Shown here piece by piece: positions 1-64,000 of a DNA stretch of 64,000 nucleotides; the first letter of the stretch is position 1; each line of letters opens with the position of its first letter. Where the stretch lies: NCBI RefSeq assembly GCF_023091245.1, contig NZ_JAHWXN010000001.1, positions 2,888,579 through 2,952,578 of the forward strand, in the 5' to 3' direction. The notes under the pieces are model-generated. The model was not told the origin of the DNA and made no database searches. It saw only the letters and a program-made list of their open reading frames with translations. Source of the DNA: Microbacterium croceum (GTDB taxonomy: Bacteria > Actinomycetota > Actinomycetes > Actinomycetales > Microbacteriaceae). Position numbers and translations under genes: made by a program.

Positions 1-312
1 CTGCCGCTTGGCGGAAGCGGCTTCCCTCGGGGTGGCAGGACTGGTACGCCGCACAGGGGTGACCGCGAACATCACTCCGGCCAGCATCGCAGCGAATCCG
101 ACGACGCCGACCACGATGCCCCAGACGTCGCCGATGATCACACCGGCCACCAGTGCGCCGACGCCGACCAGCAGCAGCAGTGCGCCGTAGACGAGGTTGC
201 GATAGCTCAGCGTGCGGTCACCTGACGGCGCGCTCACGACGTCCGCGTCGTTGTGGAGAAGATGGCGTTCCATCTCATCGAGCAGACGCTGCTCCTGTTC
301 GGAGAGTGGCAT
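1..312 (-). CDS. DUF3040 family membrane protein (3' part missing)
   Basis: The gene starts with ATG at 312 and reads leftward off the window edge, so only the first 104 residues are visible. The N-terminus (MPLSEQEQRLLDEMERHL) is the typical DUF3040 opening. Two closely spaced hydrophobic helices follow at about residues 38-58 and 62-82 (YGALLLLVGVGALVAGVIIG, then a second Gly/Val/Ala-rich stretch). The function of DUF3040 proteins is unknown. In actinobacteria they often sit near mraZ and cell-division genes or near the GGPP synthase gene, as here. It is divergent from the polyprenyl synthase gene. The family call is firm; function is not. Confidence 0.85.
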   Translation of the reverse strand, partial: MPLSEQEQRLLDEMERHLLHNDADVVSAPSGDRTLSYRNLVYGALLLLVGVGALVAGVIIGDVWGIVVGVVGFAAMLAGVMFAVTPVRRTSPATPREAASAKRQ

Positions 313-408
313 TTCGTCCCCCTCGGGTATTCGTCCATCCATTCTACGCGCGCCCGGGCATCCGGGGCCAGCAGTTCGACTCCCGCTTGCTTTACGTATG
401 CTGAGAGT

Positions 409-1497
409 GTGCCATCCCCCACTCCGATCCAGGACGCCGTCGCCCTCCGCCTGGAGCGATTCATCGCCCAGATGCGCACCGAATCCGAGGAGTACGGCCC
501 CGATGCCGCGGCGTTCCTCGACGCCGCAGCGGAAACGCTGATCGGAGGCAAGCGCCTGCGGGCACGGTTCTGCCACGCCGGCTGGAGGGCGACGGCGCGC
601 TTCGACGATCGGAGCTCCACGGAGACCGACAGTCTCTGGGACGTCTGCGCGGCATTGGAGATCTTCCAGTCGGCCGCCCTCGTGCACGACGATCTGATCG
701 ACAACTCCGACACCCGACGTGGCCGCCCGGCCGCGCATCGCGCTCTCGAGAGCTCCCACCGCGTCGCTCGATGGACCGGCGATGCCGCCGCCTTCGGCCG
801 CGCGTCGGCGATCCTGCTGGGCGATCTCCTCGTCGCCTGGAGCGACGACCTGCTGGAGGCGGCACTCCAGGGGCACCCCTTCGCCTCCGCGGTCAGGACC
901 GAGTACGCGCGCATGCGGCGCGATGTCACGACCGGCCAGTTCCTCGACATCGCGGAGGAGTCCGCCTGGATCGTGAATGACAACGGCACTCATGCGGAGC
1001 GTGCACTGCGCGTGGCCTCCCTCAAGTCGGCCCGCTACAGCATCGAGCAGCCACTGATCCTCGGCGCAGCCCTCGCCGGAGCCGACGCCGATCAGGTGCA
1101 GGCTCTGCGCCGATTCGGACGGCCTGTCGGTATGGCGTTCCAGCTCCGCGACGACATTCTCGGCGTCTTCGGCGATACCGCCGTCACCGGGAAGCCCGCA
1201 GGAGACGATCTTCGAGAGGGCAAGCGAACCGTTCTGGTGGCACTCACCCGCGAAGCCCTGGACTCCCCCGCACGGACCGTGTTCGACGAGCTGCTCGGCG
1301 ATCCGGAGCTGACGGCGCAGCAGGTGTCATTCCTGCAGGCGACGATCGAGGGGTCAGGCGCCCTCGGCCGTATCGAGACGATGATCGCCGACTACACACG
1401 AGCGGCCGACCAGGCCCTCAGCGGCGCGAGGCTCGACAACGCCGCCGTCGGCGACCTGCGGGACCTGGCACGCGCGGCCACTGTCCGCTCCGCCTGA
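409..1497 (+). CDS. Polyprenyl (geranylgeranyl-type) diphosphate synthase
   Basis: A class I trans-isoprenyl diphosphate synthase of 362 residues, which condenses allylic diphosphates with IPP for carotenoid, quinone or lipid-carrier precursors. The first Asp-rich motif lies in LVHDDLIDNSDTRRGRP and the second in FQLRDDILGVFGD, and both are intact. The start chosen is GTG 409: TATGCT at 397-402 lies six bases upstream with no Shine-Dalgarno site, which suggests a leaderless mRNA. The open frame continues upstream to 253, but that part lies antisense to the DUF3040 gene. Synteny with Rv2173 (idsA2) supports a GGPP synthase role; the exact chain length cannot be read from the sequence. Confidence 0.9.
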   Translation: MPSPTPIQDAVALRLERFIAQMRTESEEYGPDAAAFLDAAAETLIGGKRLRARFCHAGWRATARFDDRSSTETDSLWDVCAALEIFQSAALVHDDLIDNSDTRRGRPAAHRALESSHRVARWTGDAAAFGRASAILLGDLLVAWSDDLLEAALQGHPFASAVRTEYARMRRDVTTGQFLDIAEESAWIVNDNGTHAERALRVASLKSARYSIEQPLILGAALAGADADQVQALRRFGRPVGMAFQLRDDILGVFGDTAVTGKPAGDDLREGKRTVLVALTREALDSPARTVFDELLGDPELTAQQVSFLQATIEGSGALGRIETMIADYTRAADQALSGARLDNAAVGDLRDLARAATVRSA

Positions 1498-1514
1498 GCG
1501 GATCGGCCGACGCC

Positions 1515-1874
1515 TCAGGCGAGAGTGCGCGCGACGCGACGGACTTCGCTCTTGTGACCGGCCAGCAGCGCGGCGATCGGGGAACGTCCGAGGCTCTCAT
1601 CTTCTTCAAGCAGCCAGTCGATGAGTTCGTCGTCGGTGAAGCCGGCATCCTGCAGCACGATGATCGTGCCGCGCAAAGAGCTGAGCGGATGGCCGTCGAC
1701 GATGAACACCGCAGGCACGGCGAAGACGCCGGAGCGACGGGATCCGACCAGGTAGTGCTCGTCGATGAGTCGGCGAACACGTCCGAGCGGTACATCGAGC
1801 GCTTCGACGAGGTCGGGCATCGTCAGCCACTCGGCGGCAGGGGTCACAGCAACGTTCTCAGACACGTTGCCCAC
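1515..1874 (-). CDS. Rv2175c-like winged-helix DNA-binding protein
   Basis: A 119-residue protein matching the Rv2175c family: an N-terminal winged helix (LTMPDLVEALDVPLGRVRRLIDEHYL, about residues 17-42) and a C-terminal helical segment ending in HKSEVRRVARTLA. In M. tuberculosis, Rv2175c is a DNA-binding protein phosphorylated by PknL, which abolishes DNA binding. Here a PknL-like kinase gene lies 1.4 kb away on the other strand, so the kinase-substrate pair appears conserved. The gene converges on the polyprenyl synthase gene. Thr/Ser residues near the N-terminus (NVSENVAVTPAAEW) could be the phosphosite, but that is inference. Confidence 0.88.
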   Translation of the reverse strand: MGNVSENVAVTPAAEWLTMPDLVEALDVPLGRVRRLIDEHYLVGSRRSGVFAVPAVFIVDGHPLSSLRGTIIVLQDAGFTDDELIDWLLEEDESLGRSPIAALLAGHKSEVRRVARTLA

Positions 1875-1996
1875 TATCTCACCTCAGAACGCGCACCGCA
1901 TATCGGCACTCCCGTCACTTTCTTCACTTCAGTCACTCCTGTTGACTTCTCTTTACTTCCGTGTCAGCGTTTCAGGAGCTCGAAAAGGGGGCAACC

Positions 1997-3160
1997 TTGA
2001 GACTGCACACCGCCACGCGTCGCACGCGTCACATTCAACTGGGAGTGCCCGCAGCCGTACTGGGGGCACTGGCCGGAACCCTCGCCGTATCCCCCGCCGC
2101 CGCAACGCAGGAGACGATGCCGCTCGAGCGACTGCACGGCTCGGCGCGTCTCGTGCCCGCGCAGTCGACACCGACGAGCTACGTCGTGCGGGCCGGCGAT
2201 ACGATCTCGTCGATCGCCGCACGACACGGCCTGCGCACGGTAGACGTGCTGACCTGGAACGGCCTCTCCTGGCGTTCCGTGATCTATCCGGGACAGACGC
2301 TCGCGCTCGCCGCACCCGCTGCGGTCGCCGCACCAGCGCCGAGGCCTGCAGCGCCCTCCGCCACCCGCCATACGGTCGTCGCCGGGGACACGGTCTTCGG
2401 CGTCGCACAGAAATACGGCACGACGGTCGACGCCGTGCTCGCGGCGAACGGACTCACCCGCACATCGATCATCTATCCGGGGCAGAAGCTGGCTGTGTCC
2501 GGCGCTGCCGCGCCCGCAGCGGCAGCAGCACCTGCTCCGGCCGCACCCGCAACGGCCGCGTCCTCGCGCACTCACAAGGTTGTGGCCGGCGACACCGTCT
2601 TCGCGATCGCGAAGAAGTACGGCACGACCACCAGCGCCCTGTTCGCCCTGAACGGACTCCAGTCGTCATCGATCATCTATCCGGGACAGACGCTCGTCGT
2701 GCAGCAGACCGCCGCGGCAACGGTGACGACACCGGCGCCACAACTCGCCTCCTCCCTGGACGCCGAGCAGGCCGCCACAGCCGCACTCATCATCCGCATC
2801 GGTCGGGAGCTCGGCGTCTCCGACCGAGGGATCGCTATCGCGCTGGCGACCGGGATGGTGGAATCCGGCCTACGCAATCTCGACTGGGGCGACCGGGACT
2901 CGCTCGGCATCTTCCAGCAGCGTCCGAGCACGGGCTGGGGCACTCCCGCCCAGGTGCAGGACGCCGATCGCAGCACGCGGGTCTTCTACGGCGGACGGCA
3001 TGACCCCAATGGCACTGTGACGCGCGGCCTGCTCGACATTCCCGGCTGGGAGAAGATGTCCTTCACGGATGCCGCTCAGGCGGTGCAGATCTCGGCGTAT
3101 CCGGACAAGTACGGCCGATGGGAGACCCAGGCCTACCAATGGCTCGTCGCCCATGGATGA
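1997..3160 (+). CDS. Secreted protein with three LysM domains and a lytic transglycosylase-like C-terminus
   Basis: An exported cell-wall protein of about 387 residues. The start chosen is TTG 1997, because AAAAGGGGG lies just upstream; an ATG at 1961 would add 12 residues. A signal-type helix (LGVPAAVLGALAGTLAVSPA) is followed by three LysM repeats, each ending in the motif SIIYPGQ or SVIYPGQ, separated by Ala/Pro linkers. The C-terminal 130 residues contain ALATGMVESGLRNLDWGD and SLGIFQQRPSTGWG, which resemble the catalytic fold of lytic transglycosylase-like muralytic enzymes, with E in MVESG as the candidate acid. It probably binds and trims peptidoglycan. It lies directly upstream of a PASTA kinase gene, which also senses peptidoglycan fragments. 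Confidence 0.85.
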   Translation: MRLHTATRRTRHIQLGVPAAVLGALAGTLAVSPAAATQETMPLERLHGSARLVPAQSTPTSYVVRAGDTISSIAARHGLRTVDVLTWNGLSWRSVIYPGQTLALAAPAAVAAPAPRPAAPSATRHTVVAGDTVFGVAQKYGTTVDAVLAANGLTRTSIIYPGQKLAVSGAAAPAAAAAPAPAAPATAASSRTHKVVAGDTVFAIAKKYGTTTSALFALNGLQSSSIIYPGQTLVVQQTAAATVTTPAPQLASSLDAEQAATAALIIRIGRELGVSDRGIAIALATGMVESGLRNLDWGDRDSLGIFQQRPSTGWGTPAQVQDADRSTRVFYGGRHDPNGTVTRGLLDIPGWEKMSFTDAAQAVQISAYPDKYGRWETQAYQWLVAHG

Positions 3161-3238
3161 GCACTGTTCCGAAAACCCGAGGGCCTCAGGGGTGAGCCGT
3201 TCCCCGGGCTTTCAGGCAGTTCTCCATAGAATTCTGAC

Positions 3239-5206
3239 GTGACGTCCAATCAGCAGGCCGACCCCCTCATCGGGAGGCTTGTCGACGGTCGCTACCGGGT
3301 ACGCGCCCGAATCGCCCGTGGCGGCATGGCCACGGTGTACGTCGCGACGGACCTCAGACTGGAACGCCGCATCGCTCTCAAGGTGATGCATGCGCACCTC
3401 AGCGACGACTCTGCCTTCCAGAGCCGCTTCATCCAGGAGGCCCGCTCCGCCGCTCGGCTGGCGGATCCGCACGTGGTAAACGTCTTCGATCAGGGTCAGG
3501 ACGGCGAACTGGCCTACCTGGTGATGGAGTACCTGCCGGGCATCACCCTGCGCGAGCTCCTCCGCGAGCAGAAGCGCCTCACGATCGCCCAGACCATCAC
3601 GATCATGGATGCCGTGCTGGCGGGGCTGTCAGCCGCGCATCGCGCCGGCATCGTCCACCGCGACGTCAAGCCCGAGAACGTGCTGCTCGCCGAGGACGGC
3701 CGCATCAAGATCGGTGACTTCGGACTGGCGCGGGCGACCACCGCCAACACCGCCACCGGACAGCAGCTCCTCGGCACGATCGCGTACCTGGCACCGGAAC
3801 TGGTGACGAGGGGAACAGCCGATGCCCGCAGCGACATCTACGCGCTCGGCATCATGCTCTACGAGATGCTGGTCGGCGAGCAGCCGTACAAGGGCGAGCA
3901 GCCCATGCAGATCGCGTTCCAGCACGCGACCGAATCCGTCCCGCGCCCCAGTGTGCGCAACCCCGCCGTGCCGGAGCAGCTCGACGAGCTCGTGCTCTGG
4001 GCGACGGAGAAGTCCCCGGACGAGCGACCGGACGACGCGCAGCAGATGCTGGAGCGCCTCCGTGAGATCGAGCGCTCTCTCGGCGTCACACCCGTCGCTG
4101 CTGCCCCCCGCACGCAGCCGATGCACACTCAGGCGGACTCGGGCGACCTCACGAAGGTGATGCCGGGAACCACGGTCATCGCCGATCCCGCGGCGCCGGC
4201 ACCGCAGACGATCGACAATGCAACCATCCTGCGCCGGCGCGCCTCGAAGCGACGCGCCCGCGGAGCTTTCCTGCTCACTCTCGTGCTGCTGCTGGCCGTG
4301 CTGGCAGGTGGCGTCGGCTGGTGGTTCGGTTCCGGTCCTGGATCGCTGATCGCCGTACCGGATGTCAAGGGACTCAGCTTCGAGGCCGCATCGGCTCAGC
4401 TCTCGGAAGAGGGGTTCACCCCGGTGAAGGCCGAGGAGAACTCGATCGACGTGGATGCGGGGGTGACGATCCGCAGTGACCCTGACACGGGCGAACGCCT
4501 GGACAAGGGCAGCGAGGTGACCGTCTACGTCTCGCTCGGGCCGGCGTCGCACACCGCCGACGCGCTGAACGGCAAGACCGAGAGCGATGCCAGGGAGTAT
4601 CTCAGCGGACTCAACGTGAACGTGACGGATGATCCGCTCATGCTGTTCTCCAAGGCGGATGCCGGTGTGGTCATCAACGCCTACGTCACCCCGCGGGCGG
4701 GCGGCGACGCCTACGCGTGCGGTGATGGATGCGAGCTCCTCGAGGACGACACGGTGGAACTCTATGTCTCCGCCGGCGCCTTCCCCGACGTATCGGGCAT
4801 GAGCGTGGATCAGGCGAAGCGCACACTGACCGACAAGAAGCTTGAGGTAACGGACGACCCGCAATACGCCGCCAGCGAAGATGTCGAGAAGGACCGTGTG
4901 ATCGGCGTGGCTGATCGTGCGGAGCAGGGGAACTGGCGTCCGGGCGACCGAGTGCAACTCATCATCTCAACTGGTCCCCCGCTCTTCGCTGTTCCTGACG
5001 TCAGCGGGATGAGCCGGGATGAAGCGACGAGCGCACTGCAGTCGGCAGACGGCGGCTTCAATTACACGTACACGAGCGACACCGGCCTGCCGGATTCCGT
5101 GTGGGACCTCCTTGCGAACGAGAACACAAGGGTCGAGGCATACAGCCCGAAGGACGCTCAACGCAAGGGCGCCACGATTACGCTGAAGATGACCTTCGCC
5201 GGTTAG
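3239..5206 (+). CDS. pknL: PknL-like Ser/Thr protein kinase with PASTA repeats
   Basis: A membrane Hanks-type kinase of 655 residues. The kinase domain covers about residues 19-285: glycine loop ARGGMATVY, Lys48 in IALKVM, catalytic HRDVKPEN (Asp142), DFG at 160-162 and an activation loop rich in Thr (ATTANTATGQQ). One membrane helix lies at about 341-363, followed by roughly four extracellular PASTA repeats (VPDVKG, a divergent second unit, FPDVSG, VPDVSG). The start is GTG 3239, with TAGAAT at 3227-3232 six bases upstream and no ribosome site, so probably leaderless. Synteny (idsA2-like, Rv2175c-like, aroG) points to PknL. M. tuberculosis PknL lacks PASTA domains, while corynebacterial PknL carries them. 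The Rv2175c-like protein is the likely substrate. Confidence 0.92.
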   Translation: MTSNQQADPLIGRLVDGRYRVRARIARGGMATVYVATDLRLERRIALKVMHAHLSDDSAFQSRFIQEARSAARLADPHVVNVFDQGQDGELAYLVMEYLPGITLRELLREQKRLTIAQTITIMDAVLAGLSAAHRAGIVHRDVKPENVLLAEDGRIKIGDFGLARATTANTATGQQLLGTIAYLAPELVTRGTADARSDIYALGIMLYEMLVGEQPYKGEQPMQIAFQHATESVPRPSVRNPAVPEQLDELVLWATEKSPDERPDDAQQMLERLREIERSLGVTPVAAAPRTQPMHTQADSGDLTKVMPGTTVIADPAAPAPQTIDNATILRRRASKRRARGAFLLTLVLLLAVLAGGVGWWFGSGPGSLIAVPDVKGLSFEAASAQLSEEGFTPVKAEENSIDVDAGVTIRSDPDTGERLDKGSEVTVYVSLGPASHTADALNGKTESDAREYLSGLNVNVTDDPLMLFSKADAGVVINAYVTPRAGGDAYACGDGCELLEDDTVELYVSAGAFPDVSGMSVDQAKRTLTDKKLEVTDDPQYAASEDVEKDRVIGVADRAEQGNWRPGDRVQLIISTGPPLFAVPDVSGMSRDEATSALQSADGGFNYTYTSDTGLPDSVWDLLANENTRVEAYSPKDAQRKGATITLKMTFAG

Positions 5207-5246
5207 ATCCGCCCTCGCACGCTGCCCTGCGTCGCTTAACGAGAGA

Positions 5247-5274
5247 GCCGCCCTCCCCGATCGGGGAGGGCGGC
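5247..5274. terminator. Bidirectional terminator hairpin
   Basis: A perfect 14-bp inverted repeat (arm GCCGCCCTCCCCGA) with no separate loop, lying between the convergent kinase and DAHP synthase genes. It is followed by TTCGTCGTT on the plus strand. Probably serves both genes. Confidence 0.75.
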
Positions 5275-5297
5275 TTCGTCGTTGCGCGCGCGATGCG

Positions 5298-6638
5298 TCA
5301 GCGCTTCTCGAGCTCCTCTGCCACGAGGAAGGCGAGCTCGAGCGACTGCATGTGGTTCAGGCGCGGGTCGCACAGGCTCTCGTAGCGGGTTCCGAGTGCG
5401 GCCTCGTCGATCTGCTCGGACCCGCCCAGGCACTCCGTGACGTCGTCGCCGGTCAGCTCGACATGGATGCCGCCGGGGAACGTGCCCACTGCGCGGTGCG
5501 CCTCGAAGAAGCCGCGGACCTCGTCGACGACATCGTCGAAACGACGGGTCTTGTATCCGGTCGGCGTGGTGATGCCGTTGCCGTGCATCGGGTCGGTGAC
5601 CCACAGCGGCTGTGCGCCCGATTCACGGACGGCCTCCAGCAGCGGCGGGAGCGCGTCGCGGATCTTGCCGGCCCCCATGCGCGTGATGAAGGTCAGGCGA
5701 CCGGGCTCACGGTTCGGGTCGAGCTTGTCGATCAGCGCGAGCGCCGTGTCGGGCGACGTGGTCGGCCCGAGCTTGACGCCGATGGGGTTGCGGATCTTCG
5801 AGAAGTAGTCGACGTGCGCGCCGTCGAGGTCGCGCGTGCGCTCACCGATCCAGAGGAAGTGCGCCGAGGTGTTGTACGGCGTATCCGTGCGGGAGTCGAT
5901 GCGGGTCATCGGCCGCTCGTAGTCCATGAGCAGACCCTCATGACCGGTGAAGAACTCGACGCGCTTCAGCTCGTCGAAGTCCGCACCGGCGGCCTCCATG
6001 AACTTGATCGCACGGTCGATCTCGGCCGCCATGCGCTCGTAGCGCTGGTTCGCCGGGTTCTGCGCGAAGCCCTTGTTCCACGAGTGCACCTCGCGGAGGT
6101 CGGCGAAGCCACCCTGCGTGAACGCACGGATGAGGTTCAGGGTGGATGCCGCGGTGTGGTACCCCTGCAGCAGCCGGCCGGGGTCGGCCTGGCGCGAGCC
6201 CTCCGTGAAGTCGTATCCGTTGACGATGTCACCGCGGTAGGCGGGCAACGTCACATCGCCTCGAGTCTCGGTGTCGCTCGAGCGCGGCTTGGCGAACTGT
6301 CCGGCCATCCGGCCCATCTTGACGATCGGCATCGACGCGCCATAGGTCAGGACGACGGCCATCTGTAGAACGGTCTTGATGCGGTTGCGGATCTGCTCCG
6401 CGGTCGCACCGGCGAAGGTCTCGGCGCAGTCGCCGCCCTGCAGCAGGAATGCCCTGCCGGATGCCGCACGAGCGAGACGATCCCGGAGGTTGTCGACCTC
6501 GCCGGCGAAGACCAGAGGCGGAAGCCCGGCGATCTGCGTGGAGACCTCTGCCACGCGGGCGGCGTCGTGCCACTGCGGCTGCTGTTTGATGGGAAGCGAG
6601 CGCCACGCGTCCAGGGCGTCGATGTCGTGCGGGAGCAT
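5298..6638 (-). CDS. aroG: Class II 3-deoxy-7-phosphoheptulonate synthase
   Basis: The first shikimate-pathway enzyme, which condenses phosphoenolpyruvate and erythrose 4-phosphate. The 446-residue length and sequence fit the plant-like class II family found in actinobacteria. Recognisable blocks are FLLQGGDCAETF, GRMAGQFAKPRS (PEP/metal-binding region), the Trp-Lys-Gly of SWNKGF, and TDPMHGNG near the C-terminus. The M. tuberculosis counterpart, Rv2178c, occupies the same syntenic place and is feedback-regulated by aromatic amino acids together with chorismate mutase. The gene is transcribed leftward, upstream of the terminator at 5247-5274. Confidence 0.95.
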   Translation of the reverse strand: MLPHDIDALDAWRSLPIKQQPQWHDAARVAEVSTQIAGLPPLVFAGEVDNLRDRLARAASGRAFLLQGGDCAETFAGATAEQIRNRIKTVLQMAVVLTYGASMPIVKMGRMAGQFAKPRSSDTETRGDVTLPAYRGDIVNGYDFTEGSRQADPGRLLQGYHTAASTLNLIRAFTQGGFADLREVHSWNKGFAQNPANQRYERMAAEIDRAIKFMEAAGADFDELKRVEFFTGHEGLLMDYERPMTRIDSRTDTPYNTSAHFLWIGERTRDLDGAHVDYFSKIRNPIGVKLGPTTSPDTALALIDKLDPNREPGRLTFITRMGAGKIRDALPPLLEAVRESGAQPLWVTDPMHGNGITTPTGYKTRRFDDVVDEVRGFFEAHRAVGTFPGGIHVELTGDDVTECLGGSEQIDEAALGTRYESLCDPRLNHMQSLELAFLVAEELEKR

Positions 6639-6675
6639 CTTCCCAGCCTAGTGGGCGCACCGCACCGCGGACGCC

Positions 6676-7404
6676 TCAGGACCGCTGCGTGACGCGCGAC
6701 GGAAGGCGGTCCTTCACGGTCGACGCGTAGACGTCCTCGTAGTGCTGTTGCCCGAGCCGCTGGAGGGCGACCATGATCTCGTCTGTGACGGAGCGGAGGA
6801 TGTAGCGGTCGTTCTCCATGCCGGCGTAACGGGAGAAGTCGAGGGGTTCGCCGATCACGATCCCGACGCGCACGACGCGGGGCAGACGCTGTCCGATCGG
6901 CATCGCGGTGTCGGTGTCGACCATCACGACGGGGATGACCGGGACCTTCGCCTCCAGCGCCATTCGAGCGATGCCGGTGCGACCGCGGTAGAGCTTGCCG
7001 TCGGGGCTGCGCGTGCCTTCGGGATAGATGCCGAGCAGATCGCCGCCCCCGAGCACCTGCAGCCCGGTGTTCAACGACGCCTCCGAGGCCTTGCCCCCGG
7101 AGCGGTCGATCGGCAACTGCCCCGTCGCCTTCATGAAGAACTTCGTCGCCCAGCCCTTGGGGCCTCGCCCGGTGAAGTAGTCGCTCTTCGCGAGGAACGA
7201 CATCCGACGGTCGATCACCAGCGGGAGGAAGATCGAGTCGGCGAACGAGAGGTGGTTGCTGGCCAGGATGGCCGCTCCATTCGCGGGCACGTTGTTGCGG
7301 CCCACGATCCAGGGGCGGAAGATCCCTTTGACCACGGGGCCGATCACCACGTACTTCATCAGCCAGTAGAACATCGAGGTGAAGTCTAGCGCCGTGCCGG
7401 GCAT
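6676..7404 (-). CDS. 1-acyl-sn-glycerol-3-phosphate acyltransferase (PlsC family)
   Basis: An acyltransferase of 242 residues for phosphatidic acid synthesis at the inner membrane face. It carries the two hallmark motifs: NHLSFADS (NHX4D, about residue 50) and YPEGTRSPDG (about residue 125), plus the PVVMV block. An N-terminal amphipathic/hydrophobic stretch (MFYWLMKYVVIGPVVKGIF) fits membrane association. It lies 37 bases upstream of aroG on the same strand and is divergent from the acyl-CoA ligase gene, the same set as Rv2182c and fadD15 in mycobacteria. The precise acyl acceptor is not shown by the sequence. Confidence 0.9.
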   Translation of the reverse strand: MPGTALDFTSMFYWLMKYVVIGPVVKGIFRPWIVGRNNVPANGAAILASNHLSFADSIFLPLVIDRRMSFLAKSDYFTGRGPKGWATKFFMKATGQLPIDRSGGKASEASLNTGLQVLGGGDLLGIYPEGTRSPDGKLYRGRTGIARMALEAKVPVIPVVMVDTDTAMPIGQRLPRVVRVGIVIGEPLDFSRYAGMENDRYILRSVTDEIMVALQRLGQQHYEDVYASTVKDRLPSRVTQRS

Positions 7405-7524
7405 CCGCCGGGGCGTCTCGCCACCGAAGACCCGTGTCGCGACTGGGTTTCACCCTCTCTGCGACCCCGTCTCATGCCCTAGACTCGAACGCAACCCGTC
7501 CCGACAGGTACCGAAGGAGCTGCC

Positions 7525-9357
7525 GTGGTCCAGTTCGAAGTCCCCGCGATCGTCCCCGCCGACCCCCAAGCGAACGTCGCCGATCTTCTGGTCGAGCGCG
7601 TGAAGGCCACCCCTGATCGGGCTCTGTTCTCCGTGCCCGACGGCGCAGGCTGGCGCGACATCTCCGCCGCCGACTTCCAGACGGCCGTCGTCGCCGTGGC
7701 GAAGGGATTCGTCGCCGCCGGCATTCAGCCCGGCGAGAAGGTCGGCTTCCTGGCGCGAACCACCTACGAGTGGACCCTGATCGACTTCGCCCTCTTCTAC
7801 GCCGGCGCGGTGATGGTCCCCATCTACGAGACCAGCTCTCCCTCGCAGATCCAGTGGATCATGGAGGACTCCGGGGCGATCGCCCTCATCGTCGAGTCCC
7901 CCGAGCACTTCGCCCGTGTCGATGAAGTGCGCAGCGAACTGCCACTGATCCGCGAGATCTGGCAGCTGCACCTGGGCGCGATCGACGCCCTCACCGCGCA
8001 GGGAGCATCGGTCGACGATGCGGAGATCGAGCGACGCCGCAGTCTGGCCGTCGGCTCCGACATCGCGACGCTCATCTACACGTCCGGCTCGACCGGCCGC
8101 CCCAAGGGCTGTGTGCTGACGCACAGCAACTTCGTCGAGCTCTCCCGCAACTCGGCGAAGGCGTTGAACGAGGTCGTGCAGACGCCCGGCGCGTCCACCC
8201 TGCTTTTCATCACGACCGCGCACGTGTTCGCACGGTTCATCTCTATCCTCGACATCCACGCCGGAGTCCGCACGGGTCACCAGCCCGACACCCGTCAGCT
8301 GCTGCCCGCACTCGGATCGTTTAAGCCGACCTTTCTCCTCGCTGTCCCTCGCGTGTTCGAGAAGGTCTACAACTCGGCTGAGCAGAAGGCGGAGGCCGGA
8401 GGCAAGGGCAAGATCTTCCGCGCCGCGGCCGACGTCGCGATCGAGCACTCCAAGCTCGTCGAGGCCGGTTCGAAGATCCCGTTCGGGATGAAGCTCAAGT
8501 TCGCGCTGTTCGACAAGCTGGTCTACAGCAAGCTGCGCGAGGCCATGGGCGGCAACGTCGCATACGCGGTCTCCGGGTCCGCCCCGCTCGGCTCGCGCCT
8601 CGGCCACTTCTTCCACAGCCTCGGCGTGGTCATCCTCGAGGGCTACGGCCTGACCGAGACGACCGCTCCCGCGACCGTGAACCTGGCGGACAAGTCGAAG
8701 ATCGGCACGGTCGGCCCCGCCCTCCCCGGCGTCGGAGTGCGCCTGGCGGATGACGGCGAGATCGAGGTCCGCGGCATCAACGTGTTCAAGGAGTACTGGA
8801 ACAACGAAGAGGCGACCGCCGAGGCGTTCAGCGAGGGCGGCTGGTTCCGCACCGGCGACATCGGCAGCTTCGACTCCGAGGGGTTCCTCACCATCACCGG
8901 TCGCAAGAAGGAGATCATCGTGACCGCGGGCGGCAAGAACGTGGCCCCGGCCGCGCTCGAGGACCCCATCCGTGCGAACCCGATCATCGGGCAGGTCGTC
9001 GTGGTCGGAGATCAGAAGCCGTTCATCTCGGCGCTGGTCACCCTCGACCCGGAGATGCTGCCGACCTGGCTGGCCAACAACGGCCTCCCGTCAGATCTTT
9101 CGCTCGCAGACGCCTCGAAGAACGCGGCCGTCCGCGCTGAGGTGCAGAGCGCGGTGGACGCCGCCAACGCACGTGTCTCCCGCGCCGAGTCGATCCGCAA
9201 GTTCACGATCCTCGACTCCGAGTGGACCGAGGCCTCAGGTCACCTCACCCCGAAGCTCTCGATCAAGCGCAACGTGATCATGAAGGACTTCGCCGACGAG
9301 ATCTCCGCACTCTACGACGAGCCGGTCGCCACGACCAACGTCGCCATCGGCGGCTGA
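7525..9357 (+). CDS. Long-chain fatty acid-CoA ligase (FadD15-like)
   Basis: An AMP-forming ligase of 610 residues that activates fatty acids to acyl-CoA. The P-loop YTSGSTGRPKG lies near residue 188, the adenylate motif GYGLTETTAP near 373, WFRTGDIG near 442, and the C-terminal lysine region ends in LTPKLSIKRN. The start is GTG 7525, preceded by GAAGGAG six bases upstream. A candidate -10 TAGACT lies at 7480-7485. Length and motifs match the FadD15/FAA1 subfamily, and the divergent PlsC-type acyltransferase could use its product directly. Substrate chain length is unknown. Confidence 0.93.
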   Translation: MVQFEVPAIVPADPQANVADLLVERVKATPDRALFSVPDGAGWRDISAADFQTAVVAVAKGFVAAGIQPGEKVGFLARTTYEWTLIDFALFYAGAVMVPIYETSSPSQIQWIMEDSGAIALIVESPEHFARVDEVRSELPLIREIWQLHLGAIDALTAQGASVDDAEIERRRSLAVGSDIATLIYTSGSTGRPKGCVLTHSNFVELSRNSAKALNEVVQTPGASTLLFITTAHVFARFISILDIHAGVRTGHQPDTRQLLPALGSFKPTFLLAVPRVFEKVYNSAEQKAEAGGKGKIFRAAADVAIEHSKLVEAGSKIPFGMKLKFALFDKLVYSKLREAMGGNVAYAVSGSAPLGSRLGHFFHSLGVVILEGYGLTETTAPATVNLADKSKIGTVGPALPGVGVRLADDGEIEVRGINVFKEYWNNEEATAEAFSEGGWFRTGDIGSFDSEGFLTITGRKKEIIVTAGGKNVAPAALEDPIRANPIIGQVVVVGDQKPFISALVTLDPEMLPTWLANNGLPSDLSLADASKNAAVRAEVQSAVDAANARVSRAESIRKFTILDSEWTEASGHLTPKLSIKRNVIMKDFADEISALYDEPVATTNVAIGG

Positions 9358-9382
9358 GCGTCCCGGGCGACTCCTTCACGAA

Positions 9383-9420
9383 CGAACGGCCCCCCGCGCA
9401 GGTGCGCAGGGGGCCGTTCG
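9383..9420. terminator. Terminator hairpin between convergent genes
   Basis: Two 18-base arms (CGAACGGCCCCCCGCGCA and TGCGCAGGGGGCCGTTCG) pair with one mismatch around a two-base loop. It lies between the convergent acyl-CoA ligase and deformylase genes. Confidence 0.75.
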
Positions 9421-9439
9421 TGTCAGCCCGAGACGTCGT

Positions 9440-9931
9440 TCAGAACCAGGCGCTCTCGCGCACCTCGCGCATCGCGGTGCGTCGTGTCTCGGCGTCGAGC
9501 CGTGAGAGGTAGAGCTTGCCGTCGAGATGATCGGTCTCGTGCTGAAGCGCCTGAGCCAGCAGCCCCTCCCCCTCGAGCACGACCGGCTGTCCGTCGAGAT
9601 CGACGCCCTCGACGCGTGCCCACGGGTACCGCAGGGCGTCATGCCAGAGCCCGGGCACCGAGAGGCAGCCCTCACCGGTCGGCACCGGATCGCCTCGCAC
9701 CTCGGTCAGCACGGGATTGAGCACATAGCCGATATCGCCGTCGATGTTGTAGCTGAAGGCCCGCAGCGCCACACCGATCTGGGGGGCGGCAACACCGGCG
9801 CGACCGGGAAGCGCGACGGTGTCGATGAGGTCGGCGACCAGAGCGCGCACCCCGTCGTCGATCTCGTCGATCGGAGCGCAGACGGTGCGCAGCACGGGGT
9901 CACCGAAGATGCGGATCTCGCGAACCGTCAT
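9440..9931 (-). CDS. def: Peptide deformylase
   Basis: A metallopeptidase of 163 residues that removes the N-formyl group from nascent proteins. All three motifs are present: GVAAPQIG (motif 1), EGCLSVPG (motif 2, with the metal-binding Cys) and QHETDHLDG (motif 3, HEXXH). It overlaps the upstream MinD-like ATPase gene by one base (TGATG), so the two are probably translationally coupled. This pairing of def with an EspI/MinD-type ATPase is unusual, since def more often neighbours fmt. It may be a second deformylase copy in the genome. Confidence 0.95.
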
Positions 9932-11886
9932 CAGGAGACCTGTCCCCGAAGACCCTCGACCAGCAGCGCCGCGAGCTCACGCGCCGCGGCCCTCGTCTCC
10001 GGCTGCAGGTTCGCGAAGACGATCGCGCCGCCTCCTGCGATCTGGGTGTCGTACGGCATTCGGACCACGCGTTTGGCCCGCGTCGCGAAATGCGACTCCA
10101 GCTCATCGAGGCGCACCAGTGGAGCACCGGGTGTCGATTGGTTGAGCACGACGATCGCATCGCGCGCCTGCTCCGCGTATCCGTTGGTCTCCAGCCAGGT
10201 GAGAGTCTCGGAGGCGAGTCTGGCCTCGTCGACGCTGAGCCCGGACACGATCACGATCTGATCGGCCAGGTCGAGCGTCGCGGCCATCACCGAGTGCACG
10301 ATCCCGGTCCCGGTGTCGGTGAGCACCAGGGAGTAGTAGTGCGCCGCCACACCGGCGACGTCGCGATAGTCGTCATCGCTGAACGCCTCCGCGATGCGGG
10401 GATCCGCGTCCGAGGCCAGCACGTCGAGACGGGTCGCATCGCGCGCCACGATCGCCGAGATGTCGTGATAGCCCTTCACCTCGTCGTGGATGCGCACGAG
10501 ATCTCGCACCGACTTGGAGTGGTGCGGGCGCACGACACGGTCGGCCAGCGTGCCGCGGTCGGGGTTGGCGTCGACCGCGATCACACGGTCGTCTCGCGCA
10601 TCCGCGAGTGCCATACCGAGGAGCGCGGTGATCGTCGTCTTACCGACGCCTCCCTTGCGCGAGAGCACGGGGACGAATCTCGCACCGCCCACCAGGGGCG
10701 CGGCGATCCGTGCCGTCAGTGCTTTGCGTTCTCGGGCCCGCTTGCCATCGCCGATGTTGATCCGGCGACCGGACACCGTGTAGAGGAAGTGGCTCCACGC
10801 CCCCTCCGGCTCCGGCTTGGCGACGCGATGCGGATCGAGCAGCCGGTCAGCCGTGAGCAGGTCGGCGGTCTCCCGCCCCGCCTCGCTCAGGTCGTCCAGA
10901 CGCTTCGAGGTCAGCGTCACTTCCGCACGCGCTGCGGCGCGCGTGGGCTGGGTGGCGACGGCCTTCTCTTCAGAGGTGGACACGGCGGTGCTCTCCTTCT
11001 CGATCGACGCGGAAGCGGCCGACGCCTTCGCGGCCATCGCATCGGCATCTGCTCTGGCCAGGAATCGCGCAGCGATCGCGACCTCATCGACCGTCTCCTC
11101 CTCGACCGCGGCGCTCTCCTCGTCTACGACGACGACCGCATCCGTGATGGTCTCGGCGGACGCGGCGACGATCGATACGGACACGGGCGACTCCTCGAGC
11201 ACGGCGTCGACGACGATATCCTCCGCAGAAGGAGCCGGCACTGCAGCTTCCGCCGAGACACGGGCTGCAGCTCCGGTCATCGCAGCGTCCTTCGCCGCTG
11301 GAATCGTCGTCTCGGGGGCCTTGGCCTCAGGGCCCTTGCCCTCGGGGACATCGACGTCAGGCATCGGAGCGTTCGGAGCCGCCGCACCGGACGACTCCCG
11401 CTCGGGCACGTCCTGCTCCCGCACCGTGGCGTCGGGCATGGAGGTCGTGGCCACGAGCTTCTCCGCCGTCGCCGCCGTCTTCTTCTTCGACTTCTTCGCG
11501 GTCGCCTTGGCTGCCGACTTCAGGAGGCCGCTGGCGGGCGTCTCCGACACCAGCGGATGCGGCTCCGGCTTCGCCGCTGACGCGGCTGATGCCGAGAGCG
11601 GAGCGACGACCTCCGCATCGAGCGGCGAGATCGGAGTCGTCGGCACCGCCGCATCGGGCATCTTCACGCCCTCGATGGACACCTCGTCGACGATGAGATC
11701 GGCCACGACTTCTCCGTCGAGCACCCCATCGTCATCGAGGTCGTCGTCGTCATCCTGCGGGAGGACGACATTCACCTGCGCGGTCCCACCGAGGATGCCG
11801 ATGACGGCCGTGTCAACGGACGCGGCGTCATCGAGCACCCCCAGCGAGTTCTCCTCGAGAGGATCTGAGCTGTTCTTCGGGGTCAC
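9931..11886 (-). CDS. MinD/EspI-like ATPase with long acidic N-terminal region
   Basis: A protein of 651 residues if it starts at GTG 11886, which has GGAG about nine bases upstream; an in-frame start at 11949 would add 21 residues. Residues 1 to about 350 are low-complexity, rich in Ala, Glu and Asp (one run is [11 protein letters not shown]), and are predicted disordered. A basic linker ([20 protein letters not shown]) precedes a deviant Walker [11 protein letters not shown] near residue 425 and a MinD/ParA fold ending in VLNQSTPG. The linker-plus-ATPase arrangement resembles EspI (Rv3876) and other ESX-associated MinD-like proteins, but no ESX genes are nearby. Role unknown; localisation or partition ATPase is an inference. 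Confidence 0.85.
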
Positions 11887-11953
11887 GGTGTCACTCCAAG
11901 CCTGTGCGGGGCCTCGGGCGCGCACCTGGTGCGCGGCCCTCGCCCGCACAAGA

Positions 11954-14900
11954 TTAGTGCGCGGGACGGATCACGACCAAAAGATCTCCCGCATCCACCT
12001 GCTGCGTCTCGCTGATCGCATGACGTTCGACGACGCCGTCGATGGGCGATGTGATGGCCGCTTCCATCTTCATCGCCTCGATCGAGGCGACCGGTTCGCC
12101 GGCCCTGACGTGGGCGCCGACATCGGCCTTGAGCGTCACGACTCCGGAGAACGGAGCGGCCACCTGACCGGGCACCGAGGTGTCGGCCTTCTCGACCTCG
12201 TGCGCGTCCACCGCGATGGAACGGTCGCGGACGAACACCGGGCGCAGCTGACCGTTCAGCGTCGTCATGACGGTGCGCATGCCCCGATCATCCGCGTCGC
12301 CGATGGCTTCGAGCCCGACGTAGAGCTGCACGCCCCTATCGATCTCGATCAGGTGCTCCTGTCCCTGCACCAGACCGTAGAGGTAGTCGCTCGTATCGAG
12401 CACCGAGAGGTCGCCGAACAGCTCGCGCATCTGCGTGAACTCCTGGGTCGGCGCCGGGAACAGCAGCGTGTTCAGCCGCGCACGCCGCGTGACGCTGTCG
12501 CCGGCGAGAGCCGCCTCATCGTCCGCCGTGAGGGCCGTCACGCCGGGACGCACCGAGCGACCGGCCAGCACCTTCGTGCGGAAGGGCTCGGGCCATCCAC
12601 CGGGCAGGTCGCCCAGCTCTCCGGCCATGAAACCCACGACCGAGTCGGGCACGTCGTACTTCTCGGGGTTCGCCTCGAAGTCAGCGGGGTCCGCCTTGAC
12701 GGCGGCGAGGTGCAGGGCGAGGTCGCCGACCACCTTCGAAGACGGCGTCACCTTCGGCACCCGTCCGAGGATGCGGTCGGCCGCGGCGTACATGTCCTCA
12801 ATGAGCTCGAAGTCGTCGGCGAGTCCGAGTGCCTTCGCCTGCTGGCGCAGGTTCGACAGCTGACCGCCGGGGATCTCATGGTGGTAGACGCGGCCCGTGG
12901 GGCCCGGCAGCCCGGACTCGAACGGCGCGTACTGGTGACGAACTGCCTCCCAGTAGGGCTCGAGATCGGAGACTCCCCCGAGATCGATGCCGCTGTCGCG
13001 GTCGGTGTGCGCGAGCGCCGCGACGAGTGCCGAGAGCGACGGCTGGCTGGTCGTTCCCGACAGCGGGGCGGAGGCCGCGTCCACGGCGTCGACTCCCACG
13101 GCGCTGGCGGCGAGCAGGGTGGCGAGCTGACCGCCCGGCGTGTCGTGCGTGTGCAGGTGCACCGGCAGATCGAAGCGCTCGCGCAGTGCGGCGACGAGCG
13201 TGGCGGCGGCAGCAGGACGCAGGAGACCCGCCATGTCCTTGATCGCGATGATGTGCGCTCCGGCATCGACGATCTGCTGGGCGAGCTCGAGGTAGTAATC
13301 GAGCGTGTAGAGGTCCTCGGCCGGGTTGAGCAGATCACCCGTGTAGCACAGGGCCACCTCGGCGACAGCGGTGCCGGTACGACGCACCGCATCGATCGCC
13401 GGTCGCATCTGCTCGACGTCGTTGAGCGCGTCGAAGATGCGGAAGATGTCGACACCACTTGCTGCGGCCTCTGCCACGAAGGCATCGGTCACCGCGGTCG
13501 GGTACGGGGTGTAGCCGACCGTGTTCCGCCCGCGCAACAGCATCTGGATCGCGACGTTCGGCAGGGCCGCCCGCAGCTTGTCGAGGCGCTCCCACGGGTC
13601 TTCGCCGAGGAACCGCAGCGCGACGTCGTACGTCGCACCGCCCCAGGCCTCGACCGAGAGCAGACCAGGCGTCAGCTGCGCGATGTACGGCGCCGCGGCG
13701 ACGAGGTCCTTCGTGCGCACGCGTGTGGCCAGCAGGGATTGATGAGCGTCGCGGAAAGTCGTGTCGGTGATCGCGAGCGCGGTCTGCTCTCGCAGGCTCC
13801 GCGCGAAGCCCTCAGGGCCGAGCTCCAGCAGTCGCTGACGCGAGCCGGCGACGGGCTGCGCGGTCAGGTCGATGCTCGGGAGCTTGGTCCGCGGGTCCAC
13901 GACACCGGGGTGCGCACCGTGCGGCTTGTTGACGGTGACGTCCACGAGCCAGTTCAGCATCTTGGTTCCGCGGTCCTTCGACACCCGGCCGCGCAGAAGC
14001 TCAGGGCGCTCGTCGATGAACGAGGTGCTGACGTCTCCCGCGATGAAGGCCTCGTCCTCGAGCAGTGCCTGCAGGAAGGGGATGTTGGTGGAGACGCCGC
14101 GGATGCGGAACTCGGCCAGCGCACGACGCGCACGCGCGACGGCTGCCGGGAAGTCGCGCCCGCGACAGGTGAGCTTGGCGAGCATCGAGTCGAAGTGGGG
14201 GCTGATCTGTGCGCCCTGGTGCACGGTTCCGCCGTCGAGGCGGATGCCGGCGCCACCAGGCGAACGGTAGGTCGTGATCTTCCCCGTGTCCGGACGGAAG
14301 CCCTGGGTCGGGTCTTCCGTGGTGATACGGCACTGGAGCGCCGCGCCGCGCAGGTGCACGTTCTCCTGCTGCAGACCCAGCTGCGCGAGCGACTGCCCCG
14401 CCGCGATCCGCATCTGGCTCTGGACGAGGTCGACGTCGGTCACCTCCTCGGTCACCGTGTGCTCGACCTGGATGCGCGGGTTCATCTCGATGAACACCAC
14501 CTCGCCGGCGCGCTCCCCCGCCGTCTCCAGCAGGAACTCGACAGTGCCGGCGTTCTCGTAGCCGATCGACCGCGCGAACGCGACCGCGTAGCCGTGCAGA
14601 GCGGTGCGGACGCTGTCATCCAGGTTCGGGGCCGGGGCGATCTCGACGACCTTCTGGTGACGGCGCTGCACCGAGCAGTCGCGCTCGAAGAGGTGGACCG
14701 TCTCGCCGGTCTTGTCGGCGAGGATCTGCACCTCGATGTGGCGAGGCCGCACGACCGCCTGCTCCAGGAACATGCGCGCGTCACCGAACGCGCTGGCAGC
14801 CTCGCGCATCGCCTCGGCAAGCGCCGGCGCGAGCTCGTCGGCCGTGGCCACGCGCCGCATGCCGCGACCGCCACCACCGGCGACGGCCTTCGCGAAGAGC

Positions 14901-15361
14901 GGGAATCCGATCTCCTCCGCCTGCGACACGAGCAGCTCGACGTCATCCGATGCCTCGGTGGAGCGCAGCACCGGCACACCGGCCTCGATCGCGTGCCGCT
15001 TGGCCTCGACCTTGTTGCCCGCCATCTCGAGCACCGAAGCGGGGGGTCCGATGAAGACGATGCCGTTCGCCGCCGCCTTCTCCGCCAGCTCCGGGTTCTC
15101 GGAGAGGAACCCGTAACCGGGGTAGATCGCGTCAGCACCGGACTCGCGCGCGACACGGATGATCTCGTCGACGCTCAGGTAGGCGCGAACAGGGTGACCC
15201 CGCTCGCCGATCTCGTAGGCTTCATCGGCCTTCAACCGATGAACGGAACCACGGTCCTCATGCGGGAAGACGGCGACGGTTCTCGCCCCGACTTCTACTG
15301 CCGCACGGAAGGCACGAATCGCGATCTCGCCACGGTTTGCCACAAGGATCTTCTTGAACAT
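11954..15361 (-). CDS. pyc: Pyruvate carboxylase
   Basis: A biotin-dependent anaplerotic enzyme of 1135 residues that carboxylates pyruvate to oxaloacetate. Domains in order: biotin carboxylase (KKILVANRGEIAIRAF, ATP-grasp with GGGGRGMRR, EMNPRIQVEHTVTEE), carboxyltransferase (ITDTTFRDAHQSL, VEAWGGATYDVALRFL, IKDMAGLL), and a C-terminal biotinyl domain with AMKM (Lys about 1098). ATG 15361 is preferred, with AGAGG five bases upstream; a GTG at 15367 is also in frame. It is divergent from an orphan parA-like gene and followed by the MinD-like ATPase gene on the same strand after about 70 bases. Confidence 0.97.
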   Translation of the reverse strand: MFKKILVANRGEIAIRAFRAAVEVGARTVAVFPHEDRGSVHRLKADEAYEIGERGHPVRAYLSVDEIIRVARESGADAIYPGYGFLSENPELAEKAAANGIVFIGPPASVLEMAGNKVEAKRHAIEAGVPVLRSTEASDDVELLVSQAEEIGFPLFAKAVAGGGGRGMRRVATADELAPALAEAMREAASAFGDARMFLEQAVVRPRHIEVQILADKTGETVHLFERDCSVQRRHQKVVEIAPAPNLDDSVRTALHGYAVAFARSIGYENAGTVEFLLETAGERAGEVVFIEMNPRIQVEHTVTEEVTDVDLVQSQMRIAAGQSLAQLGLQQENVHLRGAALQCRITTEDPTQGFRPDTGKITTYRSPGGAGIRLDGGTVHQGAQISPHFDSMLAKLTCRGRDFPAAVARARRALAEFRIRGVSTNIPFLQALLEDEAFIAGDVSTSFIDERPELLRGRVSKDRGTKMLNWLVDVTVNKPHGAHPGVVDPRTKLPSIDLTAQPVAGSRQRLLELGPEGFARSLREQTALAITDTTFRDAHQSLLATRVRTKDLVAAAPYIAQLTPGLLSVEAWGGATYDVALRFLGEDPWERLDKLRAALPNVAIQMLLRGRNTVGYTPYPTAVTDAFVAEAAASGVDIFRIFDALNDVEQMRPAIDAVRRTGTAVAEVALCYTGDLLNPAEDLYTLDYYLELAQQIVDAGAHIIAIKDMAGLLRPAAAATLVAALRERFDLPVHLHTHDTPGGQLATLLAASAVGVDAVDAASAPLSGTTSQPSLSALVAALAHTDRDSGIDLGGVSDLEPYWEAVRHQYAPFESGLPGPTGRVYHHEIPGGQLSNLRQQAKALGLADDFELIEDMYAAADRILGRVPKVTPSSKVVGDLALHLAAVKADPADFEANPEKYDVPDSVVGFMAGELGDLPGGWPEPFRTKVLAGRSVRPGVTALTADDEAALAGDSVTRRARLNTLLFPAPTQEFTQMRELFGDLSVLDTSDYLYGLVQGQEHLIEIDRGVQLYVGLEAIGDADDRGMRTVMTTLNGQLRPVFVRDRSIAVDAHEVEKADTSVPGQVAAPFSGVVTLKADVGAHVRAGEPVASIEAMKMEAAITSPIDGVVERHAISETQQVDAGDLLVVIRPAH

Positions 15362-15445
15362 GCACACCTCTGAAAGCTCGATGGGCGCCGTTTTCGACGC
15401 ACATGGGGCGGGGCTGAGTGTTCCCCCAGCCTAGGGGAAGGTAAC

Positions 15446-16267
15446 GTGGAGTCCGTGCACGTACTCAGCGTCAGCTCTCTCAAGGGAGGCGTCGGCAAGA
15501 CGACCGTGACCCTCGGCCTGGCCTCAGCGGCCTTCGCCCGAGGCGTCCGTACTCTCGTCGTCGACCTCGACCCTCAGTCCGATGTGTCCACCGGGATGGA
15601 TATCCAGGTGGCAGGTCGGCTCAACATCGCCGATGTCCTGGCGAACCCGAAGGAGAAGGTCGTCCGACAGGCGATCACCTCCAGCGGGTGGGCCAAGGTG
15701 CATCCCGGCACCATCGACGTGCTCATCGGCAGCCCCTCGGCGATCAACTTCGACGGTCCGCACCCCAGCGTGCGCGACGTGTGGAAGCTCGAGGAAGCGC
15801 TCGCCGCCGTCGAAGCCGACTATGACCTCGTGCTGATCGACTGCGCGCCGTCGCTGAACGCCCTGACGCGCACGGCATGGGCAGCCAGCGACCGTGTCAT
15901 GGTCGTCACCGAACCCGGACTCTTCTCCGTCGCCGCCGCCGACCGAGCCCTGCGCGCGATCGAGGAGATCCGTCGCGGTCTCTCGCCTCGTCTTCAGCCG
16001 CTCGGCATCGTGGTAAATCGCGTACGCCCGCAGTCCATCGAGCATCAGTTCCGCATCAAGGAACTCCGCGACATGTTCGGCCCGCTCGTCCTCTCGCCCC
16101 AACTGCCGGAGCGCACCTCGCTGCAGCAGGCGCAGGGCGCAGCGAAGCCGCTTCACATCTGGCCCGGCGATTCCGCCCAGGAGCTCGCTGCGGACTTCGA
16201 TCAGCTCCTCGACCGCATCATCCGCACCGGACGCATCGCCGTCGCAGACAACGGCACCCAGAACTGA
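15446..16267 (+). CDS. Orphan ParA-family ATPase
   Basis: A ParA/Soj-like P-loop ATPase of 273 residues. The Walker A KGGVGKTT is at about residues 14-21, the Walker A' signature VVDLDPQSDVSTGM near 40, and the Walker B LVLIDCAPSLNALT near 130. The start is GTG 15446 behind AGGGGAAGG. There is no ParB partner gene beside it and it stands alone between the divergent pyc and a convergent merR gene. A separate ParA lies at 52974-53864, so this is not the scpAB-linked copy. It could position cell-envelope or plasmid-like cargo, but that is inference. Confidence 0.9.
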   Translation: MESVHVLSVSSLKGGVGKTTVTLGLASAAFARGVRTLVVDLDPQSDVSTGMDIQVAGRLNIADVLANPKEKVVRQAITSSGWAKVHPGTIDVLIGSPSAINFDGPHPSVRDVWKLEEALAAVEADYDLVLIDCAPSLNALTRTAWAASDRVMVVTEPGLFSVAAADRALRAIEEIRRGLSPRLQPLGIVVNRVRPQSIEHQFRIKELRDMFGPLVLSPQLPERTSLQQAQGAAKPLHIWPGDSAQELAADFDQLLDRIIRTGRIAVADNGTQN

Positions 16268-16289
16268 TCAGTACACGCGCACACAGCGA

Positions 16290-16318
16290 AACGGCCATCC
16301 TCGTCGAGGATGGCCGTT
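16290..16318. terminator. Terminator between parA-like and merR genes
   Basis: Perfect 14-bp arms (AACGGCCATCCTCG / CGAGGATGGCCGTT) around a single T, located between two convergent genes. Likely bidirectional. Confidence 0.75.
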
Positions 16319-16338
16319 CTGCGTGATGCAGACGTTCG

Positions 16339-16884
16339 TCAGGCGGAGCGCTGGGAGCGACGGGCACTGAGTTCGTCGACCGGGTCGGGCGCGGTCGCAT
16401 CGAACTGCACGAGCGTGGACTCGACCTCGCGCAGGACCTTGCCCACCGCGATGCCGAACACTCCCTGACCACGGCTGACCAGGTCGATGACCTCGTCGTT
16501 CGAGGTGCAGAGGTAGACAGAGGCGCCGTCGCTCATCAGAGTCGTCCCGGCGAGATCGCGGATGCCGGCGCGGCGGAGCTCCTCCACCGCAGTGCGGATC
16601 TGCTGCAGTGAGATTCCGGTGTCCAGCAGACTCTTGACGAGCTTGAGCACCAGGATGTCGCGGAAGCCGTAAAGACGCTGCGACCCGGAGCCGTTGGCCC
16701 CGCGAACCGTGGGTTCGACGAGTTCGGTGCGGGCCCAGTAGTCGAGCTGACGGTAGGTGATGCCGGCGGCGCGTGCGGCGACAGCGCCGCGGTAGCCGAC
16801 CTCATCGTCCATGGCCGGAAGACCGTCCGTGAAGAGGAGTTCGGGCACGAAGCGCGGGTCTCCTGCGAGCTCATCCGCATTCAT
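16339..16884 (-). CDS. MerR-family regulator, Rv1830-like
   Basis: A regulator of 181 residues with a MerR helix-turn-helix (VAARAAGITYRQLDYWARTEL, about residues 35-55) and the wing SGSQRLYGFRDILVLKLVKSLL. The C-terminal half has no metal-binding cysteines, so it is not a classic metal sensor. The pairing with an FtsR-type MerR protein and a GarA-type FHA protein is the Rv1827-Rv1828-Rv1830 cluster of mycobacteria (here without the DUF151 gene between). Effector and targets are unknown. It lies 99 bases downstream of ftsR and probably belongs to the same operon. Confidence 0.9.
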   Translation of the reverse strand: MNADELAGDPRFVPELLFTDGLPAMDDEVGYRGAVAARAAGITYRQLDYWARTELVEPTVRGANGSGSQRLYGFRDILVLKLVKSLLDTGISLQQIRTAVEELRRAGIRDLAGTTLMSDGASVYLCTSNDEVIDLVSRGQGVFGIAVGKVLREVESTLVQFDATAPDPVDELSARRSQRSA

Positions 16885-16983
16885 CTGAAATCCTCCCTGG
16901 AACGGTTATCTCCACGGTAGAGCAGTGCCCAGGCAGCAGCAATGACATCCGCGCGAGACCGAAGGTGTGTCGCAATCAGTTCG

Positions 16984-17670
16984 TTACGAAAGGACCCGCG
17001 ACAACGCATCCTTGACGAAGAGCGAGCGCACCTCGTCGATCTTCGTGGCCAGTTCAGGAGCCAGTTCGCTCGCCTTGGCGCGCGACGCGGCATCCGTGCG
17101 ACGGAGCAGTGCCGACATCGCGGATTCGATGAGTGCGACCTCGCGTTCGGCGCCCTGGCGCAGCGAACGGAGGTGCCGCGGTTCGATGCCGTGACGGTCG
17201 AGCGCCACGAGGCCGCGCAGCAGCGTGACGACCGACTCCGAATAGCTCTCCTGCGCCGTGATGACACCCGTGCTGATCGCGTCGTTGAGCAGCTGAGGCC
17301 CTGCCCCGGCCGCGGCGAGGAGCTCGTCGCGACGGTAGCGACGCGGCGCGGGCGCGATGGACGGAGGCGGCGTGAGAGCAGCGCCCTCACCCCGCGCCTC
17401 GGCCTCGTCGAGCTGCTCGCGGATGACGCTCAGCGGCAGGTAGTGGTCGCGTTGCAACGTGAGGCCGAGACGGAGCCGCTCGATGTCGGCCGAGGAGAAC
17501 TTGCGGTAACCCGACTCGGTCCGGGAAGGCGTCACGATTCCCTGGACCTCGAGGAAGCGCAACTTGCTGGAGGTCAGTTCGGGGAACTCCGGTGTGAGTC
17601 TGGCCAGCACCTGGCCGATACTCAACAGGCCCGCGGACGCAGAGCGTTCGCGGGCGGGAGAGGCCGCCAT
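16984..17670 (-). CDS. ftsR: MerR-type regulator FtsR (Rv1828-like)
   Basis: A protein of 228 residues with an N-terminal MerR domain (LLSIGQVLARLTPEFPELTSSKLRFLE; wing SGYRKFSSADIERLRLGLTL). A low-complexity Ala/Pro linker near residue 100 (ALTPPPSIAPAPRR) leads to a helical C-terminal domain. In Corynebacterium glutamicum FtsR regulates ftsZ. The start codon overlaps the stop of the FHA gene (TGATG), so expression is coupled to it. It carries no Cys-based sensor. Assignment rests on order and domain layout. Confidence 0.9.
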   Translation of the reverse strand: MAASPARERSASAGLLSIGQVLARLTPEFPELTSSKLRFLEVQGIVTPSRTESGYRKFSSADIERLRLGLTLQRDHYLPLSVIREQLDEAEARGEGAALTPPPSIAPAPRRYRRDELLAAAGAGPQLLNDAISTGVITAQESYSESVVTLLRGLVALDRHGIEPRHLRSLRQGAEREVALIESAMSALLRRTDAASRAKASELAPELATKIDEVRSLFVKDALSRVLS

Positions 17671-18155
17671 CAGTTGTTCGCCGTGGGGCGATCGACGGGT
17701 GAGGCGAAGAAGTTCAGGCGGAACTTGCCGACCCGGACCTCGGATCCGTCGACCAACGGGCTGCGGTCGACACGCTCACCGTTCACATAGGTGCCGTTGA
17801 GGGAGCGCTGATCGATGATCTCGAAGGTCGTCCCGGTGCGGGTGACCTCGGCGTGACGACGGGACACGGTCACGTCGTCGAAGAAGATGTCGGCCTCGGG
17901 GTGGCGTCCGACAGTGGTCACGTCGGTATCCAGGAGATACCGGGCTCCGGCGAGGGCGCCGGAGCGGACCAGCAGGAGCGCTGATCCTGAGGGCAGAGCG
18001 GCGATCGCGGCCTGCTCCACATCGGTGAGTTCCACACCGAACGGCACGAAGGACAGGTCCGAATCGTGTCCGAACGTCTGCGTCACGTCGTGTCGTTGTT
18101 CGCCGGAACGGTGAATGGCCGAGTCACCTGCCGGTCGGCTGTCGCTGTCTGTCAC
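17670..18155 (-). CDS. garA: FHA-domain regulator of GarA/OdhI type
   Basis: A small FHA protein of 161 residues. In mycobacteria and corynebacteria its homologues bind and inhibit 2-oxoglutarate dehydrogenase and related enzymes, relieved by kinase phosphorylation of an N-terminal Thr pair. The FHA core shows VGRHPEADIFFDDVTVSRRH and SLNGTYVNGE, so the phosphothreonine-binding residues are present. The N-terminal phosphosite region reads DVTQTFGHD (Thr25 and Thr27), where GarA has adjacent Thr residues, so the site is altered but recognisable. It heads the operon with ftsR and the second merR gene. Confidence 0.9.
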   Translation of the reverse strand: MTDSDSRPAGDSAIHRSGEQRHDVTQTFGHDSDLSFVPFGVELTDVEQAAIAALPSGSALLLVRSGALAGARYLLDTDVTTVGRHPEADIFFDDVTVSRRHAEVTRTGTTFEIIDQRSLNGTYVNGERVDRSPLVDGSEVRVGKFRLNFFASPVDRPTANN

Positions 18156-18249
18156 TGTGCCCTCCTCGTCATCCAGACTAACGGATTCCGGAGCGGTCCT
18201 GGGAGGCCGCCTTCACACTCAGGCATCCCATACCGGAGATTCATAGGCT

Positions 18250-18906
18250 GTGAGGGTGCAGACCACAGCCCGCCGCTTCCCCGCCGTCCCCGTCGCGCTG
18301 GCCGCGACCCTCCTCGCCGCGTTCCTGGTGCTCTTCTCACCGCTCGCCGCGTCCGCCCACGATGCCCTGGTGTCGTCATCGCCGGCGGCCGACAGCACCG
18401 TGGAGACGCTCCCCGACGAGCTGACGCTCACCTTCAGCGCCAAGCTGATCACCGGCGAAGGCGCGACCGAGGTCGTCGTGACGGACGCGGAAGGCAACTC
18501 GGTCACCGACGGCGAGCCGACCGTGGACGGGGCGATCGTCACACAGCCGCTGAAGGCCGAGGCCGCTGCCGGCGAGTACCACGTCATCTGGAAGGTCGTC
18601 TCGAGCGACGGCCACCCCACGTCGGAGGAGTTCTTCTTCACCGTCACCGCGAGCTCCCTCCCCGCGCCAGACGCCACCCCCACGACGGCACCGGCGACGG
18701 CTGCCCCCTCGCCGGAGTCCACCAGCACACCGGAAGCGACGACGACGCCGGCGCCGGATGCCGACGCCCCGTCCAGCGCTTCTGCGTGGATCTGGGCCCT
18801 GTCGATCGGCGGCATCGCCGCGATCGCGGCACTGCTCGTCTGGTGGACCGTGCGCGCCAGGAAGAACGCCTCCGCGACCGATTCCGACCCCTCCACGGGA
18901 CGATAG
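18250..18906 (+). CDS. CopC-domain secreted/membrane-anchored protein
   Basis: A protein of 218 residues with a signal peptide (VALAATLLAAFLVLFSPLAASA) cleaved just before His-Asp (HDALVSSSP). That N-terminal His is the usual copper ligand of CopC. The CopC beta-sandwich covers residues 35-130 (LTLTFSAKL, YHVIWKVVSSDGHPTSEEF with the second His region). A Pro/Thr/Ala linker and a C-terminal membrane helix (IWALSIGGIAAIAALLVWW) follow. The start is GTG 18250 or GTG 18256: TAGGCT at 18244-18249 would place transcription start at the second. No CopD-type partner is adjacent. Copper handling at the cell surface is the family expectation. Confidence 0.85.
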   Translation: MRVQTTARRFPAVPVALAATLLAAFLVLFSPLAASAHDALVSSSPAADSTVETLPDELTLTFSAKLITGEGATEVVVTDAEGNSVTDGEPTVDGAIVTQPLKAEAAAGEYHVIWKVVSSDGHPTSEEFFFTVTASSLPAPDATPTTAPATAAPSPESTSTPEATTTPAPDADAPSSASAWIWALSIGGIAAIAALLVWWTVRARKNASATDSDPSTGR

Positions 18907-18915
18907 GCTTGACGC

Positions 18916-20313
<1,398 letters not shown>

Positions 20314-20326
20314 TCCACTCGCGTCA

Positions 20327-20362
20327 CGAAGGCCCGGTCCGCTGCTGCGGATCGGGCCTTCG
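20327..20362. terminator. Terminator between lpdA and methyltransferase gene
   Basis: Arms CGAAGGCCCGGTCCGC and GCGGATCGGGCCTTCG pair over 16 bases with one G-T wobble and a four-base loop. The two flanking genes converge on it. Confidence 0.75.
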
Positions 20363-20365
20363 TCG

Positions 20366-21100
20366 TCACGGGGTCGTCGGGTTCCAGCGCAGTTCGAGCC
20401 GGAAGGGCATCCTCGTGCGCACGGTCCACCCCTGCGGCACCACCGCGGCCAGCTCCTGCGCCGTGTACGAGCGGCGGATGCTGATCAGTCCGTCCTCCCG
20501 GATGAAGGTCCCGGCCAGCACTGTGCCGGAGAACGGAGCGGTGCCGGCTCGATAGAGCGCGTAGGCGGCGTCGGCGCGGGCGATGTCATGGTGCACGACC
20601 ACCCCGGTGTCTCCGACCAGCGCCCGCGTATCCTGCAGCATCCGCGGCAGCTCGGCATCGGACAGATGATGCAGCACGTGGTTGGAGAGCACGACGTCGA
20701 ACTGCGCTCCCTCCGCGACCAGTTCGTGCGAGAACGCGCAACGGTATCGGATCCCTGCACCGCCGTCGTGATCCGACGCCCACCTGATCGCACGCTCATC
20801 GGCGTCCAACGCGGTGATGTCGGCCGACAATCCATCACGGTGAAGCCGTCTGGCGAGGTCGCGGCACAGATCTCCCCCACCGGCTCCCACATCGAGGATG
20901 CGCACGCGGCCGTGGCGCGCACGCGGGCGGACGTCGCGGCGGTAGACGCCGCCGGGACGCGAGACCAGGGCGTTGACGATGCGGAATCGGTCGTAGGTGC
21001 GACCGAGCATCCGCTCATCCGCATCCGGCGCATCCATCAGCTCGCGGGCATCGACGGCCCTGGTCGACAGGTCAGGCCGCACGGGGCCCCGGTTCGTCAA
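20366..21100 (-). CDS. Class I SAM-dependent methyltransferase linked to the type III PKS
   Basis: A methyltransferase of 244 residues. The SAM-binding motif I is RILDVGAGGGDLCRDLA, with acidic motif II in TALDADERA and motif post-I FDVVLSNHVLHHL. Its first codons overlap the end of the polyketide synthase gene by 29 bases, a strong sign of co-translation. Its likely substrate is the polyketide product or an acid starter made by that enzyme, but this cannot be read from sequence. An ATG further in cannot be excluded as the true start. Confidence 0.88.
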   Translation of the reverse strand: MTNRGPVRPDLSTRAVDARELMDAPDADERMLGRTYDRFRIVNALVSRPGGVYRRDVRPRARHGRVRILDVGAGGGDLCRDLARRLHRDGLSADITALDADERAIRWASDHDGGAGIRYRCAFSHELVAEGAQFDVVLSNHVLHHLSDAELPRMLQDTRALVGDTGVVVHHDIARADAAYALYRAGTAPFSGTVLAGTFIREDGLISIRRSYTAQELAAVVPQGWTVRTRMPFRLELRWNPTTP

Positions 21101-22238
21101 CCGTGAACAGCGCGCTCTCGGCGGTCAGCCCCGGTCCGAAGGCCATGGCGGCGACCCGCTCACCCGGCTGCGCCCCTTCCTGTTCCAGGATGCGTTTCAG
21201 CACGAACAGCACGGTCGCGCTGGACATGTTGCCGTTCTCGCGGAGTACCTCTCGGGCCGGATGCAGGTGCGCATCGCTCAGGTGGAGGCGTTCCTGCACG
21301 CGATCCAGGATGCCGCGCCCACCGGGGTGGATCGCCCAGTGCGCGACCTTCTCGCCGATCGTGCCGCCGTCGAAAGCCGTGACCAGGTCGCCCTCTCTCG
21401 CATAGAGCGGACGGAGGGCATCGATGATCGTCTCCCCGATGATCTGCGGCACCGCGGTCGACAGGACCATCTCGAACCCGGAGTCTCCGATCATCCAGGC
21501 CATGTCGCTCTCGCCCTGCGGAGCGATCGCCGTGTGGAATCCGTCGAGCCGCAGCGCGGGCAGCGTGGTGGCGAGAGGACGCGCGGTCACGATGCCGGCC
21601 GCGGCCCCGTCGGCGAACAGCGAGGAGGCCACGATCGTGTCGGGGTCCTCCGAGGAGCGCAGGTGCAGGGTGCACAGCTCGACGCTGACGATCAGGACGA
21701 CCGCATTCTGGTCCGCCGCGCAGAACTGACTCGCCGCGCGCAACGCGGGCATGGCGGCGTAACAGCCCATGAAGCCGAGATGGTAGCGCTGCACGCTGTC
21801 GCCCAACCCCAGGGAGCGTGTGATCTCGTAGTCGGGACCCGGCGCGAAGAAGCCGGTGCACGACACCGTGATGACATGGGTGATGTCGCTCGCCTCGATG
21901 TCGGGATCTGCCTCGACAGCTCGACGGGCCGCGGCGACGAAGAGCGGGAACGCCTCGCGGACGTAGACCTCGTTTCGCGTCCCCGTGCTCGGGGACAGCA
22001 GCGCACCTGCGGTGCGATCGAAGAAGACCGGATGCTCCGGCGCCGCGGTGGGCGCGAACTCGTCGATCACGGTGTGGCGGGTGTCGATGCCCGAGACGGT
22101 GAACGATGTGGACACGATCCGCTGCGCCAGCCGTCCGAGATCGGGCTGCGAGCCGAAGATGTCCCGGATCTGATCCTGCCGGAGCACGGTATCCGGAACG
22201 ATCGTCTGGAGTGATCTCAGCACGGCAGGGCGACTCAT
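21072..22238 (-). CDS. Type III polyketide synthase (chalcone/stilbene synthase family)
   Basis: A ketosynthase of 388 residues from ATG 22238; a TTG at 22250 would add four residues. It condenses a CoA starter with malonyl-CoA without an acyl carrier protein. The nucleophilic Cys is in ITVSCTGFFAPG (about residue 127). The catalytic His lies in HWAIHPGGRGIL and the Asn in NGNMSSATVLFVL, so the triad is complete. The adjacent methyltransferase suggests a methylated alkylresorcinol, alkylpyrone or naphthoquinone-type product. No P450, FAD monooxygenase or prenyltransferase gene is adjacent, so the cluster is minimal. Confidence 0.93.
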   Translation of the reverse strand: MSRPAVLRSLQTIVPDTVLRQDQIRDIFGSQPDLGRLAQRIVSTSFTVSGIDTRHTVIDEFAPTAAPEHPVFFDRTAGALLSPSTGTRNEVYVREAFPLFVAAARRAVEADPDIEASDITHVITVSCTGFFAPGPDYEITRSLGLGDSVQRYHLGFMGCYAAMPALRAASQFCAADQNAVVLIVSVELCTLHLRSSEDPDTIVASSLFADGAAAGIVTARPLATTLPALRLDGFHTAIAPQGESDMAWMIGDSGFEMVLSTAVPQIIGETIIDALRPLYAREGDLVTAFDGGTIGEKVAHWAIHPGGRGILDRVQERLHLSDAHLHPAREVLRENGNMSSATVLFVLKRILEQEGAQPGERVAAMAFGPGLTAESALFTVDEPGPRAA

Positions 22239-22310
22239 GATGTCACTCAAGCACCCCGGAGACCATCGTGGAAAGGGGCTTGCGCCGTGTCGGCGTGTTT
22301 GCGATGCGGC

Positions 22311-22925
22311 TCAGAACCCCAGGGCGCGCGCGAGCTTGGATCCGGACGCGGAGTCGCGTCCACCGGCGGCACGGACCGCATGCTCGACGGCGGCGAAGAA
22401 GGACTCCCTGCCCGCGGCATCCGCGGGTGCGGCCGGTCCGAGCTCCATCTCCCATTCGCGCCATTCTCGCTGCGCTCCCCGGCGCAGATCCGTGGCACGG
22501 ACGCGATCATCGACGAACTCCGCCATGACGCCGTCCGGCCCGGTGAGGAGATAGGCCGTGCGGTCGTTCTCGATGCGCGCGAGCGGACTCAACGGCGCCG
22601 TGGTCCAGCGGGCGATCATGGTCGCGACCGCCTCCGGAAGCTCCTCACCCTCACCGAGCGGCCAGCCGAGTTCGAGTCGGCCATCGCCTTCCCGTGGCCC
22701 CTTCACGTGCCAGCCCTCGTCCGGACCTCCGGTGCGGCGACGCAGGGCGACGCCGGCGCGGGAGAGCGCTCCGTCGTCGGTGTCGAAGTAGCGAGCGTCG
22801 AGTGCGCGCGCCTCACCGGCCGTCACGGCGTCGACTCCCGGGATCCCCTGCCAGAGCGGCAGGGGCGTGGAGACGTCGACGTCGTACTTGCGCTCGACCT
22901 CGACCGTGCGAGAGGGCTCAGTCAT
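22311..22925 (-). CDS. CYTH-domain (triphosphate tunnel) protein
   Basis: A protein of 204 residues with the CYTH signature near the N-terminus (VEVERKYDV, EXEXK). Alternating acidic and basic strands follow (ARYFDTDDGALSRAGVALRRR; WHVKGPREGDGRLEL; IENDRTAYLL; MAEFVDDRVRA) that would line the tunnel. Family members hydrolyse inorganic or thiamine triphosphate or make cAMP; length and lack of a CHAD domain favour a simple triphosphatase. Its start overlaps the end of the next upstream small gene by eight bases. Confidence 0.88.
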   Translation of the reverse strand: MTEPSRTVEVERKYDVDVSTPLPLWQGIPGVDAVTAGEARALDARYFDTDDGALSRAGVALRRRTGGPDEGWHVKGPREGDGRLELGWPLGEGEELPEAVATMIARWTTAPLSPLARIENDRTAYLLTGPDGVMAEFVDDRVRATDLRRGAQREWREWEMELGPAAPADAAGRESFFAAVEHAVRAAGGRDSASGSKLARALGF

Positions 22926-23130
22926 CCGAAGGACTGATGTCCTCGAGCGCCTCGTCGTACCAGTAGTCGATCTCGGTGGGCCCGTCGTTCGTGCCGGTGT
23001 TCGCCGGCTCGCCGCGGCGGTTGTATACCACCTGCGTCTCGCTGTAGGGGACGATCAGCTTGTCGTCCGCATCGCCCAGAGGAATGATCTGCCCGTCCAG
23101 CGGGCCGCCGTGAAGTCGCGCGAGTGCCAT
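22918..23130 (-). CDS. Small conserved hypothetical protein
   Basis: A 70-residue acidic protein starting MALARLHGGPLDGQIIPLG with an acidic tail (YWYDEALEDISPSDD). No known domain is recognised. The pattern HGGPLDGQ followed by Tyr-rich strands is common in short actinobacterial proteins of unknown function. The ATG is close to a potential upstream purine-rich site, and the end overlaps the CYTH gene, suggesting translational coupling with it. Function not assigned. Confidence 0.7.
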   Translation of the reverse strand: MALARLHGGPLDGQIIPLGDADDKLIVPYSETQVVYNRRGEPANTGTNDGPTEIDYWYDEALEDISPSDD

Positions 23131-23185
23131 GACATCACCCTAGCCCTGCCTTCCCCCGACAGCGCCAGCGCCGACGGCGTTCCGC

Positions 23186-23656
23186 TCAGGTGCAGGCGAT
23201 GCCCACGACCGCGCCGGCGATCATCCACGGCCCGAAGGCGATGCGCGTCTTGCCGTCCGCACGGCGCAGAGCGATCAGCACCAGCGCATAGAGCGCACCG
23301 AGCACGAAGGCCGAGGCGGCTCCGACCGCGAGCGCCTGCCAGCCATGCCAGCCGAGGAGCAGTCCGATGACCACCGCGAGCTTGACGTCGCCGCCTCCCA
23401 TCCCGGCGGGGCTGAGCAGACGCAGCGCTGCATAGAAGCCGCCGAGGATCAACGCCCCCAGGAGAGCACGGAGCAGGGTGCGCGTCCCTCCGGTGCCGAT
23501 CGCATCGAGCAGCACGAGCAGGAGCAGCCCCGCCAGGGTCGGCAGCACGATGCGATTCGGCAGCCGATGCGTGCGGACGTCGATCACGATCAGACAGGCG
23601 CCGATGCCGGCCAGCGCCAGATGGACGAGGGCCACGAGCACGGTGCGCAGATCCAT
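23186..23656 (-). CDS. Prepilin peptidase (A24 family), short form
   Basis: A membrane aspartyl peptidase of 156 residues, with about five hydrophobic helices. The two catalytic Asp sites are visible: IDVRTHRLPNR (first) and GMGGGDVKLA (second, the GxGD-type motif). It lacks the N-terminal zinc-finger methyltransferase domain of PilD and so resembles the CpaA/TadV type. It would process type IV/Flp prepilins, but no pilin or Tad genes are in the window. It is transcribed leftward, away from the SOS mutagenesis operon. Confidence 0.88.
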   Translation of the reverse strand: MDLRTVLVALVHLALAGIGACLIVIDVRTHRLPNRIVLPTLAGLLLLVLLDAIGTGGTRTLLRALLGALILGGFYAALRLLSPAGMGGGDVKLAVVIGLLLGWHGWQALAVGAASAFVLGALYALVLIALRRADGKTRIAFGPWMIAGAVVGIACT

Positions 23657-23785
23657 GTCGGCAGGCTAGGAGATCATCGTCGGATGCGTCCGACGGCTGT
23701 GGATAACCGCGACTCGGGTCCGCACGGCAGCATCTTCCGCAATGTCGGATGTACGAATTACCGTGATCATCACCACTTGCTTTAT

Positions 23786-23801
23786 TCGAATATATCTTCG
23801 A
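23786..23801. promoter_or_regulatory. LexA (SOS) box upstream of imuA-imuB-dnaE2
   Basis: The 16-mer TCGAATATATCTTCGA fits the actinobacterial SOS box (TCGAAC, four bases, GTTCGA) at 14 of its possible positions; the outer five bases of each arm are exact. It ends ten bases before the imuA-like start codon, in a locally AT-rich stretch, so LexA would block transcription of the whole operon. The recognised consensus is established; binding here is inferred. Confidence 0.85.
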
Positions 23802-23811
23802 GGATGGAATC

Positions 23812-24651
23812 ATGGGGATCGGGCTCGATGCGGTGACCGCGCTCTCTCCGACGGGCGACTTCCGCGCCGGAGAGGTGCTGCGGCTGCGCCGTGAGATCAG
23901 CCGCATGCAGCGCCGCCGCAGTGACGATGCGCTGCTCCCCCTCGACCCCGCATTCGCCTCGCTGCTGCCGGAGGAGGGGCTGGTGACCGGCACCGCATAC
24001 ACCGTCACGCCCTCGCCGAGCCTGGTGCTCGCCCTGCTCAGCGCGGCCTCCCGCAAGGGGCACTGGAGCGCGGTCGTCGGCATGCCGACCCTGGGCGTGG
24101 AGGCCGCAGCCGCCTTCGGCATCGACCTCTCCCGGCTGATCCTCGTCCCCGACCCCGCCGACCGTTGGCTCGCCGCGACCTCGGCCCTCGCCGAGGTCAT
24201 CCCCCTGATCGTCGTCCATCCGGCGAGCCGCGCGCGCGATGCCGACATCTCGCGTCTGAGCGCGCGTCTGCGCGACCGCGGATGCACGCTGCTGGTCGCC
24301 GCCTCCTCCGCCGGCGAATGGCCGCAGAGCGAGGGCTCGATCCACATCGACGACCCGCACTGGCATGGCCTCGGTGCCGGCTGGGGGCTGCTCTCCGACT
24401 GCACCGTCACGGTGACCGCCCGCACCAGGCGCGCCCCGATGCCCTCTCGCGTGCAGGTGCGCCTCCCCGGCAACCGCGGCCTGGTGGAGCCGTTGAGCGT
24501 CGATGTGTCGAGTTCCGAGCGGCGAGGCCCCGAGCTCACCGCTCTGCCCTCCCTGCCCTCCTTGCCCTCCTTGCCCTCCTTGCCCTCCGAAGCCTCCCCA
24601 CGGAACACCGCTCCCGACCACGAGCTCTCCTTCTGGGCGGAGGCCGGATGA
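23812..24651 (+). CDS. imuA: ImuA-like protein of the SOS mutasome
   Basis: A protein of 279 residues, the first gene of the LexA-controlled operon. The start ATG 23812 has GAGGA seven bases upstream. The N-terminus is helical and basic (VLRLRREISRMQRRRSDD), and the central part looks like a degenerate RecA fold without a Walker A motif (LALLSAASRKGHWSAVVGMPTLGVEAA; LLVAASSAGEWP). The C-terminus carries a five-unit Leu-Pro-Ser repeat encoded by 9-base repeats and ends in LSFWAEAG. ImuA partners ImuB and DnaE2 in damage-induced mutagenesis. The mycobacterial ImuA' is distinct, so the name rests mostly on position. Confidence 0.78.
   Translation: MGIGLDAVTALSPTGDFRAGEVLRLRREISRMQRRRSDDALLPLDPAFASLLPEEGLVTGTAYTVTPSPSLVLALLSAASRKGHWSAVVGMPTLGVEAAAAFGIDLSRLILVPDPADRWLAATSALAEVIPLIVVHPASRARDADISRLSARLRDRGCTLLVAASSAGEWPQSEGSIHIDDPHWHGLGAGWGLLSDCTVTVTARTRRAPMPSRVQVRLPGNRGLVEPLSVDVSSSERRGPELTALPSLPSLPSLPSLPSEASPRNTAPDHELSFWAEAG
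24544..24588 (+). repeat. Five tandem 9-base repeats in imuA
   Basis: Units read CTGCCCTCC (twice) then TTGCCCTCC (three times) and encode Leu-Pro-Ser five times. Copy-number changes would keep the frame. Confidence 0.85.
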
Positions 24652-26186
24652 ACGCCCCGCTCCGCGTCCTCGTGCTGTGGTTCCCGGACTGGCCGCTGCG
24701 CGCCGCACTCGGTGGGCCGCCGCCGCACCCGCCCACTGCGCTGGTGCAGGCGAACACCGTCGTGGCCTGTACGGCCTCGGCGCGGGAGCACGGCGTGCGC
24801 TCGGGGCAACGTCGACGCGTCGCCCAGGGACATCTGTCCTCCCTGCAGGTGCTCCCCCACGATGCCGCGCGGGACGAGCGTGCCTTCCTCCCTGTGCTGC
24901 AGCTCATCGAGAAGCACGCGCCAGGGGTCGCCCAGCTCCGACCCGGACTGGCCGTGCTGCGCGCCAGAGGGATCTCCCGTTATCACGGCGGAGAGGCCGC
25001 GGCGGCGGATGCCCTCGCCGCTGTCCTCACGGAGGCCGGCCTGCCCGAAGTCCGCATCGGCGTCGCGGACGGCCCCTTCACCGCCGAGATCGCCGCCAGA
25101 GGGCCTCGCCCTCGCACGGTCGTCCCCGCGGGGCTGTCGAAGGACTTCCTGGCCCCCTACCCCGTGCAGGTGCTGCGAGACGAGCAGATCCCCGACCTCC
25201 TGATCAGACTGGGCGTACGCACGCTCGGCGAGTTCACGGCGCTCCCCGCGATCGAGGTGCGCGACCGCTTCGGCGAGCGCGGAGCCCGCCTGCATGCCCT
25301 CGCGGCCGGCGCGGATTCCCAGCCTCTGGTCCCGCGCCCGCCCGACCCCGAGCTGGTGCGCAGCGTGGAGTTCGAGACCCCTCTGGCCGGAGCCGACCAG
25401 GTGGCCTTCGCCGTGCGACAGACCGCCGACGGGGTGCTGGTGGCCCTGGGCGAGGCGTCGCTCGTGTGCACCGAGGTCCGGATCGATCTGACCGACGACA
25501 ACGGACTGGTGTTCTCCCGCACCTGGCTGCACCCCACCTGCTTCGACGCCTCCGATCTGGTCGACCGCATCCGGTGGCAGCTCGAGGCCCTGGCTGCGCA
25601 GAACGCGAAGGATCCGGTCGACGAGGCGCGGGCGTTCGGCGGCATCTCCGCCGTGCGCATCGTGCCGGTGGCGGTGGACGACGCGGCGCATCATCAGCCG
25701 GGCCTGTTCGGCTCCGGCACCGATGAGCGCCTGCACCATGCCGTCTCGCGGGTGCAGACGATGCTCGGTCACGAGGGAGTGGTCACCGCCGCGCTCTCAG
25801 GAGGGCGGTGGCTCGCCGACCGGCAGGTGCTCACTCCATGGGGCGAGCGCCCGGTCGCCCCCCGCGATCCCACTCGTCCCTGGCCGGGGAGCCTGCCCGA
25901 TCCGCTGCCGGCTGAGGTGTTCCGTCCGCCCCGCCCCATCGGAGTGGACGCGGCAGACGGCAGCACGATCAGCGTCGATGAACGCGGGGCGCTGTCCGCC
26001 GCCCCGGCACGGATCAACGGGAGCGTCGTGCAGGGGTGGGCGGGCCCCTGGCCGATCCATGAGCACCGGTGGACGGCGGGCGGAGGCAAGAAAGGGCATC
26101 GGCTGCAGATCGTCGATGACCGCAACCGCGCCTGGCTGGTGTTCTGCACCGGCGAGCGCTGGTGGGCTGAGGGGAGGTATCGCTGA
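24648..26186 (+). CDS. imuB: ImuB, Y-family polymerase-like protein
   Basis: A protein of 512 residues starting at ATG 24648, overlapping the imuA stop (ATGA). It has the Y-family layout: LRVLVLWFPDWPLRAAL at the N-terminus, the palm region LRPGLAVLRARGISRYHGG, a thumb (LIRLGVRTLGEFTALP) and a little finger domain, then a C-terminal tail ending GERWWAEGRYR. The usual catalytic acidic residues of Y-family polymerases are not evident (first motif reads VLWFPDWP; the SXDE motif is replaced by RARGISRYH), consistent with ImuB being a non-catalytic hub that bridges DnaE2 and the beta clamp. The candidate clamp motif is QPGLFG near residue 350. Confidence 0.9.
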   Translation: MNAPLRVLVLWFPDWPLRAALGGPPPHPPTALVQANTVVACTASAREHGVRSGQRRRVAQGHLSSLQVLPHDAARDERAFLPVLQLIEKHAPGVAQLRPGLAVLRARGISRYHGGEAAAADALAAVLTEAGLPEVRIGVADGPFTAEIAARGPRPRTVVPAGLSKDFLAPYPVQVLRDEQIPDLLIRLGVRTLGEFTALPAIEVRDRFGERGARLHALAAGADSQPLVPRPPDPELVRSVEFETPLAGADQVAFAVRQTADGVLVALGEASLVCTEVRIDLTDDNGLVFSRTWLHPTCFDASDLVDRIRWQLEALAAQNAKDPVDEARAFGGISAVRIVPVAVDDAAHHQPGLFGSGTDERLHHAVSRVQTMLGHEGVVTAALSGGRWLADRQVLTPWGERPVAPRDPTRPWPGSLPDPLPAEVFRPPRPIGVDAADGSTISVDERGALSAAPARINGSVVQGWAGPWPIHEHRWTAGGGKKGHRLQIVDDRNRAWLVFCTGERWWAEGRYR

Positions 26187-29100
26187 TGGGCTGGCACAAT
26201 CCACCGCTGTCCTGGAACGAGCTGGAACGCACGCTCAGTGGAGAGGAGCCCCCTGCGCACCCGACTGTCGCCGAGCCCCGAGGAGCGCGCGCCGACCCCG
26301 GGCCGGTGAGCCGAAGACGACAGCGGACCCCACCCGCACCCATCCCCCGCCCCGCGGATGCTGTGCCCTACGCCGAGCTGCACGCGCACTCCTCCTACTC
26401 CTTCCTCGACGGCGCCTCATCGCCGGAGGAGCTTCTGGCCGAGGCTGAACGGCTCGGCCTCACGGCTCTGGCACTCACGGATCACGACGGCTTCTACGGG
26501 GCTGCCCGCTTCGCCGAGGTCGCCGATCTGATGGAGGCACCGTTGCAGACCGTGTTCGGCGCCGAGCTCTCACTCGAACTGCCCGCTCCGCAGCGGGGCA
26601 CCCCCGATCCGCTGGGCGACCACCTGTTGGTCCTCGCCCGTGGGATGGAGGGGTATCACCGGCTGTCCGGGGCCATCACCACCGCCCAGCTGCGCGGCGG
26701 CGAGAAGGGGCGCCCCGTCTACGACCTCGACGAGCTCGCGGCGAGCGCAGGTGGAGAGTGGACGATCCTCACCGGATGCCGCAAAGGCAGCGTGCGACGG
26801 GGACTGGAGAACGGCGATGCCGAGACTCCTCTCCGGCTGCTCGTCGACCTGTTCGGCGCCGACCACGTCGCCGTCGAGCTCTTCGACCACGGCGACCCGC
26901 AGGACAGCAGCCGCAACGACGCCCTCGCCGAGCTCGCCACCCGGATGCGTCTGCCGGTGGTGGCGACCAACAACGTGCACTATGCGACGCCGGCCCGCGC
27001 CCCGCTGGCCGAGGCCGTCGCCGCGGTGCGGGCGGTGCGCAGCATGGACGATCTCGACGGCTGGCTCCCCGCGCACGGCGGCGCCCATCTGCGCAGCGGC
27101 GCGGAGATGACGGCCCGCTTCCGGCGGTACCCCGGAGCGATCTCCTACGGCCTCGAGCTGGCTGCCGCATCGGCCTTCCCCTTGCGCAGGGCCCGACCGG
27201 CTCTCCCGCAGCAGGAGGTACCGGAGGGGCACACGCCGATGAGCTGGCTGCGCTCCCTGGTCTGGGAGGCCGTGCCCACGAAATACCCGCGGCTGGATGA
27301 CGACGGGCGGCGCCGCATCGGCCGCGAGCTCGACGTCATCGAGGAGAAGGACTTCCCCGGCTACTTCCTCATCGTGCACGACATCGTGGCGGAGGCGCGG
27401 CGCCGCGGCATCCTCTGCCAGGGGCGCGGGTCGGCCGCGGCGAGCGCCGTCTGCTATCTGCTGGGCATCACCGCCGTGGATCCGATCCTCTACAAGCTCC
27501 CCTTCGAGCGTTTCCTCGCGACCACCCGGCAGGAGGAACCGGACATCGACGTGGACTTCGACTCCCGGCGGCGCGAGGAGATCATCCAGTGGGTCTACGG
27601 CCGATACGGGCGCGAACGGGCGGCGCAGGTCGCGAACGTCATCCAATACCGCCCGAAGAACGCCGTGCGCGACATGGCCAGGGCTCTCGGCTTCTCCCCC
27701 GGCCAGCAGGACGCGTGGTCGCGGCAGGTGGACGGCTGGAGCACGGGGCTGGAGGTCGCGGAGGAGCATGACATCCCTGCGAACGTGATCGAGTACGCCG
27801 GCGAGCTGTTGAAGGCCCCCCGCCATCTCGGTATCCACTCCGGGGGGATGGTGCTCACCGCCCGCCCCGTCGGCGAGGTGGTGCCGGTGGAGCATGCCCG
27901 GATGGAGGATCGCACGGTCATCCAATGGGACAAGGACGACGCGGCGTGGATGGGACTGGTGAAGTTCGACCTGCTGGGGCTGGGGATGCTCGCCGCCCTG
28001 CAGCACTGCTTCGACCTGATCCACGAGGCCACGGGTGAGCGGTGGACCCTGGAGACCATCCCGAAGGAGGAGCCGGCCGTCTACGACATGCTCTGCCGTG
28101 CGGACTCGATCGGGGTGTTCCAGGTGGAGTCCCGTGCCCAGATCGGTCTGCTCCCCCGTCTGCAGCCGCGGAGCTTCTACGACCTCACGATCCAGATCGC
28201 CCTGATCCGGCCCGGTCCCATCCAGGGCGGGGCCGTGCACCCCTTCGTGCGTCGCAAGATGGCGAAGGACCGCAACGATGAGGAGAACCGGGAACGGGTG
28301 GCACGCGGTGAGAAGCCGGTGGACTTCACGATTCCCTACCCGCACCCCGACCTGGAAGACATCCTGAAGCGGACGCTGGGCATCCCGATCTTCCAGGAGC
28401 AGCTGATCCAGATGGCGACCGCCGTGGGTGACTGCACGGCCGACGAGGCCGATCTGCTGCGACGGGCGATGGGCTCCAAGCGCGGCCTCGAGAAGATCGA
28501 GAAGGTCAAGGCGAAGCTCTACGCCGGCATGACCAGGCGCGGCCTGATCGGTGACGATGCCGATCGCATCTACGCGCAGATCCAGGCGTTCGCGAACTTC
28601 GGCTTCGCCGAGTCGCACTCGCTGTCGTTCGCGCTGCTGGTCTATGCCAGTTCCTGGGTGAAGCTGCACTACCCCGGGGTGTTCCTGGCCGGGCTCCTGC
28701 GCTCCCAGCCGATGGGCTTCTACTCGGCGGCGACGCTCACCGCCGATGCGCGGCGCCACGGCGTGGAGGTGCGGCGCCCCGATCTGCAGGCCTCGGGGGC
28801 GACCGAGACGATGGAACCGCTCACCGCGACCACACCGCGCACTCCCACCGGTCTCGACTCCTGCCTCGCGGATCCGCAGCCGCCCACGCTGCGCTTCCAC
28901 AGGGACGCCCCCGACGAGGCCGCGGCTCACCGCAGAGACGGTGGATATGCCGTGCGTCTGGGACTCGGCGGGGTACGCGGGATCGGTGCCCCTCTGGCCG
29001 AGCGGATCGTCGCCGAGCGCGAGGAGAACGGCCCCTACCGCGACCTGCATGATCTGGTGCGGCGCACGGACGCCACTGCCGCACAGTTGGAGGCACTCGC

Positions 29101-29650
29101 CACCGCCGGCGCCTTCGCATGTCTGGGACTGGAGCGACGGGAGGCGATCTGGCTCGCGGGCGCCGCCGCCGAGGACCGCGCCCGATTCCTGCCGGGCACG
29201 ACGGTGTCGGTACAGCCGCCGCTGTTCTCCGATCAGACCAGCTACGAGCAGCTCTCGGCCGACCTCTGGGCGACCGGCGTCTCCACCGACGACCATCCGA
29301 TGGCGCACTTCCGCTCGGCGCTGACGGAGCGAGGGGTGCTCACGGCGCTGGATCTGCAGAAGCATGAGGTGGGTCGCCGCATCGAGGTCGCCGGACTCGT
29401 CACCCACCGTCAACGTCCGGCGACGGCGGCCGGCGTCACCTTCGTGAACCTCGAGGATGAGAGCGGTCTGGTCAACGTCGTCTGCTCGACAGGTGTGTGG
29501 AATCGCTATCGCCGGGTCGCGCGTGATTCCCCCGCGCTGATCATCCGCGGCATCCTGGAGCGCTCACCCGAAGGCGTGGTGAACGTGCTGGCCGATGCCT
29601 TCGAAGACCTGCGCACGGGGCTGACGCATCGCTCTCGGGACTTCCGGTGA
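26186..29650 (+). CDS. dnaE2: Error-prone DNA polymerase III alpha subunit
   Basis: A polymerase of 1154 residues, the catalytic subunit of translesion synthesis. ATG 26186 overlaps the imuB stop (TGATG). The N-terminal PHP domain (YAELHAHSSYSFLDGASSPEEL, LALTDHDGFYG) lies at about residues 65-100. The polymerase core includes EEPDIDVDFDSRRREE with the catalytic acidic residues, and FANFGFAESHSLSFA. Helix-hairpin-helix and OB-fold parts follow (GGVRGIGAPLAERI; GLVTHRQRPATAAGVTFVNLEDE). Its length is typical of DnaE2. The LexA box upstream makes SOS induction likely. Confidence 0.95.
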   Translation: MGWHNPPLSWNELERTLSGEEPPAHPTVAEPRGARADPGPVSRRRQRTPPAPIPRPADAVPYAELHAHSSYSFLDGASSPEELLAEAERLGLTALALTDHDGFYGAARFAEVADLMEAPLQTVFGAELSLELPAPQRGTPDPLGDHLLVLARGMEGYHRLSGAITTAQLRGGEKGRPVYDLDELAASAGGEWTILTGCRKGSVRRGLENGDAETPLRLLVDLFGADHVAVELFDHGDPQDSSRNDALAELATRMRLPVVATNNVHYATPARAPLAEAVAAVRAVRSMDDLDGWLPAHGGAHLRSGAEMTARFRRYPGAISYGLELAAASAFPLRRARPALPQQEVPEGHTPMSWLRSLVWEAVPTKYPRLDDDGRRRIGRELDVIEEKDFPGYFLIVHDIVAEARRRGILCQGRGSAAASAVCYLLGITAVDPILYKLPFERFLATTRQEEPDIDVDFDSRRREEIIQWVYGRYGRERAAQVANVIQYRPKNAVRDMARALGFSPGQQDAWSRQVDGWSTGLEVAEEHDIPANVIEYAGELLKAPRHLGIHSGGMVLTARPVGEVVPVEHARMEDRTVIQWDKDDAAWMGLVKFDLLGLGMLAALQHCFDLIHEATGERWTLETIPKEEPAVYDMLCRADSIGVFQVESRAQIGLLPRLQPRSFYDLTIQIALIRPGPIQGGAVHPFVRRKMAKDRNDEENRERVARGEKPVDFTIPYPHPDLEDILKRTLGIPIFQEQLIQMATAVGDCTADEADLLRRAMGSKRGLEKIEKVKAKLYAGMTRRGLIGDDADRIYAQIQAFANFGFAESHSLSFALLVYASSWVKLHYPGVFLAGLLRSQPMGFYSAATLTADARRHGVEVRRPDLQASGATETMEPLTATTPRTPTGLDSCLADPQPPTLRFHRDAPDEAAAHRRDGGYAVRLGLGGVRGIGAPLAERIVAEREENGPYRDLHDLVRRTDATAAQLEALATAGAFACLGLERREAIWLAGAAAEDRARFLPGTTVSVQPPLFSDQTSYEQLSADLWATGVSTDDHPMAHFRSALTERGVLTALDLQKHEVGRRIEVAGLVTHRQRPATAAGVTFVNLEDESGLVNVVCSTGVWNRYRRVARDSPALIIRGILERSPEGVVNVLADAFEDLRTGLTHRSRDFR

Positions 29651-29658
29651 GCAGAGGG

Positions 29659-30042
29659 TCACCAGAACCGTTCCGGCTCCTCCGCCGGCGGCCGGTCGAC
29701 CCCACCCCACCGATCGGCCTCGGCCTTCGCCGCATCCGCTGCCGCATCAGCTCCCCGCAGCGCCACCGTCGATCCCACCGCACCGGGGCCGACGGGATCG
29801 ACGGTGAGGATCGTACGTGCAACGCGGGCTTCGACGATCACGGTGCACTCGAGCACCCGGCCGAGCCAGCGCGCGAGATCGCCCAGAGGCTCCTCCGCGC
29901 GACGGTAGAGGATGCCCGTGTCCAGATCGAGCAGCGACACGAGCACCGGTGCCTGCGTGAGCGGATCGGTCTGCTCGGTCACCTCGACCCGATGTCCGGA
30001 AGGGATGGCGACCTGCGCGGTCCACACGAGCGTTCTGTCCAT
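29659..30042 (-). CDS. Hypothetical protein
   Basis: A protein of 127 residues with no recognised domain. It contains beta-strand-like stretches (LVWTAQVAIPSGHRVEVTEQ; VLVSLLDLDTGILYRR; CTVIVEARVARTILTVDPVG) and an Ala-rich C-terminus ending EEPERFW. It has no signal peptide or membrane helix. ATG 30042 has AAGGTGGAG three bases upstream, which supports the start. It converges on dnaE2 with only eight bases between, without a visible terminator. Function not assigned. Confidence 0.7.
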   Translation of the reverse strand: MDRTLVWTAQVAIPSGHRVEVTEQTDPLTQAPVLVSLLDLDTGILYRRAEEPLGDLARWLGRVLECTVIVEARVARTILTVDPVGPGAVGSTVALRGADAAADAAKAEADRWGGVDRPPAEEPERFW

Positions 30043-30430
30043 GTCTCCACCTTAGGAACGTGGGCCGTCGAGGAGAACACCCAGTGTGATGAACAGATTT
30101 CTCAGAAATTTTTGTCCCCCAAATGGCGGACATGAAGAAATCGCGATACTCTGCTATGCGTAGCGGGGGCTACAGGCTGAGACCTGGGGAATCAGCCGAC
30201 GAGAGCAGCGAGATCTTCGCCGCCTCCCCTACCGTCCGGGTTGGGCGGTGCGCCCTCTCGAGCTCACGTCTGGGGCGGAGACTCGAGAGGGCAAATCCCC
30301 GCCGTCTCGTCCTCGTCGATCGCCGATCCGCGCGGTCCGGCGTCGCGCCGGCGCCTCTTCGTACCCGGGCATGAAGAGGGAGACGAAAAAAGAGGAACAC
30401 GAAGTTCCTCCACTTTCAGGATATCTCCGA
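30043..30430. other. Long noncoding stretch upstream of helR
   Basis: I see no supportable gene on either strand over about 390 bases. The left end is AT-rich (ATTTCT and AGAAAT palindrome around 30091-30103) and could hold the promoter of the leftward hypothetical gene. The middle has a perfect 11-base inverted repeat at 30252-30292. The right part is GC-rich and ordinary in look. A short open frame from 30123 (83 residues, Arg/Ser-rich) has no ribosome site and is not credited. Confidence 0.5.
30252..30292. repeat. Inverted repeat / hairpin in helR upstream region
   Basis: Arms GCCCTCTCGAG and CTCGAGAGGGC are perfect complements with a 19-base spacer. It may be an operator or an RNA stem. 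It is about 140 bases upstream of the RAE-like element. Confidence 0.5.
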
Positions 30431-30457
30431 CAGGGGGGCTTGCCACAAGGCCCCCTG
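30431..30457. promoter_or_regulatory. Rifamycin-associated element (RAE)-like inverted repeat
   Basis: The core GGGGCTTGCCACAAGGCCCC (30435-30454) matches what I recall of the RAE, a short inverted repeat upstream of rifamycin-inducible genes in actinobacteria. The arms extend to 12 bases (CAGGGGGGCTTG and CAAGGCCCCCTG) with one mismatch. TTGCCA inside it (30440-30445) could serve as the -35 region, with CAGGAT at 30465-30470 as a possible -10 (19-base spacing). The helR start is 59 bases downstream of the repeat. The identity is from memory and should be compared with the published consensus. Confidence 0.75.
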
Positions 30458-30516
30458 CATGGGGCAGGATCGATCCTCGCTCATGCCGCCAACGCCTGAG
30501 CGCGAAGGAGACTCCC

Positions 30517-32661
30517 ATGCCCACGACTCCCCTCGACCCGTTCCACCTCCCACCCTCGTCGCGCGGCAAGAGCGCGTCCGTCCTCATCGATGCCGACCGC
30601 GCGCACTTCCTGCGCATCGCCCATGCTCTGCAGAGTCAGCGCGAAGAGACCGAGTCCCGCCTCAGCGCCGCCAGACAGACACATGCCGGCACCGGCGGTA
30701 CCGCCGTCGACCGCGATCTGGAGATCCGCAGACTGAGCGGTCGCCTGCGACTGCTCGACAGATTCGGCCTCGACCTCTGCCTGGGTCGGATGACGCCGAG
30801 CGACGGCAGCACCCCGCTCTACATCGGCCGCTCGGGTCTCGCCGCCGATGACGGCTCCCGACTCCTGGTCGACTGGCGCACCCCCGCGGCCGAGCCGTAC
30901 TTCGCCGCAACGATGGCGGACCCGCGCGGTTTCTCCTCGCGGCGCCGGTACCGCTGGAGCGACGGACGCATCACCGACTACTGGGACGAGGCACTCACCC
31001 CTGAAGGACTCAGCGACACGGATGCCCTCGACGACCAGTCCGCCTTCATCGCCAGCCTGGGCTTCGATCGCTCGGCGCGCATGCGCGACGTGCTGTCGAC
31101 GATCCAGGCCGATCAGGATGCGATCATCCGCACACCATCGCGAGGAACTCTGGTCGTCGACGGCGGACCGGGCACAGGCAAGACGGTCGTCGCCCTGCAT
31201 CGCGCGGCACACCTGCTCTACGCCGAACCGCGCCTCACGCACGGCGGGGGTGGAATGCTGCTCGTCGGCCCGAACGCGCACTACCTCTCCTACGTCGAGG
31301 ACGTGCTGCCGAGCCTCGGCGAGGACAGCGTCCGACTGAGCACGCTGCGCGACCTCGTGCCGGAGGGGCGAGACGCCGTCGCCGAGAAGGTCCCCCGTGT
31401 CGCACACCTCAAGGCGACGCTCGATCCCGTCGCGATGATCGATGCCGCGGCCGCCGTGCACGAACGACCTCCCCAGCGCGCCCTGCGGCTGGAGTCCCCC
31501 TGGGCGGATCTGTGGCTCGGCCGCGAGGAATGGGCCGAGGCCTTCTCCGCCGCCGACACCTCCTCCGCTCACAACGACGCGCGCGATGAGGTGTGGGAGG
31601 AGCTGCTGGAGACGCTCTCCGATCAGATCGACGACGACGACGCCCCTCCGCACGCGGTCAGGCGGTGGCTGCGGCAGGATGAGGAGCTCACGGGGACGTT
31701 CGTGCGCGCCTGGCCATTGCTCTCGCCGGCATCGATCGTCCGCCGCTTCTGGAGCGACCCCGACTTCCTCGCACGCTGCGCCCCGTCTCTCACCGCCGAG
31801 GAGATCGCCATCCTGCAGCGCGAGACGCACGAGGCCTGGACCGTGGCCGACCTCCCCTTCCTCGACGCCGCACGCCGACGGATCGGCGACCCGGAAGCGA
31901 CACGGGCAGAACATCGTCGCCAGGCGGTGATCGCCTCGGCCCAGGATCAGATGTCGCACGTCGTCGACCACCTCATCGAGGACGACGACAGCGAGATGAA
32001 GGTCATGTCGATCCTGAAGGGACAGGACGCTCGGAATGTGCTCACCGGCGTCGATACCCCTCCGCTCTCCCCTCCCGACGAGCTCGCGGGCCCGTTCGCA
32101 CACATCGTGATCGACGAGGCCCAGGAGCTGAGCGACGCGGAATGGCGGATGCTGTTGGCGCGCTGCCCCTCGCGGAGCCTGACCATCGTGGGCGATCGCG
32201 CGCAGACACGGCACGGCTTCACCCAGAGCTGGGCGGAGCGCCTGGAGCGGGTCGGCATCCGCGAGGTGCGGGTCGCGCATCTGGGAGTGAACTACCGGAC
32301 CCCGGTGGAGGTCATGACCGTGGCCGCACCCGTGATCCGGGCGGCGATCCCCGACGCGAACGTGCCCCGATCGGTGCGGGAGAGCGGCATCCCGGTGCGG
32401 GAGGCGACGACGACGGGGCTCGAGGGAATCCTCGACGACTGGCTCGCCACGCACGCGCAGGGCATCGCCTGCGTGATCGGCGCCCCCTCGTTCACCCCCA
32501 CGGCGCGTGTACGCGCACTGACGCCCGAGGGGGCGAAGGGACTCGAATTCGACCTCGTGATACTCGTGGATCCCGAGCAGTTCGGCGACGGCGTCACCGG
32601 TGCCGTCGACCGCTACGTGGCGATGACCCGCGCCACGCAGGAGCTCGTCATCCTCCACTGA
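30517..32661 (+). CDS. helR: HelR/HelD-type RNA polymerase recycling ATPase
   Basis: An UvrD/Rep-like P-loop ATPase of 714 residues. ATG 30517 has GAAGGAG five to six bases upstream. An N-terminal coiled-coil segment (LRIAHALQSQREETESRLSAARQ), then an RNA polymerase-interacting region (RSGLAADDGSRLLVDWRTPAAEPYF), precede the Walker A GGPGTGKTVVALHRAAHLL (about residue 213) and Walker B VIDEAQELSD (about 531). QTRHGFTQSW and a C-terminal motif AMTRATQELVILH fit helicase motifs. HelR in Streptomyces displaces rifamycin from RNA polymerase and confers tolerance. The RAE-like repeat upstream strongly supports HelR rather than general HelD. Confidence 0.9.
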   Translation: MPTTPLDPFHLPPSSRGKSASVLIDADRAHFLRIAHALQSQREETESRLSAARQTHAGTGGTAVDRDLEIRRLSGRLRLLDRFGLDLCLGRMTPSDGSTPLYIGRSGLAADDGSRLLVDWRTPAAEPYFAATMADPRGFSSRRRYRWSDGRITDYWDEALTPEGLSDTDALDDQSAFIASLGFDRSARMRDVLSTIQADQDAIIRTPSRGTLVVDGGPGTGKTVVALHRAAHLLYAEPRLTHGGGGMLLVGPNAHYLSYVEDVLPSLGEDSVRLSTLRDLVPEGRDAVAEKVPRVAHLKATLDPVAMIDAAAAVHERPPQRALRLESPWADLWLGREEWAEAFSAADTSSAHNDARDEVWEELLETLSDQIDDDDAPPHAVRRWLRQDEELTGTFVRAWPLLSPASIVRRFWSDPDFLARCAPSLTAEEIAILQRETHEAWTVADLPFLDAARRRIGDPEATRAEHRRQAVIASAQDQMSHVVDHLIEDDDSEMKVMSILKGQDARNVLTGVDTPPLSPPDELAGPFAHIVIDEAQELSDAEWRMLLARCPSRSLTIVGDRAQTRHGFTQSWAERLERVGIREVRVAHLGVNYRTPVEVMTVAAPVIRAAIPDANVPRSVRESGIPVREATTTGLEGILDDWLATHAQGIACVIGAPSFTPTARVRALTPEGAKGLEFDLVILVDPEQFGDGVTGAVDRYVAMTRATQELVILH

Positions 32662-32667
32662 GACGGC

Positions 32668-33264
32668 TCAGGCCGTGCGCGCGGCGAGCCCCAGCTGGGC
32701 GAGAGCGGCACGCGCGTGGCGCCTCGCTGTGGCGTCGGAGGGCGCCGGGGCGAGCCCGAGCAGTCGCTGACGATGCGGCTCTCCGAGAAGCAGTGCGAAC
32801 AGCGCCGAGGCCATGGCATCGTGGCCCTCCGGTATCCGCTCTCGGAGGGCGGAGATGTACGCGCGCGGGCCTTCGTCGTAGAAGCGTCGGGCGAGCTCGG
32901 GGAAAGCCTCCGCCTCGATGATCATCAGTCGGTGCAGGGCGATCGCCTCATCGGAGTGCAGGGCTCGCACCATCATGACGGCCAGCTCCTCCAGGCTGCC
33001 ATCGGCGCCGCCGCGGTGCACCGTGCGGTCGCGCAGCCGCTCGACACTCGCCAGGAAGATCTCGGTGCGATCACCGAAGTACGCGTAGATCGTGCGCTTG
33101 GTCACATGCGCCTCACCGGCGATGTCGTCGAGCGTCACCTGATGGAACCCGCGCGCAGCGAACAGTTGCACCGCGACATCGAGGATGTCGTCTCTCCGCT
33201 GCGTCCGCTCCGCCTCGGTCGGCCTCCCCCGCTTCCGTGGTGTCTGCGCGCGCTCCGCCGCCAT
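32668..33264 (-). CDS. TetR-family regulator of the adjacent dehydrogenase operon
   Basis: A TetR regulator of 198 residues. The N-terminal HTH (DVAVQLFAARGFHQVTLDDIAGEAHVTKRTIYAYFGDR, about residues 30-68) is canonical. The C-terminal domain is helical and its ligand is unknown. It is divergent from the E1 alpha gene with a 25-base inverted repeat between them, overlapping a TATAAT hexamer, so autoregulation and repression of the operon are probable. Its 3' end faces helR, with six bases between, and no terminator is visible. Confidence 0.9.
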   Translation of the reverse strand: MAAERAQTPRKRGRPTEAERTQRRDDILDVAVQLFAARGFHQVTLDDIAGEAHVTKRTIYAYFGDRTEIFLASVERLRDRTVHRGGADGSLEELAVMMVRALHSDEAIALHRLMIIEAEAFPELARRFYDEGPRAYISALRERIPEGHDAMASALFALLLGEPHRQRLLGLAPAPSDATARRHARAALAQLGLAARTA

Positions 33265-33301
33265 GTTGCCCCCTCGTGGATCGCTTTCGTTTCCCCCATC
33301 C

Positions 33302-33307
33302 TATAAT
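33302..33307 (+). promoter_or_regulatory. -10 hexamer for the 2-oxoacid dehydrogenase operon
   Basis: A consensus TATAAT, rare in this GC-rich sequence. The -35 region is weak. The divergent tetR promoter must lie close by, in the same 140-base gap. It overlaps the operator. Confidence 0.6.
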
Positions 33308-33328
33308 GAGACGCGAGTCGTATCATTA
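33304..33328. promoter_or_regulatory. TetR operator between tetR and the E1 alpha gene
   Basis: Arms TAATGAGACG and CGTATCATTA match at nine of ten positions with a five-base centre CGAGT. It overlaps the TATAAT -10. The position suggests occlusion of RNA polymerase by the adjacent TetR protein. Confidence 0.75.
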
Positions 33329-33404
33329 ATGCTGCGCCGCGAACCGGTGCGGCAGCGCCCGCCCACCCTGCGGTGCGCAGATCCATCGGACGAGAGGAAC
33401 CCGC

Positions 33405-34502
33405 ATGTCCGCGAAAGCCCGAGCTCCCCGCACCTCCACGCGCGCCCCGTCGGAGTCGCTCTCTGACGGACTGTCGCGGGAGTTCTACCAGCGGATGGTG
33501 ATGATCCGCAGATTCGAGGAACGTGCCGCCCGCGCATACGCCGAGGCGAAGGTGGGCGGCTACTGCCACCTGAATCTCGGCGAGGAGGCGACGGTGGTCG
33601 GAGTCATGGGGGCACTGGACGAGAACGACTACGTCTACACGAACTATCGGGAGCATGGCTATGCACTCGCTCGCGGCATCGCGCCCGAGCGCATCATGGC
33701 CGAGCTCTACGGCCGCACCGATGGGGTCTCCAAGGGCTGGGGCGGGTCGATGCACATGTTCGACGTCGCCAGCCGGTTCATGGGCGGCTACGGCATCGTC
33801 GGCGGTCAGGTACCGCTGGCGACCGGCACCGCGCTGGCGATCGACTACCGCGGCGGCACCGAGGCCGTCGTCTGCGTGATGGGCGACGGCACGACGAACA
33901 TCGGCGCCTTTCACGAATCCCTCAACATCGCGGCGCTCTGGGGTCTGCCGATCGTCTACGTGGTGAACAACAACGGACTGGGCATGGGCACCACCGTCGA
34001 GCAGTCCTCCGCCGAACCGGAGCTGTACCGGCGGGCGGCGTCGTACCGGATGCCATCGGCGCGCGTCGACGGCAACGATCCGGCAGCGGTGCACGCGGCG
34101 ATGCGGATCGCGCTCTCCCGCGCTCGCGCCGGCACCCCGTATCTCCTGGAGACGATGACCGGTCGCCTGAAGGGCCACTCGGTCGTGGACCCCGCCCGCT
34201 ACCGCAGCGCAGACGACACCGCGCGTGTGCGCGCCGGCGACCCGGTCGCCGCCTTCGCCGCACGCCTCCTCGAGCGCGGCGTGCTGACGGAGGGCAGGAT
34301 CGCCGAGATCGACGCGGAGGAGACCGCTCGCGCCACCGCGGCCGCGGCGTTCGCCGAGGCGAGTCCGCATCCCGATGTGTCGACGCTGTTCGACTTCACG
34401 TACGCCACGACCGTGGCGAACGACTCCCGCCGCCTTCCCGGAGAAGCCTTGTTCCCTGCCGCACCCCGTCCGACCATCGCCCTCACGGAGGTGCCGGCAT
34501 GA
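33405..34502 (+). CDS. 2-oxoacid dehydrogenase E1 component, alpha subunit (PdhA/AcoA type)
   Basis: A thiamine diphosphate-dependent subunit of 365 residues. The ThDP motif is GDGTTNIGAFHESLNIAALW (GDG near residue 158), followed by IVYVVNNNGLGMGT. The phosphorylation-type loop region has KGHSVVDPARYR. The start ATG 33405 has GAGAGGA eight bases upstream. Substrate could be pyruvate, acetoin or branched 2-oxoacids. Actinobacteria normally use a homodimeric AceE for pyruvate, so this heterotetrameric type suggests a specialised role such as acetoin. It is the first of three genes in the operon. Confidence 0.9.
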   Translation: MSAKARAPRTSTRAPSESLSDGLSREFYQRMVMIRRFEERAARAYAEAKVGGYCHLNLGEEATVVGVMGALDENDYVYTNYREHGYALARGIAPERIMAELYGRTDGVSKGWGGSMHMFDVASRFMGGYGIVGGQVPLATGTALAIDYRGGTEAVVCVMGDGTTNIGAFHESLNIAALWGLPIVYVVNNNGLGMGTTVEQSSAEPELYRRAASYRMPSARVDGNDPAAVHAAMRIALSRARAGTPYLLETMTGRLKGHSVVDPARYRSADDTARVRAGDPVAAFAARLLERGVLTEGRIAEIDAEETARATAAAAFAEASPHPDVSTLFDFTYATTVANDSRRLPGEALFPAAPRPTIALTEVPA

Positions 34503-35491
34503 CCGTCATCAGCTATCGCCAGGCCCTTCATGATGCCCTGCGGGAGGAGATGCTCCGGGACCCGGACGTGTTCGTGATCGGCGAGGAGATCGGCCTGTTC
34601 GAAGGGTCCTACAAGATCACCGCCGGCATGCTCGAGGAGTTCGGCCCGAAGCGGGTGCGCGACACCCCGATCGCCGAAGAGGGCTTCACGGGTGCCGCCA
34701 TCGGGGCGGCGATGGTCGGTCTGCGACCGGTCGTGGAGATCATGACGATCAACTTCTCGCTGCTGGCGCTGGATCAGATCGTCAACCACGCGGCGAAGAT
34801 CTACGGCATGTTCGGCGGACAGGCCAGGGTTCCGCTGGTCATCCGCACTCCCGGCGGCGGCGGACAGCAGCTCGGCGCGACCCATTCGCAGAACGTCGAG
34901 CTCTACTACGCGTTCGTTCCGGGGATGAAGGTCGTGGCGCCGTCCACACCCGCGGATGCCAAGGCACTGATGCTGGCCGCGATCCGCGATGACGACCCGG
35001 TGCTGGTGCTCGAGAACCTCGCCCTGTACAACACCACCGGAGAGGTGCCGGACGATGTCGAGCCTGCCGAGATCGGCAAGGCGGTGGTCGCGCGCCCCGG
35101 ACGTGACATCACCGTGGTCGCATACTCGCGCATGGCGATGGTCGCCCGGGAGGCCGCAGAGCGTCTGGCTGGTGACGGCATCGACGTCGAGGTGATCGAT
35201 CTGCGCAGCCTGCGCCCGCTCGATCGTGAGACCATCATCGACTCGGTGCGCAGGACGAACTGCGCCGTGGTGCTGGAGGACGACTGGTTGACGTACGGAA
35301 TCGGCGCGGAGATCGCCGCGACCATCTCGGACGGGGCGTTCGACTGGCTCGATGCCCCTGTGCGCCGTGTCGCGATGGCAGAGGTTCCGATGCCGTACGC
35401 GAAGCCGCTCGAGACAGCGGCCCTTCCCTCCGTGGACGACGCCATCACGGCGATCCGCGACACTCTCGACGCCGTCGCCCGACGAGCCTGA
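34499..35491 (+). CDS. 2-oxoacid dehydrogenase E1 component, beta subunit
   Basis: A transketolase-like beta subunit of 330 residues. ATG 34499 overlaps the alpha stop (ATGA). Recognised segments are ISYRQALHDALREEMLRDP, FVIGEEIGLFEGSYKITAGM, RTPGGGGQQLGATHSQNVE and VIDLRSLRPLDRETI. The alpha and beta subunits form the E1 tetramer. The GEEIG pattern and the length are typical of PdhB/AcoB proteins. Assignment to a particular 2-oxoacid is not possible from sequence alone. Confidence 0.92.
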   Translation: MTVISYRQALHDALREEMLRDPDVFVIGEEIGLFEGSYKITAGMLEEFGPKRVRDTPIAEEGFTGAAIGAAMVGLRPVVEIMTINFSLLALDQIVNHAAKIYGMFGGQARVPLVIRTPGGGGQQLGATHSQNVELYYAFVPGMKVVAPSTPADAKALMLAAIRDDDPVLVLENLALYNTTGEVPDDVEPAEIGKAVVARPGRDITVVAYSRMAMVAREAAERLAGDGIDVEVIDLRSLRPLDRETIIDSVRRTNCAVVLEDDWLTYGIGAEIAATISDGAFDWLDAPVRRVAMAEVPMPYAKPLETAALPSVDDAITAIRDTLDAVARRA

Positions 35492-35500
35492 AAGGTCATC

Positions 35501-36730
35501 ATGATCGACATCCTCATGCCACGCCTCTCCGACACCATGACCGAGGGCGCCATCGCCGCCTGGCACAAGAAGCCGGGAGACGCCGTCTCGCCCGGCGAGG
35601 TGCTGGTCGAGATCGAGACCGACAAGGCGCTCATGGAGCAGGAGGCCTACGACGCCGGAGTGCTCGTCGAGATCCTCGTCGCCGAAGGCGAGAACGTCGC
35701 CATCGGCACGCCGATCGCCCGACTGGACGACGGTCGCGGAGAGGTCGCGCCGCCCCCTCGCGCAACGGACGCGGCTCCCGCGTCTGCCGCCGCGCCCACG
35801 CCGGCCCCCGCCCCCGCGCTCACGCCTGCCCCCGCGCCCACGCCCCTCGACGCCGAACGCCGCGCGGCGACCCCGCTGGTGCGACGGCTCGCCCGCGAGC
35901 GGGGGCTCGACCTCTCCGAGGTTTCCGGCACGGGTCCGGGTGGCCGCATCGTGCGCGCCGATCTGGACGCCGCGCGCGCCGCCGGCGCCGGGGAGCGCAC
36001 CGCTGACCCATCCGCCACACCGCCAGACCCGCGGGAATCCGTGGTCGTGCCGTTCGATGCGGTGCGGCAGGCCATCGCATCACGGCTGACGACGAGCGCG
36101 ACGACTGTCCCGAGCTTCACCGCCACGGCATCCGCCGACGTCGGAGACCTCCTGTCGTTGCGGGCGCAGATCAACGACGCCGGCGCCGAGGCGGGTGCGA
36201 AGGTCAGCGTCAACGATCTGATCGTGCGCGCCGCCGCCCTCGCTCTGCGGCAGCATCCCGAGATCAACGCGTCCTACTCGCCGGAGGGGCGAGGACAGAC
36301 ACTCCTGCACTCGCGCATCCACGTCGGAATCGCGGTCGCCTCGCCTGCCGGCCTCGTCGTGCCCGTCCTGCGCGACGCCGATCGCGCAGCAGTGTCTACT
36401 GTGGCCGCCATGACCCGAGAGCTCATCGCCAAGGCGGCCGATCGCACGCTGACGACCGCTGAGATGAGCGAGGGAACGTTCACCATCAGCAACCTCGGCA
36501 TGTTCGGCATCGAGCATTTCACCGCGATCATCAACCCGCCACAAGGCGCGATCCTCGCCGTCGGCGGCATCCGCGACGAACTCGCGCTGATCGACGGCGA
36601 CGTCTCGACCCGGAAGCGCATGCGCGTCACGCTCACCGCGGATCACCGCATCATCGATGGCGCGGCCGCAGCCCGTTTCCTCTCGACGCTGGTCGCGCTG
36701 CTGGAGCATCCGATGCGGATCGTGGCCTGA
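35501..36730 (+). CDS. Dihydrolipoamide acyltransferase (E2)
   Basis: An E2 core protein of 409 residues. It has one lipoyl domain (residues 1-80; EIETDKALM with the lipoyl Lys42), an Ala/Pro linker, an E3-binding domain (ATPLVRRLARERGLDLSEVS), a second linker and the catalytic domain ending TADHRIIDGAAAARFL, with the catalytic His and Asp of HRIIDG. AAAGG lies five bases before ATG 35501. No E3 gene is in the cluster, so the complex probably draws on lpdA at 18.9 kb or another copy. A single lipoyl domain is usual in the PdhC/AcoC group. Confidence 0.93.
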   Translation: MIDILMPRLSDTMTEGAIAAWHKKPGDAVSPGEVLVEIETDKALMEQEAYDAGVLVEILVAEGENVAIGTPIARLDDGRGEVAPPPRATDAAPASAAAPTPAPAPALTPAPAPTPLDAERRAATPLVRRLARERGLDLSEVSGTGPGGRIVRADLDAARAAGAGERTADPSATPPDPRESVVVPFDAVRQAIASRLTTSATTVPSFTATASADVGDLLSLRAQINDAGAEAGAKVSVNDLIVRAAALALRQHPEINASYSPEGRGQTLLHSRIHVGIAVASPAGLVVPVLRDADRAAVSTVAAMTRELIAKAADRTLTTAEMSEGTFTISNLGMFGIEHFTAIINPPQGAILAVGGIRDELALIDGDVSTRKRMRVTLTADHRIIDGAAAARFLSTLVALLEHPMRIVA

Positions 36731-36740
36731 CCGCGTCGCC

Positions 36741-36773
36741 CGCATCGTGTCCCGTGGCACGGTGCACGATGTG
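36741..36773. terminator. Possible terminator after the E2 gene
   Basis: An imperfect inverted repeat of two 16-base arms (13 of 16 pair), beginning CGCATCGTGTCCCGTG, with a single-base loop, just downstream of the E2 stop. No T tract follows, so the terminator role is uncertain. Confidence 0.45.
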
Positions 36774-36990
36774 GGAGCTCGGGCGCGCGGCTGACGATGG
36801 GAGGACACGGCTCCCCCACCGCTGAAAGGACAAGACCTCTCCGCCTCGAACCAGGTGGCGCAGGTAACGGTTGACCTGTCAGTTTCCCGTCGTGCCGTCG
36901 CTCCCTGCGCCGTACTGATAGACCTGCCATTAGGCGCGGAAGTGTTGACCGCAGTTGATGACGATGCCCCTCCCTATCGGAAGGATCGTC

Positions 36991-38166
36991 ATGTCCTCTC
37001 TCGGCGGACGCACCCCAGTCGTCGCTGCCACTGTTCTCGCGGCGCTCATCCTGCTCTCCTCCGCGTCGTCGGCGAACGCCGCCACGACCATCGACGGCCC
37101 GATCGACCTCGGAACAGCGACCCCCTTCGCCGTTCTCGGCGCCTCGGCCGTGACCAACACCGGTCCATCGGTACTCAACGGCGATGTCGGCCTCAGCCCC
37201 GAGACATCGGTCACCGGCTTCCCGCCTGCTGTCGTGAATGGAACACTGCACCAGACCGACGCGGTCGCCGCCGAGGCGCAGGCCGACCTCACCACCGCGT
37301 ACAACGTGGCCGCGGGGCTCACCCCGCTCCAGTCGGGGCTCGGCGACCTGACCGGCGCGTCGCTGACTCCTGGCGTGTACTCGGGCGGCGAACTGGCTCT
37401 GACCGGCGCTCTGACGTTGTCCGGTACCGCGGAATCCGTCTGGATCTTCCAGGCCGCCTCCACCCTGACCATCGGTTCGGGCGCGATCATCACTCTCGTC
37501 GACGGCGCCAGCGCCTGCAACGTCTTCTGGCAGGTCGGCAGCTCCGCGACGATCAGAACCGGTGCGCAGTTCGTCGGCACGGTGATGGCAGATGTCTCGG
37601 TCACCGCGCAGACGGCGGCGACGGTGACCGGTCGCCTGCTCGCTCGCACGGGTGCCGTGACTCTCGATACCAACACGATCACCGCGCCGACCGGCTGTAC
37701 GACCGAACCGGGTACCGTGCGGACGAGCCCCACGGTCACATCCGCCGCGCCGCCGAGCGGCGTGGTCGGCACCGACTACTCGCACACGATCACCGCATCG
37801 GGCACGCCGTCGTCGACGTACACCGTCGGTTCCGGATCGCTGCCCCCTGGCCTGACGCTGAACGAGACCACCGGTGTGATCAGCGGCCAGCCGACGGCGC
37901 CCGGGACGTACACGGTCACGATCGTCGCTACCAATGGCACGCAACCCGATGCCACGGTCGCGTATGAGATCGCGGTCGCCCCGGCGGCGATCTCGGAAGT
38001 CCCCGCGGTTCCCGCACCAGAGTCGGGAGAAGCAGGCTCCGGCGATCAGCTGGCCGAGAGCGGCGTCGAGCCGGGCGCGACGCCCCTCGTCGCATTCCTC
38101 GCGCTCGTCGCAGGCGGGCTCATGATCGCGACGTCGCGGGCTCGTCGCTCGCCGTCGGCTGCCTGA
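36991..38166 (+). CDS. Secreted ice-binding-like (DUF3494) protein with sortase signal
   Basis: A surface protein of 391 residues. ATG 36991 is preferred because AAGGA precedes it by five bases; an ATG at 36955 would add 12 residues. A signal peptide (VVAATVLAALILLSSASSANA, about 30 residues) is followed by a DUF3494 domain at about 34-230 (VLGASAVTNTGPSVLNGDVG, GVYSGGELALTGALTLSG, FWQVGSSATI). A putative Ig-like domain lies at about 250-335 (TYTVGSGSLPPGLTLNETTG). The C-terminal LAESG (354-358), hydrophobic helix and Arg tail resemble a sortase signal of the LAXTG type with S for T. Ice-binding or adhesin function is the family expectation. Confidence 0.88.
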   Translation: MSSLGGRTPVVAATVLAALILLSSASSANAATTIDGPIDLGTATPFAVLGASAVTNTGPSVLNGDVGLSPETSVTGFPPAVVNGTLHQTDAVAAEAQADLTTAYNVAAGLTPLQSGLGDLTGASLTPGVYSGGELALTGALTLSGTAESVWIFQAASTLTIGSGAIITLVDGASACNVFWQVGSSATIRTGAQFVGTVMADVSVTAQTAATVTGRLLARTGAVTLDTNTITAPTGCTTEPGTVRTSPTVTSAAPPSGVVGTDYSHTITASGTPSSTYTVGSGSLPPGLTLNETTGVISGQPTAPGTYTVTIVATNGTQPDATVAYEIAVAPAAISEVPAVPAPESGEAGSGDQLAESGVEPGATPLVAFLALVAGGLMIATSRARRSPSAA

Positions 38167-39082
38167 GAACAGGCGCGTCACCGGGGCGTGAGGCGCGCGA
38201 CTCACTCACCAGCACCACGCCCACCCCGGCGCCGCACAGCACGAATCCGGCGAGCGTCACCGCCGTGAGCTGCTCGCCGAGCAGCAGCGCTCCCGCCGCA
38301 GCCGTGGCGGGAGCGACCAGGAACAACAGTGCGTTGAGCGCGGTGATCCCGACACGGCGCAGCAGCCACCAGTAGAGGCCGTACGCGGCGAGAGTCGGGA
38401 AAGCTGCGGAGAAGGTCGCCGCGACCCAGAACGACACGGATGCCGACGGCACGAGCGCTCCCGCGAACGCGGCGATCATCAGGAGTGCCGCGGCGGTCAC
38501 GGTCACGTGGATCGTGAGCGTCAGGAGCACTCCGGTGTGCACCGAGGAACGCCTCTGCAGGAAGGTGCCCACGATCAGGCACGCCATCGCGAGCGCCGGG
38601 AGCAGATATGCCGCAGGAGGAGCGGCGGAACCGCCGAGTTGCGATCGCACCACCAGGAGGACGCCGATCGCGCCGAGCAGCAACCCCGCCCACTGCGCCG
38701 CACGCACTCGGAGACCCAGCAGCGGCCCGACGAGCATCGCGACCACCAGGGGCTGCACGGCGTCGATCAGTGCCGTCGTGCCGGTGGCGACGCCGGCCGC
38801 GACGGCCGCATACACGGCGGCACAGTAACCGAACTGTGCGAAGACGCCGATCAGAGCCTGACGGCGCATGTCGACACGGGGCACGCCTCGCGCCGCACCC
38901 GTGGCGAGCACGATGACGATCAGCACCACCGCGAGCGGGACGAACCGCCACACGAGCAGGGTCAGCGGGGAGGCATCGGCGGCGAGGGCCGGCACGACGA
39001 AGCCGGAGCTCCAGGCCGCGACGAAGGCTGCCGAGGCGAGGATGGTGATTCCGAGCCGAAGTACACCGATCTGTTTACTCAT
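38120..39082 (-). CDS. EamA/DMT-family transporter
   Basis: A membrane transporter of 320 residues with about ten hydrophobic helices and two EamA repeats (first near residues 12-140, second near 155-290; GWLLGAIGVLLVV-like and LLGEQLTAVTLAGFVL segments). Members export amino acids, nucleotides or drugs; the substrate here is unknown. It is divergent from a TetR gene, with their shared operator over both promoters, so that TetR probably controls it. Its 3' end overlaps the end of the ice-binding gene by 47 bases in convergent orientation. Confidence 0.9.
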   Translation of the reverse strand: MSKQIGVLRLGITILASAAFVAAWSSGFVVPALAADASPLTLLVWRFVPLAVVLIVIVLATGAARGVPRVDMRRQALIGVFAQFGYCAAVYAAVAAGVATGTTALIDAVQPLVVAMLVGPLLGLRVRAAQWAGLLLGAIGVLLVVRSQLGGSAAPPAAYLLPALAMACLIVGTFLQRRSSVHTGVLLTLTIHVTVTAAALLMIAAFAGALVPSASVSFWVAATFSAAFPTLAAYGLYWWLLRRVGITALNALLFLVAPATAAAGALLLGEQLTAVTLAGFVLCGAGVGVVLVSESRASRPGDAPVLRQPTASDEPATSRS

Positions 39083-39085
39083 TGA

Positions 39086-39113
39086 GTCGACTATACAGGT
39101 TGGTATACTCGAC
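39086..39113. promoter_or_regulatory. TetR operator in the EamA/TetR divergent promoter
   Basis: Arms GTCGACTATAC and GTATACTCGAC match at ten of eleven positions with a six-base spacer. TATAGT (reverse, 39091-39096) and TATACT (39104-39109) lie inside it, each six to eight bases from a start codon. Confidence 0.8.
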
Positions 39114-39115
39114 CC

Positions 39116-39748
39116 ATGCTCACGTCCGTTCCCGAGCTCGCCCCGCTCACCCCCGGCGCCGCCCGCGTGCTCGACGCCGCCTCACGACTGTTCTACGAGC
39201 GCGGCATCCATGCCGTGGGCGTCGACACGATCGCCGAGACCGCAGGGGTCACCAAGAAGACGCTCTACGACCGATTCGGGTCGAAGGAGGCGCTGGTCAT
39301 CGCGTATCTGCAGCACAGGGATGCGAAGTGGCGGGCGCATGTCGCCGACCACCTGTCCCGCATCCCCGCCCCCGGCACCGACCGCGTGCTGGCGATCTTC
39401 GATGCCGCGATCACCTGGTCCGACGATTACAGCCCCAAGGGCTGCAGCGCGATCAACGCCCGCGCCGAGATCGGCGACGGCCACGACGGCCACCCCGTGT
39501 TCCCCGAGGTGGCCAGGCAAAAGGTCTGGCTGCTCGACGTCTTCACCGACCTCTGCCGCGAGGCGGGGGTCGCGGACGCCGCAGCGATGGCGCGGGCGAT
39601 GATGCTGCTCTACGAGGGCGCCATCGTCACGGTCGGGATGGAGACGTTCGCGCAGCCCTTCGAGGTGGCACGCGGGTTGGCACGCGGGCTGCTGACCGCT
39701 TCGGCGTCTTCCGCTTCACCGCTCTCCACCTGGAGCAGCTCGGCGTGA
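39116..39748 (+). CDS. TetR-family regulator of the EamA transporter
   Basis: A TetR regulator of 210 residues. The HTH is ASRLFYERGIHAVGVDTIAETAGVTKKTLYDRFGSKEALV (about residues 22-62). The C-terminal ligand domain (KGCSAINARAEIGDGH) has a CSAINA motif also seen in several TetR/AcrR regulators of transporters. ATG 39116 follows TATACT by six bases and lies two bases after the operator, so a leaderless transcript and self-repression are likely. The effector is unknown. Confidence 0.9.
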   Translation: MLTSVPELAPLTPGAARVLDAASRLFYERGIHAVGVDTIAETAGVTKKTLYDRFGSKEALVIAYLQHRDAKWRAHVADHLSRIPAPGTDRVLAIFDAAITWSDDYSPKGCSAINARAEIGDGHDGHPVFPEVARQKVWLLDVFTDLCREAGVADAAAMARAMMLLYEGAIVTVGMETFAQPFEVARGLARGLLTASASSASPLSTWSSSA

Positions 39749-39782
39749 CGTCCTCCTCGACGAGTCCCGGCGAGACGGAGCC

Positions 39783-40283
39783 TCACCGCAGGCCATCCTC
39801 GCAATCGCTGCCCGCGCGCGCTTCCCACCACAGCTCGTACTCCGGTCCGTCTCCCGCGTCCACGGTCCACGGAGGAAAGCGGACGTACTGCTCCATCGCG
39901 AGGCCCCACGACGCATCGGCCCTCGTCGAGCGGGGGTCGTCCGCGGGCAGATCGTCCTCCGTCGTCCACGATTCAGCCGGATGGCTCTTCGCCCAGTCGT
40001 AGATGAGTTGCCCCGTCTGGGACCAGTCTCGTGAGTTCATCGACTCGGCGATCGAGGCAGGCATCCGCAGCCGGTTCGGAGTCTTGTAGTCGTACGTGCA
40101 GGAGTATGTGCGCCCGTCATCTCCGACATAGCTCAAAGCGATCGTCACGTCGGTGGTGAAGCCGGGCCTGTGCACCAGGGCGAGCGCCGCCACGGTGATG
40201 ACCGCGGCGGTCGCAGCGATCGCGACCACCCACCATGCGCGTCTCCGCCGCGTCGGCGAAGGTGTTCCGGACTCGATCGACAT
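39783..40283 (-). CDS. Hypothetical membrane-anchored protein
   Basis: A protein of 166 residues with a short basic N-terminus (PSPTRRRRAWW), a membrane helix (VVAIAATAAVITVAALALV) and an extracellular part with two Cys (YSCTYDYKTP and GSDCEDGL), which could form a disulfide. The charged, Trp-rich ectodomain has no recognised domain. The gene is transcribed leftward and convergent with tetR, with 34 bases between. Function not assigned. Confidence 0.75.
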   Translation of the reverse strand: MSIESGTPSPTRRRRAWWVVAIAATAAVITVAALALVHRPGFTTDVTIALSYVGDDGRTYSCTYDYKTPNRLRMPASIAESMNSRDWSQTGQLIYDWAKSHPAESWTTEDDLPADDPRSTRADASWGLAMEQYVRFPPWTVDAGDGPEYELWWEARAGSDCEDGLR

Positions 40284-40483
40284 CAGAAGTCATCGTAGCG
40301 AGACCGGTGCGGCCCGGCCATTCCTCGCGCGTTCGGCCGGACGGGGTGACCCGTGGCGGTCGCCCCGAGGCGCCCCTGTCGCCGAAGCCGGCTGGTCCGA
40401 CTGCAGGTGCCACGGGACGTTCGGCCTACCGGCTGTCGAGCTCTCGGGTCGATCCTGGTGCGATGGATGTGGAGGGGCCGGAG

Positions 40484-40687
40484 ATGACCAGGGGCGGGCG
40501 TGGCGTCAGGGTGGTGGAGAGAAGCGGGGTGTGGGGCTTCTTCTTCCTATTGGCCTTCATCGGAGCGGCGATCTACTTCGCCTCGCAGTCCGACGGAAGA
40601 TTCTGGACCGTCGTCCTCGGGCTCCTACAAGCGATCGTGTGGCCGGCCTATCTCGTCTACCACGTGCTCGAGTCGCTGGGTGTGTGA
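40484..40687 (+). CDS. Small membrane protein
   Basis: A 67-residue protein beginning MTRGGRGVRVVERSGVWG at ATG 40484, with a GGAGGGG site eight bases upstream; ATG 40463 would add seven residues. Two hydrophobic stretches (FFFLLAFIGAAIYFA and WTVVLGLLQAIVWPAYLVY) suggest two helices or a hairpin. No known family is recognised. The open frame continues upstream to 40235 but lacks ribosome site support there. It is followed by a strong terminator. Confidence 0.65.
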   Translation: MTRGGRGVRVVERSGVWGFFFLLAFIGAAIYFASQSDGRFWTVVLGLLQAIVWPAYLVYHVLESLGV

Positions 40688-41041
40688 TCGCCGCCCGGTG
40701 CCCCTGGGGCGGCGAAGAAGACGCGGACGAACGCCACGCGTGGCCGCGGGACCGAGCTCCGCGTGTCGGAGGGGAGGCCCGTGCAGGGCAGAACGAGGGG
40801 CGCCGTCCCGGGACGGCGCCCCTCTTGCGACCCCCGGGAAGCGGTGCGCCGTACCCGAATCGGCATGACACCGCCTCGAACCGGAGGGAGACCCGCGCCG
40901 AGGCCCCTCGGCTCACTCCGCCGCGATGCTCCTCGAGACCCGCGAAGCCGAACGAATGACCACAAGACACCCGGTCATCCGGGCGATCTGAGCGCGGAGG
41001 AAGCCGTCGCCGAACAGATCGTGTCGAATGCTCCCCATCTC
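40688..41041. other. Intergenic stretch with terminator, no gene seen
   Basis: About 350 bases between the small membrane protein and the convergent BON-domain gene. Apart from the 30-base palindrome at 40795-40824, I see no supported gene on either strand; open frames there are short and run across the palindrome. Confidence 0.5.
40795..40824. terminator. Perfect 30-base palindromic terminator
   Basis: GAGGGGCGCCGTCCC and its exact complement abut with no loop. It lies about 110 bases downstream of the small membrane protein and could act from both sides. It is followed by TTGCGA, so no long T tract. Confidence 0.7.
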
Positions 41042-41707
41042 TCAGTGGAGACTCACGTTGATCCGGTTGTCGACGTCGGTGACGTGCGGCGATGACCAGG
41101 CCGCGTCTTCGGCCTGGTGGCTCTCAGCCCACGACCGCACGGTGCCGGTGAGTGTGACTCTGCCACCGTCCACCTTGACGTGGATGTTCCGGGCATCGAT
41201 CTGAGCGTGACGGGCGAGTGCGTTCGTGATGCGCTCGCTGGTGTCCGTTGCCGACGGACGGGCCTTCAGCGTGATCATGCTGTTGACGGTGTACACGCCC
41301 CGCAAGTACTGAACAGACCGTTTCGCCGCCTTCCGCTGGAAGTCCCAGTCGACCTCACCAGTGAGCGTGACATTGTGGTGATCGATTGAAGCATGCACGG
41401 TATCGGGAACGTTGGCTGCTCTCTCGAGCGCGCGTTCGACTTCTTTGGCGATGTCGGTCTCCGTGACAGGCCATGGCGCTCTCGGGTGCACGGTCAGGTT
41501 GTCGACGACGGCTCGAACACCGCGGACCCGGAAGGCGGCGCGCTTCGCAGCAAGACGCTCGGCGTAGGTGTCGACTTCTCCCGAGAGCGTGACGGCGCCG
41601 TCCTCCACAGCGACGCCGATGCCCGCGGAATCGACATCGGGGGTCCACTCGAGTTCATCGGTGACCAGCGTCTGCACATCGAGGTCGCGGTCTGTGGCAA
41701 TGGTCAT
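41042..41707 (-). CDS. Triple BON-domain protein
   Basis: A protein of 221 residues built of three BON repeats of about 70 residues (first: IGVAVEDGAVTLSGEVDTYAE; second: VHASIDHHNVTLTGEVDWDFQ; third: IHVKVDGGRVTLTGTVRSWAE). No signal peptide is evident, so it is probably cytoplasmic, and it is likely a stress-related phospholipid- or envelope-binding protein, as for other BON proteins. A good AGGAG site lies eight bases upstream of ATG 41707. It shows no adjacent partner. Function beyond the domain is unknown. Confidence 0.88.
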   Translation of the reverse strand: MTIATDRDLDVQTLVTDELEWTPDVDSAGIGVAVEDGAVTLSGEVDTYAERLAAKRAAFRVRGVRAVVDNLTVHPRAPWPVTETDIAKEVERALERAANVPDTVHASIDHHNVTLTGEVDWDFQRKAAKRSVQYLRGVYTVNSMITLKARPSATDTSERITNALARHAQIDARNIHVKVDGGRVTLTGTVRSWAESHQAEDAAWSSPHVTDVDNRINVSLH

Positions 41708-41986
41708 GAGACATGCTCCTTTCTGGCTTCTCTATCTGCGTGCCGACGGCACACAGATACAGTGCGTCGCCCGCGCGATCCACACCAGGGCCTTAGGTCC
41801 CACCTGCGACTCACCCGAGGCGGGGTGTGTTCACTGCTGCGAGAGCTGGCTCGACCCGCAAGCCCGCGTGGGCGAGGCACAAGCCGAGGTCGTCTACCTC
41901 ACCTCGGGCGCCTCGAACGTGTACGCGAGCCGGGCGCTTGGGGACGGCGGTGAATGGTGCTGTGACATCAACGGCCGATCGGACGA
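41708..41986. other. Intergenic stretch upstream of the BON gene
   Basis: Contains the BON gene's ribosome site at its left end. A plus-strand frame from about 41705 to 41990 would encode a Cys-rich peptide (GCVHCCESW; EWCCDINGR) but starts inside the neighbouring gene's start region and lacks a convincing ribosome site. I do not call it a gene. Confidence 0.35.
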
Positions 41987-42235
41987 CTAGGGCGAGTCGT
42001 TGGTCGAGGGAGCGTCGGCGCCGCGCTGGAGCTGTTGGGCCAGCAAGGGCAGCTTTCTCAACCCGAGAAGCATCGCTACGGAGGCGAGACCCGGTCCGAG
42101 GGCTGTCCACCACATTCGGGCAGTTCTCTCTACGAACACAAAAGTGGCCACCATCGCGATCGTGACGACGAGCGCGAACACTCCGACGATCAGCATAAGC
42201 ACCTGCTGGATTCTGAGCTTGCGGTCTTCGTTCAT
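41987..42235 (-). CDS. Small membrane protein
   Basis: A protein of 82 residues from ATG 42235 (GTG 42250 would give 87). It has two hydrophobic helices (VLMLIVGVFALVVTIAMVATFVFV and WTALGPGLASVAMLLGL), a basic N-terminus (MNEDRKLRIQQ) and a polar C-terminus. No family is recognised. Neither start has a clear Shine-Dalgarno site. It is leftward, downstream of tRNA-Pro by about 300 bases. The sequence beyond (to 42492) holds no confident gene. Confidence 0.65.
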   Translation of the reverse strand: MNEDRKLRIQQVLMLIVGVFALVVTIAMVATFVFVERTARMWWTALGPGLASVAMLLGLRKLPLLAQQLQRGADAPSTNDSP

Positions 42236-42492
42236 GACACGACTATGCACCGAGCAGCGATCGGGGCGACGACGAGGTGACCACGATGATCGGCTACCTC
42301 CGCGTCAGCAAGGGGAGCTTCCGCAACTGCGCGGACGGCAGCTCCTGGCGCGTCCGTCCGTCGAACGTCAGAGCGACGAATTTCCTGCCTGCTTCGATGA
42401 GGGCCTGTTCTCGCTTATCCACGAGGTCATCCTGGCAGAGCCTGTGGACAACAGGAGTCCTTTTGGAGCCCTTGGCGTTCCAGAACATGCAG

Positions 42493-42526
42493 AAGGCCCG
42501 GAGACTCTTGCGAGTTTCCGGGCCTT
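42493..42526 (-). terminator. Terminator downstream of tRNA-Pro
   Basis: Arms AAGGCCCGGAGACT and AGTTTCCGGGCCTT pair at 13 of 14 positions with a six-base loop, seven bases beyond the tRNA 3' end. Confidence 0.7.
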
Positions 42527-42532
42527 ACCTGG

Positions 42533-42606
<74 letters not shown>

Positions 42607-42713
42607 TTGTTCTGCACTCTCGCGCAGGCAACTCCCCTATCTTAGCCTGACCCGGCGGCGCTCCGCGAACCGGGCCGTTGCGAGTGTCGGACGCCCCGCG
42701 TAGCGTGCCGTGC

Positions 42714-43298
42714 ATGGTGACGATCACGACCGAGGTGGCCACGGCGGCCCGTTGGGATGACGTGCAGCACGCCCTCACCGGCGGGGGCGACGGAGCGAGC
42801 TGCCAGTGCATCTGGCCAGTGCTGAGCAACAAGGACTGGAACCAGACGACCACTGCGCAGCGCACGCAGATGTTCCACGAGGAGATCGATGCGGGCCCGC
42901 CTCCCGGCATCGTGGCCTACGTCGACGGCGAAGCTGCCGGATGGATCCGTATCGGTCCGCGCACCCGCCAGGCCCGCATTCCACGCACCCGCATGATCGC
43001 CGCCGCGACCACCGAGCCGTTCGACGACGAGTCGGTGTGGGCCGTGACGTGCTTCGTGGTGCGCCGGGAACACCGCGGCACCGGACTCAACGGCGAACTC
43101 CTTCGCGCAGCCATCGACTACGCCCGCGAATCCGGTGCACGTTTGATCGAGGGCTACCCCGTCGACACGGCGGGCGAGAAGAAGCGCGCCAACGACCTGT
43201 TCCACGGCACGCTCAACACGTTCACCACCGTCGGCTTCATCGAGACGGCAGAACTGAAGCCAGGGCGCACACTCGTGACGATGGATCTGACCCGATGA
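42714..43298 (+). CDS. GNAT-family N-acetyltransferase
   Basis: A protein of 194 residues beginning MVTITTEVATAARWDDV. ATG 42714 follows TAGCGT (42701-42706) by seven bases without a ribosome site, a leaderless pattern; an in-frame start at 42678 would add 12 residues. The acetyl-CoA region is FVVRREHRGTGLNGELLRAAIDYA, the RRXXRGXG-type motif of GNAT proteins (with H for the second basic residue). The N-terminal half has GGDGASCQCIWPVLSNKDW, typical of a Cys-containing GNAT subgroup. Substrate unknown. Confidence 0.9.
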   Translation: MVTITTEVATAARWDDVQHALTGGGDGASCQCIWPVLSNKDWNQTTTAQRTQMFHEEIDAGPPPGIVAYVDGEAAGWIRIGPRTRQARIPRTRMIAAATTEPFDDESVWAVTCFVVRREHRGTGLNGELLRAAIDYARESGARLIEGYPVDTAGEKKRANDLFHGTLNTFTTVGFIETAELKPGRTLVTMDLTR

Positions 43299-43320
43299 CC
43301 GTGACCACTAGCGTGGAGCC

Positions 43321-43776
43321 ATGAGCGACGAGCATCCGACCATCGAGCACCCCGAACTCGGCACCTTCACTCGCGCGTCGACCGAGATGACCGACGGAAC
43401 GGTGCTCACGCACGACTGGTACGTCGGTTCCGTGTCGTCGGACGGCGCGGAGCTCGAGCTCATGCTCGAGGCCACCACCCCTGAAGAAGCACGTGCCCTC
43501 CTCCCCCGCTTGCAGGCAGCAGTCTCCGACCTCTCCGCGCGTCGGCGGCGGGCATCGGATGCCGTCGTCACCGAGTTCAGCCAGGGCGAGCCCGAACCGT
43601 CTGAGCTCGACGATGCGGCCACCGATCTCACGCTCGAGACGATCGAGGTGGAAGCGGATGGCACCGTCATCCTCCACCTGACCGACACCTGCGGGACCCA
43701 CTTCCCCGAGGGTTACTGGCCGGCCGTCCATTTCTGCGTAGACGGCGGCATCACACAAGTCACCGTCGAGTCGTGA
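43321..43776 (+). CDS. Hypothetical protein (DUF2004-like)
   Basis: An acidic protein of 151 residues with a repeated mixed alpha/beta look; the end HFPEGYWPAVHFCVDGGITQVTVES resembles DUF2004-type proteins, but I am not sure of the family. TAGCGT at 43309-43314 is six bases before ATG 43321, so probably leaderless. Its stop overlaps the GTG start of the next gene (43773), suggesting co-transcription. No signal peptide or membrane helix. Function unknown. Confidence 0.7.
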   Translation: MSDEHPTIEHPELGTFTRASTEMTDGTVLTHDWYVGSVSSDGAELELMLEATTPEEARALLPRLQAAVSDLSARRRRASDAVVTEFSQGEPEPSELDDAATDLTLETIEVEADGTVILHLTDTCGTHFPEGYWPAVHFCVDGGITQVTVES

Positions 43777-44489
43777 GCACCTCCAGCGGGCGCGTGCGCC
43801 GACCATACGACGACGAGATGCGGCGCCGCGCCTCGGTCTCGCCGTTCGCCTGGTCATTCGCGCCGTACGTCGTCGTCTCGGTCACGCACGTCATCCTTCT
43901 GGCGACCGCAAGTCCTCTCGCGGGGCCGACGAAACTGCTGCTGATGCCTCTGCTCGCGATTCCGGTGGCCATCGCCGCGTCCCGGTTCAGACCGCGATCG
44001 TCGATGGTCCTCCTGCTCGCCGCGCTCCTGTTCTCCTGGTTGGGTGATAGCGCAGGCGCCCTGTTCCCGACCGCCCCCGAGCTGCCACTGATGCTCGGAT
44101 TCTTCGGTATCGCGCATCTGGCATATATCGCGCTGTTCGCTCGCCACCTCGCGCAGCGCTCTTTCCCGTGGTGGGCGCTCGCCTACGCAGCCTGGTGGAT
44201 CGGGATGCTCCTCGCGCTGGGCCCGCACACCGGCGGCCTCCTGATCGCCGTCGCCGTCTACGGACTCGTGCTCGCGGGCACCGCAGCCTTCTCCGCACGC
44301 TGCCATCCTTTGATCGCCACCGGTGGCGCCTTCTTCCTCGCGAGCGACACCATCCTCGCCTTCCGGCTCTTCCTCCCGGCTTCGCTGCCGGCGTGGAGCA
44401 GCCCGACGATCATGCTCACCTACACGTTGGGCCAAGGGCTGATCGTCACCGGTGCACTGTTCGTTCTGCGCAAGCGTGGCGTCGCATGA
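43773..44489 (+). CDS. Lysoplasmalogenase (YhhN family)
   Basis: An integral membrane protein of 238 residues starting at GTG 43773, with seven or eight helices. Recognised family segments include the Asp of FSWLGDSAGALFP and SDTILAF (ASDTILAFRLF), the two catalytic-type Asp residues of the YhhN/TMEM86 family. It would cleave the vinyl-ether bond of lysoplasmalogens. It is overlapped by the S4 gene (ATGA). Plasmalogens are reported in some actinobacteria, so the activity is plausible but unproven here. Confidence 0.87.
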   Translation: MSTSSGRVRRPYDDEMRRRASVSPFAWSFAPYVVVSVTHVILLATASPLAGPTKLLLMPLLAIPVAIAASRFRPRSSMVLLLAALLFSWLGDSAGALFPTAPELPLMLGFFGIAHLAYIALFARHLAQRSFPWWALAYAAWWIGMLLALGPHTGGLLIAVAVYGLVLAGTAAFSARCHPLIATGGAFFLASDTILAFRLFLPASLPAWSSPTIMLTYTLGQGLIVTGALFVLRKRGVA

Positions 44490-44872
44490 CCGGGTCCGTA
44501 CGCATCGACAGCTGGCTCTGGGCCGTGCGGGCCTACAAGACGCGGTCAGCGGCCACCACCGCATGCCGCGCCGGGCATATCCGGCTCAACGGCGACAAGG
44601 TCAAAGCCGCGCAACCTGTTCGTGTGGGCGACGAGGTGCGCGTGCGCATCTCCGGCTTCGACCGGATCCTCATCGTCCGCCAGTTGCTCGTCAAGCGCGT
44701 GGGGGCGCCCCTCGCCGCCCTCGCCTTCGACGACCGCACACCGGAACGCGAACCGCAGGCCGCCCTCGGACTGCGCGATCGTGGTGCCGGGCGACCCACG
44801 AAGCGGGAACGCCGCGACATCGACAAACTCCGCGGACGCAGCGCGCCGGACAGCAATATATTCTCAGATTAG
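44486..44872 (+). CDS. S4-domain RNA-binding protein (Hsp15-like)
   Basis: A protein of 128 residues with an N-terminal S4 domain (VRIDSWLWAVRAYKTRSAATTACRAGHIRLNGDKVK) and a basic, Arg-rich C-terminus (GRPTKRERRDIDKLRGRS). Hsp15 binds 50S subunits carrying nascent chains, aiding recycling of stalled ribosomes; this protein is of similar length. ATG 44486 overlaps the preceding stop. It lies upstream of an SOS-controlled HNH gene, with 38 bases between, but that gene has its own promoter. Confidence 0.87.
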   Translation: MTGSVRIDSWLWAVRAYKTRSAATTACRAGHIRLNGDKVKAAQPVRVGDEVRVRISGFDRILIVRQLLVKRVGAPLAALAFDDRTPEREPQAALGLRDRGAGRPTKRERRDIDKLRGRSAPDSNIFSD

Positions 44873-44884
44873 TCCTTCCCGTAT

Positions 44885-44900
44885 TCGAACATTTGTTCTA
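44885..44900. promoter_or_regulatory. LexA (SOS) box upstream of the HNH gene
   Basis: TCGAACATTTGTTCTA matches the actinobacterial SOS box TCGAAC-N4-GTTCGA at all but one arm position. It overlaps TAAACT at 44899-44904, a likely -10 located six bases before the ATG at 44911, so LexA binding would cover the promoter. Confidence 0.85.
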
Positions 44901-44910
44901 AACTGGGATC

Positions 44911-46353
44911 ATGTCCGAAACTACCGATCCGCACCACGACCCCGAGGAGCGCCGTCGACTCCTCGACGAGTGGCTCGAGGTCCGGAGGCAGATCGCGACG
45001 CTGGAAGCCGCCTCGGCGGCGCTGCTCAGCGAGCGGGCACGTATCCACGACGACGATGTCACTGAGAGTCCCTACCACCGCGACGCGATCTACCGGTCGA
45101 TGATCGCGGAATACTCGGCGGCCGGACACGTCTCGAAGGGGTCCATCGAGTTCGCATTCGCTGATGCGCAGGCGCTGAACGACTACTTCCCTGCCGTGCG
45201 CGAGGCGTTCACCCGAGGAGCGATCACCGCCGCCCACGTGCGCGAGATCGCCCGGGCGGGAGCCCTCGTGAGCGAAGCGGTGCGCAACGGCCGGGTGGAT
45301 GCCACGACGCTCGCCCTCTTCGAGACCGCGGTCCTCGTCGTCGCCGAGGAAGACAGTCCAGCACGGACGCGCGCGCATGCGCGCCAGGTCGCCGCCGCAC
45401 TCGTCGGCGAGTCGATCCGAGACCGCCATGCGCGCGCCGCAGAGGAGCGGTGCGTGCAGGTGCGCTCACTCGACGACGGTCTCGCCCTGCTGACCGCCGT
45501 GCTCCCGGAAGAGCTCGCCGTGGCGATCCAAGATCGGCTCACGCAGCTGGCTCGGCAGATCACTCGCACGCGCGCCGAACGGGTGCCTATCCTCGACCCC
45601 CTCGAGCCGGACGCAGAAGACCTCATTCGCCCCGAAGACATCGCGCTCGACGATCCCTCGTTCGCGATCTTCGGCGAGTCTGACACCTTCACGACCGATC
45701 CGCTCGCGGGACTCACCGATCCCCTCGACGACCCCGCGCACAGTGATGACGTCGAGCACCTCCCCGCCGATACCCGCACACTCGATCAGATCCGCGCAGA
45801 CGTCTTCACCGACCTCCTGCTCGCCTCAGACCCCGACGAGGCGCACGGCAGCGGACTCGACAACATCCAGGCCCGCATCCAGGTCACCGTCGCCGCCACC
45901 GCACTCGCCGGCATCGATGATCGCATGGCCGAGCTCGACGGCCACGGCCCCCTCCACCCCGACATCGCCCGGGAGCTCGCTGGGCGCAACACCGGCTGGA
46001 GCAGGCTCTTTCTCGACGCCGAGGGCATGGTCACCGAGGCCGACACCTACACGCCGACCGAGGGGATGCGCCGGTTCCTCCGCGCCCGCGACCAGCACTG
46101 CCGATTCCCCGGATGCCGCATGCCGGTGCACCGCTGCGAGATCGACCACAACCATGACCATGCCAGAGGCGGTAGAACCAGGCTCGACAACCTGAGCCAC
46201 TTCTGCACAGGTCATCATGCGCTCAAGCATCCCGACATCGATGAGCGACACCGATGGAGCGCTCATGCGCGCTCTGACGGGAGCATCGTCTGGATCAGTC
46301 CGCTGGGCAACGAGTATCAGGACCGGCAACCACGACGAGTGATGTTCGTCTGA
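44911..46353 (+). CDS. DUF222 / HNH endonuclease (13E12 repeat family)
   Basis: A protein of 480 residues. The N-terminal two-thirds is a DUF222 domain (RDAIYRSMIAEYSAAG, TAAHVREIARAGALV, ARTRAHARQVAAALV). The C-terminal HNH motif follows at about residues 390-430: RDQHCRFPGCRMPVHRCEIDHNHDHARGGRTRLDNLSHFCTGHH, shown here by its Cys and His residues CRFPGC, DHNHDH and HHALKHPD. These are the 13E12 family of mycobacteria, several of which carry an SOS box, as here. They are thought to be mobile or nuclease-like, but function is unknown. The gene sits alone with a leaderless-type start. Confidence 0.9.
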   Translation: MSETTDPHHDPEERRRLLDEWLEVRRQIATLEAASAALLSERARIHDDDVTESPYHRDAIYRSMIAEYSAAGHVSKGSIEFAFADAQALNDYFPAVREAFTRGAITAAHVREIARAGALVSEAVRNGRVDATTLALFETAVLVVAEEDSPARTRAHARQVAAALVGESIRDRHARAAEERCVQVRSLDDGLALLTAVLPEELAVAIQDRLTQLARQITRTRAERVPILDPLEPDAEDLIRPEDIALDDPSFAIFGESDTFTTDPLAGLTDPLDDPAHSDDVEHLPADTRTLDQIRADVFTDLLLASDPDEAHGSGLDNIQARIQVTVAATALAGIDDRMAELDGHGPLHPDIARELAGRNTGWSRLFLDAEGMVTEADTYTPTEGMRRFLRARDQHCRFPGCRMPVHRCEIDHNHDHARGGRTRLDNLSHFCTGHHALKHPDIDERHRWSAHARSDGSIVWISPLGNEYQDRQPRRVMFV

Positions 46354-46371
46354 GCGGAACCGAGCGCGAGC

Positions 46372-47268
46372 TCAGTCCGAGAGCAGGCCGCGCAACCAGC
46401 CGGCGGATTGCACGCGGACACCGATCTCCTCGACACGGGCGCGGAGTCCGCGGTCGCTTGTGATGACGAGCACGGCCTGTCCCCCGGCCACCCGTCGTGA
46501 CGCCTCTTCGACGATCGCATCGTCACCCGACGCTGCCGCGCGGACGACGTCGATGCCGTCAGCCGCATCCTCCAGGGCACGGGCCTGACCTTCGACGACG
46601 AGCGCGACCTGTGGGAACCACTGCGTGCCTCCCACCCCGAACGCGTCGGCCGGCGCTGCAAGACCGGCGAGTTCTGCACGCAGACGTCCGGCGGCACCGG
46701 CGCGATCCTTCCACCATCCATCCGGCACCGAACCCACCACGTTCGCGGCGTCGATGACGAGCGAAGGGCGCACAGCGAGCAGAGAACGCAACGTCGGCCA
46801 CGCACTCCCGAACCCCGGGTGCAGCGGCCGAGCATCGACCTCGTCGATCGGCACCCATTCGAGGGCCACGCTCTCGGGGTCGCTGATCACCGGATCGAAC
46901 GGCACCTGCACATCGGCGATCACGGTCGTGTACGACCAGATCTCGAGGTCCAGCACACTGGTCAGCCGGGGACGCACCGCACCGTCGGGCACACCGGCTT
47001 CCTCCTGCGCCTCGCGCAGCGCACCGGTGATGGCGCTCTCGCCCTCATGCAGCGCACCACCGGGCAGACCCCAGGTGCCGCCGAAGTGGCTCCACGCCAC
47101 CCGGTGCTGCAGCAGCACACCGCGATCGGCGTCCACGACCAGCAGACCGGCGGCGCCGAAGCGCCCCCAGTACCGCTCACCGGAATCAGCGATCACCCAG
47201 GCATCGCCCGGATCACGCGGCCCCGAAGGACGACGGGGCTCACCGGGGGCTGGAGGAACGATCGTCAC
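46372..47268 (-). CDS. Nudix hydrolase fused to an NYN/PIN-like nuclease domain
   Basis: A fusion protein of 298 residues. The Nudix box, about residues 70-92, is GGALHEGESAITGALREAQEEAG, with the expected Glu residues. It should hydrolyse a nucleoside diphosphate derivative. A second part from about residue 168 starts LVIDAANVVGSVPDGWWKDR, then ends with VLVITSDRGLRARVEEIGV, which look like the Asp residues of NYN/PIN nuclease folds. The pairing occurs in other actinobacteria and suggests RNA quality control, but this is inferred. It is the leftmost gene of the leftward block. Confidence 0.85.
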   Translation of the reverse strand: MTIVPPAPGEPRRPSGPRDPGDAWVIADSGERYWGRFGAAGLLVVDADRGVLLQHRVAWSHFGGTWGLPGGALHEGESAITGALREAQEEAGVPDGAVRPRLTSVLDLEIWSYTTVIADVQVPFDPVISDPESVALEWVPIDEVDARPLHPGFGSAWPTLRSLLAVRPSLVIDAANVVGSVPDGWWKDRAGAAGRLRAELAGLAAPADAFGVGGTQWFPQVALVVEGQARALEDAADGIDVVRAAASGDDAIVEEASRRVAGGQAVLVITSDRGLRARVEEIGVRVQSAGWLRGLLSD

Positions 47269-47328
47269 TCCCCCAGCCTTTCACAGCATCGGCGACACGG
47301 CATCCGGACGGTCATAGACCGGAACAGG

Positions 47329-48849
47329 TCAGCGCTGGCGCTTCTCGCGCACCCGCATGTTGATCACGATCGGGGTGCCGTCGAACTCGTACAGCTCGCG
47401 CAGGCGGCGCTGGATGAACCGGCGGTACCCCGGGTCGAGGAACCCGGTGGTGAACAGCACGAACGTCGGCGGACGCGTCGAGGCCTGTGTGCCGAACAGG
47501 ATGCGCGGCTGCTTGCCACCACGCAGCGGGTGCGGGTGCTCGGCCACGAGCTCAGCGAGGAACGCGTTGAACTTGCCCGTCGGGATACGGCGATCCCAGT
47601 TCTCGAGCGCGGTCTCGAGCGCCGGCACCAGCTTGTCGAGGTGACGACCGGTCTTGGCCGAGATGTTCACACGAGGCGCCCATGCGACGTGCGCGAGGTC
47701 CTGCTCGATCTCGCGCTCGAGGTAACGACGACGGTCGGCGTTCTCGAGGTCGTCGTCGTTCAGACGATCCCACTTGTTGAACGCGAGCACGAGCGAGCGG
47801 CCCGACTCCAGCACCAGGTCGATGATGCGCACGTCCTGCTCGCTGATCGTCTCGGAGACGTCGAGCACCACGACGGCGACCTCCGCCTTCTCGAGCGCGG
47901 CAGAGGTACGCAGCGAGGCGTAGAAGTCCGCGCCCTGCGCCATGTGCACGCGACGACGGATGCCGGCCGTGTCGACCAGGCGCCACAGCTTGCCTCCGAG
48001 CTCCACGATCTCGTCGACCGGGTCGCGCGTGGTGCCGGCGAGCTCGTTCACGACGACGCGCTCTTCGCCCGCCGCCTTGTTCAGCAGCGAGGACTTTCCG
48101 ACGTTCGGGCGACCGAGGATCGCGACGCGGCGCGGTCCACCGATCTCGGCCTTCGCGACGGCAGAGATCTCGGGAAGCTTCTTCAGCAAGGCATCGAGCA
48201 GGTCGGCGACACCGCGACCGTGGATCGCGGACACCGGGTGCGGCGCACCGAGACCGAGGCTCCACAGGGCTGCGGCTTCCGGCTCCTGGCGTGCGTCGTC
48301 GATCTTGTTCGCGACGAGGAACACCGGCTTGCCGCTCTTGCGCAGCAGCTTCACGACGTGCTCATCGGTCGACGTGGCGCCGACCATCGCGTCGACGACG
48401 AACAACACGACGTCGGCGAGATCGATCGCGACCTCAGCCTGCATCGCGACCGAGCGGTCGATGCCGCGGGCGTCGGGCTCCCACCCGCCGGTGTCGACGA
48501 GCGAGAATCGGCGGTCCGCCCACTCGGCCTTGTACGTCACGCGGTCGCGGGTGACACCGGGGGTGTCCTCCACGACGGCCTCGCGACGGCCGAGGATGCG
48601 GTTCACCAGCGCGGACTTGCCGACGTTCGGCCGTCCGACGATCGCGACGACGGGCAGCGCCGGCATGAACTGGATGCCGTCCTCGCCCATCGTGATGCCG
48701 GCGAGGAGCGCGGCATCCTCGTCGTCCAGGTCGTAATCGGCGAGACCTGCGCGCAGGGTCTCCGCGCGCTGCTCGGCGAGCTGCTCATCGAGCTGCTCCA
48801 TCTTCTCGGCGAGCTGGTCAGGGCCGCCTTCGTATTCGTCGTCAGCCAC
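47329..48849 (-). CDS. der: Ribosome biogenesis GTPase Der (EngA)
   Basis: A double GTPase of 506 residues needed for 50S assembly. Two G domains each show Walker A GRPNVGKS (first in [15 protein letters not shown] near residue 75; second in [14 protein letters not shown] near 250), switch DTGGWEP and DTAGIRRR, and NKXD (VANKIDD, FNKWDR). A KH-like C-terminal domain follows ([25 protein letters not shown]). An acidic N-terminal extension (about 55 residues) precedes the first G domain, as in actinobacterial Der. It overlaps the cmk stop by eight bases. Confidence 0.97.
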
Positions 48850-49576
48850 GGTGTGCTCCTCGGAGTCGTTCGATCACCGTGAGCACGGCGTCGATGGTCT
48901 GGGGGAAATCGAGCTCCGTCGAATCGACGACCTCGACGCCTTCTGCGGCGTTCAGGAAGTCGACGACGGCGCTGTCGGAGGCGTCACGCTTGTGCAGGGC
49001 AGCGGCGACGGCATCCGCGTTCTCGCCGGCGAGCTCGCCGGCGCGTCGGGCGGCGCGCACCTCGGGCGCCGCGGTGAGCAGGATGCGCACGGGCGCATCG
49101 GGAGCGACGACCGTGGTGATGTCACGGCCCTCGACGACGACGGCAGGATACGGCGCCTCGGCGACGAGCGTGCGGAACAGCTCGTTCACCTGCGCGCGTA
49201 CCTCCGGAACGCGGGCGACACCGCTCACAGCGCCGGACACCCGCGGCTCGCGGATCGCGTCGGTGACATCGACATCGCCCACACGCACGGTGCGGTCGTC
49301 GGGGTCGAGTCCGAGACGCACCGGGAAGTCGGATGCTGCCGCGATGACGGCGTCGGCGTCTGCCGTGTCCGCCCCGCGGTCGAGCACGTGCCAGGCGAGC
49401 GCGCGGTACGCGGAGCCCGTGTCGAGGTAGCCGAAGCCGAGCGCGCGCGCGACGGCCTTGGAGACGCTCGACTTGCCCGATCCGGCGGGGCCGTCGATCG
49501 CGATGAAGTCGGTGGTGGCCTGGGCTCCCGCGGTTGTCGCCGCGTGGGCCCCTGCGCGTGTCGAAGGGTCAGTCAT
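48842..49576 (-). CDS. cmk: Cytidylate kinase
   Basis: A (d)CMP kinase of 244 residues. The P-loop [17 protein letters not shown] lies near residue 27. The CMP-binding region includes [13 protein letters not shown], and the lid [14 protein letters not shown] 49576 overlaps the tyrA stop by eight bases. The N-terminal extension of about 20 Ala/Thr-rich residues is not conserved. Order cmk-der matches Rv1712-Rv1713. Only its position after tyrA differs from mycobacteria. Confidence 0.95.
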
Positions 49577-50702
49577 TCGTGGTCCCCGCAATCCGCCAGC
49601 CGCGCTCCTGCAGGCCCGAGATGGCGCCGTGCAGGGCGGCCGGCTCGACGCTGATCTCGGCGAGGCCGAACTGGGCGCCGGGAGAGTGCTCCAGGCGCAG
49701 GTCCTCGACGCTGACGCCGAGGTCACCAAGGTCGCCGAAGAGGCGACCGAGTTGTCCCGCTCTGTCGTCGACCATGACGATGAGCGATTCGAAGCGCTGG
49801 TTCTGGCCGTGCTTGCCGGGGAGACGCTCGACACCGTCGTTGCCGTGTCGGATGGTCTCGGCGACCACGCGCCGCGCTCCCGGAGCGGTCGGCTCGCGCA
49901 GCGCATCGGAGACCTCGCGCAGGTCGGCGGCGAGGGAATCCAGGATCTCCACCACCGGACCGGCGTTGGCGCCGAGGATCTGCACCCACAGCTCCGGAGC
50001 GGAGGCGGCGATGCGGGTGGTGTCGCGCACGCCCTGACCGGAGAGGCGCAGCGCGCCCTCCTCGGCCTCGGCGAGACGACCGGCGAGCAGACTCGCGACG
50101 ACCTGCGGCACGTGCGAGGTGAGCGCGACGGACCGGTCGTGCTCCTCCGGCGTCATCTCGAGGGGCATCGCGCCGACATCGAGGGCGAGTGCCTCCACCA
50201 GTGCGAGGTCGGCTGCAGCGGTCTCGCCGTCGCGGCAGACCACCCACGGGCGTCCGATGAAGAGGTCGGCACGCGCGGAGATCGCTCCTCCACGCTCACG
50301 ACCCGCGAGCGGGTGGGACCCGATGTAGCGCGCGAGGTCAACGCCTCGCGACTGCAGCTCTCGGAACGGCTCCAGCTTCACACTGGCGACATCGGTGACG
50401 ACAGCGTCGGGGAAGCGGGCGAGCTCGGCTTCGATCACATCGGCGGTCACGTCGGGCGGCACGGCCACCACGATCAACGAGGGCCGGTCGTCGTCCGCCG
50501 CTGCGCGCCCGGCGCCGTAGTCGATCGCGAGACGCAGCTGCGCAGGAGATGAGTCGGTGAGCACGACATCCACGCCCTTGGCACGCAGCGCGTGGCCGAT
50601 GCTGGCGCCGAGCAGGCCCGCGCCGACGACGCGGACGGTGCCCGAGAGTCGCGGCACGACGGACACCCCCTGCCGCCCGGAGGGCACGCTCGTATCGGTC
50701 AC
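49569..50702 (-). CDS. tyrA: Prephenate dehydrogenase with ACT domain
   Basis: A tyrosine biosynthesis enzyme of 377 residues. The NAD motif is [16 protein letters not shown] (about residues 24-39), and the prephenate site contains [12 protein letters not shown] and [11 protein letters not shown]-terminal ACT domain ([28 protein letters not shown]) probably mediates tyrosine feedback. It sits between rluB and cmk, where mycobacteria have no tyrA. Its start overlaps rluB's stop (ATGA). This tyrA insertion is common in related actinobacteria. Confidence 0.94.
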
Positions 50703-51493
50703 TCGTTCTCCTGCTCGCCTGGCGCCTCGGCGACACCGGAATCACGGCGCGACAAGGTCAGAAGCGCGCCGAGTTCAACTTTACTCAGTTCCCGGGTCTT
50801 CCCCGCCGGGAGCGTTCCCAGGTGCAGCGGACCGAACTGCCGACGCACCAGTTCGGAGACAGGATGCCCGACGGCGGCGAGCATCCGTCGCACGATGCGG
50901 TTGCGGCCCGAGTGCAGCGTCAGCTCGACCAGGCTGGAGTCGCGGGATGTGTCGAGCAGCCGCGCCTTGTCGGCCGCGATCTCGCCGTCTTCGAGCTCGA
51001 TGCCCTTGGTCAGCTTCGCGATCGTCTGCGCGGTGACGGTGCCTTCGACCTTTGCGATGTAGACCTTGGTGACGCCGAACGACGGGTGGGCGAGCACGTG
51101 CGCGAGCTCGCCGTCATTGGTGAGGATGAGGAGTCCGCTGGTGTCCGCATCCAGGCGACCGACGTTGTAGAGGCGCTCTTCGTAGTCCTCGGTGAAGCGG
51201 CGCAGATCGGGCCGGCCGTTCTCGTCACGCATGCTGCTGACGACGCCGGTCGGCTTGTTCAGCATCACGTAGCGCTTGGAGACGTCGAGCTGGATCGCGC
51301 TGCCGTCGACGTCGACCTTGTCGGTCTCCGGGTCGATGCGACGGCCCAATTCGGTCACGGTGACGCCGTTGACGCGGATGCGCCCCTCCACGATGTACTG
51401 CTCGACGACGCGTCGAGAGGCGACTCCGGCCGCAGCCAGCACCTTCTGGAGTCGGACGCCTTCGGGAGCGTCGGGGTTCTCGGAGTCGTTCAT
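50699..51493 (-). CDS. rluB: rRNA pseudouridine synthase (RluB/RsuA family)
   Basis: An enzyme of 264 residues with an N-terminal S4 domain (VRLQKVLAAAGVASRRVVEQYIVEGRIRVNG) and the catalytic GRLDADTSGLLILTND motif with the invariant Asp. ATG 51493 is chosen because GAAGGGA lies upstream; ATG 51523, overlapping the scpB stop, would add ten residues. Its likely target is 23S rRNA U2605-type. Order scpA-scpB-rluB-cmk matches Rv1709-Rv1712, apart from tyrA. Confidence 0.94.
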   Translation of the reverse strand: MNDSENPDAPEGVRLQKVLAAAGVASRRVVEQYIVEGRIRVNGVTVTELGRRIDPETDKVDVDGSAIQLDVSKRYVMLNKPTGVVSSMRDENGRPDLRRFTEDYEERLYNVGRLDADTSGLLILTNDGELAHVLAHPSFGVTKVYIAKVEGTVTAQTIAKLTKGIELEDGEIAADKARLLDTSRDSSLVELTLHSGRNRIVRRMLAAVGHPVSELVRRQFGPLHLGTLPAGKTRELSKVELGALLTLSRRDSGVAEAPGEQENE

Positions 51494-51519
51494 CGGGTGG
51501 GTCCCTTCATGGAAACCGG

Positions 51520-52131
51520 TCATCGGATGGTGCCCTCGTCGAAGCCGTCGGCGCCATCGTCGAGCAGAGGGGAGATCGGGGGGAGTTCGTCGAGCGAGTT
51601 GATGCCGAGGTGCTGCAACAGCGCATCGGTCGTGCCGTAGTTGATCGCGCCGGTCTCGGAGTCGGCGAAGAGTTCGGTGATGAGGCCGCGGGCGAGGAGC
51701 GTGCGGACGACGGAGTCCACGTTCACCGCACGGATCGAGGCGACCTGGCTGCGCGTGACCGGCTGCTTGTACGCGATGACCGCGAGCGTCTCGAGCGCTG
51801 CCTGCGAGAGTCGGGCCGGCGCCTGTCCCCCGACGAACTCGGCGACCAGGTCGTCATGGTCGTCGCGGACGTACAGTCGCCACCCGCCGCCGACCTCGCG
51901 CAGCTCGAACCCGCGGCGCGGACCGTGGCCGCGCCCGTCGTAGTCCTCGACCAGCGTCTCGATCGTCTGCCGCACGGCGGGCACGGGCGATCCGACGGCG
52001 GCCGCCAGCGCGACCAGCCCGATGGGCTCGTCGATGATCAGCAGGATCGCCTCGATGCGCTCGGCGAGCGGGGTGTCGCGGACGGTGTCTTCGCTCGCGG
52101 TCGCTGAGCCTGTCGAAGTGTCATCGGTCAT
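51520..52131 (-). CDS. scpB: Segregation and condensation protein B
   Basis: A winged-helix subunit of 203 residues of the SMC-ScpAB condensin complex. Family segments: LAERIEAILLIIDEPIGLVALA, LSQAALETLAVIAYKQPVTRSQVASIRAVNVDSVVRTL, TTDALLQHLGINSLDELP. It overlaps the scpA stop by 11 bases and is overlapped by the rluB start region. It acts in chromosome condensation with SMC, whose gene is not in the window. Confidence 0.95.
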   Translation of the reverse strand: MTDDTSTGSATASEDTVRDTPLAERIEAILLIIDEPIGLVALAAAVGSPVPAVRQTIETLVEDYDGRGHGPRRGFELREVGGGWRLYVRDDHDDLVAEFVGGQAPARLSQAALETLAVIAYKQPVTRSQVASIRAVNVDSVVRTLLARGLITELFADSETGAINYGTTDALLQHLGINSLDELPPISPLLDDGADGFDEGTIR

Positions 52132-52990
52132 AGTCGGCTCCCAGGCTCGCCAGTGTCTCGTCCGACCAGGTGTCGGCTGCCCAGCGGAGCGTCAGCTCGC
52201 CGAGCGGTTCCAGTTGTTCGAAAGAGAGCGCCGCATGGCGGTACAGCTCCAGCACCGAGATGAAACGGGCCACCACGATCCCGGGCTCGCTCACCCCCGC
52301 GACGAGCTCGCGGAAGCTGACGGACTCGGCGCTGCGAAGCAGGGTGACGACGATCGCCGCCTGTTCGCGGATGCTGACCAGCGGCGCGTGCAGATGGTCG
52401 AGGCCGACGTGCGGCAGTTCCTTGGGGGCGAAGGCGAGCAGGGCGAGGGCGGCGAAGTCCTCGACGCTCAGCGACCACACCAGTTCCGGCGTCTTGCGGC
52501 GGTGCTTCTCATCCAACCGCACCGCGCGCACGTGGCGACGATCCTCACGCTGCAGGCACCGGGCGAACCACGCCGATACCTCTTTGAAGGCACGGTACTG
52601 CAGCAGCCGGGCGAACAGCAGGTCGCGCGCTTCGAGCAGCGCCACGGCTTCGGCGTCCACGAGCTCGCCCTGCGGCAGGAGCCCGGCGACCTTCATGTCG
52701 AGCAGAGTCGCGGCGACCACGAGGAACTCGGACGCCTGGTCCAGCTCCTCGTCGTCATCGAGCTCCTTGAGGTACGCGATGAACTCGTTGGTCACAGCGC
52801 TGAGCGACACCTCTGTGATGTCCATCTCGTGCTTGGAGATGAGGTTCAGCAGCAGATCGAAGGGCCCGTCGAAGTTCGACAGGGAGACGCGGAATCCGTC
52901 GGCGGCGGGCTCCGGCGCGTCTTGCACGGAGGCCACGGAAGCGACGGCCGTGTCGGCCTCAGGGGTGCTCTCGTCAGGCGACGGCGCCAC
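52121..52990 (-). CDS. scpA: Segregation and condensation protein A
   Basis: The kleisin of bacterial condensin, 289 residues. The N-terminal signature is VSLSNFDGPFDLLLNLISKHEMDITEVSL, followed by the helix EFLVVAATLLDMKVAGLLP, and the C-terminal winged helix contains VVARFISVLELYRHAALSFEQ. The first 30 residues are a variable Ala/Glu tail. It overlaps the parA-like stop by 17 bases (52974-52990), which suggests coupled translation. With ScpB it binds SMC. Confidence 0.95.
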   Translation of the reverse strand: MAPSPDESTPEADTAVASVASVQDAPEPAADGFRVSLSNFDGPFDLLLNLISKHEMDITEVSLSAVTNEFIAYLKELDDDEELDQASEFLVVAATLLDMKVAGLLPQGELVDAEAVALLEARDLLFARLLQYRAFKEVSAWFARCLQREDRRHVRAVRLDEKHRRKTPELVWSLSVEDFAALALLAFAPKELPHVGLDHLHAPLVSIREQAAIVVTLLRSAESVSFRELVAGVSEPGIVVARFISVLELYRHAALSFEQLEPLGELTLRWAADTWSDETLASLGADYDR

Positions 52991-53864
52991 GGGCGACCAG
53001 CTCCCGCGCCAGCCGCAGGTATGCCTGGGCGGCGGCGTGCTCCGGCGCGAACTCGGTGATGGGCACCCCCGAGACCGAGGCGTCCGGGAACTTCACGGTG
53101 CGGCCGATCACGGTCTCGAGCACGTCGTCGCCGAACGCCTCGACCACGCGCTCCAGCACCTCGCGCGAGTGCAGCGTGCGCGGGTCGTACATCGTCGCCA
53201 GCAGCCCATCCATGGTGATGGAGGGGTTGAGGCGGTCGCGCACCTTGTCGATCGTCTCGATCAGCAGCGCGACGCCGCGCAGCGCGAAGAACTCGCACTC
53301 GAGCGGGATGATCACGCCGTGCGCCGCGGTGAGCGCGTTCACCGTGAGGATGCCGAGCGAGGGCTGGCAGTCGACCAGGATGACGTCGTACTCCCCCGCA
53401 ACCTGGCGGAGCACCCGGGCGAGGATCGTCTCACGGGCGACCTCGTTGACGAGATGCACCTCAGCTGCGGAGAGGTCGATGTTCGCGGGCATGACGTCGA
53501 GACCCTCGACGCTGGAGTGCACGATCGCGTCGTGCGCGTCGCGCTTCGTGTCGAGCAGGAGGTCGTAGATCGTCGGCACGTCGTGCGTCGGAATGCCGAG
53601 ACCGGCCGACAGCGCGCCCTGCGGATCGAAGTCGACCGCGAGCACCTTGCGCCCGTACTCCGCGAGAGCCGCAGCGAGGTTGATGGACGTCGTCGTCTTT
53701 CCGACGCCGCCTTTCTGGTTGCACAGGGCGATGATGCGCGCCGGGCCGTGGGACTTCAGCGGCGGAGGCGTCGCGAACCCGTGATAGGGACGACCGGTCG
53801 GTCCGAGGGGTGTCTCGTCGGCCTTCTGTGCCTTCGCCCTGGACTTTGCCGCTTTCTCAGCCAC
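52974..53864 (-). CDS. ParA-family ATPase linked to scpAB (Rv1708-like)
   Basis: A ParA/Soj-type ATPase of 296 residues. GTG 53864 is chosen because GGAG lies six bases upstream; longer in-frame reading runs into the xerD gene. Walker [13 protein letters not shown] lies near residue 50, with VDFDPQGALSAGLG as the switch and VDCQPSLGILTVNAL as Walker B. The scpAB linkage is the same as Rv1708 in mycobacteria and the corynebacterial PldP-like gene. PldP is a division-site regulator in C. glutamicum. The absence of parB nearby argues against it being the chromosome partition ParA. Confidence 0.92.
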   Translation of the reverse strand: MAEKAAKSRAKAQKADETPLGPTGRPYHGFATPPPLKSHGPARIIALCNQKGGVGKTTTSINLAAALAEYGRKVLAVDFDPQGALSAGLGIPTHDVPTIYDLLLDTKRDAHDAIVHSSVEGLDVMPANIDLSAAEVHLVNEVARETILARVLRQVAGEYDVILVDCQPSLGILTVNALTAAHGVIIPLECEFFALRGVALLIETIDKVRDRLNPSITMDGLLATMYDPRTLHSREVLERVVEAFGDDVLETVIGRTVKFPDASVSGVPITEFAPEHAAAQAYLRLARELVARGAVA

Positions 53865-53962
53865 CGATTCTCCTGCTCCTTCGTGCTTGATCGATTGTAG
53901 CGGCCACCCCTGTCCGAGTCCTTCCGGCGCGCGGCGGTCACCACCACCCGGGCGTGCCGGGC

Positions 53963-54865
53963 TCAGCGGGCGCGGGGGTGCGAGGTGGCGTAGATGTCGC
54001 GCAGCGTGTCGACAGACACGTGCGTGTAGATCTGCGTGGTCGCCACCGACGCGTGCCCCAGGAGCTCCTGCACCACGCGCACGTCCGCGCCGCCCTGCAG
54101 GAGGTGCGTCGCGAAGGAGTGCCGTAGCGTGTGCGGCGACACCTCGGCGGTGATCTGCGCGCGCTCCGCGGCGGCGCGGATGATGAGCCACGCGCTCTGC
54201 CGGGAGAGCGGCGCTCCCCGCGCGCCCAGGAACAGTCGCGCAGACGAACGCCCTGCTGCAGCGAGCTGCGGACGCACCCGGGTCAGATAGGCATCGACGG
54301 CGGAGCGGGCATAGGAGCCGATCGGGACGATGCGCTCCTTCGAGCCTTTTCCGCGCAACCGCAGCACATCACCGTGGGCGAGGTCGTCGACGTCGAGTCC
54401 CACCGCCTCCGACACTCGCGCGCCCGTCGCGTACAGCAGCTCGAGCAGCGCTCGGTCGCGGATGCCGAGCGGCTCCTCGGGAGATGGGGCGGACAGGAGA
54501 CGTTCGACCTGGTCGATGGTCAGTGCCTTCGGGAGCCGTCGGGGCGACTTTGGCGGACGCAGCCGACCACTCGGATCGTCGTCCTCGATGCCCTCACGCG
54601 CCAGGAAGCGATGCCACCCCCGCACAGAGGACTGCAGCCGGGCAAGGCTGGATGCTGCCGGCGGCGGTTCGGCACCGGCGCGCTCCGCGATGAACCGACC
54701 GACGATCGCCGGCGTCACCTCGGCGGTATCCGTCACGCCTTCGGCATCCAACCACTCCACGTACCCGCCGAGGTCGCGGCGATACGCCGAGACTGTGTGC
54801 ACGCTCAGCCCTCGCTCGATCGTGACATGCCTCAGGTACGAGTCGAGCGCCCGTTCGAGCTGCAT
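53963..54865 (-). CDS. xerD: Tyrosine recombinase XerD
   Basis: A site-specific recombinase of 300 residues that resolves chromosome dimers at dif with XerC. The core-binding domain is at residues 1-95 ([21 protein letters not shown]). Catalytic residues are visible in [12 protein letters not shown] (Arg), [12 protein letters not shown] (His-X2-Arg), [15 protein letters not shown] (His and Tyr). ATG 54865 is two bases after the stop of the Nudix gene, with GGAGCTGAGG upstream. The sequence and position match Rv1701. Confidence 0.94.
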
Positions 54866-54867
54866 CC

Positions 54868-55455
54868 TCAGCTCCGGTCGCGCAGCCTCAGCGAGGTCGC
54901 GAGCACTCCGAGAGACAGGATGCCGTTGCGCATGCGACCGGTGAGCACCGCGTCCACGGCCGCATCGAGCGGCACCCATTCCACACGGATGTCGGCTTCC
55001 TCGTCTTCACGCGCATGCGCTGCAGGTGCCGCGCTGACGCCGGTGGCGAGGAAGATCTGGATCAGCTCGTCGTTGCCCCCCGGCGTCGTCCACGACGACA
55101 CGAGCGGTTCCCAGTGTGCGGCGACCAGGTCGGCCTCCTCCGCGAGTTCGCGGCGGGCGGCCTCCAGCGCCTCCTCCCCCGCGATATCGAGCAGCCCCGC
55201 GGGCAGCTCCCAGTCACGGTGGCGGATCGGATGCCGGTACTGCTGGATGAGCAGCACACGCTCCTGCGCATCTAGCGCGACGATCGCGACGGCACCCGTG
55301 TGTGCGACGTACTGGCGGCGGATCTCACCTTCGCCGTAACGCACACGGTCATCCCGCACGTCCCATACCGCGCCCTGGAAGACCAGGTCGCTGCTGACGA
55401 CCTCGGGCGCGAACGGTTCGTCGCGCAGTTCGTCGAACGGGGAGGACTCAGGCAT
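54868..55455 (-). CDS. Nudix hydrolase, ADP-ribose pyrophosphatase type
   Basis: A Nudix enzyme of 195 residues. The Nudix box is [24 protein letters not shown] (about residues 85-108) and the substrate-side motif is [22 protein letters not shown]. This order, with the ELPAG lead-in, is typical of ADP-ribose pyrophosphatases. ATG 55455 overlaps the pyrG stop by eight bases; longer in-frame reading enters pyrG. Position equals Rv1700. It would clear ADP-ribose or other nucleoside diphosphate sugars. Confidence 0.92.
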
Positions 55456-57163
55456 CGGCGCTGACGTCGAACAGCTCGCTTGCGCGGTGCCGCTCGATCG
55501 CCGCACCGACGAGTCCGCGGAACAGCGGGTGCGGGTCGGTCGGGCGCGAACGCAGCTCCGGGTGCGCCTGGGTCGCGATGTAGTACGGATGCACGTCGCG
55601 CGGCAGCTCGACGTACTCGACGAGGTCGAGCTCGGGGTTCAGCCCGGAGAACACCAGACCGGCGTCACAGAGACGGTCGCGGTAGGTGTTGTTGACCTCG
55701 TAGCGGTGGCGGTGACGCTCGGATGCTTCGGCGGAGCCGTACAGTTCGCGGGCCAGCGAGCCCTCGGCGAGAGCGGCCTGGTACAGACCGAGGCGCATCG
55801 TGCCGCCCAGGTCGCCGCCGTCGAGGATCTCGATCTGCTCGGCCATCGTCGCGATGACCGGCTCTGCGGTCTCAGGGTCGAACTCGGTCGAGGAGGCTCC
55901 GGCGATACCTGCGACGTCGCGGGCGTACTCGATCACCATGCACTGCAGTCCCAGGCAGAGTCCGAGAGTCGGGATGCCCTGCTCGCGGGCGAACTTCAGC
56001 GCGCCGAGCTTGCCCTCGATGCCGCGGATGCCGAAGCCGCCGGGCACGCAGATGCCGTCGAGCTCCGAGAGCTGCTCCTGCGCCCCCTCCGGCGTCTCGC
56101 ACAGATCGGACGGGATCCAGCGGATGTTGACCTTGGTCTCCTGCGCGAATCCCCCGGCCTTGAGCGCCTCGGTCACCGAGAGGTACGCGTCGGGCAGGTC
56201 GATGTACTTGCCGACCAGGCCGATCGTGACCTCGTGCTTGGGGTTGTGGACCGCGTGCAGCACCTTGCTCCAGCGCGTCCAGTCGACGTCGGCCGCTGCC
56301 TTCTGGTCGAGACCGAGGCGACGCACGATGTACGAGTCGAGTCCCTGATCGTTCAACGTCGACGGGATGTCGTAGATGCTGGGCAGGTCGACCGTGTTGA
56401 TGACGCCCTCGACGTCGACGTCGCACATCAGTGCGATCTTGTTGCGGTTGCTCTCGCTCACCGGGCGATCGCTGCGCAGCACCAGGGCGTCCGGCTGGAT
56501 GCCGACCTGGCGGAGGGCGGCGACCGAGTGCTGGGTCGGCTTGGTCTTCTGCTCGCCGGAGGCGCCCATGAACGGCACGAGCGACACGTGCACGAAGAAC
56601 ACGCTGTCGCGGCCGAGCTCGTGGCGCAGCTGGCGGGCGGACTCGAGGAACGGCTGGGACTCGATGTCGCCGACCGTGCCGCCGACCTCGGTGATGATGA
56701 CGTCCGGACGCGGCTCCTCGGAGGCCTGCAGGCGCATGCGTCGCTTGATCTCGTCGGTGATGTGCGGGATGACCTGCACGGTGTCGCCGAGGTACTCGCC
56801 GCGGCGCTCGCGCGCGATGACCTGCGAGTAGATCTGGCCGGTCGTGACGTTCGCCGCCTCGGACAGGTTGATGTCGAGGAATCGCTCGTAGTGGCCGATG
56901 TCGAGGTCGGTCTCGGCCCCGTCATCCGTGACGAAGACCTCGCCGTGCTGGAACGGATTCATCGTGCCGGGATCGACGTTCAGATACGGATCGAGCTTCT
57001 GCATCACGACGCGCAGGCCGCGGGCGGTGAGAAGGTTGCCCAGGCTGGCCGCAGTCAGTCCCTTACCCAGAGACGAGACGACACCACCGGTGACGAAGAT
57101 GTGCTTCGTCGTGAAATCGCGCTGCGTGGTGTCGTTCTTGGGTCCCGCTACAGAAGAGTTCAT
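55448..57163 (-). CDS. pyrG: CTP synthase
   Basis: An amidotransferase of 571 residues converting UTP to CTP. The synthase domain starts [23 protein letters not shown] with [14 protein letters not shown] next. The glutaminase domain has the nucleophile [15 protein letters not shown] and a late [18 protein letters not shown] 57163 is preferred; TTG 57175 would add four residues. recN ends 15 bases upstream. Order recN-pyrG matches Rv1696-Rv1699 except that the mycobacterial Rv1697/Rv1698 (mctB) genes are absent. Confidence 0.97.
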
Positions 57164-57177
57164 CACGGGCTTCAATC

Positions 57178-58872
57178 CTAACAGTTCGCGGAGGCGCCGA
57201 GACTGAGAAGTTCTCGGGCGTGGGTGAGGGCGGCGTCCGAATCAGTCAATCCGGACAGCAGACGAGCCATCTCCGCCTCGCGCTCGGCGCCTGCCAGACG
57301 CCGGACACTCGAGGCGGTGACGGCCCCATCGTTGGCTTTCACGACGGAGAGATGGTTCGTGGCGAAGGCGGCGACCTGGGCGAGATGGGTGACCGCGATG
57401 ACTTGGGACTTCTCGGCGAGTCGGGCGAGTCGTCGTCCGACCTCGATCGCCGCGGCACCGCCGATGCCGGCGTCGACCTCGTCGAACACGAAGGTGGGTA
57501 CGGGATCCGTGCCGGCGATGACGACCTCGATCGCCAGCATCACCCGGGAGAGCTCTCCCCCGGATGCGCCCTTCGCGACCGAGCGCGGTTCGGCCCCCGG
57601 ATGCGGGGCGAGCAGGATCGAGACGTCGTCGCGTCCGTGCGCGCTCTCGGCCCCTGCGGAGACAGAGACCTCGAGCCGAGCATCCGGCATCGCGAGCGCG
57701 TGCAGCTCCTCAGTCACCTCGGCGCCGAGTCGCGTCGCCGCCGCGGTGCGGGCGGCCGTGAGTGCGTCCGCGTGCGCGTCGAGCTCGACGCGCACGGCGT
57801 CGCGTTCCGCGATCAGGCGATCGACGCGGTCGCCGTCGTCGTCGAGTTCGGCGAGACGGGCCGAGCCCGATTCCCACAGCGCGATCGCGTCATCGAGCGA
57901 TCCGTGCGCGCGGATCAGCACGCTCAGGGCGGCACGCCGTTCCTCGACGGTGGCGAGCTCGTGCGGTCCGCTCTCATCGAGGTCGGCGAGGTAGGCCGAG
58001 AGCTGCCCCGCGGCATCGGCGATGCGATAGCCGATGTCGGCCAACACCGTGGCGATCTCGGTGAGCGTTGCATCGGACGACCGCTCCAGCACCCGTCGCG
58101 CCTCGGCGATCGCGGCGGTCGCATCGGGTTCGTCCTCTTCGTTCGAGAGCGCGGCGTGCGCCTGGGAGGCTGCAAGGCGGAGCTCCTCCGCATTCGCGAG
58201 CCGCTCTGCCCGAACCGCGAGCTCCTGGTCCTCCCCCGCCTCGGGGGCCGTGGCCTCGATCAGGGCGAGTTCGTCACGCAGCCGGGAGGCTTCTTCGGCT
58301 CGGCGGTCTCGGTTGCCGGTGATCTCGGCGATCTCCGAATCGAGCTCCTTCCAGCGCGTGAAGGACTCGGTGTAGCGGGCGAGAGCGGAGGCGATGGGAG
58401 CGCCGCCGAACCTGTCGAGTGCGTCACGCTGCGCCGCGGCTGAGCGTAGGCGGAGCTGCTCCGACTGTCCGTGCACCACCACGAGCTCTTCGGCGAGAGC
58501 GGACAGCACGCCCGCCGGTGCCGCACGCCCGCCGACGCTGGCACGACTGCGGCCCTCGGCGCTCAGGGTGCGCGAGACGTAGAGCTCCGCGTTGCCGGCG
58601 TCGGCGGGTTCGAGCTCTCCCCCGGCATCCGTCACGATGTCGGCGACGTCGCCTGTCTCGGGAACGATCCATACTCCGGCGACCGAGGCCTGCGACGCCC
58701 CCGCGCGCACGGCGCCGGAGTCCGCTCGTTGTCCGAGCAGCAGCCCCAGACCGGTGACGACCATGGTCTTGCCCGCGCCGGTCTCTCCGGTGATGGCGGT
58801 GAATCCAGGCCCGAGTGGAAGCACGGCATCGGCGATCACACCGAGCCCCTGCAGCCGCATCTCCTCGATCAT
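57178..58872 (-). CDS. recN: DNA repair protein RecN
   Basis: An SMC-like ATPase of 564 residues involved in double-strand break repair. Walker [22 protein letters not shown] lies at about residues 28-48, a long coiled coil spans about 150-400, and the ABC-type signature [13 protein letters not shown] and Walker [12 protein letters not shown] are near the C-terminus. ATG 58872 overlaps the nadK stop (ATGA). In many bacteria recN is SOS-induced, but no LexA box was found within this block. Confidence 0.96.
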
Positions 58873-59789
58873 GACTGCTTCCCCGGGTCCTGCCCGCGCC
58901 AGCCTTCCACGGGCAGCTGGAACTTGCGCACGAGGCGATCGGTGAACGCGGTGGGGTGCAGTCGCGCCAGCCGCACCGGGCGCGATGAACGGCGGGCCAC
59001 GACACGGGCGCCCGGCGGGAGGTCGTGTGAGCGCCGACCGTCGCACCAGAGGATGCCGGACCCATCGGTGCGTTCGAGCATCTCGATAGCGACCGAGGCG
59101 TCGGGACTGACGACCAGCGGCTTGGCGAACAGCGCGTGTGCCGACAGCGGCACGACCGCGATCGCCTCGACGCTGGGCCAGATCACCGGTCCCCCGGCAG
59201 AGAAGTTGTAGGCGGTGGAGCCGGTCGGGGTCGAGATGACCATGCCGTCGCACCCGAAGCTCGACAGTGGACGGCCGTCGATCTCCAGCACGACCTCGAT
59301 CATGCGTTCGCGGCTGGCCTTCTCGACCGTCGCCTCGTTCAGCGCCCAGGTCTCGTACACGACTGCGCCATCGGCATCCTTGACGCGCACGGAGAGCGCG
59401 AGTCGCTCCTCGACCTCGTAGTCGCGGGCGATGACGCGGCGTACCGCGGCATCCATGTCGTCGCGATCGATCTCGGCGAGAAAGCCGACGTGCCCCATGT
59501 TGATACCCAGCACCGGAGCGCCGGTGTCGCGCACCAGCTCCGCCGCGCGCAGGATGGTGCCGTCACCGCCCAGGACGATCGCGAGCTCCAGGTCGGCAGG
59601 GTCCACGGTCGCGCCCAGGACGTCGACGTCGGCGAAGGCCGCGTCCACTGCGGCGAGCTCGGTACGGTCATCAGCGGCCAGCACGGGACGCGCGCCGGCT
59701 CCGCGTAGCGCATCCACGACCCGACGGGCGGCCTCGACGGTGTCGACGCGGCCGGCGTGTGCGACGACCAGGATGTTCCGCGCGTTCAT
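58869..59789 (-). CDS. nadK: NAD kinase
   Basis: An ATP/polyphosphate-NAD kinase of 306 residues making NADP. GGDGTILRAAELV (the GGDG motif) is at about residues 73-85, NMGHVGFLAEI follows, and the conserved GSTAYNFSAGGPV lies near residue 185. ATG 59789 overlaps the tlyA stop (ATGA). The gene order tlyA-nadK-recN matches Rv1694-Rv1696. It lacks an N-terminal extension. Confidence 0.96.
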   Translation of the reverse strand: MNARNILVVAHAGRVDTVEAARRVVDALRGAGARPVLAADDRTELAAVDAAFADVDVLGATVDPADLELAIVLGGDGTILRAAELVRDTGAPVLGINMGHVGFLAEIDRDDMDAAVRRVIARDYEVEERLALSVRVKDADGAVVYETWALNEATVEKASRERMIEVVLEIDGRPLSSFGCDGMVISTPTGSTAYNFSAGGPVIWPSVEAIAVVPLSAHALFAKPLVVSPDASVAIEMLERTDGSGILWCDGRRSHDLPPGARVVARRSSRPVRLARLHPTAFTDRLVRKFQLPVEGWRGQDPGKQS

Positions 59790-60592
59790 CGTCCTCCTGC
59801 CAACGCGTTGATGCGATCCAACCATTCTGTCGGATTGCTGCCTCGGCCCGGCGCGAGATGCACCAGATACTCGGCGTTGCCGTGCGTGCCCAAGATCGGT
59901 GACGGAAGGATGCCGAGCATGCCGAGCCCCGCGTCCCACGCACTCCAGACGGTGCGAGCAACCGCGTCAGCGCGGGTGGTCGGGTCGGTGACCAGTCCCC
60001 CGCGCACAGCAGTGCGCCCCACCTCGAACTGCGGCTTCACCAGGAGCACGATGTCCACCTCTGCGTCGGCGGCGTTCGCCACCGCGGCGATGGCCGGAAG
60101 CACGAGCTCCAGGGAGATGAAGGAGAGGTCGCCGACGATGAGGTCCGGAGTGAGGGGCTCCCCCGTCACGCCCGTCAGGTTCTCGGGAGTCATGTATCGG
60201 ACGTTGTAGCCCTCGACGGAGACGACACCCGGATCGGCGGCGATGACCGCGGCCAGTTGATCGTGGCCGACATCGACGGCGAGCACCCGACGGGCACCAC
60301 GCTCGCGGAGCACCTGGGTGAAGCCGCCGGTGGATGCACCCAGGTCGAGAGCCAGTCGGTCTGCGGCAGAGATGCCGAACCCGTCGAGCGCAGCGATCAG
60401 CTTGTGCGCGGCCCGCCCGACGTAGTGATCGGCACCCGCAACGGTGATCTCGGCGTCATCGGAGACCGCGGTGGACGCCTTCACGATCTGCCGGCCGTTC
60501 ACGCTGACGAGACCTTCGGAGATGAGGGTGGCGGCGTGTGTCCGTGAGCGGGCGATACCCCGCGCGGCGAGGGCGGCGTCGAGTCGCGTCAT
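59786..60592 (-). CDS. tlyA: TlyA-family rRNA 2'-O-methyltransferase
   Basis: A methyltransferase of 268 residues with an N-terminal S4 domain (RLDAALAARGIARSRTHAATLISEGLVSVNG) and an FtsJ-like domain (LDLGASTGGFTQVLRERGARRVLAVDVGHDQL). Mycobacterial TlyA methylates 16S and 23S rRNA and its loss gives capreomycin resistance. The motif VGDLSFISLELVLP is typical. ATG 60592 overlaps the preceding small gene's stop (ATGA). Expect the same activity here. Confidence 0.95.
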   Translation of the reverse strand: MTRLDAALAARGIARSRTHAATLISEGLVSVNGRQIVKASTAVSDDAEITVAGADHYVGRAAHKLIAALDGFGISAADRLALDLGASTGGFTQVLRERGARRVLAVDVGHDQLAAVIAADPGVVSVEGYNVRYMTPENLTGVTGEPLTPDLIVGDLSFISLELVLPAIAAVANAADAEVDIVLLVKPQFEVGRTAVRGGLVTDPTTRADAVARTVWSAWDAGLGMLGILPSPILGTHGNAEYLVHLAPGRGSNPTEWLDRINALAGGR

Positions 60593-60762
60593 CGGGGCGC
60601 CGGAGTCTCGCGCTGATCGAGCTTCGCGCCGCTGTCGAGGCGGCGGGACAGCTCGTCGTGCAACGCGGAGTACGCATCGGCACGCGCGGGCAGCGGTTGT
60701 CCTTCGATCAGACGCAGACGACTCCACAGGCCGTCGGTCGGCGCACTCGTCTCTTCACTCAC
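60589..60762 (-). CDS. Small conserved protein (Rv1693-like)
   Basis: A 57-residue protein starting with GTG at 60762 (VSEETSAPTDGLWSRLRLIE). Its stop overlaps the tlyA start by four bases (ATGA). An equally short gene (Rv1693, about 58 residues) sits at this exact place in mycobacteria, between the HAD gene and tlyA. The sequence is amphipathic (PLPARADAYSALHDELSRRLDSG), possibly a helix-forming partner. Function unknown; longer reading to 60804 lacks support. Confidence 0.75.
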   Translation of the reverse strand: MSEETSAPTDGLWSRLRLIEGQPLPARADAYSALHDELSRRLDSGAKLDQRETPAPR

Positions 60763-60841
60763 GCTTCTACTGTACGCGGCGCCTCGGACAGGCGATGGCG
60801 CCACGACGGGGCCGGCTCAGCGTGCGTGTGAGGGATGTCCG

Positions 60842-61891
60842 TCATGGACGGTGGAACGGATCCTCGTAGAGTCTTTCCGGCACCCGCAGGACGAACACAG
60901 GCGTTCCCGATGCCCAGATCGCAGCGGCGCCGGCACGGAGCAGATCGATCTGCTCACCGGACTCCGCGACGATCTCCACATCCGCTCCGGTGACGCGCAC
61001 CGCCGCCCCGTTCACCGAGAAGACGCCATCCTTCTCGACGGCCTCGGGGTACGGACGATGAAGGTCGCGCAAGTCAGCGAGGATGTAGGTGGGACGCGAC
61101 CCCTCGGGCGCCGCCAGCACATGCTTCGGTCGGTCGATCCCGGTGAGCACCAGTGCGGAGTCGATGCCGACCCGGCACGCGCCCATGATGTCAGTGTCGA
61201 GCCGGTCGCCGATGAACAACGCCTTGGTCGCGCCGAATCGAGCGAGCGCCTCTTCGAAGATCGGCGCCTCGGGCTTTCCGGCGACGGTGGCCAAGCGGCC
61301 GATCGCCGTGTGCACCGCGGACACGAGCGTGCCGTTGCCGGGCGCCACGCCCCGCTCGCGGGGAATCGTCCAGTCGGTGTTGGTGGCGATCCAGGGGATG
61401 CCGCCTTCGTCCTCCGGCACCTTCAGCGCGAAGGCGGCCTCGGCCAGATCCGTCCAGGCGACCTCGGGAGCGAACCCCTGCACGACCGCGCTCGGCGCAT
61501 CCTCGGCGCTGCGGGTGACGGTGTACCCGGCCTTCTCGACCTCGTCCACCAGACCGTCGCCGCCCACCACGAGAATCGTGGCCGGCGCGGGCAGGATCCC
61601 CGCGAGGAGGCGCATCGCCGCCTGCGGACTGGTGACGACATCAGAGGCGCTGACCTCGAGCCCCAGGCTGCTGAGGTGCGCGGCGACGGATGCGTCGGTA
61701 CGCGCCGCATTGTTGGTGATGTACCCGAGGCGGGCGGACCTGCCTGCCGCGTTGAGACTCTCGACCGCGAAGGGAAGTGCTCCCGGGCCGGCGTAGACCA
61801 CCCCGTCCAGATCGGCGAGGACCGTGTCCACGCCGGCGAGCGGCGTGGACGGGGTGGAAGATCCGGACCGAGCGCGGGAGAACAGCCCCAT
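60842..61891 (-). CDS. HAD-IIA family phosphatase (NagD-like)
   Basis: A hydrolase of 349 residues. HAD motif I is LADLDGVVYAGP (DXDG, Asp nucleophile, about residue 28), motif II is GYITNNAART, motif III Lys is in VAGKPEAPIF, and motif IV is FIGDRLDTDIMGACRVG. The cap belongs to subclass IIA. Similar proteins act on phosphoglycolate or lipid/sugar phosphates, as with Rv1692, a glycerol phosphate phosphatase. The ATG and the stop of the TPR gene upstream overlap by one base (61891), so it is translationally coupled. Confidence 0.93.
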   Translation of the reverse strand: MGLFSRARSGSSTPSTPLAGVDTVLADLDGVVYAGPGALPFAVESLNAAGRSARLGYITNNAARTDASVAAHLSSLGLEVSASDVVTSPQAAMRLLAGILPAPATILVVGGDGLVDEVEKAGYTVTRSAEDAPSAVVQGFAPEVAWTDLAEAAFALKVPEDEGGIPWIATNTDWTIPRERGVAPGNGTLVSAVHTAIGRLATVAGKPEAPIFEEALARFGATKALFIGDRLDTDIMGACRVGIDSALVLTGIDRPKHVLAAPEGSRPTYILADLRDLHRPYPEAVEKDGVFSVNGAAVRVTGADVEIVAESGEQIDLLRAGAAAIWASGTPVFVLRVPERLYEDPFHRP

Positions 61892-63867
61892 TACGCGTCC
61901 CGCTCCGTGGCCTCGGTCCCGGAGTCGGCGGCGTCTGCATCTGCATCGATCTCGCCGAGGAGCTCGCGCACCTCGTCTTCGACCGTGGGCTCCGGCTTCA
62001 GCGCGTCGGTGTCGACTCCCTCGGAGGCTACCTCGTCCTCGTCGTCTCCCTTGTCCTCGTCCGCGGATTCGGGCTCGGTGACAGAGTCGCCGGCTGCGGA
62101 GCCGTCGGCTGAGGACTCGACGTCGAAGAACTCGTCCTCGATCAGACCGTCCTCGACGATGAGCTCCTCGTCGCCGGCCTCGTCGACGCCGAGAGCCTCA
62201 GCGGCGACCTCGGCGCGATGGGCCCAGAATGCCGCTTCTTCATCACGACCGAGGTCTTCGAGGACCGCGGCGCGTGCCGCGAAGAGAGCGGGGCTCCACT
62301 CGAAGGCGCGATCGGGGTCGAGCTCGGGGATCTCGAGCTCGCCGAGCGCGAGCTCCAGGTCGCCCTGGTCGAGACGCGCCCCGGACATGGCGATCGCCAG
62401 AGACACGCGGACCGGAGTGGGCAGTGAGGAGCGGTCGACAGCACGACCGGTCTCGAGCGCGCGATCCGGGCGTCCGATCCCGCGTTCGCTGTCCACCATG
62501 AGGGCGATCTGGTCATCCTTGCCGGAGATACGACGGTATGTGCGCAACTCACGCAGCGCCAGTGCGAAGTCCTCGTTGGCGTAGGCGGTGATGCCGAGCG
62601 TCTCACGCACGATGGCGATGCGACCGGCACGGCGAGAAGCGGCCAGAGCATGCTCGTGAGCGAGGGCGGGGTCCTCGTCGATCAAACGCGACGCCATGGC
62701 GAGATGCCGCGCGACGACATCTGCGTTCTCCTTGCTCAGCGTCTTGAGCTCATTGCGAGCGGACGTGTGCAGATCGCGGGCCGTGACATCATCGGGAATG
62801 AGCGGGTCGTTCGAACGAGGACGCTCACTGGCCGCCTGTACCGGACGCTCACGGCCTGCTCCCCCGCGCTGCGGGAACGAACGCGCACGATCGCGGTCGC
62901 CACCCTCGCGGCGGGGCGCAGAGTCGCGGTTGTAGCTGCCGGACCGGTTGTCGTCGCGACGGGGTGCGGAGTCACGGTTGTAGCTTCCGCCCTCACGACG
63001 CGGGGCAGAGTCGCGGTTGTAGCCGCCAGAGCGGTTGTCGTCGCGACGCGGAGCGGAATCGCGGTTGTAGCTTCCGCCCTCACGACGCGGGGCAGAGTCG
63101 CGGTTGTAGCCGCCAGAGCGGTTGTCGTCGCGACGCGGAGCGGAATCGCGGTTGTAGCTTCCGCCCTCACGACGAGGTGCAGAGTCACGGCTGTACCCGC
63201 CAGACCGGTTGTCGTCGCGACGAGGTGCCGAGTCGCGGTTGTAGCCACCAGAGCGGTTGTTGTCGTCGCGACGCGGAGCCGAGTCGCGGTTGTAGCTTCC
63301 GCCCTCACGACGAGGTGCAGAGTCACGGTTGTAGCCACCAGAGCGGTTGTTGTCGTCGCGACGCGGAGCGGAATTGCGGTTGTAGCCACCAGAGCGGTTG
63401 TCGTCACGACGCGGAGCGGAATCGCGGTTGTAACTTCCGCCCTCACGACGAGGTGCCGAGTCACGGCTGTACCCGCCAGACCGGTTGTCGTCGCGACGAG
63501 GTGCCGAGTCACGGCTGTAGCCACCAGAGCGGTTGTCGTCACGACGCGGAGCAGAGTCACGGTTGTAGCTCCCGCCCTCACGACGCGGGGCAGAGTCGCG
63601 GTTGTAGCCACCAGAGCGGTTGTCGTCGCGACGCGGCGCAGAGTCGCGGTTGTAACTTCCGCCCTCACGACGAGGTGCAGAGTCGCGGTTGTAGCCACCA
63701 GAGCGGTTCTCACCATTACGGCGCGGAGCAGAATCGCGGCTGTACCCGCCACCCTCACGACGCGCAGCGCCGTCCCGGCTCGATGCGGGACGACCACCGG
63801 AGGGGCGCTGACCGCGCGATCCACTGTCGTCGTTGCGACGCGGACGGCGCTGTTCCTCTTCCGGCAT
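61891..63867 (-). CDS. TPR-type protein with N-terminal Arg/Tyr/Gly-rich tandem repeats (Rv1691-like)
   Basis: A protein of 658 residues; ATG 63867 has AGGGAG six bases upstream. Residues about 40-320 are 19 tandem copies of R[DN]SAPRR alternating with EGGSYN and DDNRSGGYN (RDSAPRREGGSYN, RDSAPRRDDNRSGGYN), with two NN variants and one RNS. This is basic, Tyr/Gly-rich and disordered. The C-terminal half (from about 345, DVTARDLHTSARNELKTLSKEN) is helical with TPR-like pairs (ALAHEHALAASRRAG; WAHRAEVAAEALGV) and an acidic tail. The Rv1691-like position beside the rRNA operon suggests an RNA- or ribosome-related role, unproven. Confidence 0.85.
   Translation of the reverse strand: MPEEEQRRPRRNDDSGSRGQRPSGGRPASSRDGAARREGGGYSRDSAPRRNGENRSGGYNRDSAPRREGGSYNRDSAPRRDDNRSGGYNRDSAPRREGGSYNRDSAPRRDDNRSGGYSRDSAPRRDDNRSGGYSRDSAPRREGGSYNRDSAPRRDDNRSGGYNRNSAPRRDDNNRSGGYNRDSAPRREGGSYNRDSAPRRDDNNRSGGYNRDSAPRRDDNRSGGYSRDSAPRREGGSYNRDSAPRRDDNRSGGYNRDSAPRREGGSYNRDSAPRRDDNRSGGYNRDSAPRREGGSYNRDSAPRRDDNRSGSYNRDSAPRREGGDRDRARSFPQRGGAGRERPVQAASERPRSNDPLIPDDVTARDLHTSARNELKTLSKENADVVARHLAMASRLIDEDPALAHEHALAASRRAGRIAIVRETLGITAYANEDFALALRELRTYRRISGKDDQIALMVDSERGIGRPDRALETGRAVDRSSLPTPVRVSLAIAMSGARLDQGDLELALGELEIPELDPDRAFEWSPALFAARAAVLEDLGRDEEAAFWAHRAEVAAEALGVDEAGDEELIVEDGLIEDEFFDVESSADGSAAGDSVTEPESADEDKGDDEDEVASEGVDTDALKPEPTVEDEVRELLGEIDADADAADSGTEATERDA
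62907..63750 (-). repeat. Tandem in-frame repeat array (19 RDSAPRR units)
   Basis: DNA copies of alternating 39- and 48-base units encoding RDSAPRR-EGGSYN and RDSAPRR-DDNRSGGYN. Two 51-base units carry an extra Asn. Spacing and codons vary between copies, so the array has diverged somewhat. It is not a CRISPR array, since units keep frame. Confidence 0.9.
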
Positions 63868-63899
63868 GATGCTCCCTGTTGTATTTCGTGTAAAACGCA

Positions 63900-63929
63900 A
63901 AATGGCCACCCATCGATGGGTGGCCATTT
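63900..63929 (-). terminator. rRNA operon terminator
   Basis: A perfect 30-base palindrome (AAATGGCCACCCATC and its exact complement) 12 bases beyond the 5S 3' end. On the minus strand TTTTGCGTTTTA follows, so it fits a rho-independent terminator. Confidence 0.88.
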
Positions 63930-63940
63930 GCTTAAAAGAA

Positions 63941-64000
63941 GTCCGGCGGTGTCCTACTCTCCCACAGGGTCCCCCCTGCAGTACCATCGGCGCTGTGAGG
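63941..64000 (-). rRNA. rrf: 5S ribosomal RNA, 3' end (partial)
   Basis: The minus strand reads CCTCACAGCGCCGATGGTAC, then GGACCCTGTGGGAGAGTAGG and ACACCGCCGGA, the conserved 3' half of actinobacterial 5S rRNA. The 5' part lies beyond the window. The 3' end is estimated at 63941-63942. The rRNA operon is therefore transcribed leftward and directly upstream of the TPR gene. Confidence 0.93.

Follow-up and report, generated by a model that had tools for sequence, protein, structure and literature searches.

How do actinobacteria sense rifamycins through the rifamycin-associated element (RAE), the 19-bp palindrome (PMC10719064) that precedes their rifamycin-resistance genes? A 2026 paper describes this question as unresolved (PMC12802891). 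The 64,000-nucleotide stretch of Microbacterium croceum DNA analysed here (the window) contains such an element directly upstream of a helR gene, and the promoter-like DNA that extends from it in both directions suggests a possible answer.

The RAE, helR and their relatives

The core of the element, GGGGCTTGCCACAAGGCCCC, lies within an inverted repeat (30431–30442 paired with 30446–30457) of 92% complementarity. The initial annotation had placed the end of this repeat 59 bases before the helR start, and the count from 30457 to the ATG at 30517 is indeed 59; from the end of the 20-mer it is 62, so that a gene for rifamycin protection has the element in its promoter region. When up to three mismatches were allowed, the RAE pattern gave two matches in the window against 0.18 expected, both being the same site read once on each strand. 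In the whole 3.68 Mb genome the window RAE is the sole match without mismatches, and the other four matches listed carry three mismatches each, one of them being the window site on the opposite strand. The annotation had suggested a comparison with the RAE consensus as a check. Against GGGnCTTGC-n-GCAAGnCCC, a consensus derived from our own alignments, the window element reads GGGGCTTGC-C-ACAAGGCCC, with a single departure in the 19-bp repeat (A in place of G at zero-based index 10) that recurs in 0.07 of the genus elements. Loci L144 (M. sufflavum) and L012 (genome G160 of the sampled genus) have one identical element, which identifies the sampled genus as probably Microbacterium. No Rfam family matched between positions 29000 and 34000 at E values up to 1, and at the gathering score the whole window yielded nothing but one tRNA; a reading of the site as an RNA element was rejected on these grounds.

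The product of helR matches the curated NCBIfam model motor_HelR (NF041254) over its full length (positions 1–706 of 706) with 1104.8 bits, the cut-off being 750, so that the sequence and the model agree on an RAE-like inverted repeat directly before a HelR gene. The protein aligns with 6yxu_H, the M. smegmatis HelD in the PDB, with an E value of 2.3e-99, and belongs to the same family as this class II HelD. Both proteins have an acidic stretch at the place of the PCh loop: by sequence comparison EDDDSE (residues 488–493) occupies this place in the window HelR, and its DDD stands opposite D482/D483/E484 of 6yxu_H in our own numbering from the alignment. One apparent difference, again on our reading of the alignment, is a Met opposite Gln490 of the M. 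smegmatis protein. Upstream of helR lie a gene for an error-prone DNA polymerase (NF004225, above its cut-off) and a gene with weak matches to DNA polymerase IV, which we take to be dnaE2 and imuB. Downstream lies a TetR gene (32668–33264). It was rejected as a candidate RAE regulator because such a gene is seldom found beside helR in the genus: in a scan of 30 helR loci of the genus that reached at most 1.5 kb past the gene, it is present in three (the window locus L006, L008 and L022, the last with 32% identity).

HelR of this clade occurs in 81 of 198 sampled genus genomes by our own count from the table (the automatic figure of 92 also takes in paralogues and weak matches); the suggestion that rifamycin-inducible tolerance is intrinsic in this genus therefore lacks support in this wording. 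A script search upstream of the gene located an RAE directly before helR at 73 of the 81 loci. Together with genome G154, where the RAE precedes an MFS–helR gene pair (L075), and genome G079, where it lies at a contig end, this makes 75 of 81 helR loci with an RAE, and none was found in the upstream stretch of the other six (G043, G057, G103, G148, G175 and G195). Of the RAE sites in the genus that lie away from helR, eleven were examined. Eight of them precede FAD monooxygenase genes (L065–L072), three of which were scanned and match the rifampin monooxygenase model NF033145 with 755–796 bits, just below its cut-off of 800. The other three precede genes for DHA2-type MFS transporters (L073–L075), with L074 and L075 above the cut-off of TIGR00711 and the short L073 below it.

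Across the class, the exact RAE pattern was found in 157 of 394 genomes and 52 of 137 genera, while its reversed control appeared in at least three genomes among the matches listed. The genes behind these elements include rph (L119 and L150, above the cut-off) and arr (L131, above the cut-off of NF033144), as well as a gene for an Rgt-like glycosyltransferase (L125, 532 bits with a cut-off of 800). Thus, the gene families are those of the known RAE: helR, rph, rgt, arr and rifampin monooxygenase matches.

Table 1. Positions of features around the RAE and helR, in window coordinates
Feature	Position	Strand	Basis or remark
Terminator-like hairpin and U-run, GGAGGAACUUCGUGUUCCUCUUUUUU	30386..30411	-	begins at the predicted antisense +1
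Predicted antisense transcript start, 5'-GG	30411	-	conserved plus-strand C; first base of the terminator stem
Antisense -10, TATCCT (19-nt spacer)	30418..30423	-	class and genus conservation
RAE core, GGGGCTTGCCACAAGGCCCC	30435..30454	none	19-bp palindrome at 30435-30453, centre 30444
Sense -35, TTGCCA	30440..30445	+	NANNNT 19 nt downstream in 83/84 genus elements
Antisense -35, TTGTGG	30443..30448	-	83/84 genus elements; 3-bp overlap with sense -35
Sense -10, CAGGAT (19-nt spacer, C first)	30465..30470	+	genus conservation
Predicted helR mRNA start region	30476..30478	+	placed by position, 6-8 nt past the -10; mirrors the antisense +1
Shine-Dalgarno-like GAAGGAG of helR	30504..30510	+	sequence
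helR, RNA polymerase recycling ATPase HelR, 714 aa	30517..32661	+	NF041254; alignment with 6yxu_H

Two opposed promoter signatures at the RAE

The initial annotation had proposed TTGCCA within the repeat and CAGGAT as the −35 and −10 regions of helR, and had suggested that the element may be the promoter itself. The geometry of this proposal is kept in 83 of 84 genus elements, and the DNA is promoter-like as suggested; what escaped that reading is a mirror-image signature on the antisense strand (Table 1). A standard scan, which considers spacers of 16–18 nt only, returned no promoter in 30040–30560. In mycobacteria the RAE is already known to overlap the −35 of promoter 2 (PMC10719064), and the window element is the same 19-bp palindrome in the same relation to its sense −35.

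Two sets of elements were used to follow the signatures. The genus set (n = 84; 73 elements before helR, 8 before monooxygenase and 3 before MFS genes, the window's own included) was aligned without gaps on the RAE. The class set comprises 144 distinct RAEs (116 and 28 from two groups of class genomes) chosen by RAE sequence only. The search patterns fixed the RAE letters and left the −10s free. Left out were L024, a false RAE pick, and seven matches at locus ends; two elements from loci already represented by another one were also removed, which took the class set from 144 to 142.

In the genus set, a NANNNT hexamer lies exactly 19 nt from the TTG in 83 of 84 elements on the sense side, in 83 on the antisense side and in 82 on both. 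Other spacers between 10 and 24 nt have counts of 0–5, and those at 25 and 26 nt reach 9 on the antisense and 17 on the sense side. The class set repeats this pattern, with the hexamer at 19 nt on 285 of 288 sides and on both sides of 141 of the 144 RAEs. All other spacers from 8 to 30 nt account for at most 30 of 288 sides each, except that of 25 nt (88 of 288), where both sides fit in just 2 of 144 elements; this peak looks like the discriminator GAGAGT that follows the antisense −10. Removal of the five elements common to the genus set leaves 275 of 278 sides and both sides in 136 of 139. Among mycobacterial matches both −10s are present in 28 of 30, and in each of those 28 one hexamer begins with T and the other with C; L285 and L290, one-mismatch matches with neither −10, were left out of the mycobacterial set.

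The two −10s are asymmetric, as far as the sequence tells. Because the profile used to orient 47 of the 142 class elements itself contains the −10s (and mycobacterial elements took their orientation directly from the −10), sense and antisense counts are given for the 95 class elements oriented by their genes. Of these, 94 have T as the first base of the antisense hexamer, while the first base of the sense hexamer is C in 85 and T in none; for all 142 elements the numbers are 139 with antisense T and 129 with sense C. The genus set has an antisense T in 70 and a G in 14 of 84 elements, and a sense C in 79 and a T in none. One orientation reference, 'mfs2', came from a wrong reading frame, and its rows were mostly taken as HelR by match length; it was used for orienting elements only. 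The antisense RNA would open with GG in 81 of the 95 class and 54 of the 84 genus elements. Opposite the predicted antisense start stands a conserved C pair, and the fraction of elements with a plus-strand C at this offset is 0.97 in the class and 0.99 in the genus. The predicted starts of the two promoters are 66 bp apart. Inside the sense spacer a further inverted repeat (window sequence GCCCCctgcatGGGGC) was considered as a conserved part and dropped, because the genus alignment conserves only G26, G27 and G29 there and hardly positions 21–25 and 28.

These alignments indicate that the RAE almost certainly lies at the middle of two back-to-back promoters, set rigidly in mirror symmetry with a 3-bp overlap of their −35s; the leftward (antisense) promoter is probably active. 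The reading of the RAE as mirror-symmetric promoter DNA is new relative to the descriptions in the available parts of PMC12802891 and PMC10719064, in which the palindrome serves a factor and sense promoters alone are given, whereas here it forms the middle of a divergent signature. None of the titles and opening lines of abstracts listed by literature searches concerns a divergent or antisense promoter at the RAE, but this survey covered subscription papers and preprints thinly and therefore does not prove novelty.

A predicted leftward transcript

If the leftward promoter fires, its transcript would in many loci have no gene to serve, because the gene upstream of the RAE points rightward. This is so in 43 of the 80 gene-oriented class loci with enough upstream DNA, with direction called by codon composition only, and 42 of these 43 retain the antisense TANNNT. 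With the profile-oriented loci added, it is kept in 64 of 66. A leftward gene that starts within 150 nt was found in 18 of 124 loci. These counts exclude elements with less than 1300 nt upstream, which keeps 124 of the 142, and the gene-oriented set was treated likewise.

In the window the antisense RNA would run straight into a terminator-like structure, a stem (30411–30391) followed by a U-run, whose first base coincides with the predicted start. The fold has an energy of −11.4 kcal/mol and a z score of −2.73. It is the sole terminator-like site found in 30040–30560, where 0.4 sites are expected by chance, so that the coincidence of place is the telling point. Antisense starts also fold better than sense starts among the relatives, with z scores of −1.14 versus +0.32 in the class and −0.79 versus −0.34 in the genus. 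Perfect Watson–Crick stems that begin at the predicted start and span 7 bp or more occur in 45 of 137 class RNAs and in 16 of 84 genus RNAs; the corresponding means in 50 partner swaps are 10.5 (maximum 18.1) and 2.0 (maximum 5.1). A looser control, in which G–U pairs and one mismatch were allowed, separated the sets weakly: 117 of 221 RNAs had stems of at least 7 bp, compared with 44% after partner swapping and 17% after displacement. The excess of hairpins is clear, yet they occur in a minority of relatives and most genus loci have none; the hairpin was therefore rejected as a defining part of the element and is taken as supporting.

RNA polymerase as a possible rifamycin sensor

What might such a promoter pair do? 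The reading that we favour, with a probability of slightly under one half, is that the RAE acts as a back-to-back dual-promoter rifamycin alarm in which RNA polymerase is the sensor. The rightward promoter, with the non-consensus C as the first base of its −10, would make the helR mRNA, and the leftward promoter, with the better −10, would make an RNA of ~26 nt that in the window ends at once. Without drug, the leftward promoter would occupy RNA polymerase at the shared −35 and helR expression would be low. A few rifamycin-bound polymerases would then stall mainly on the busier leftward promoter, leading to its long silencing. The stalled polymerase might release the −35, the 19-bp spacer being 2 bp over the optimum, and drug-free polymerase would fire rightward to produce HelR, which would free polymerases. 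On this reading both promoters would fire, the left one would be the stronger and would restrain the right, the two could be occupied together and the pair would respond to the drug; the leftward promoter has a near-even chance of being the drug-sensing part.

A steady-state kinetic model with assumed rates bears on the release step. Under strict exclusion there was no induction (at most 0.9997-fold over the parameter grid) because the drug removes polymerase from both promoters, and the model thus rejects an account in which the promoters do no more than compete for the shared −35. When the sense promoter was instead assumed to be usable beside a drug-stalled antisense polymerase, the model gave up to 31-fold induction with 1% drug-bound polymerase. 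A partly released −35 is conceivable given the 66-bp distance between the predicted starts and the 19-bp spacers, and on this basis the polymerase-sensing alarm is the favoured reading.

A precedent exists in B. subtilis. There, two convergent promoters form the helD/pps alarm, with a sense and an antisense promoter before the HelD gene as predicted here, and the drug stalls polymerase on the busier antisense promoter, thereby freeing the sense promoter (PMC12802891). Both B. subtilis antisense promoters (helD and pps) have 19-bp spacers (PMC12802891), as do the RAE promoter signatures. The weakness of the sense promoter was measured in B. subtilis, whereas for the RAE it is predicted from the −10. 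The geometries differ: the B. subtilis promoters converge without overlap, while the RAE signatures point away from each other and have overlapping −35s, which leaves no place for the published collision step at the RAE. Moreover, a deletion that put the B. subtilis promoters in steric conflict abolished induction (PMC12802891), which argues against an alarm with a shared −35. So do the 14 of 84 genus elements with G rather than T as the first antisense −10 base and the limitation of the GG opening to 54 of 84. Bidirectional promoters of E. coli (PMC12825309) resemble the RAE in that one symmetric sequence could engage polymerase in two mutually exclusive orientations. They share a −10, with starts mostly 18 bp apart, whereas the RAE pair shares a −35 with predicted starts 66 bp apart, and five of them had basal activity too low for competition (PMC12825309), a further point against the alarm.

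The strongest case for a further protein that binds this DNA is made by the G/C tracts that flank the −35s. They were counted in 99 distinct rows of matches to both −10s plus CTTG-NNN-CAAG, namely the first part of the list and a few odd-looking rows, with about 50 listed rows left out. The left tract is GGG in 90 rows and has at least two G in 97, and the right tract has at least two C in all 99; the tracts thus go with the promoter architecture, and their conservation, though the −35 needs none, points to another DNA reader. Such a reader may be a homodimeric regulator that occupies the palindrome and, lying across the two −35s, keeps both promoters silent until rifamycin or a stalled-polymerase signal releases it. 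The symmetry would then be that of an operator and the antisense promoter merely co-regulated. This is a serious rival, though somewhat less probable than the alarm. A RIF-responsive factor is the published view (PMC12802891, PMC10719064), the tracts beside CTTG..CAAG are kept as well as the −10s, the arms never shift in the aligned sets (whose search patterns fixed that distance), and the palindrome centre falls at about −33 for both predicted starts, a repressor-like position. The regulator leaves unexplained, however, why the antisense signature persists in 42 of 43 loci that have no divergent gene.

Alternatively, a protein in touch with sigma region 4, perhaps one of the WhiB-like type, could recognise the GGGnC boxes and switch on one or both promoters when rifamycin is present. 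WhiB7, the analogy here, contacts sigma region 4 at AT-rich sites. Each RAE arm has the form GGGnC-TTGC, with the box immediately 5′ of the −35, and the 19-bp spacers and C-first sense −10 resemble activator-dependent promoters, but an activator of this kind does not explain why the two arms keep a constant distance, and we regard it as unlikely. That the sense direction alone matters, with tandem promoters P1 and P2 (their starts mapped in M. smegmatis without drug, that of P1 ~20 bp upstream of the RAE; PMC10719064) and a left −10-like hexamer that is simply the P1 −10 taken on the wrong strand, is very improbable: although most elements have CANNNT at this hexamer on the sense strand, it fits TATAAT better in the antisense direction in 82 of 84, equally in 2 and worse in none, a TTG lies 15–21 nt upstream of its sense reading in 0 of 84 elements (14 nt in 2 of 84), no conserved sense TTG..TANNNT promoter was found at the P1 position, in the 60 nt upstream of the 84 genus, 142 class and 28 mycobacterial elements (the last oriented by the −10), and the 19-nt mirror spacing would go unexplained, so that a backward reading of a sense promoter probably does not account for the antisense signature.

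With the divergent-promoter architecture, the palindrome can be understood without first assuming a hidden factor. If the dual-promoter alarm is correct, the antisense RNA would start at one base, and the response would be lost with a drug-insensitive polymerase and altered when one −10 is destroyed. The architecture also extends the reach of searches. A pattern of both −10s plus CTTG-NNN-CAAG alone, without the G/C tracts, picks up the element in 193 of the 394 class genomes and in 59 of the 137 genera, compared with 157 of 394 genomes for the exact RAE, its reversed control appearing in at least four genomes among the matches listed. The same pattern recovers the element in other classes of the phylum as well: in a phylum sample it matched 39 of 246 genomes, 16 inside the class and 23 outside, with the reversed control in at least three genomes among the matches listed. 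Judged by eye, 12 of the 23 out-of-class genomes have clear G/C tracts, 3 are doubtful and 8 have none; these 8, mostly AT-rich, are probably chance matches. Some out-of-class elements have a free centre (CTTGATTCAAG, CTTGTTTCAAG).

We tentatively suggest that in Actinomycetota RNA polymerase itself could be the rifamycin sensor, with no drug-binding RAE regulator and with the antisense promoter serving solely as the target of drug stalling. If this is true, Firmicutes and Actinomycetota would have evolved two geometries of one dual-promoter alarm.

Surroundings of the window helR

The intergenic region that holds the rifamycin-associated element (RAE) contains a second inverted repeat, for which an Rfam search of window positions 29000-34000 returned no match. 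At other fetched loci the error-prone DNA polymerase gene also adjoins helR, namely in L007, L008, and L015, with a partial case in L010.

Features upstream of the window helR
Feature	Positions	Remarks
Perfect 11-bp inverted repeat, GCCCTCTCGAG	30252-30292	19-nt loop; intergenic region shared with the RAE
Error-prone DNA polymerase gene and Pol IV-like gene	24165-29650	directly upstream

RAEs and helR apart from each other

Among Microbacterium RAEs located away from helR, eight loci (L065-L072) carry rifampin-monooxygenase-like genes downstream and three (L073-L075) carry DHA2-type MFS transporter genes, which may encode rifamycin exporters; one of these three has the order RAE, MFS transporter, helR. 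No RAE was found in the ~600 bp upstream of helR in six sampled Microbacterium genomes, G043, G057, G103, G148, G175, and G195, where helR regulation may differ from that at RAE-bearing loci.

Elements with unusual settings or symmetry

In Mycobacterium asiaticum (L169), the RAE is flanked on one side by helR and on the other by an ORF 177 nt away that matches an MFS reference.

The phylum-sample pattern search identified RAE-like two-promoter elements in other classes (G856, G895, G799, and G887), in which the palindrome centre varies.

The class pattern search (two -10s plus CTTG-NNN-CAAG) revealed TANNNT on both sides of the elements at G399:C525:28865-28917 and G390:C138:50189-50241 (genome:contig:positions). 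This sets them apart from the sense promoters in the RAE sets of assigned orientation; the two elements possibly serve two divergent genes.
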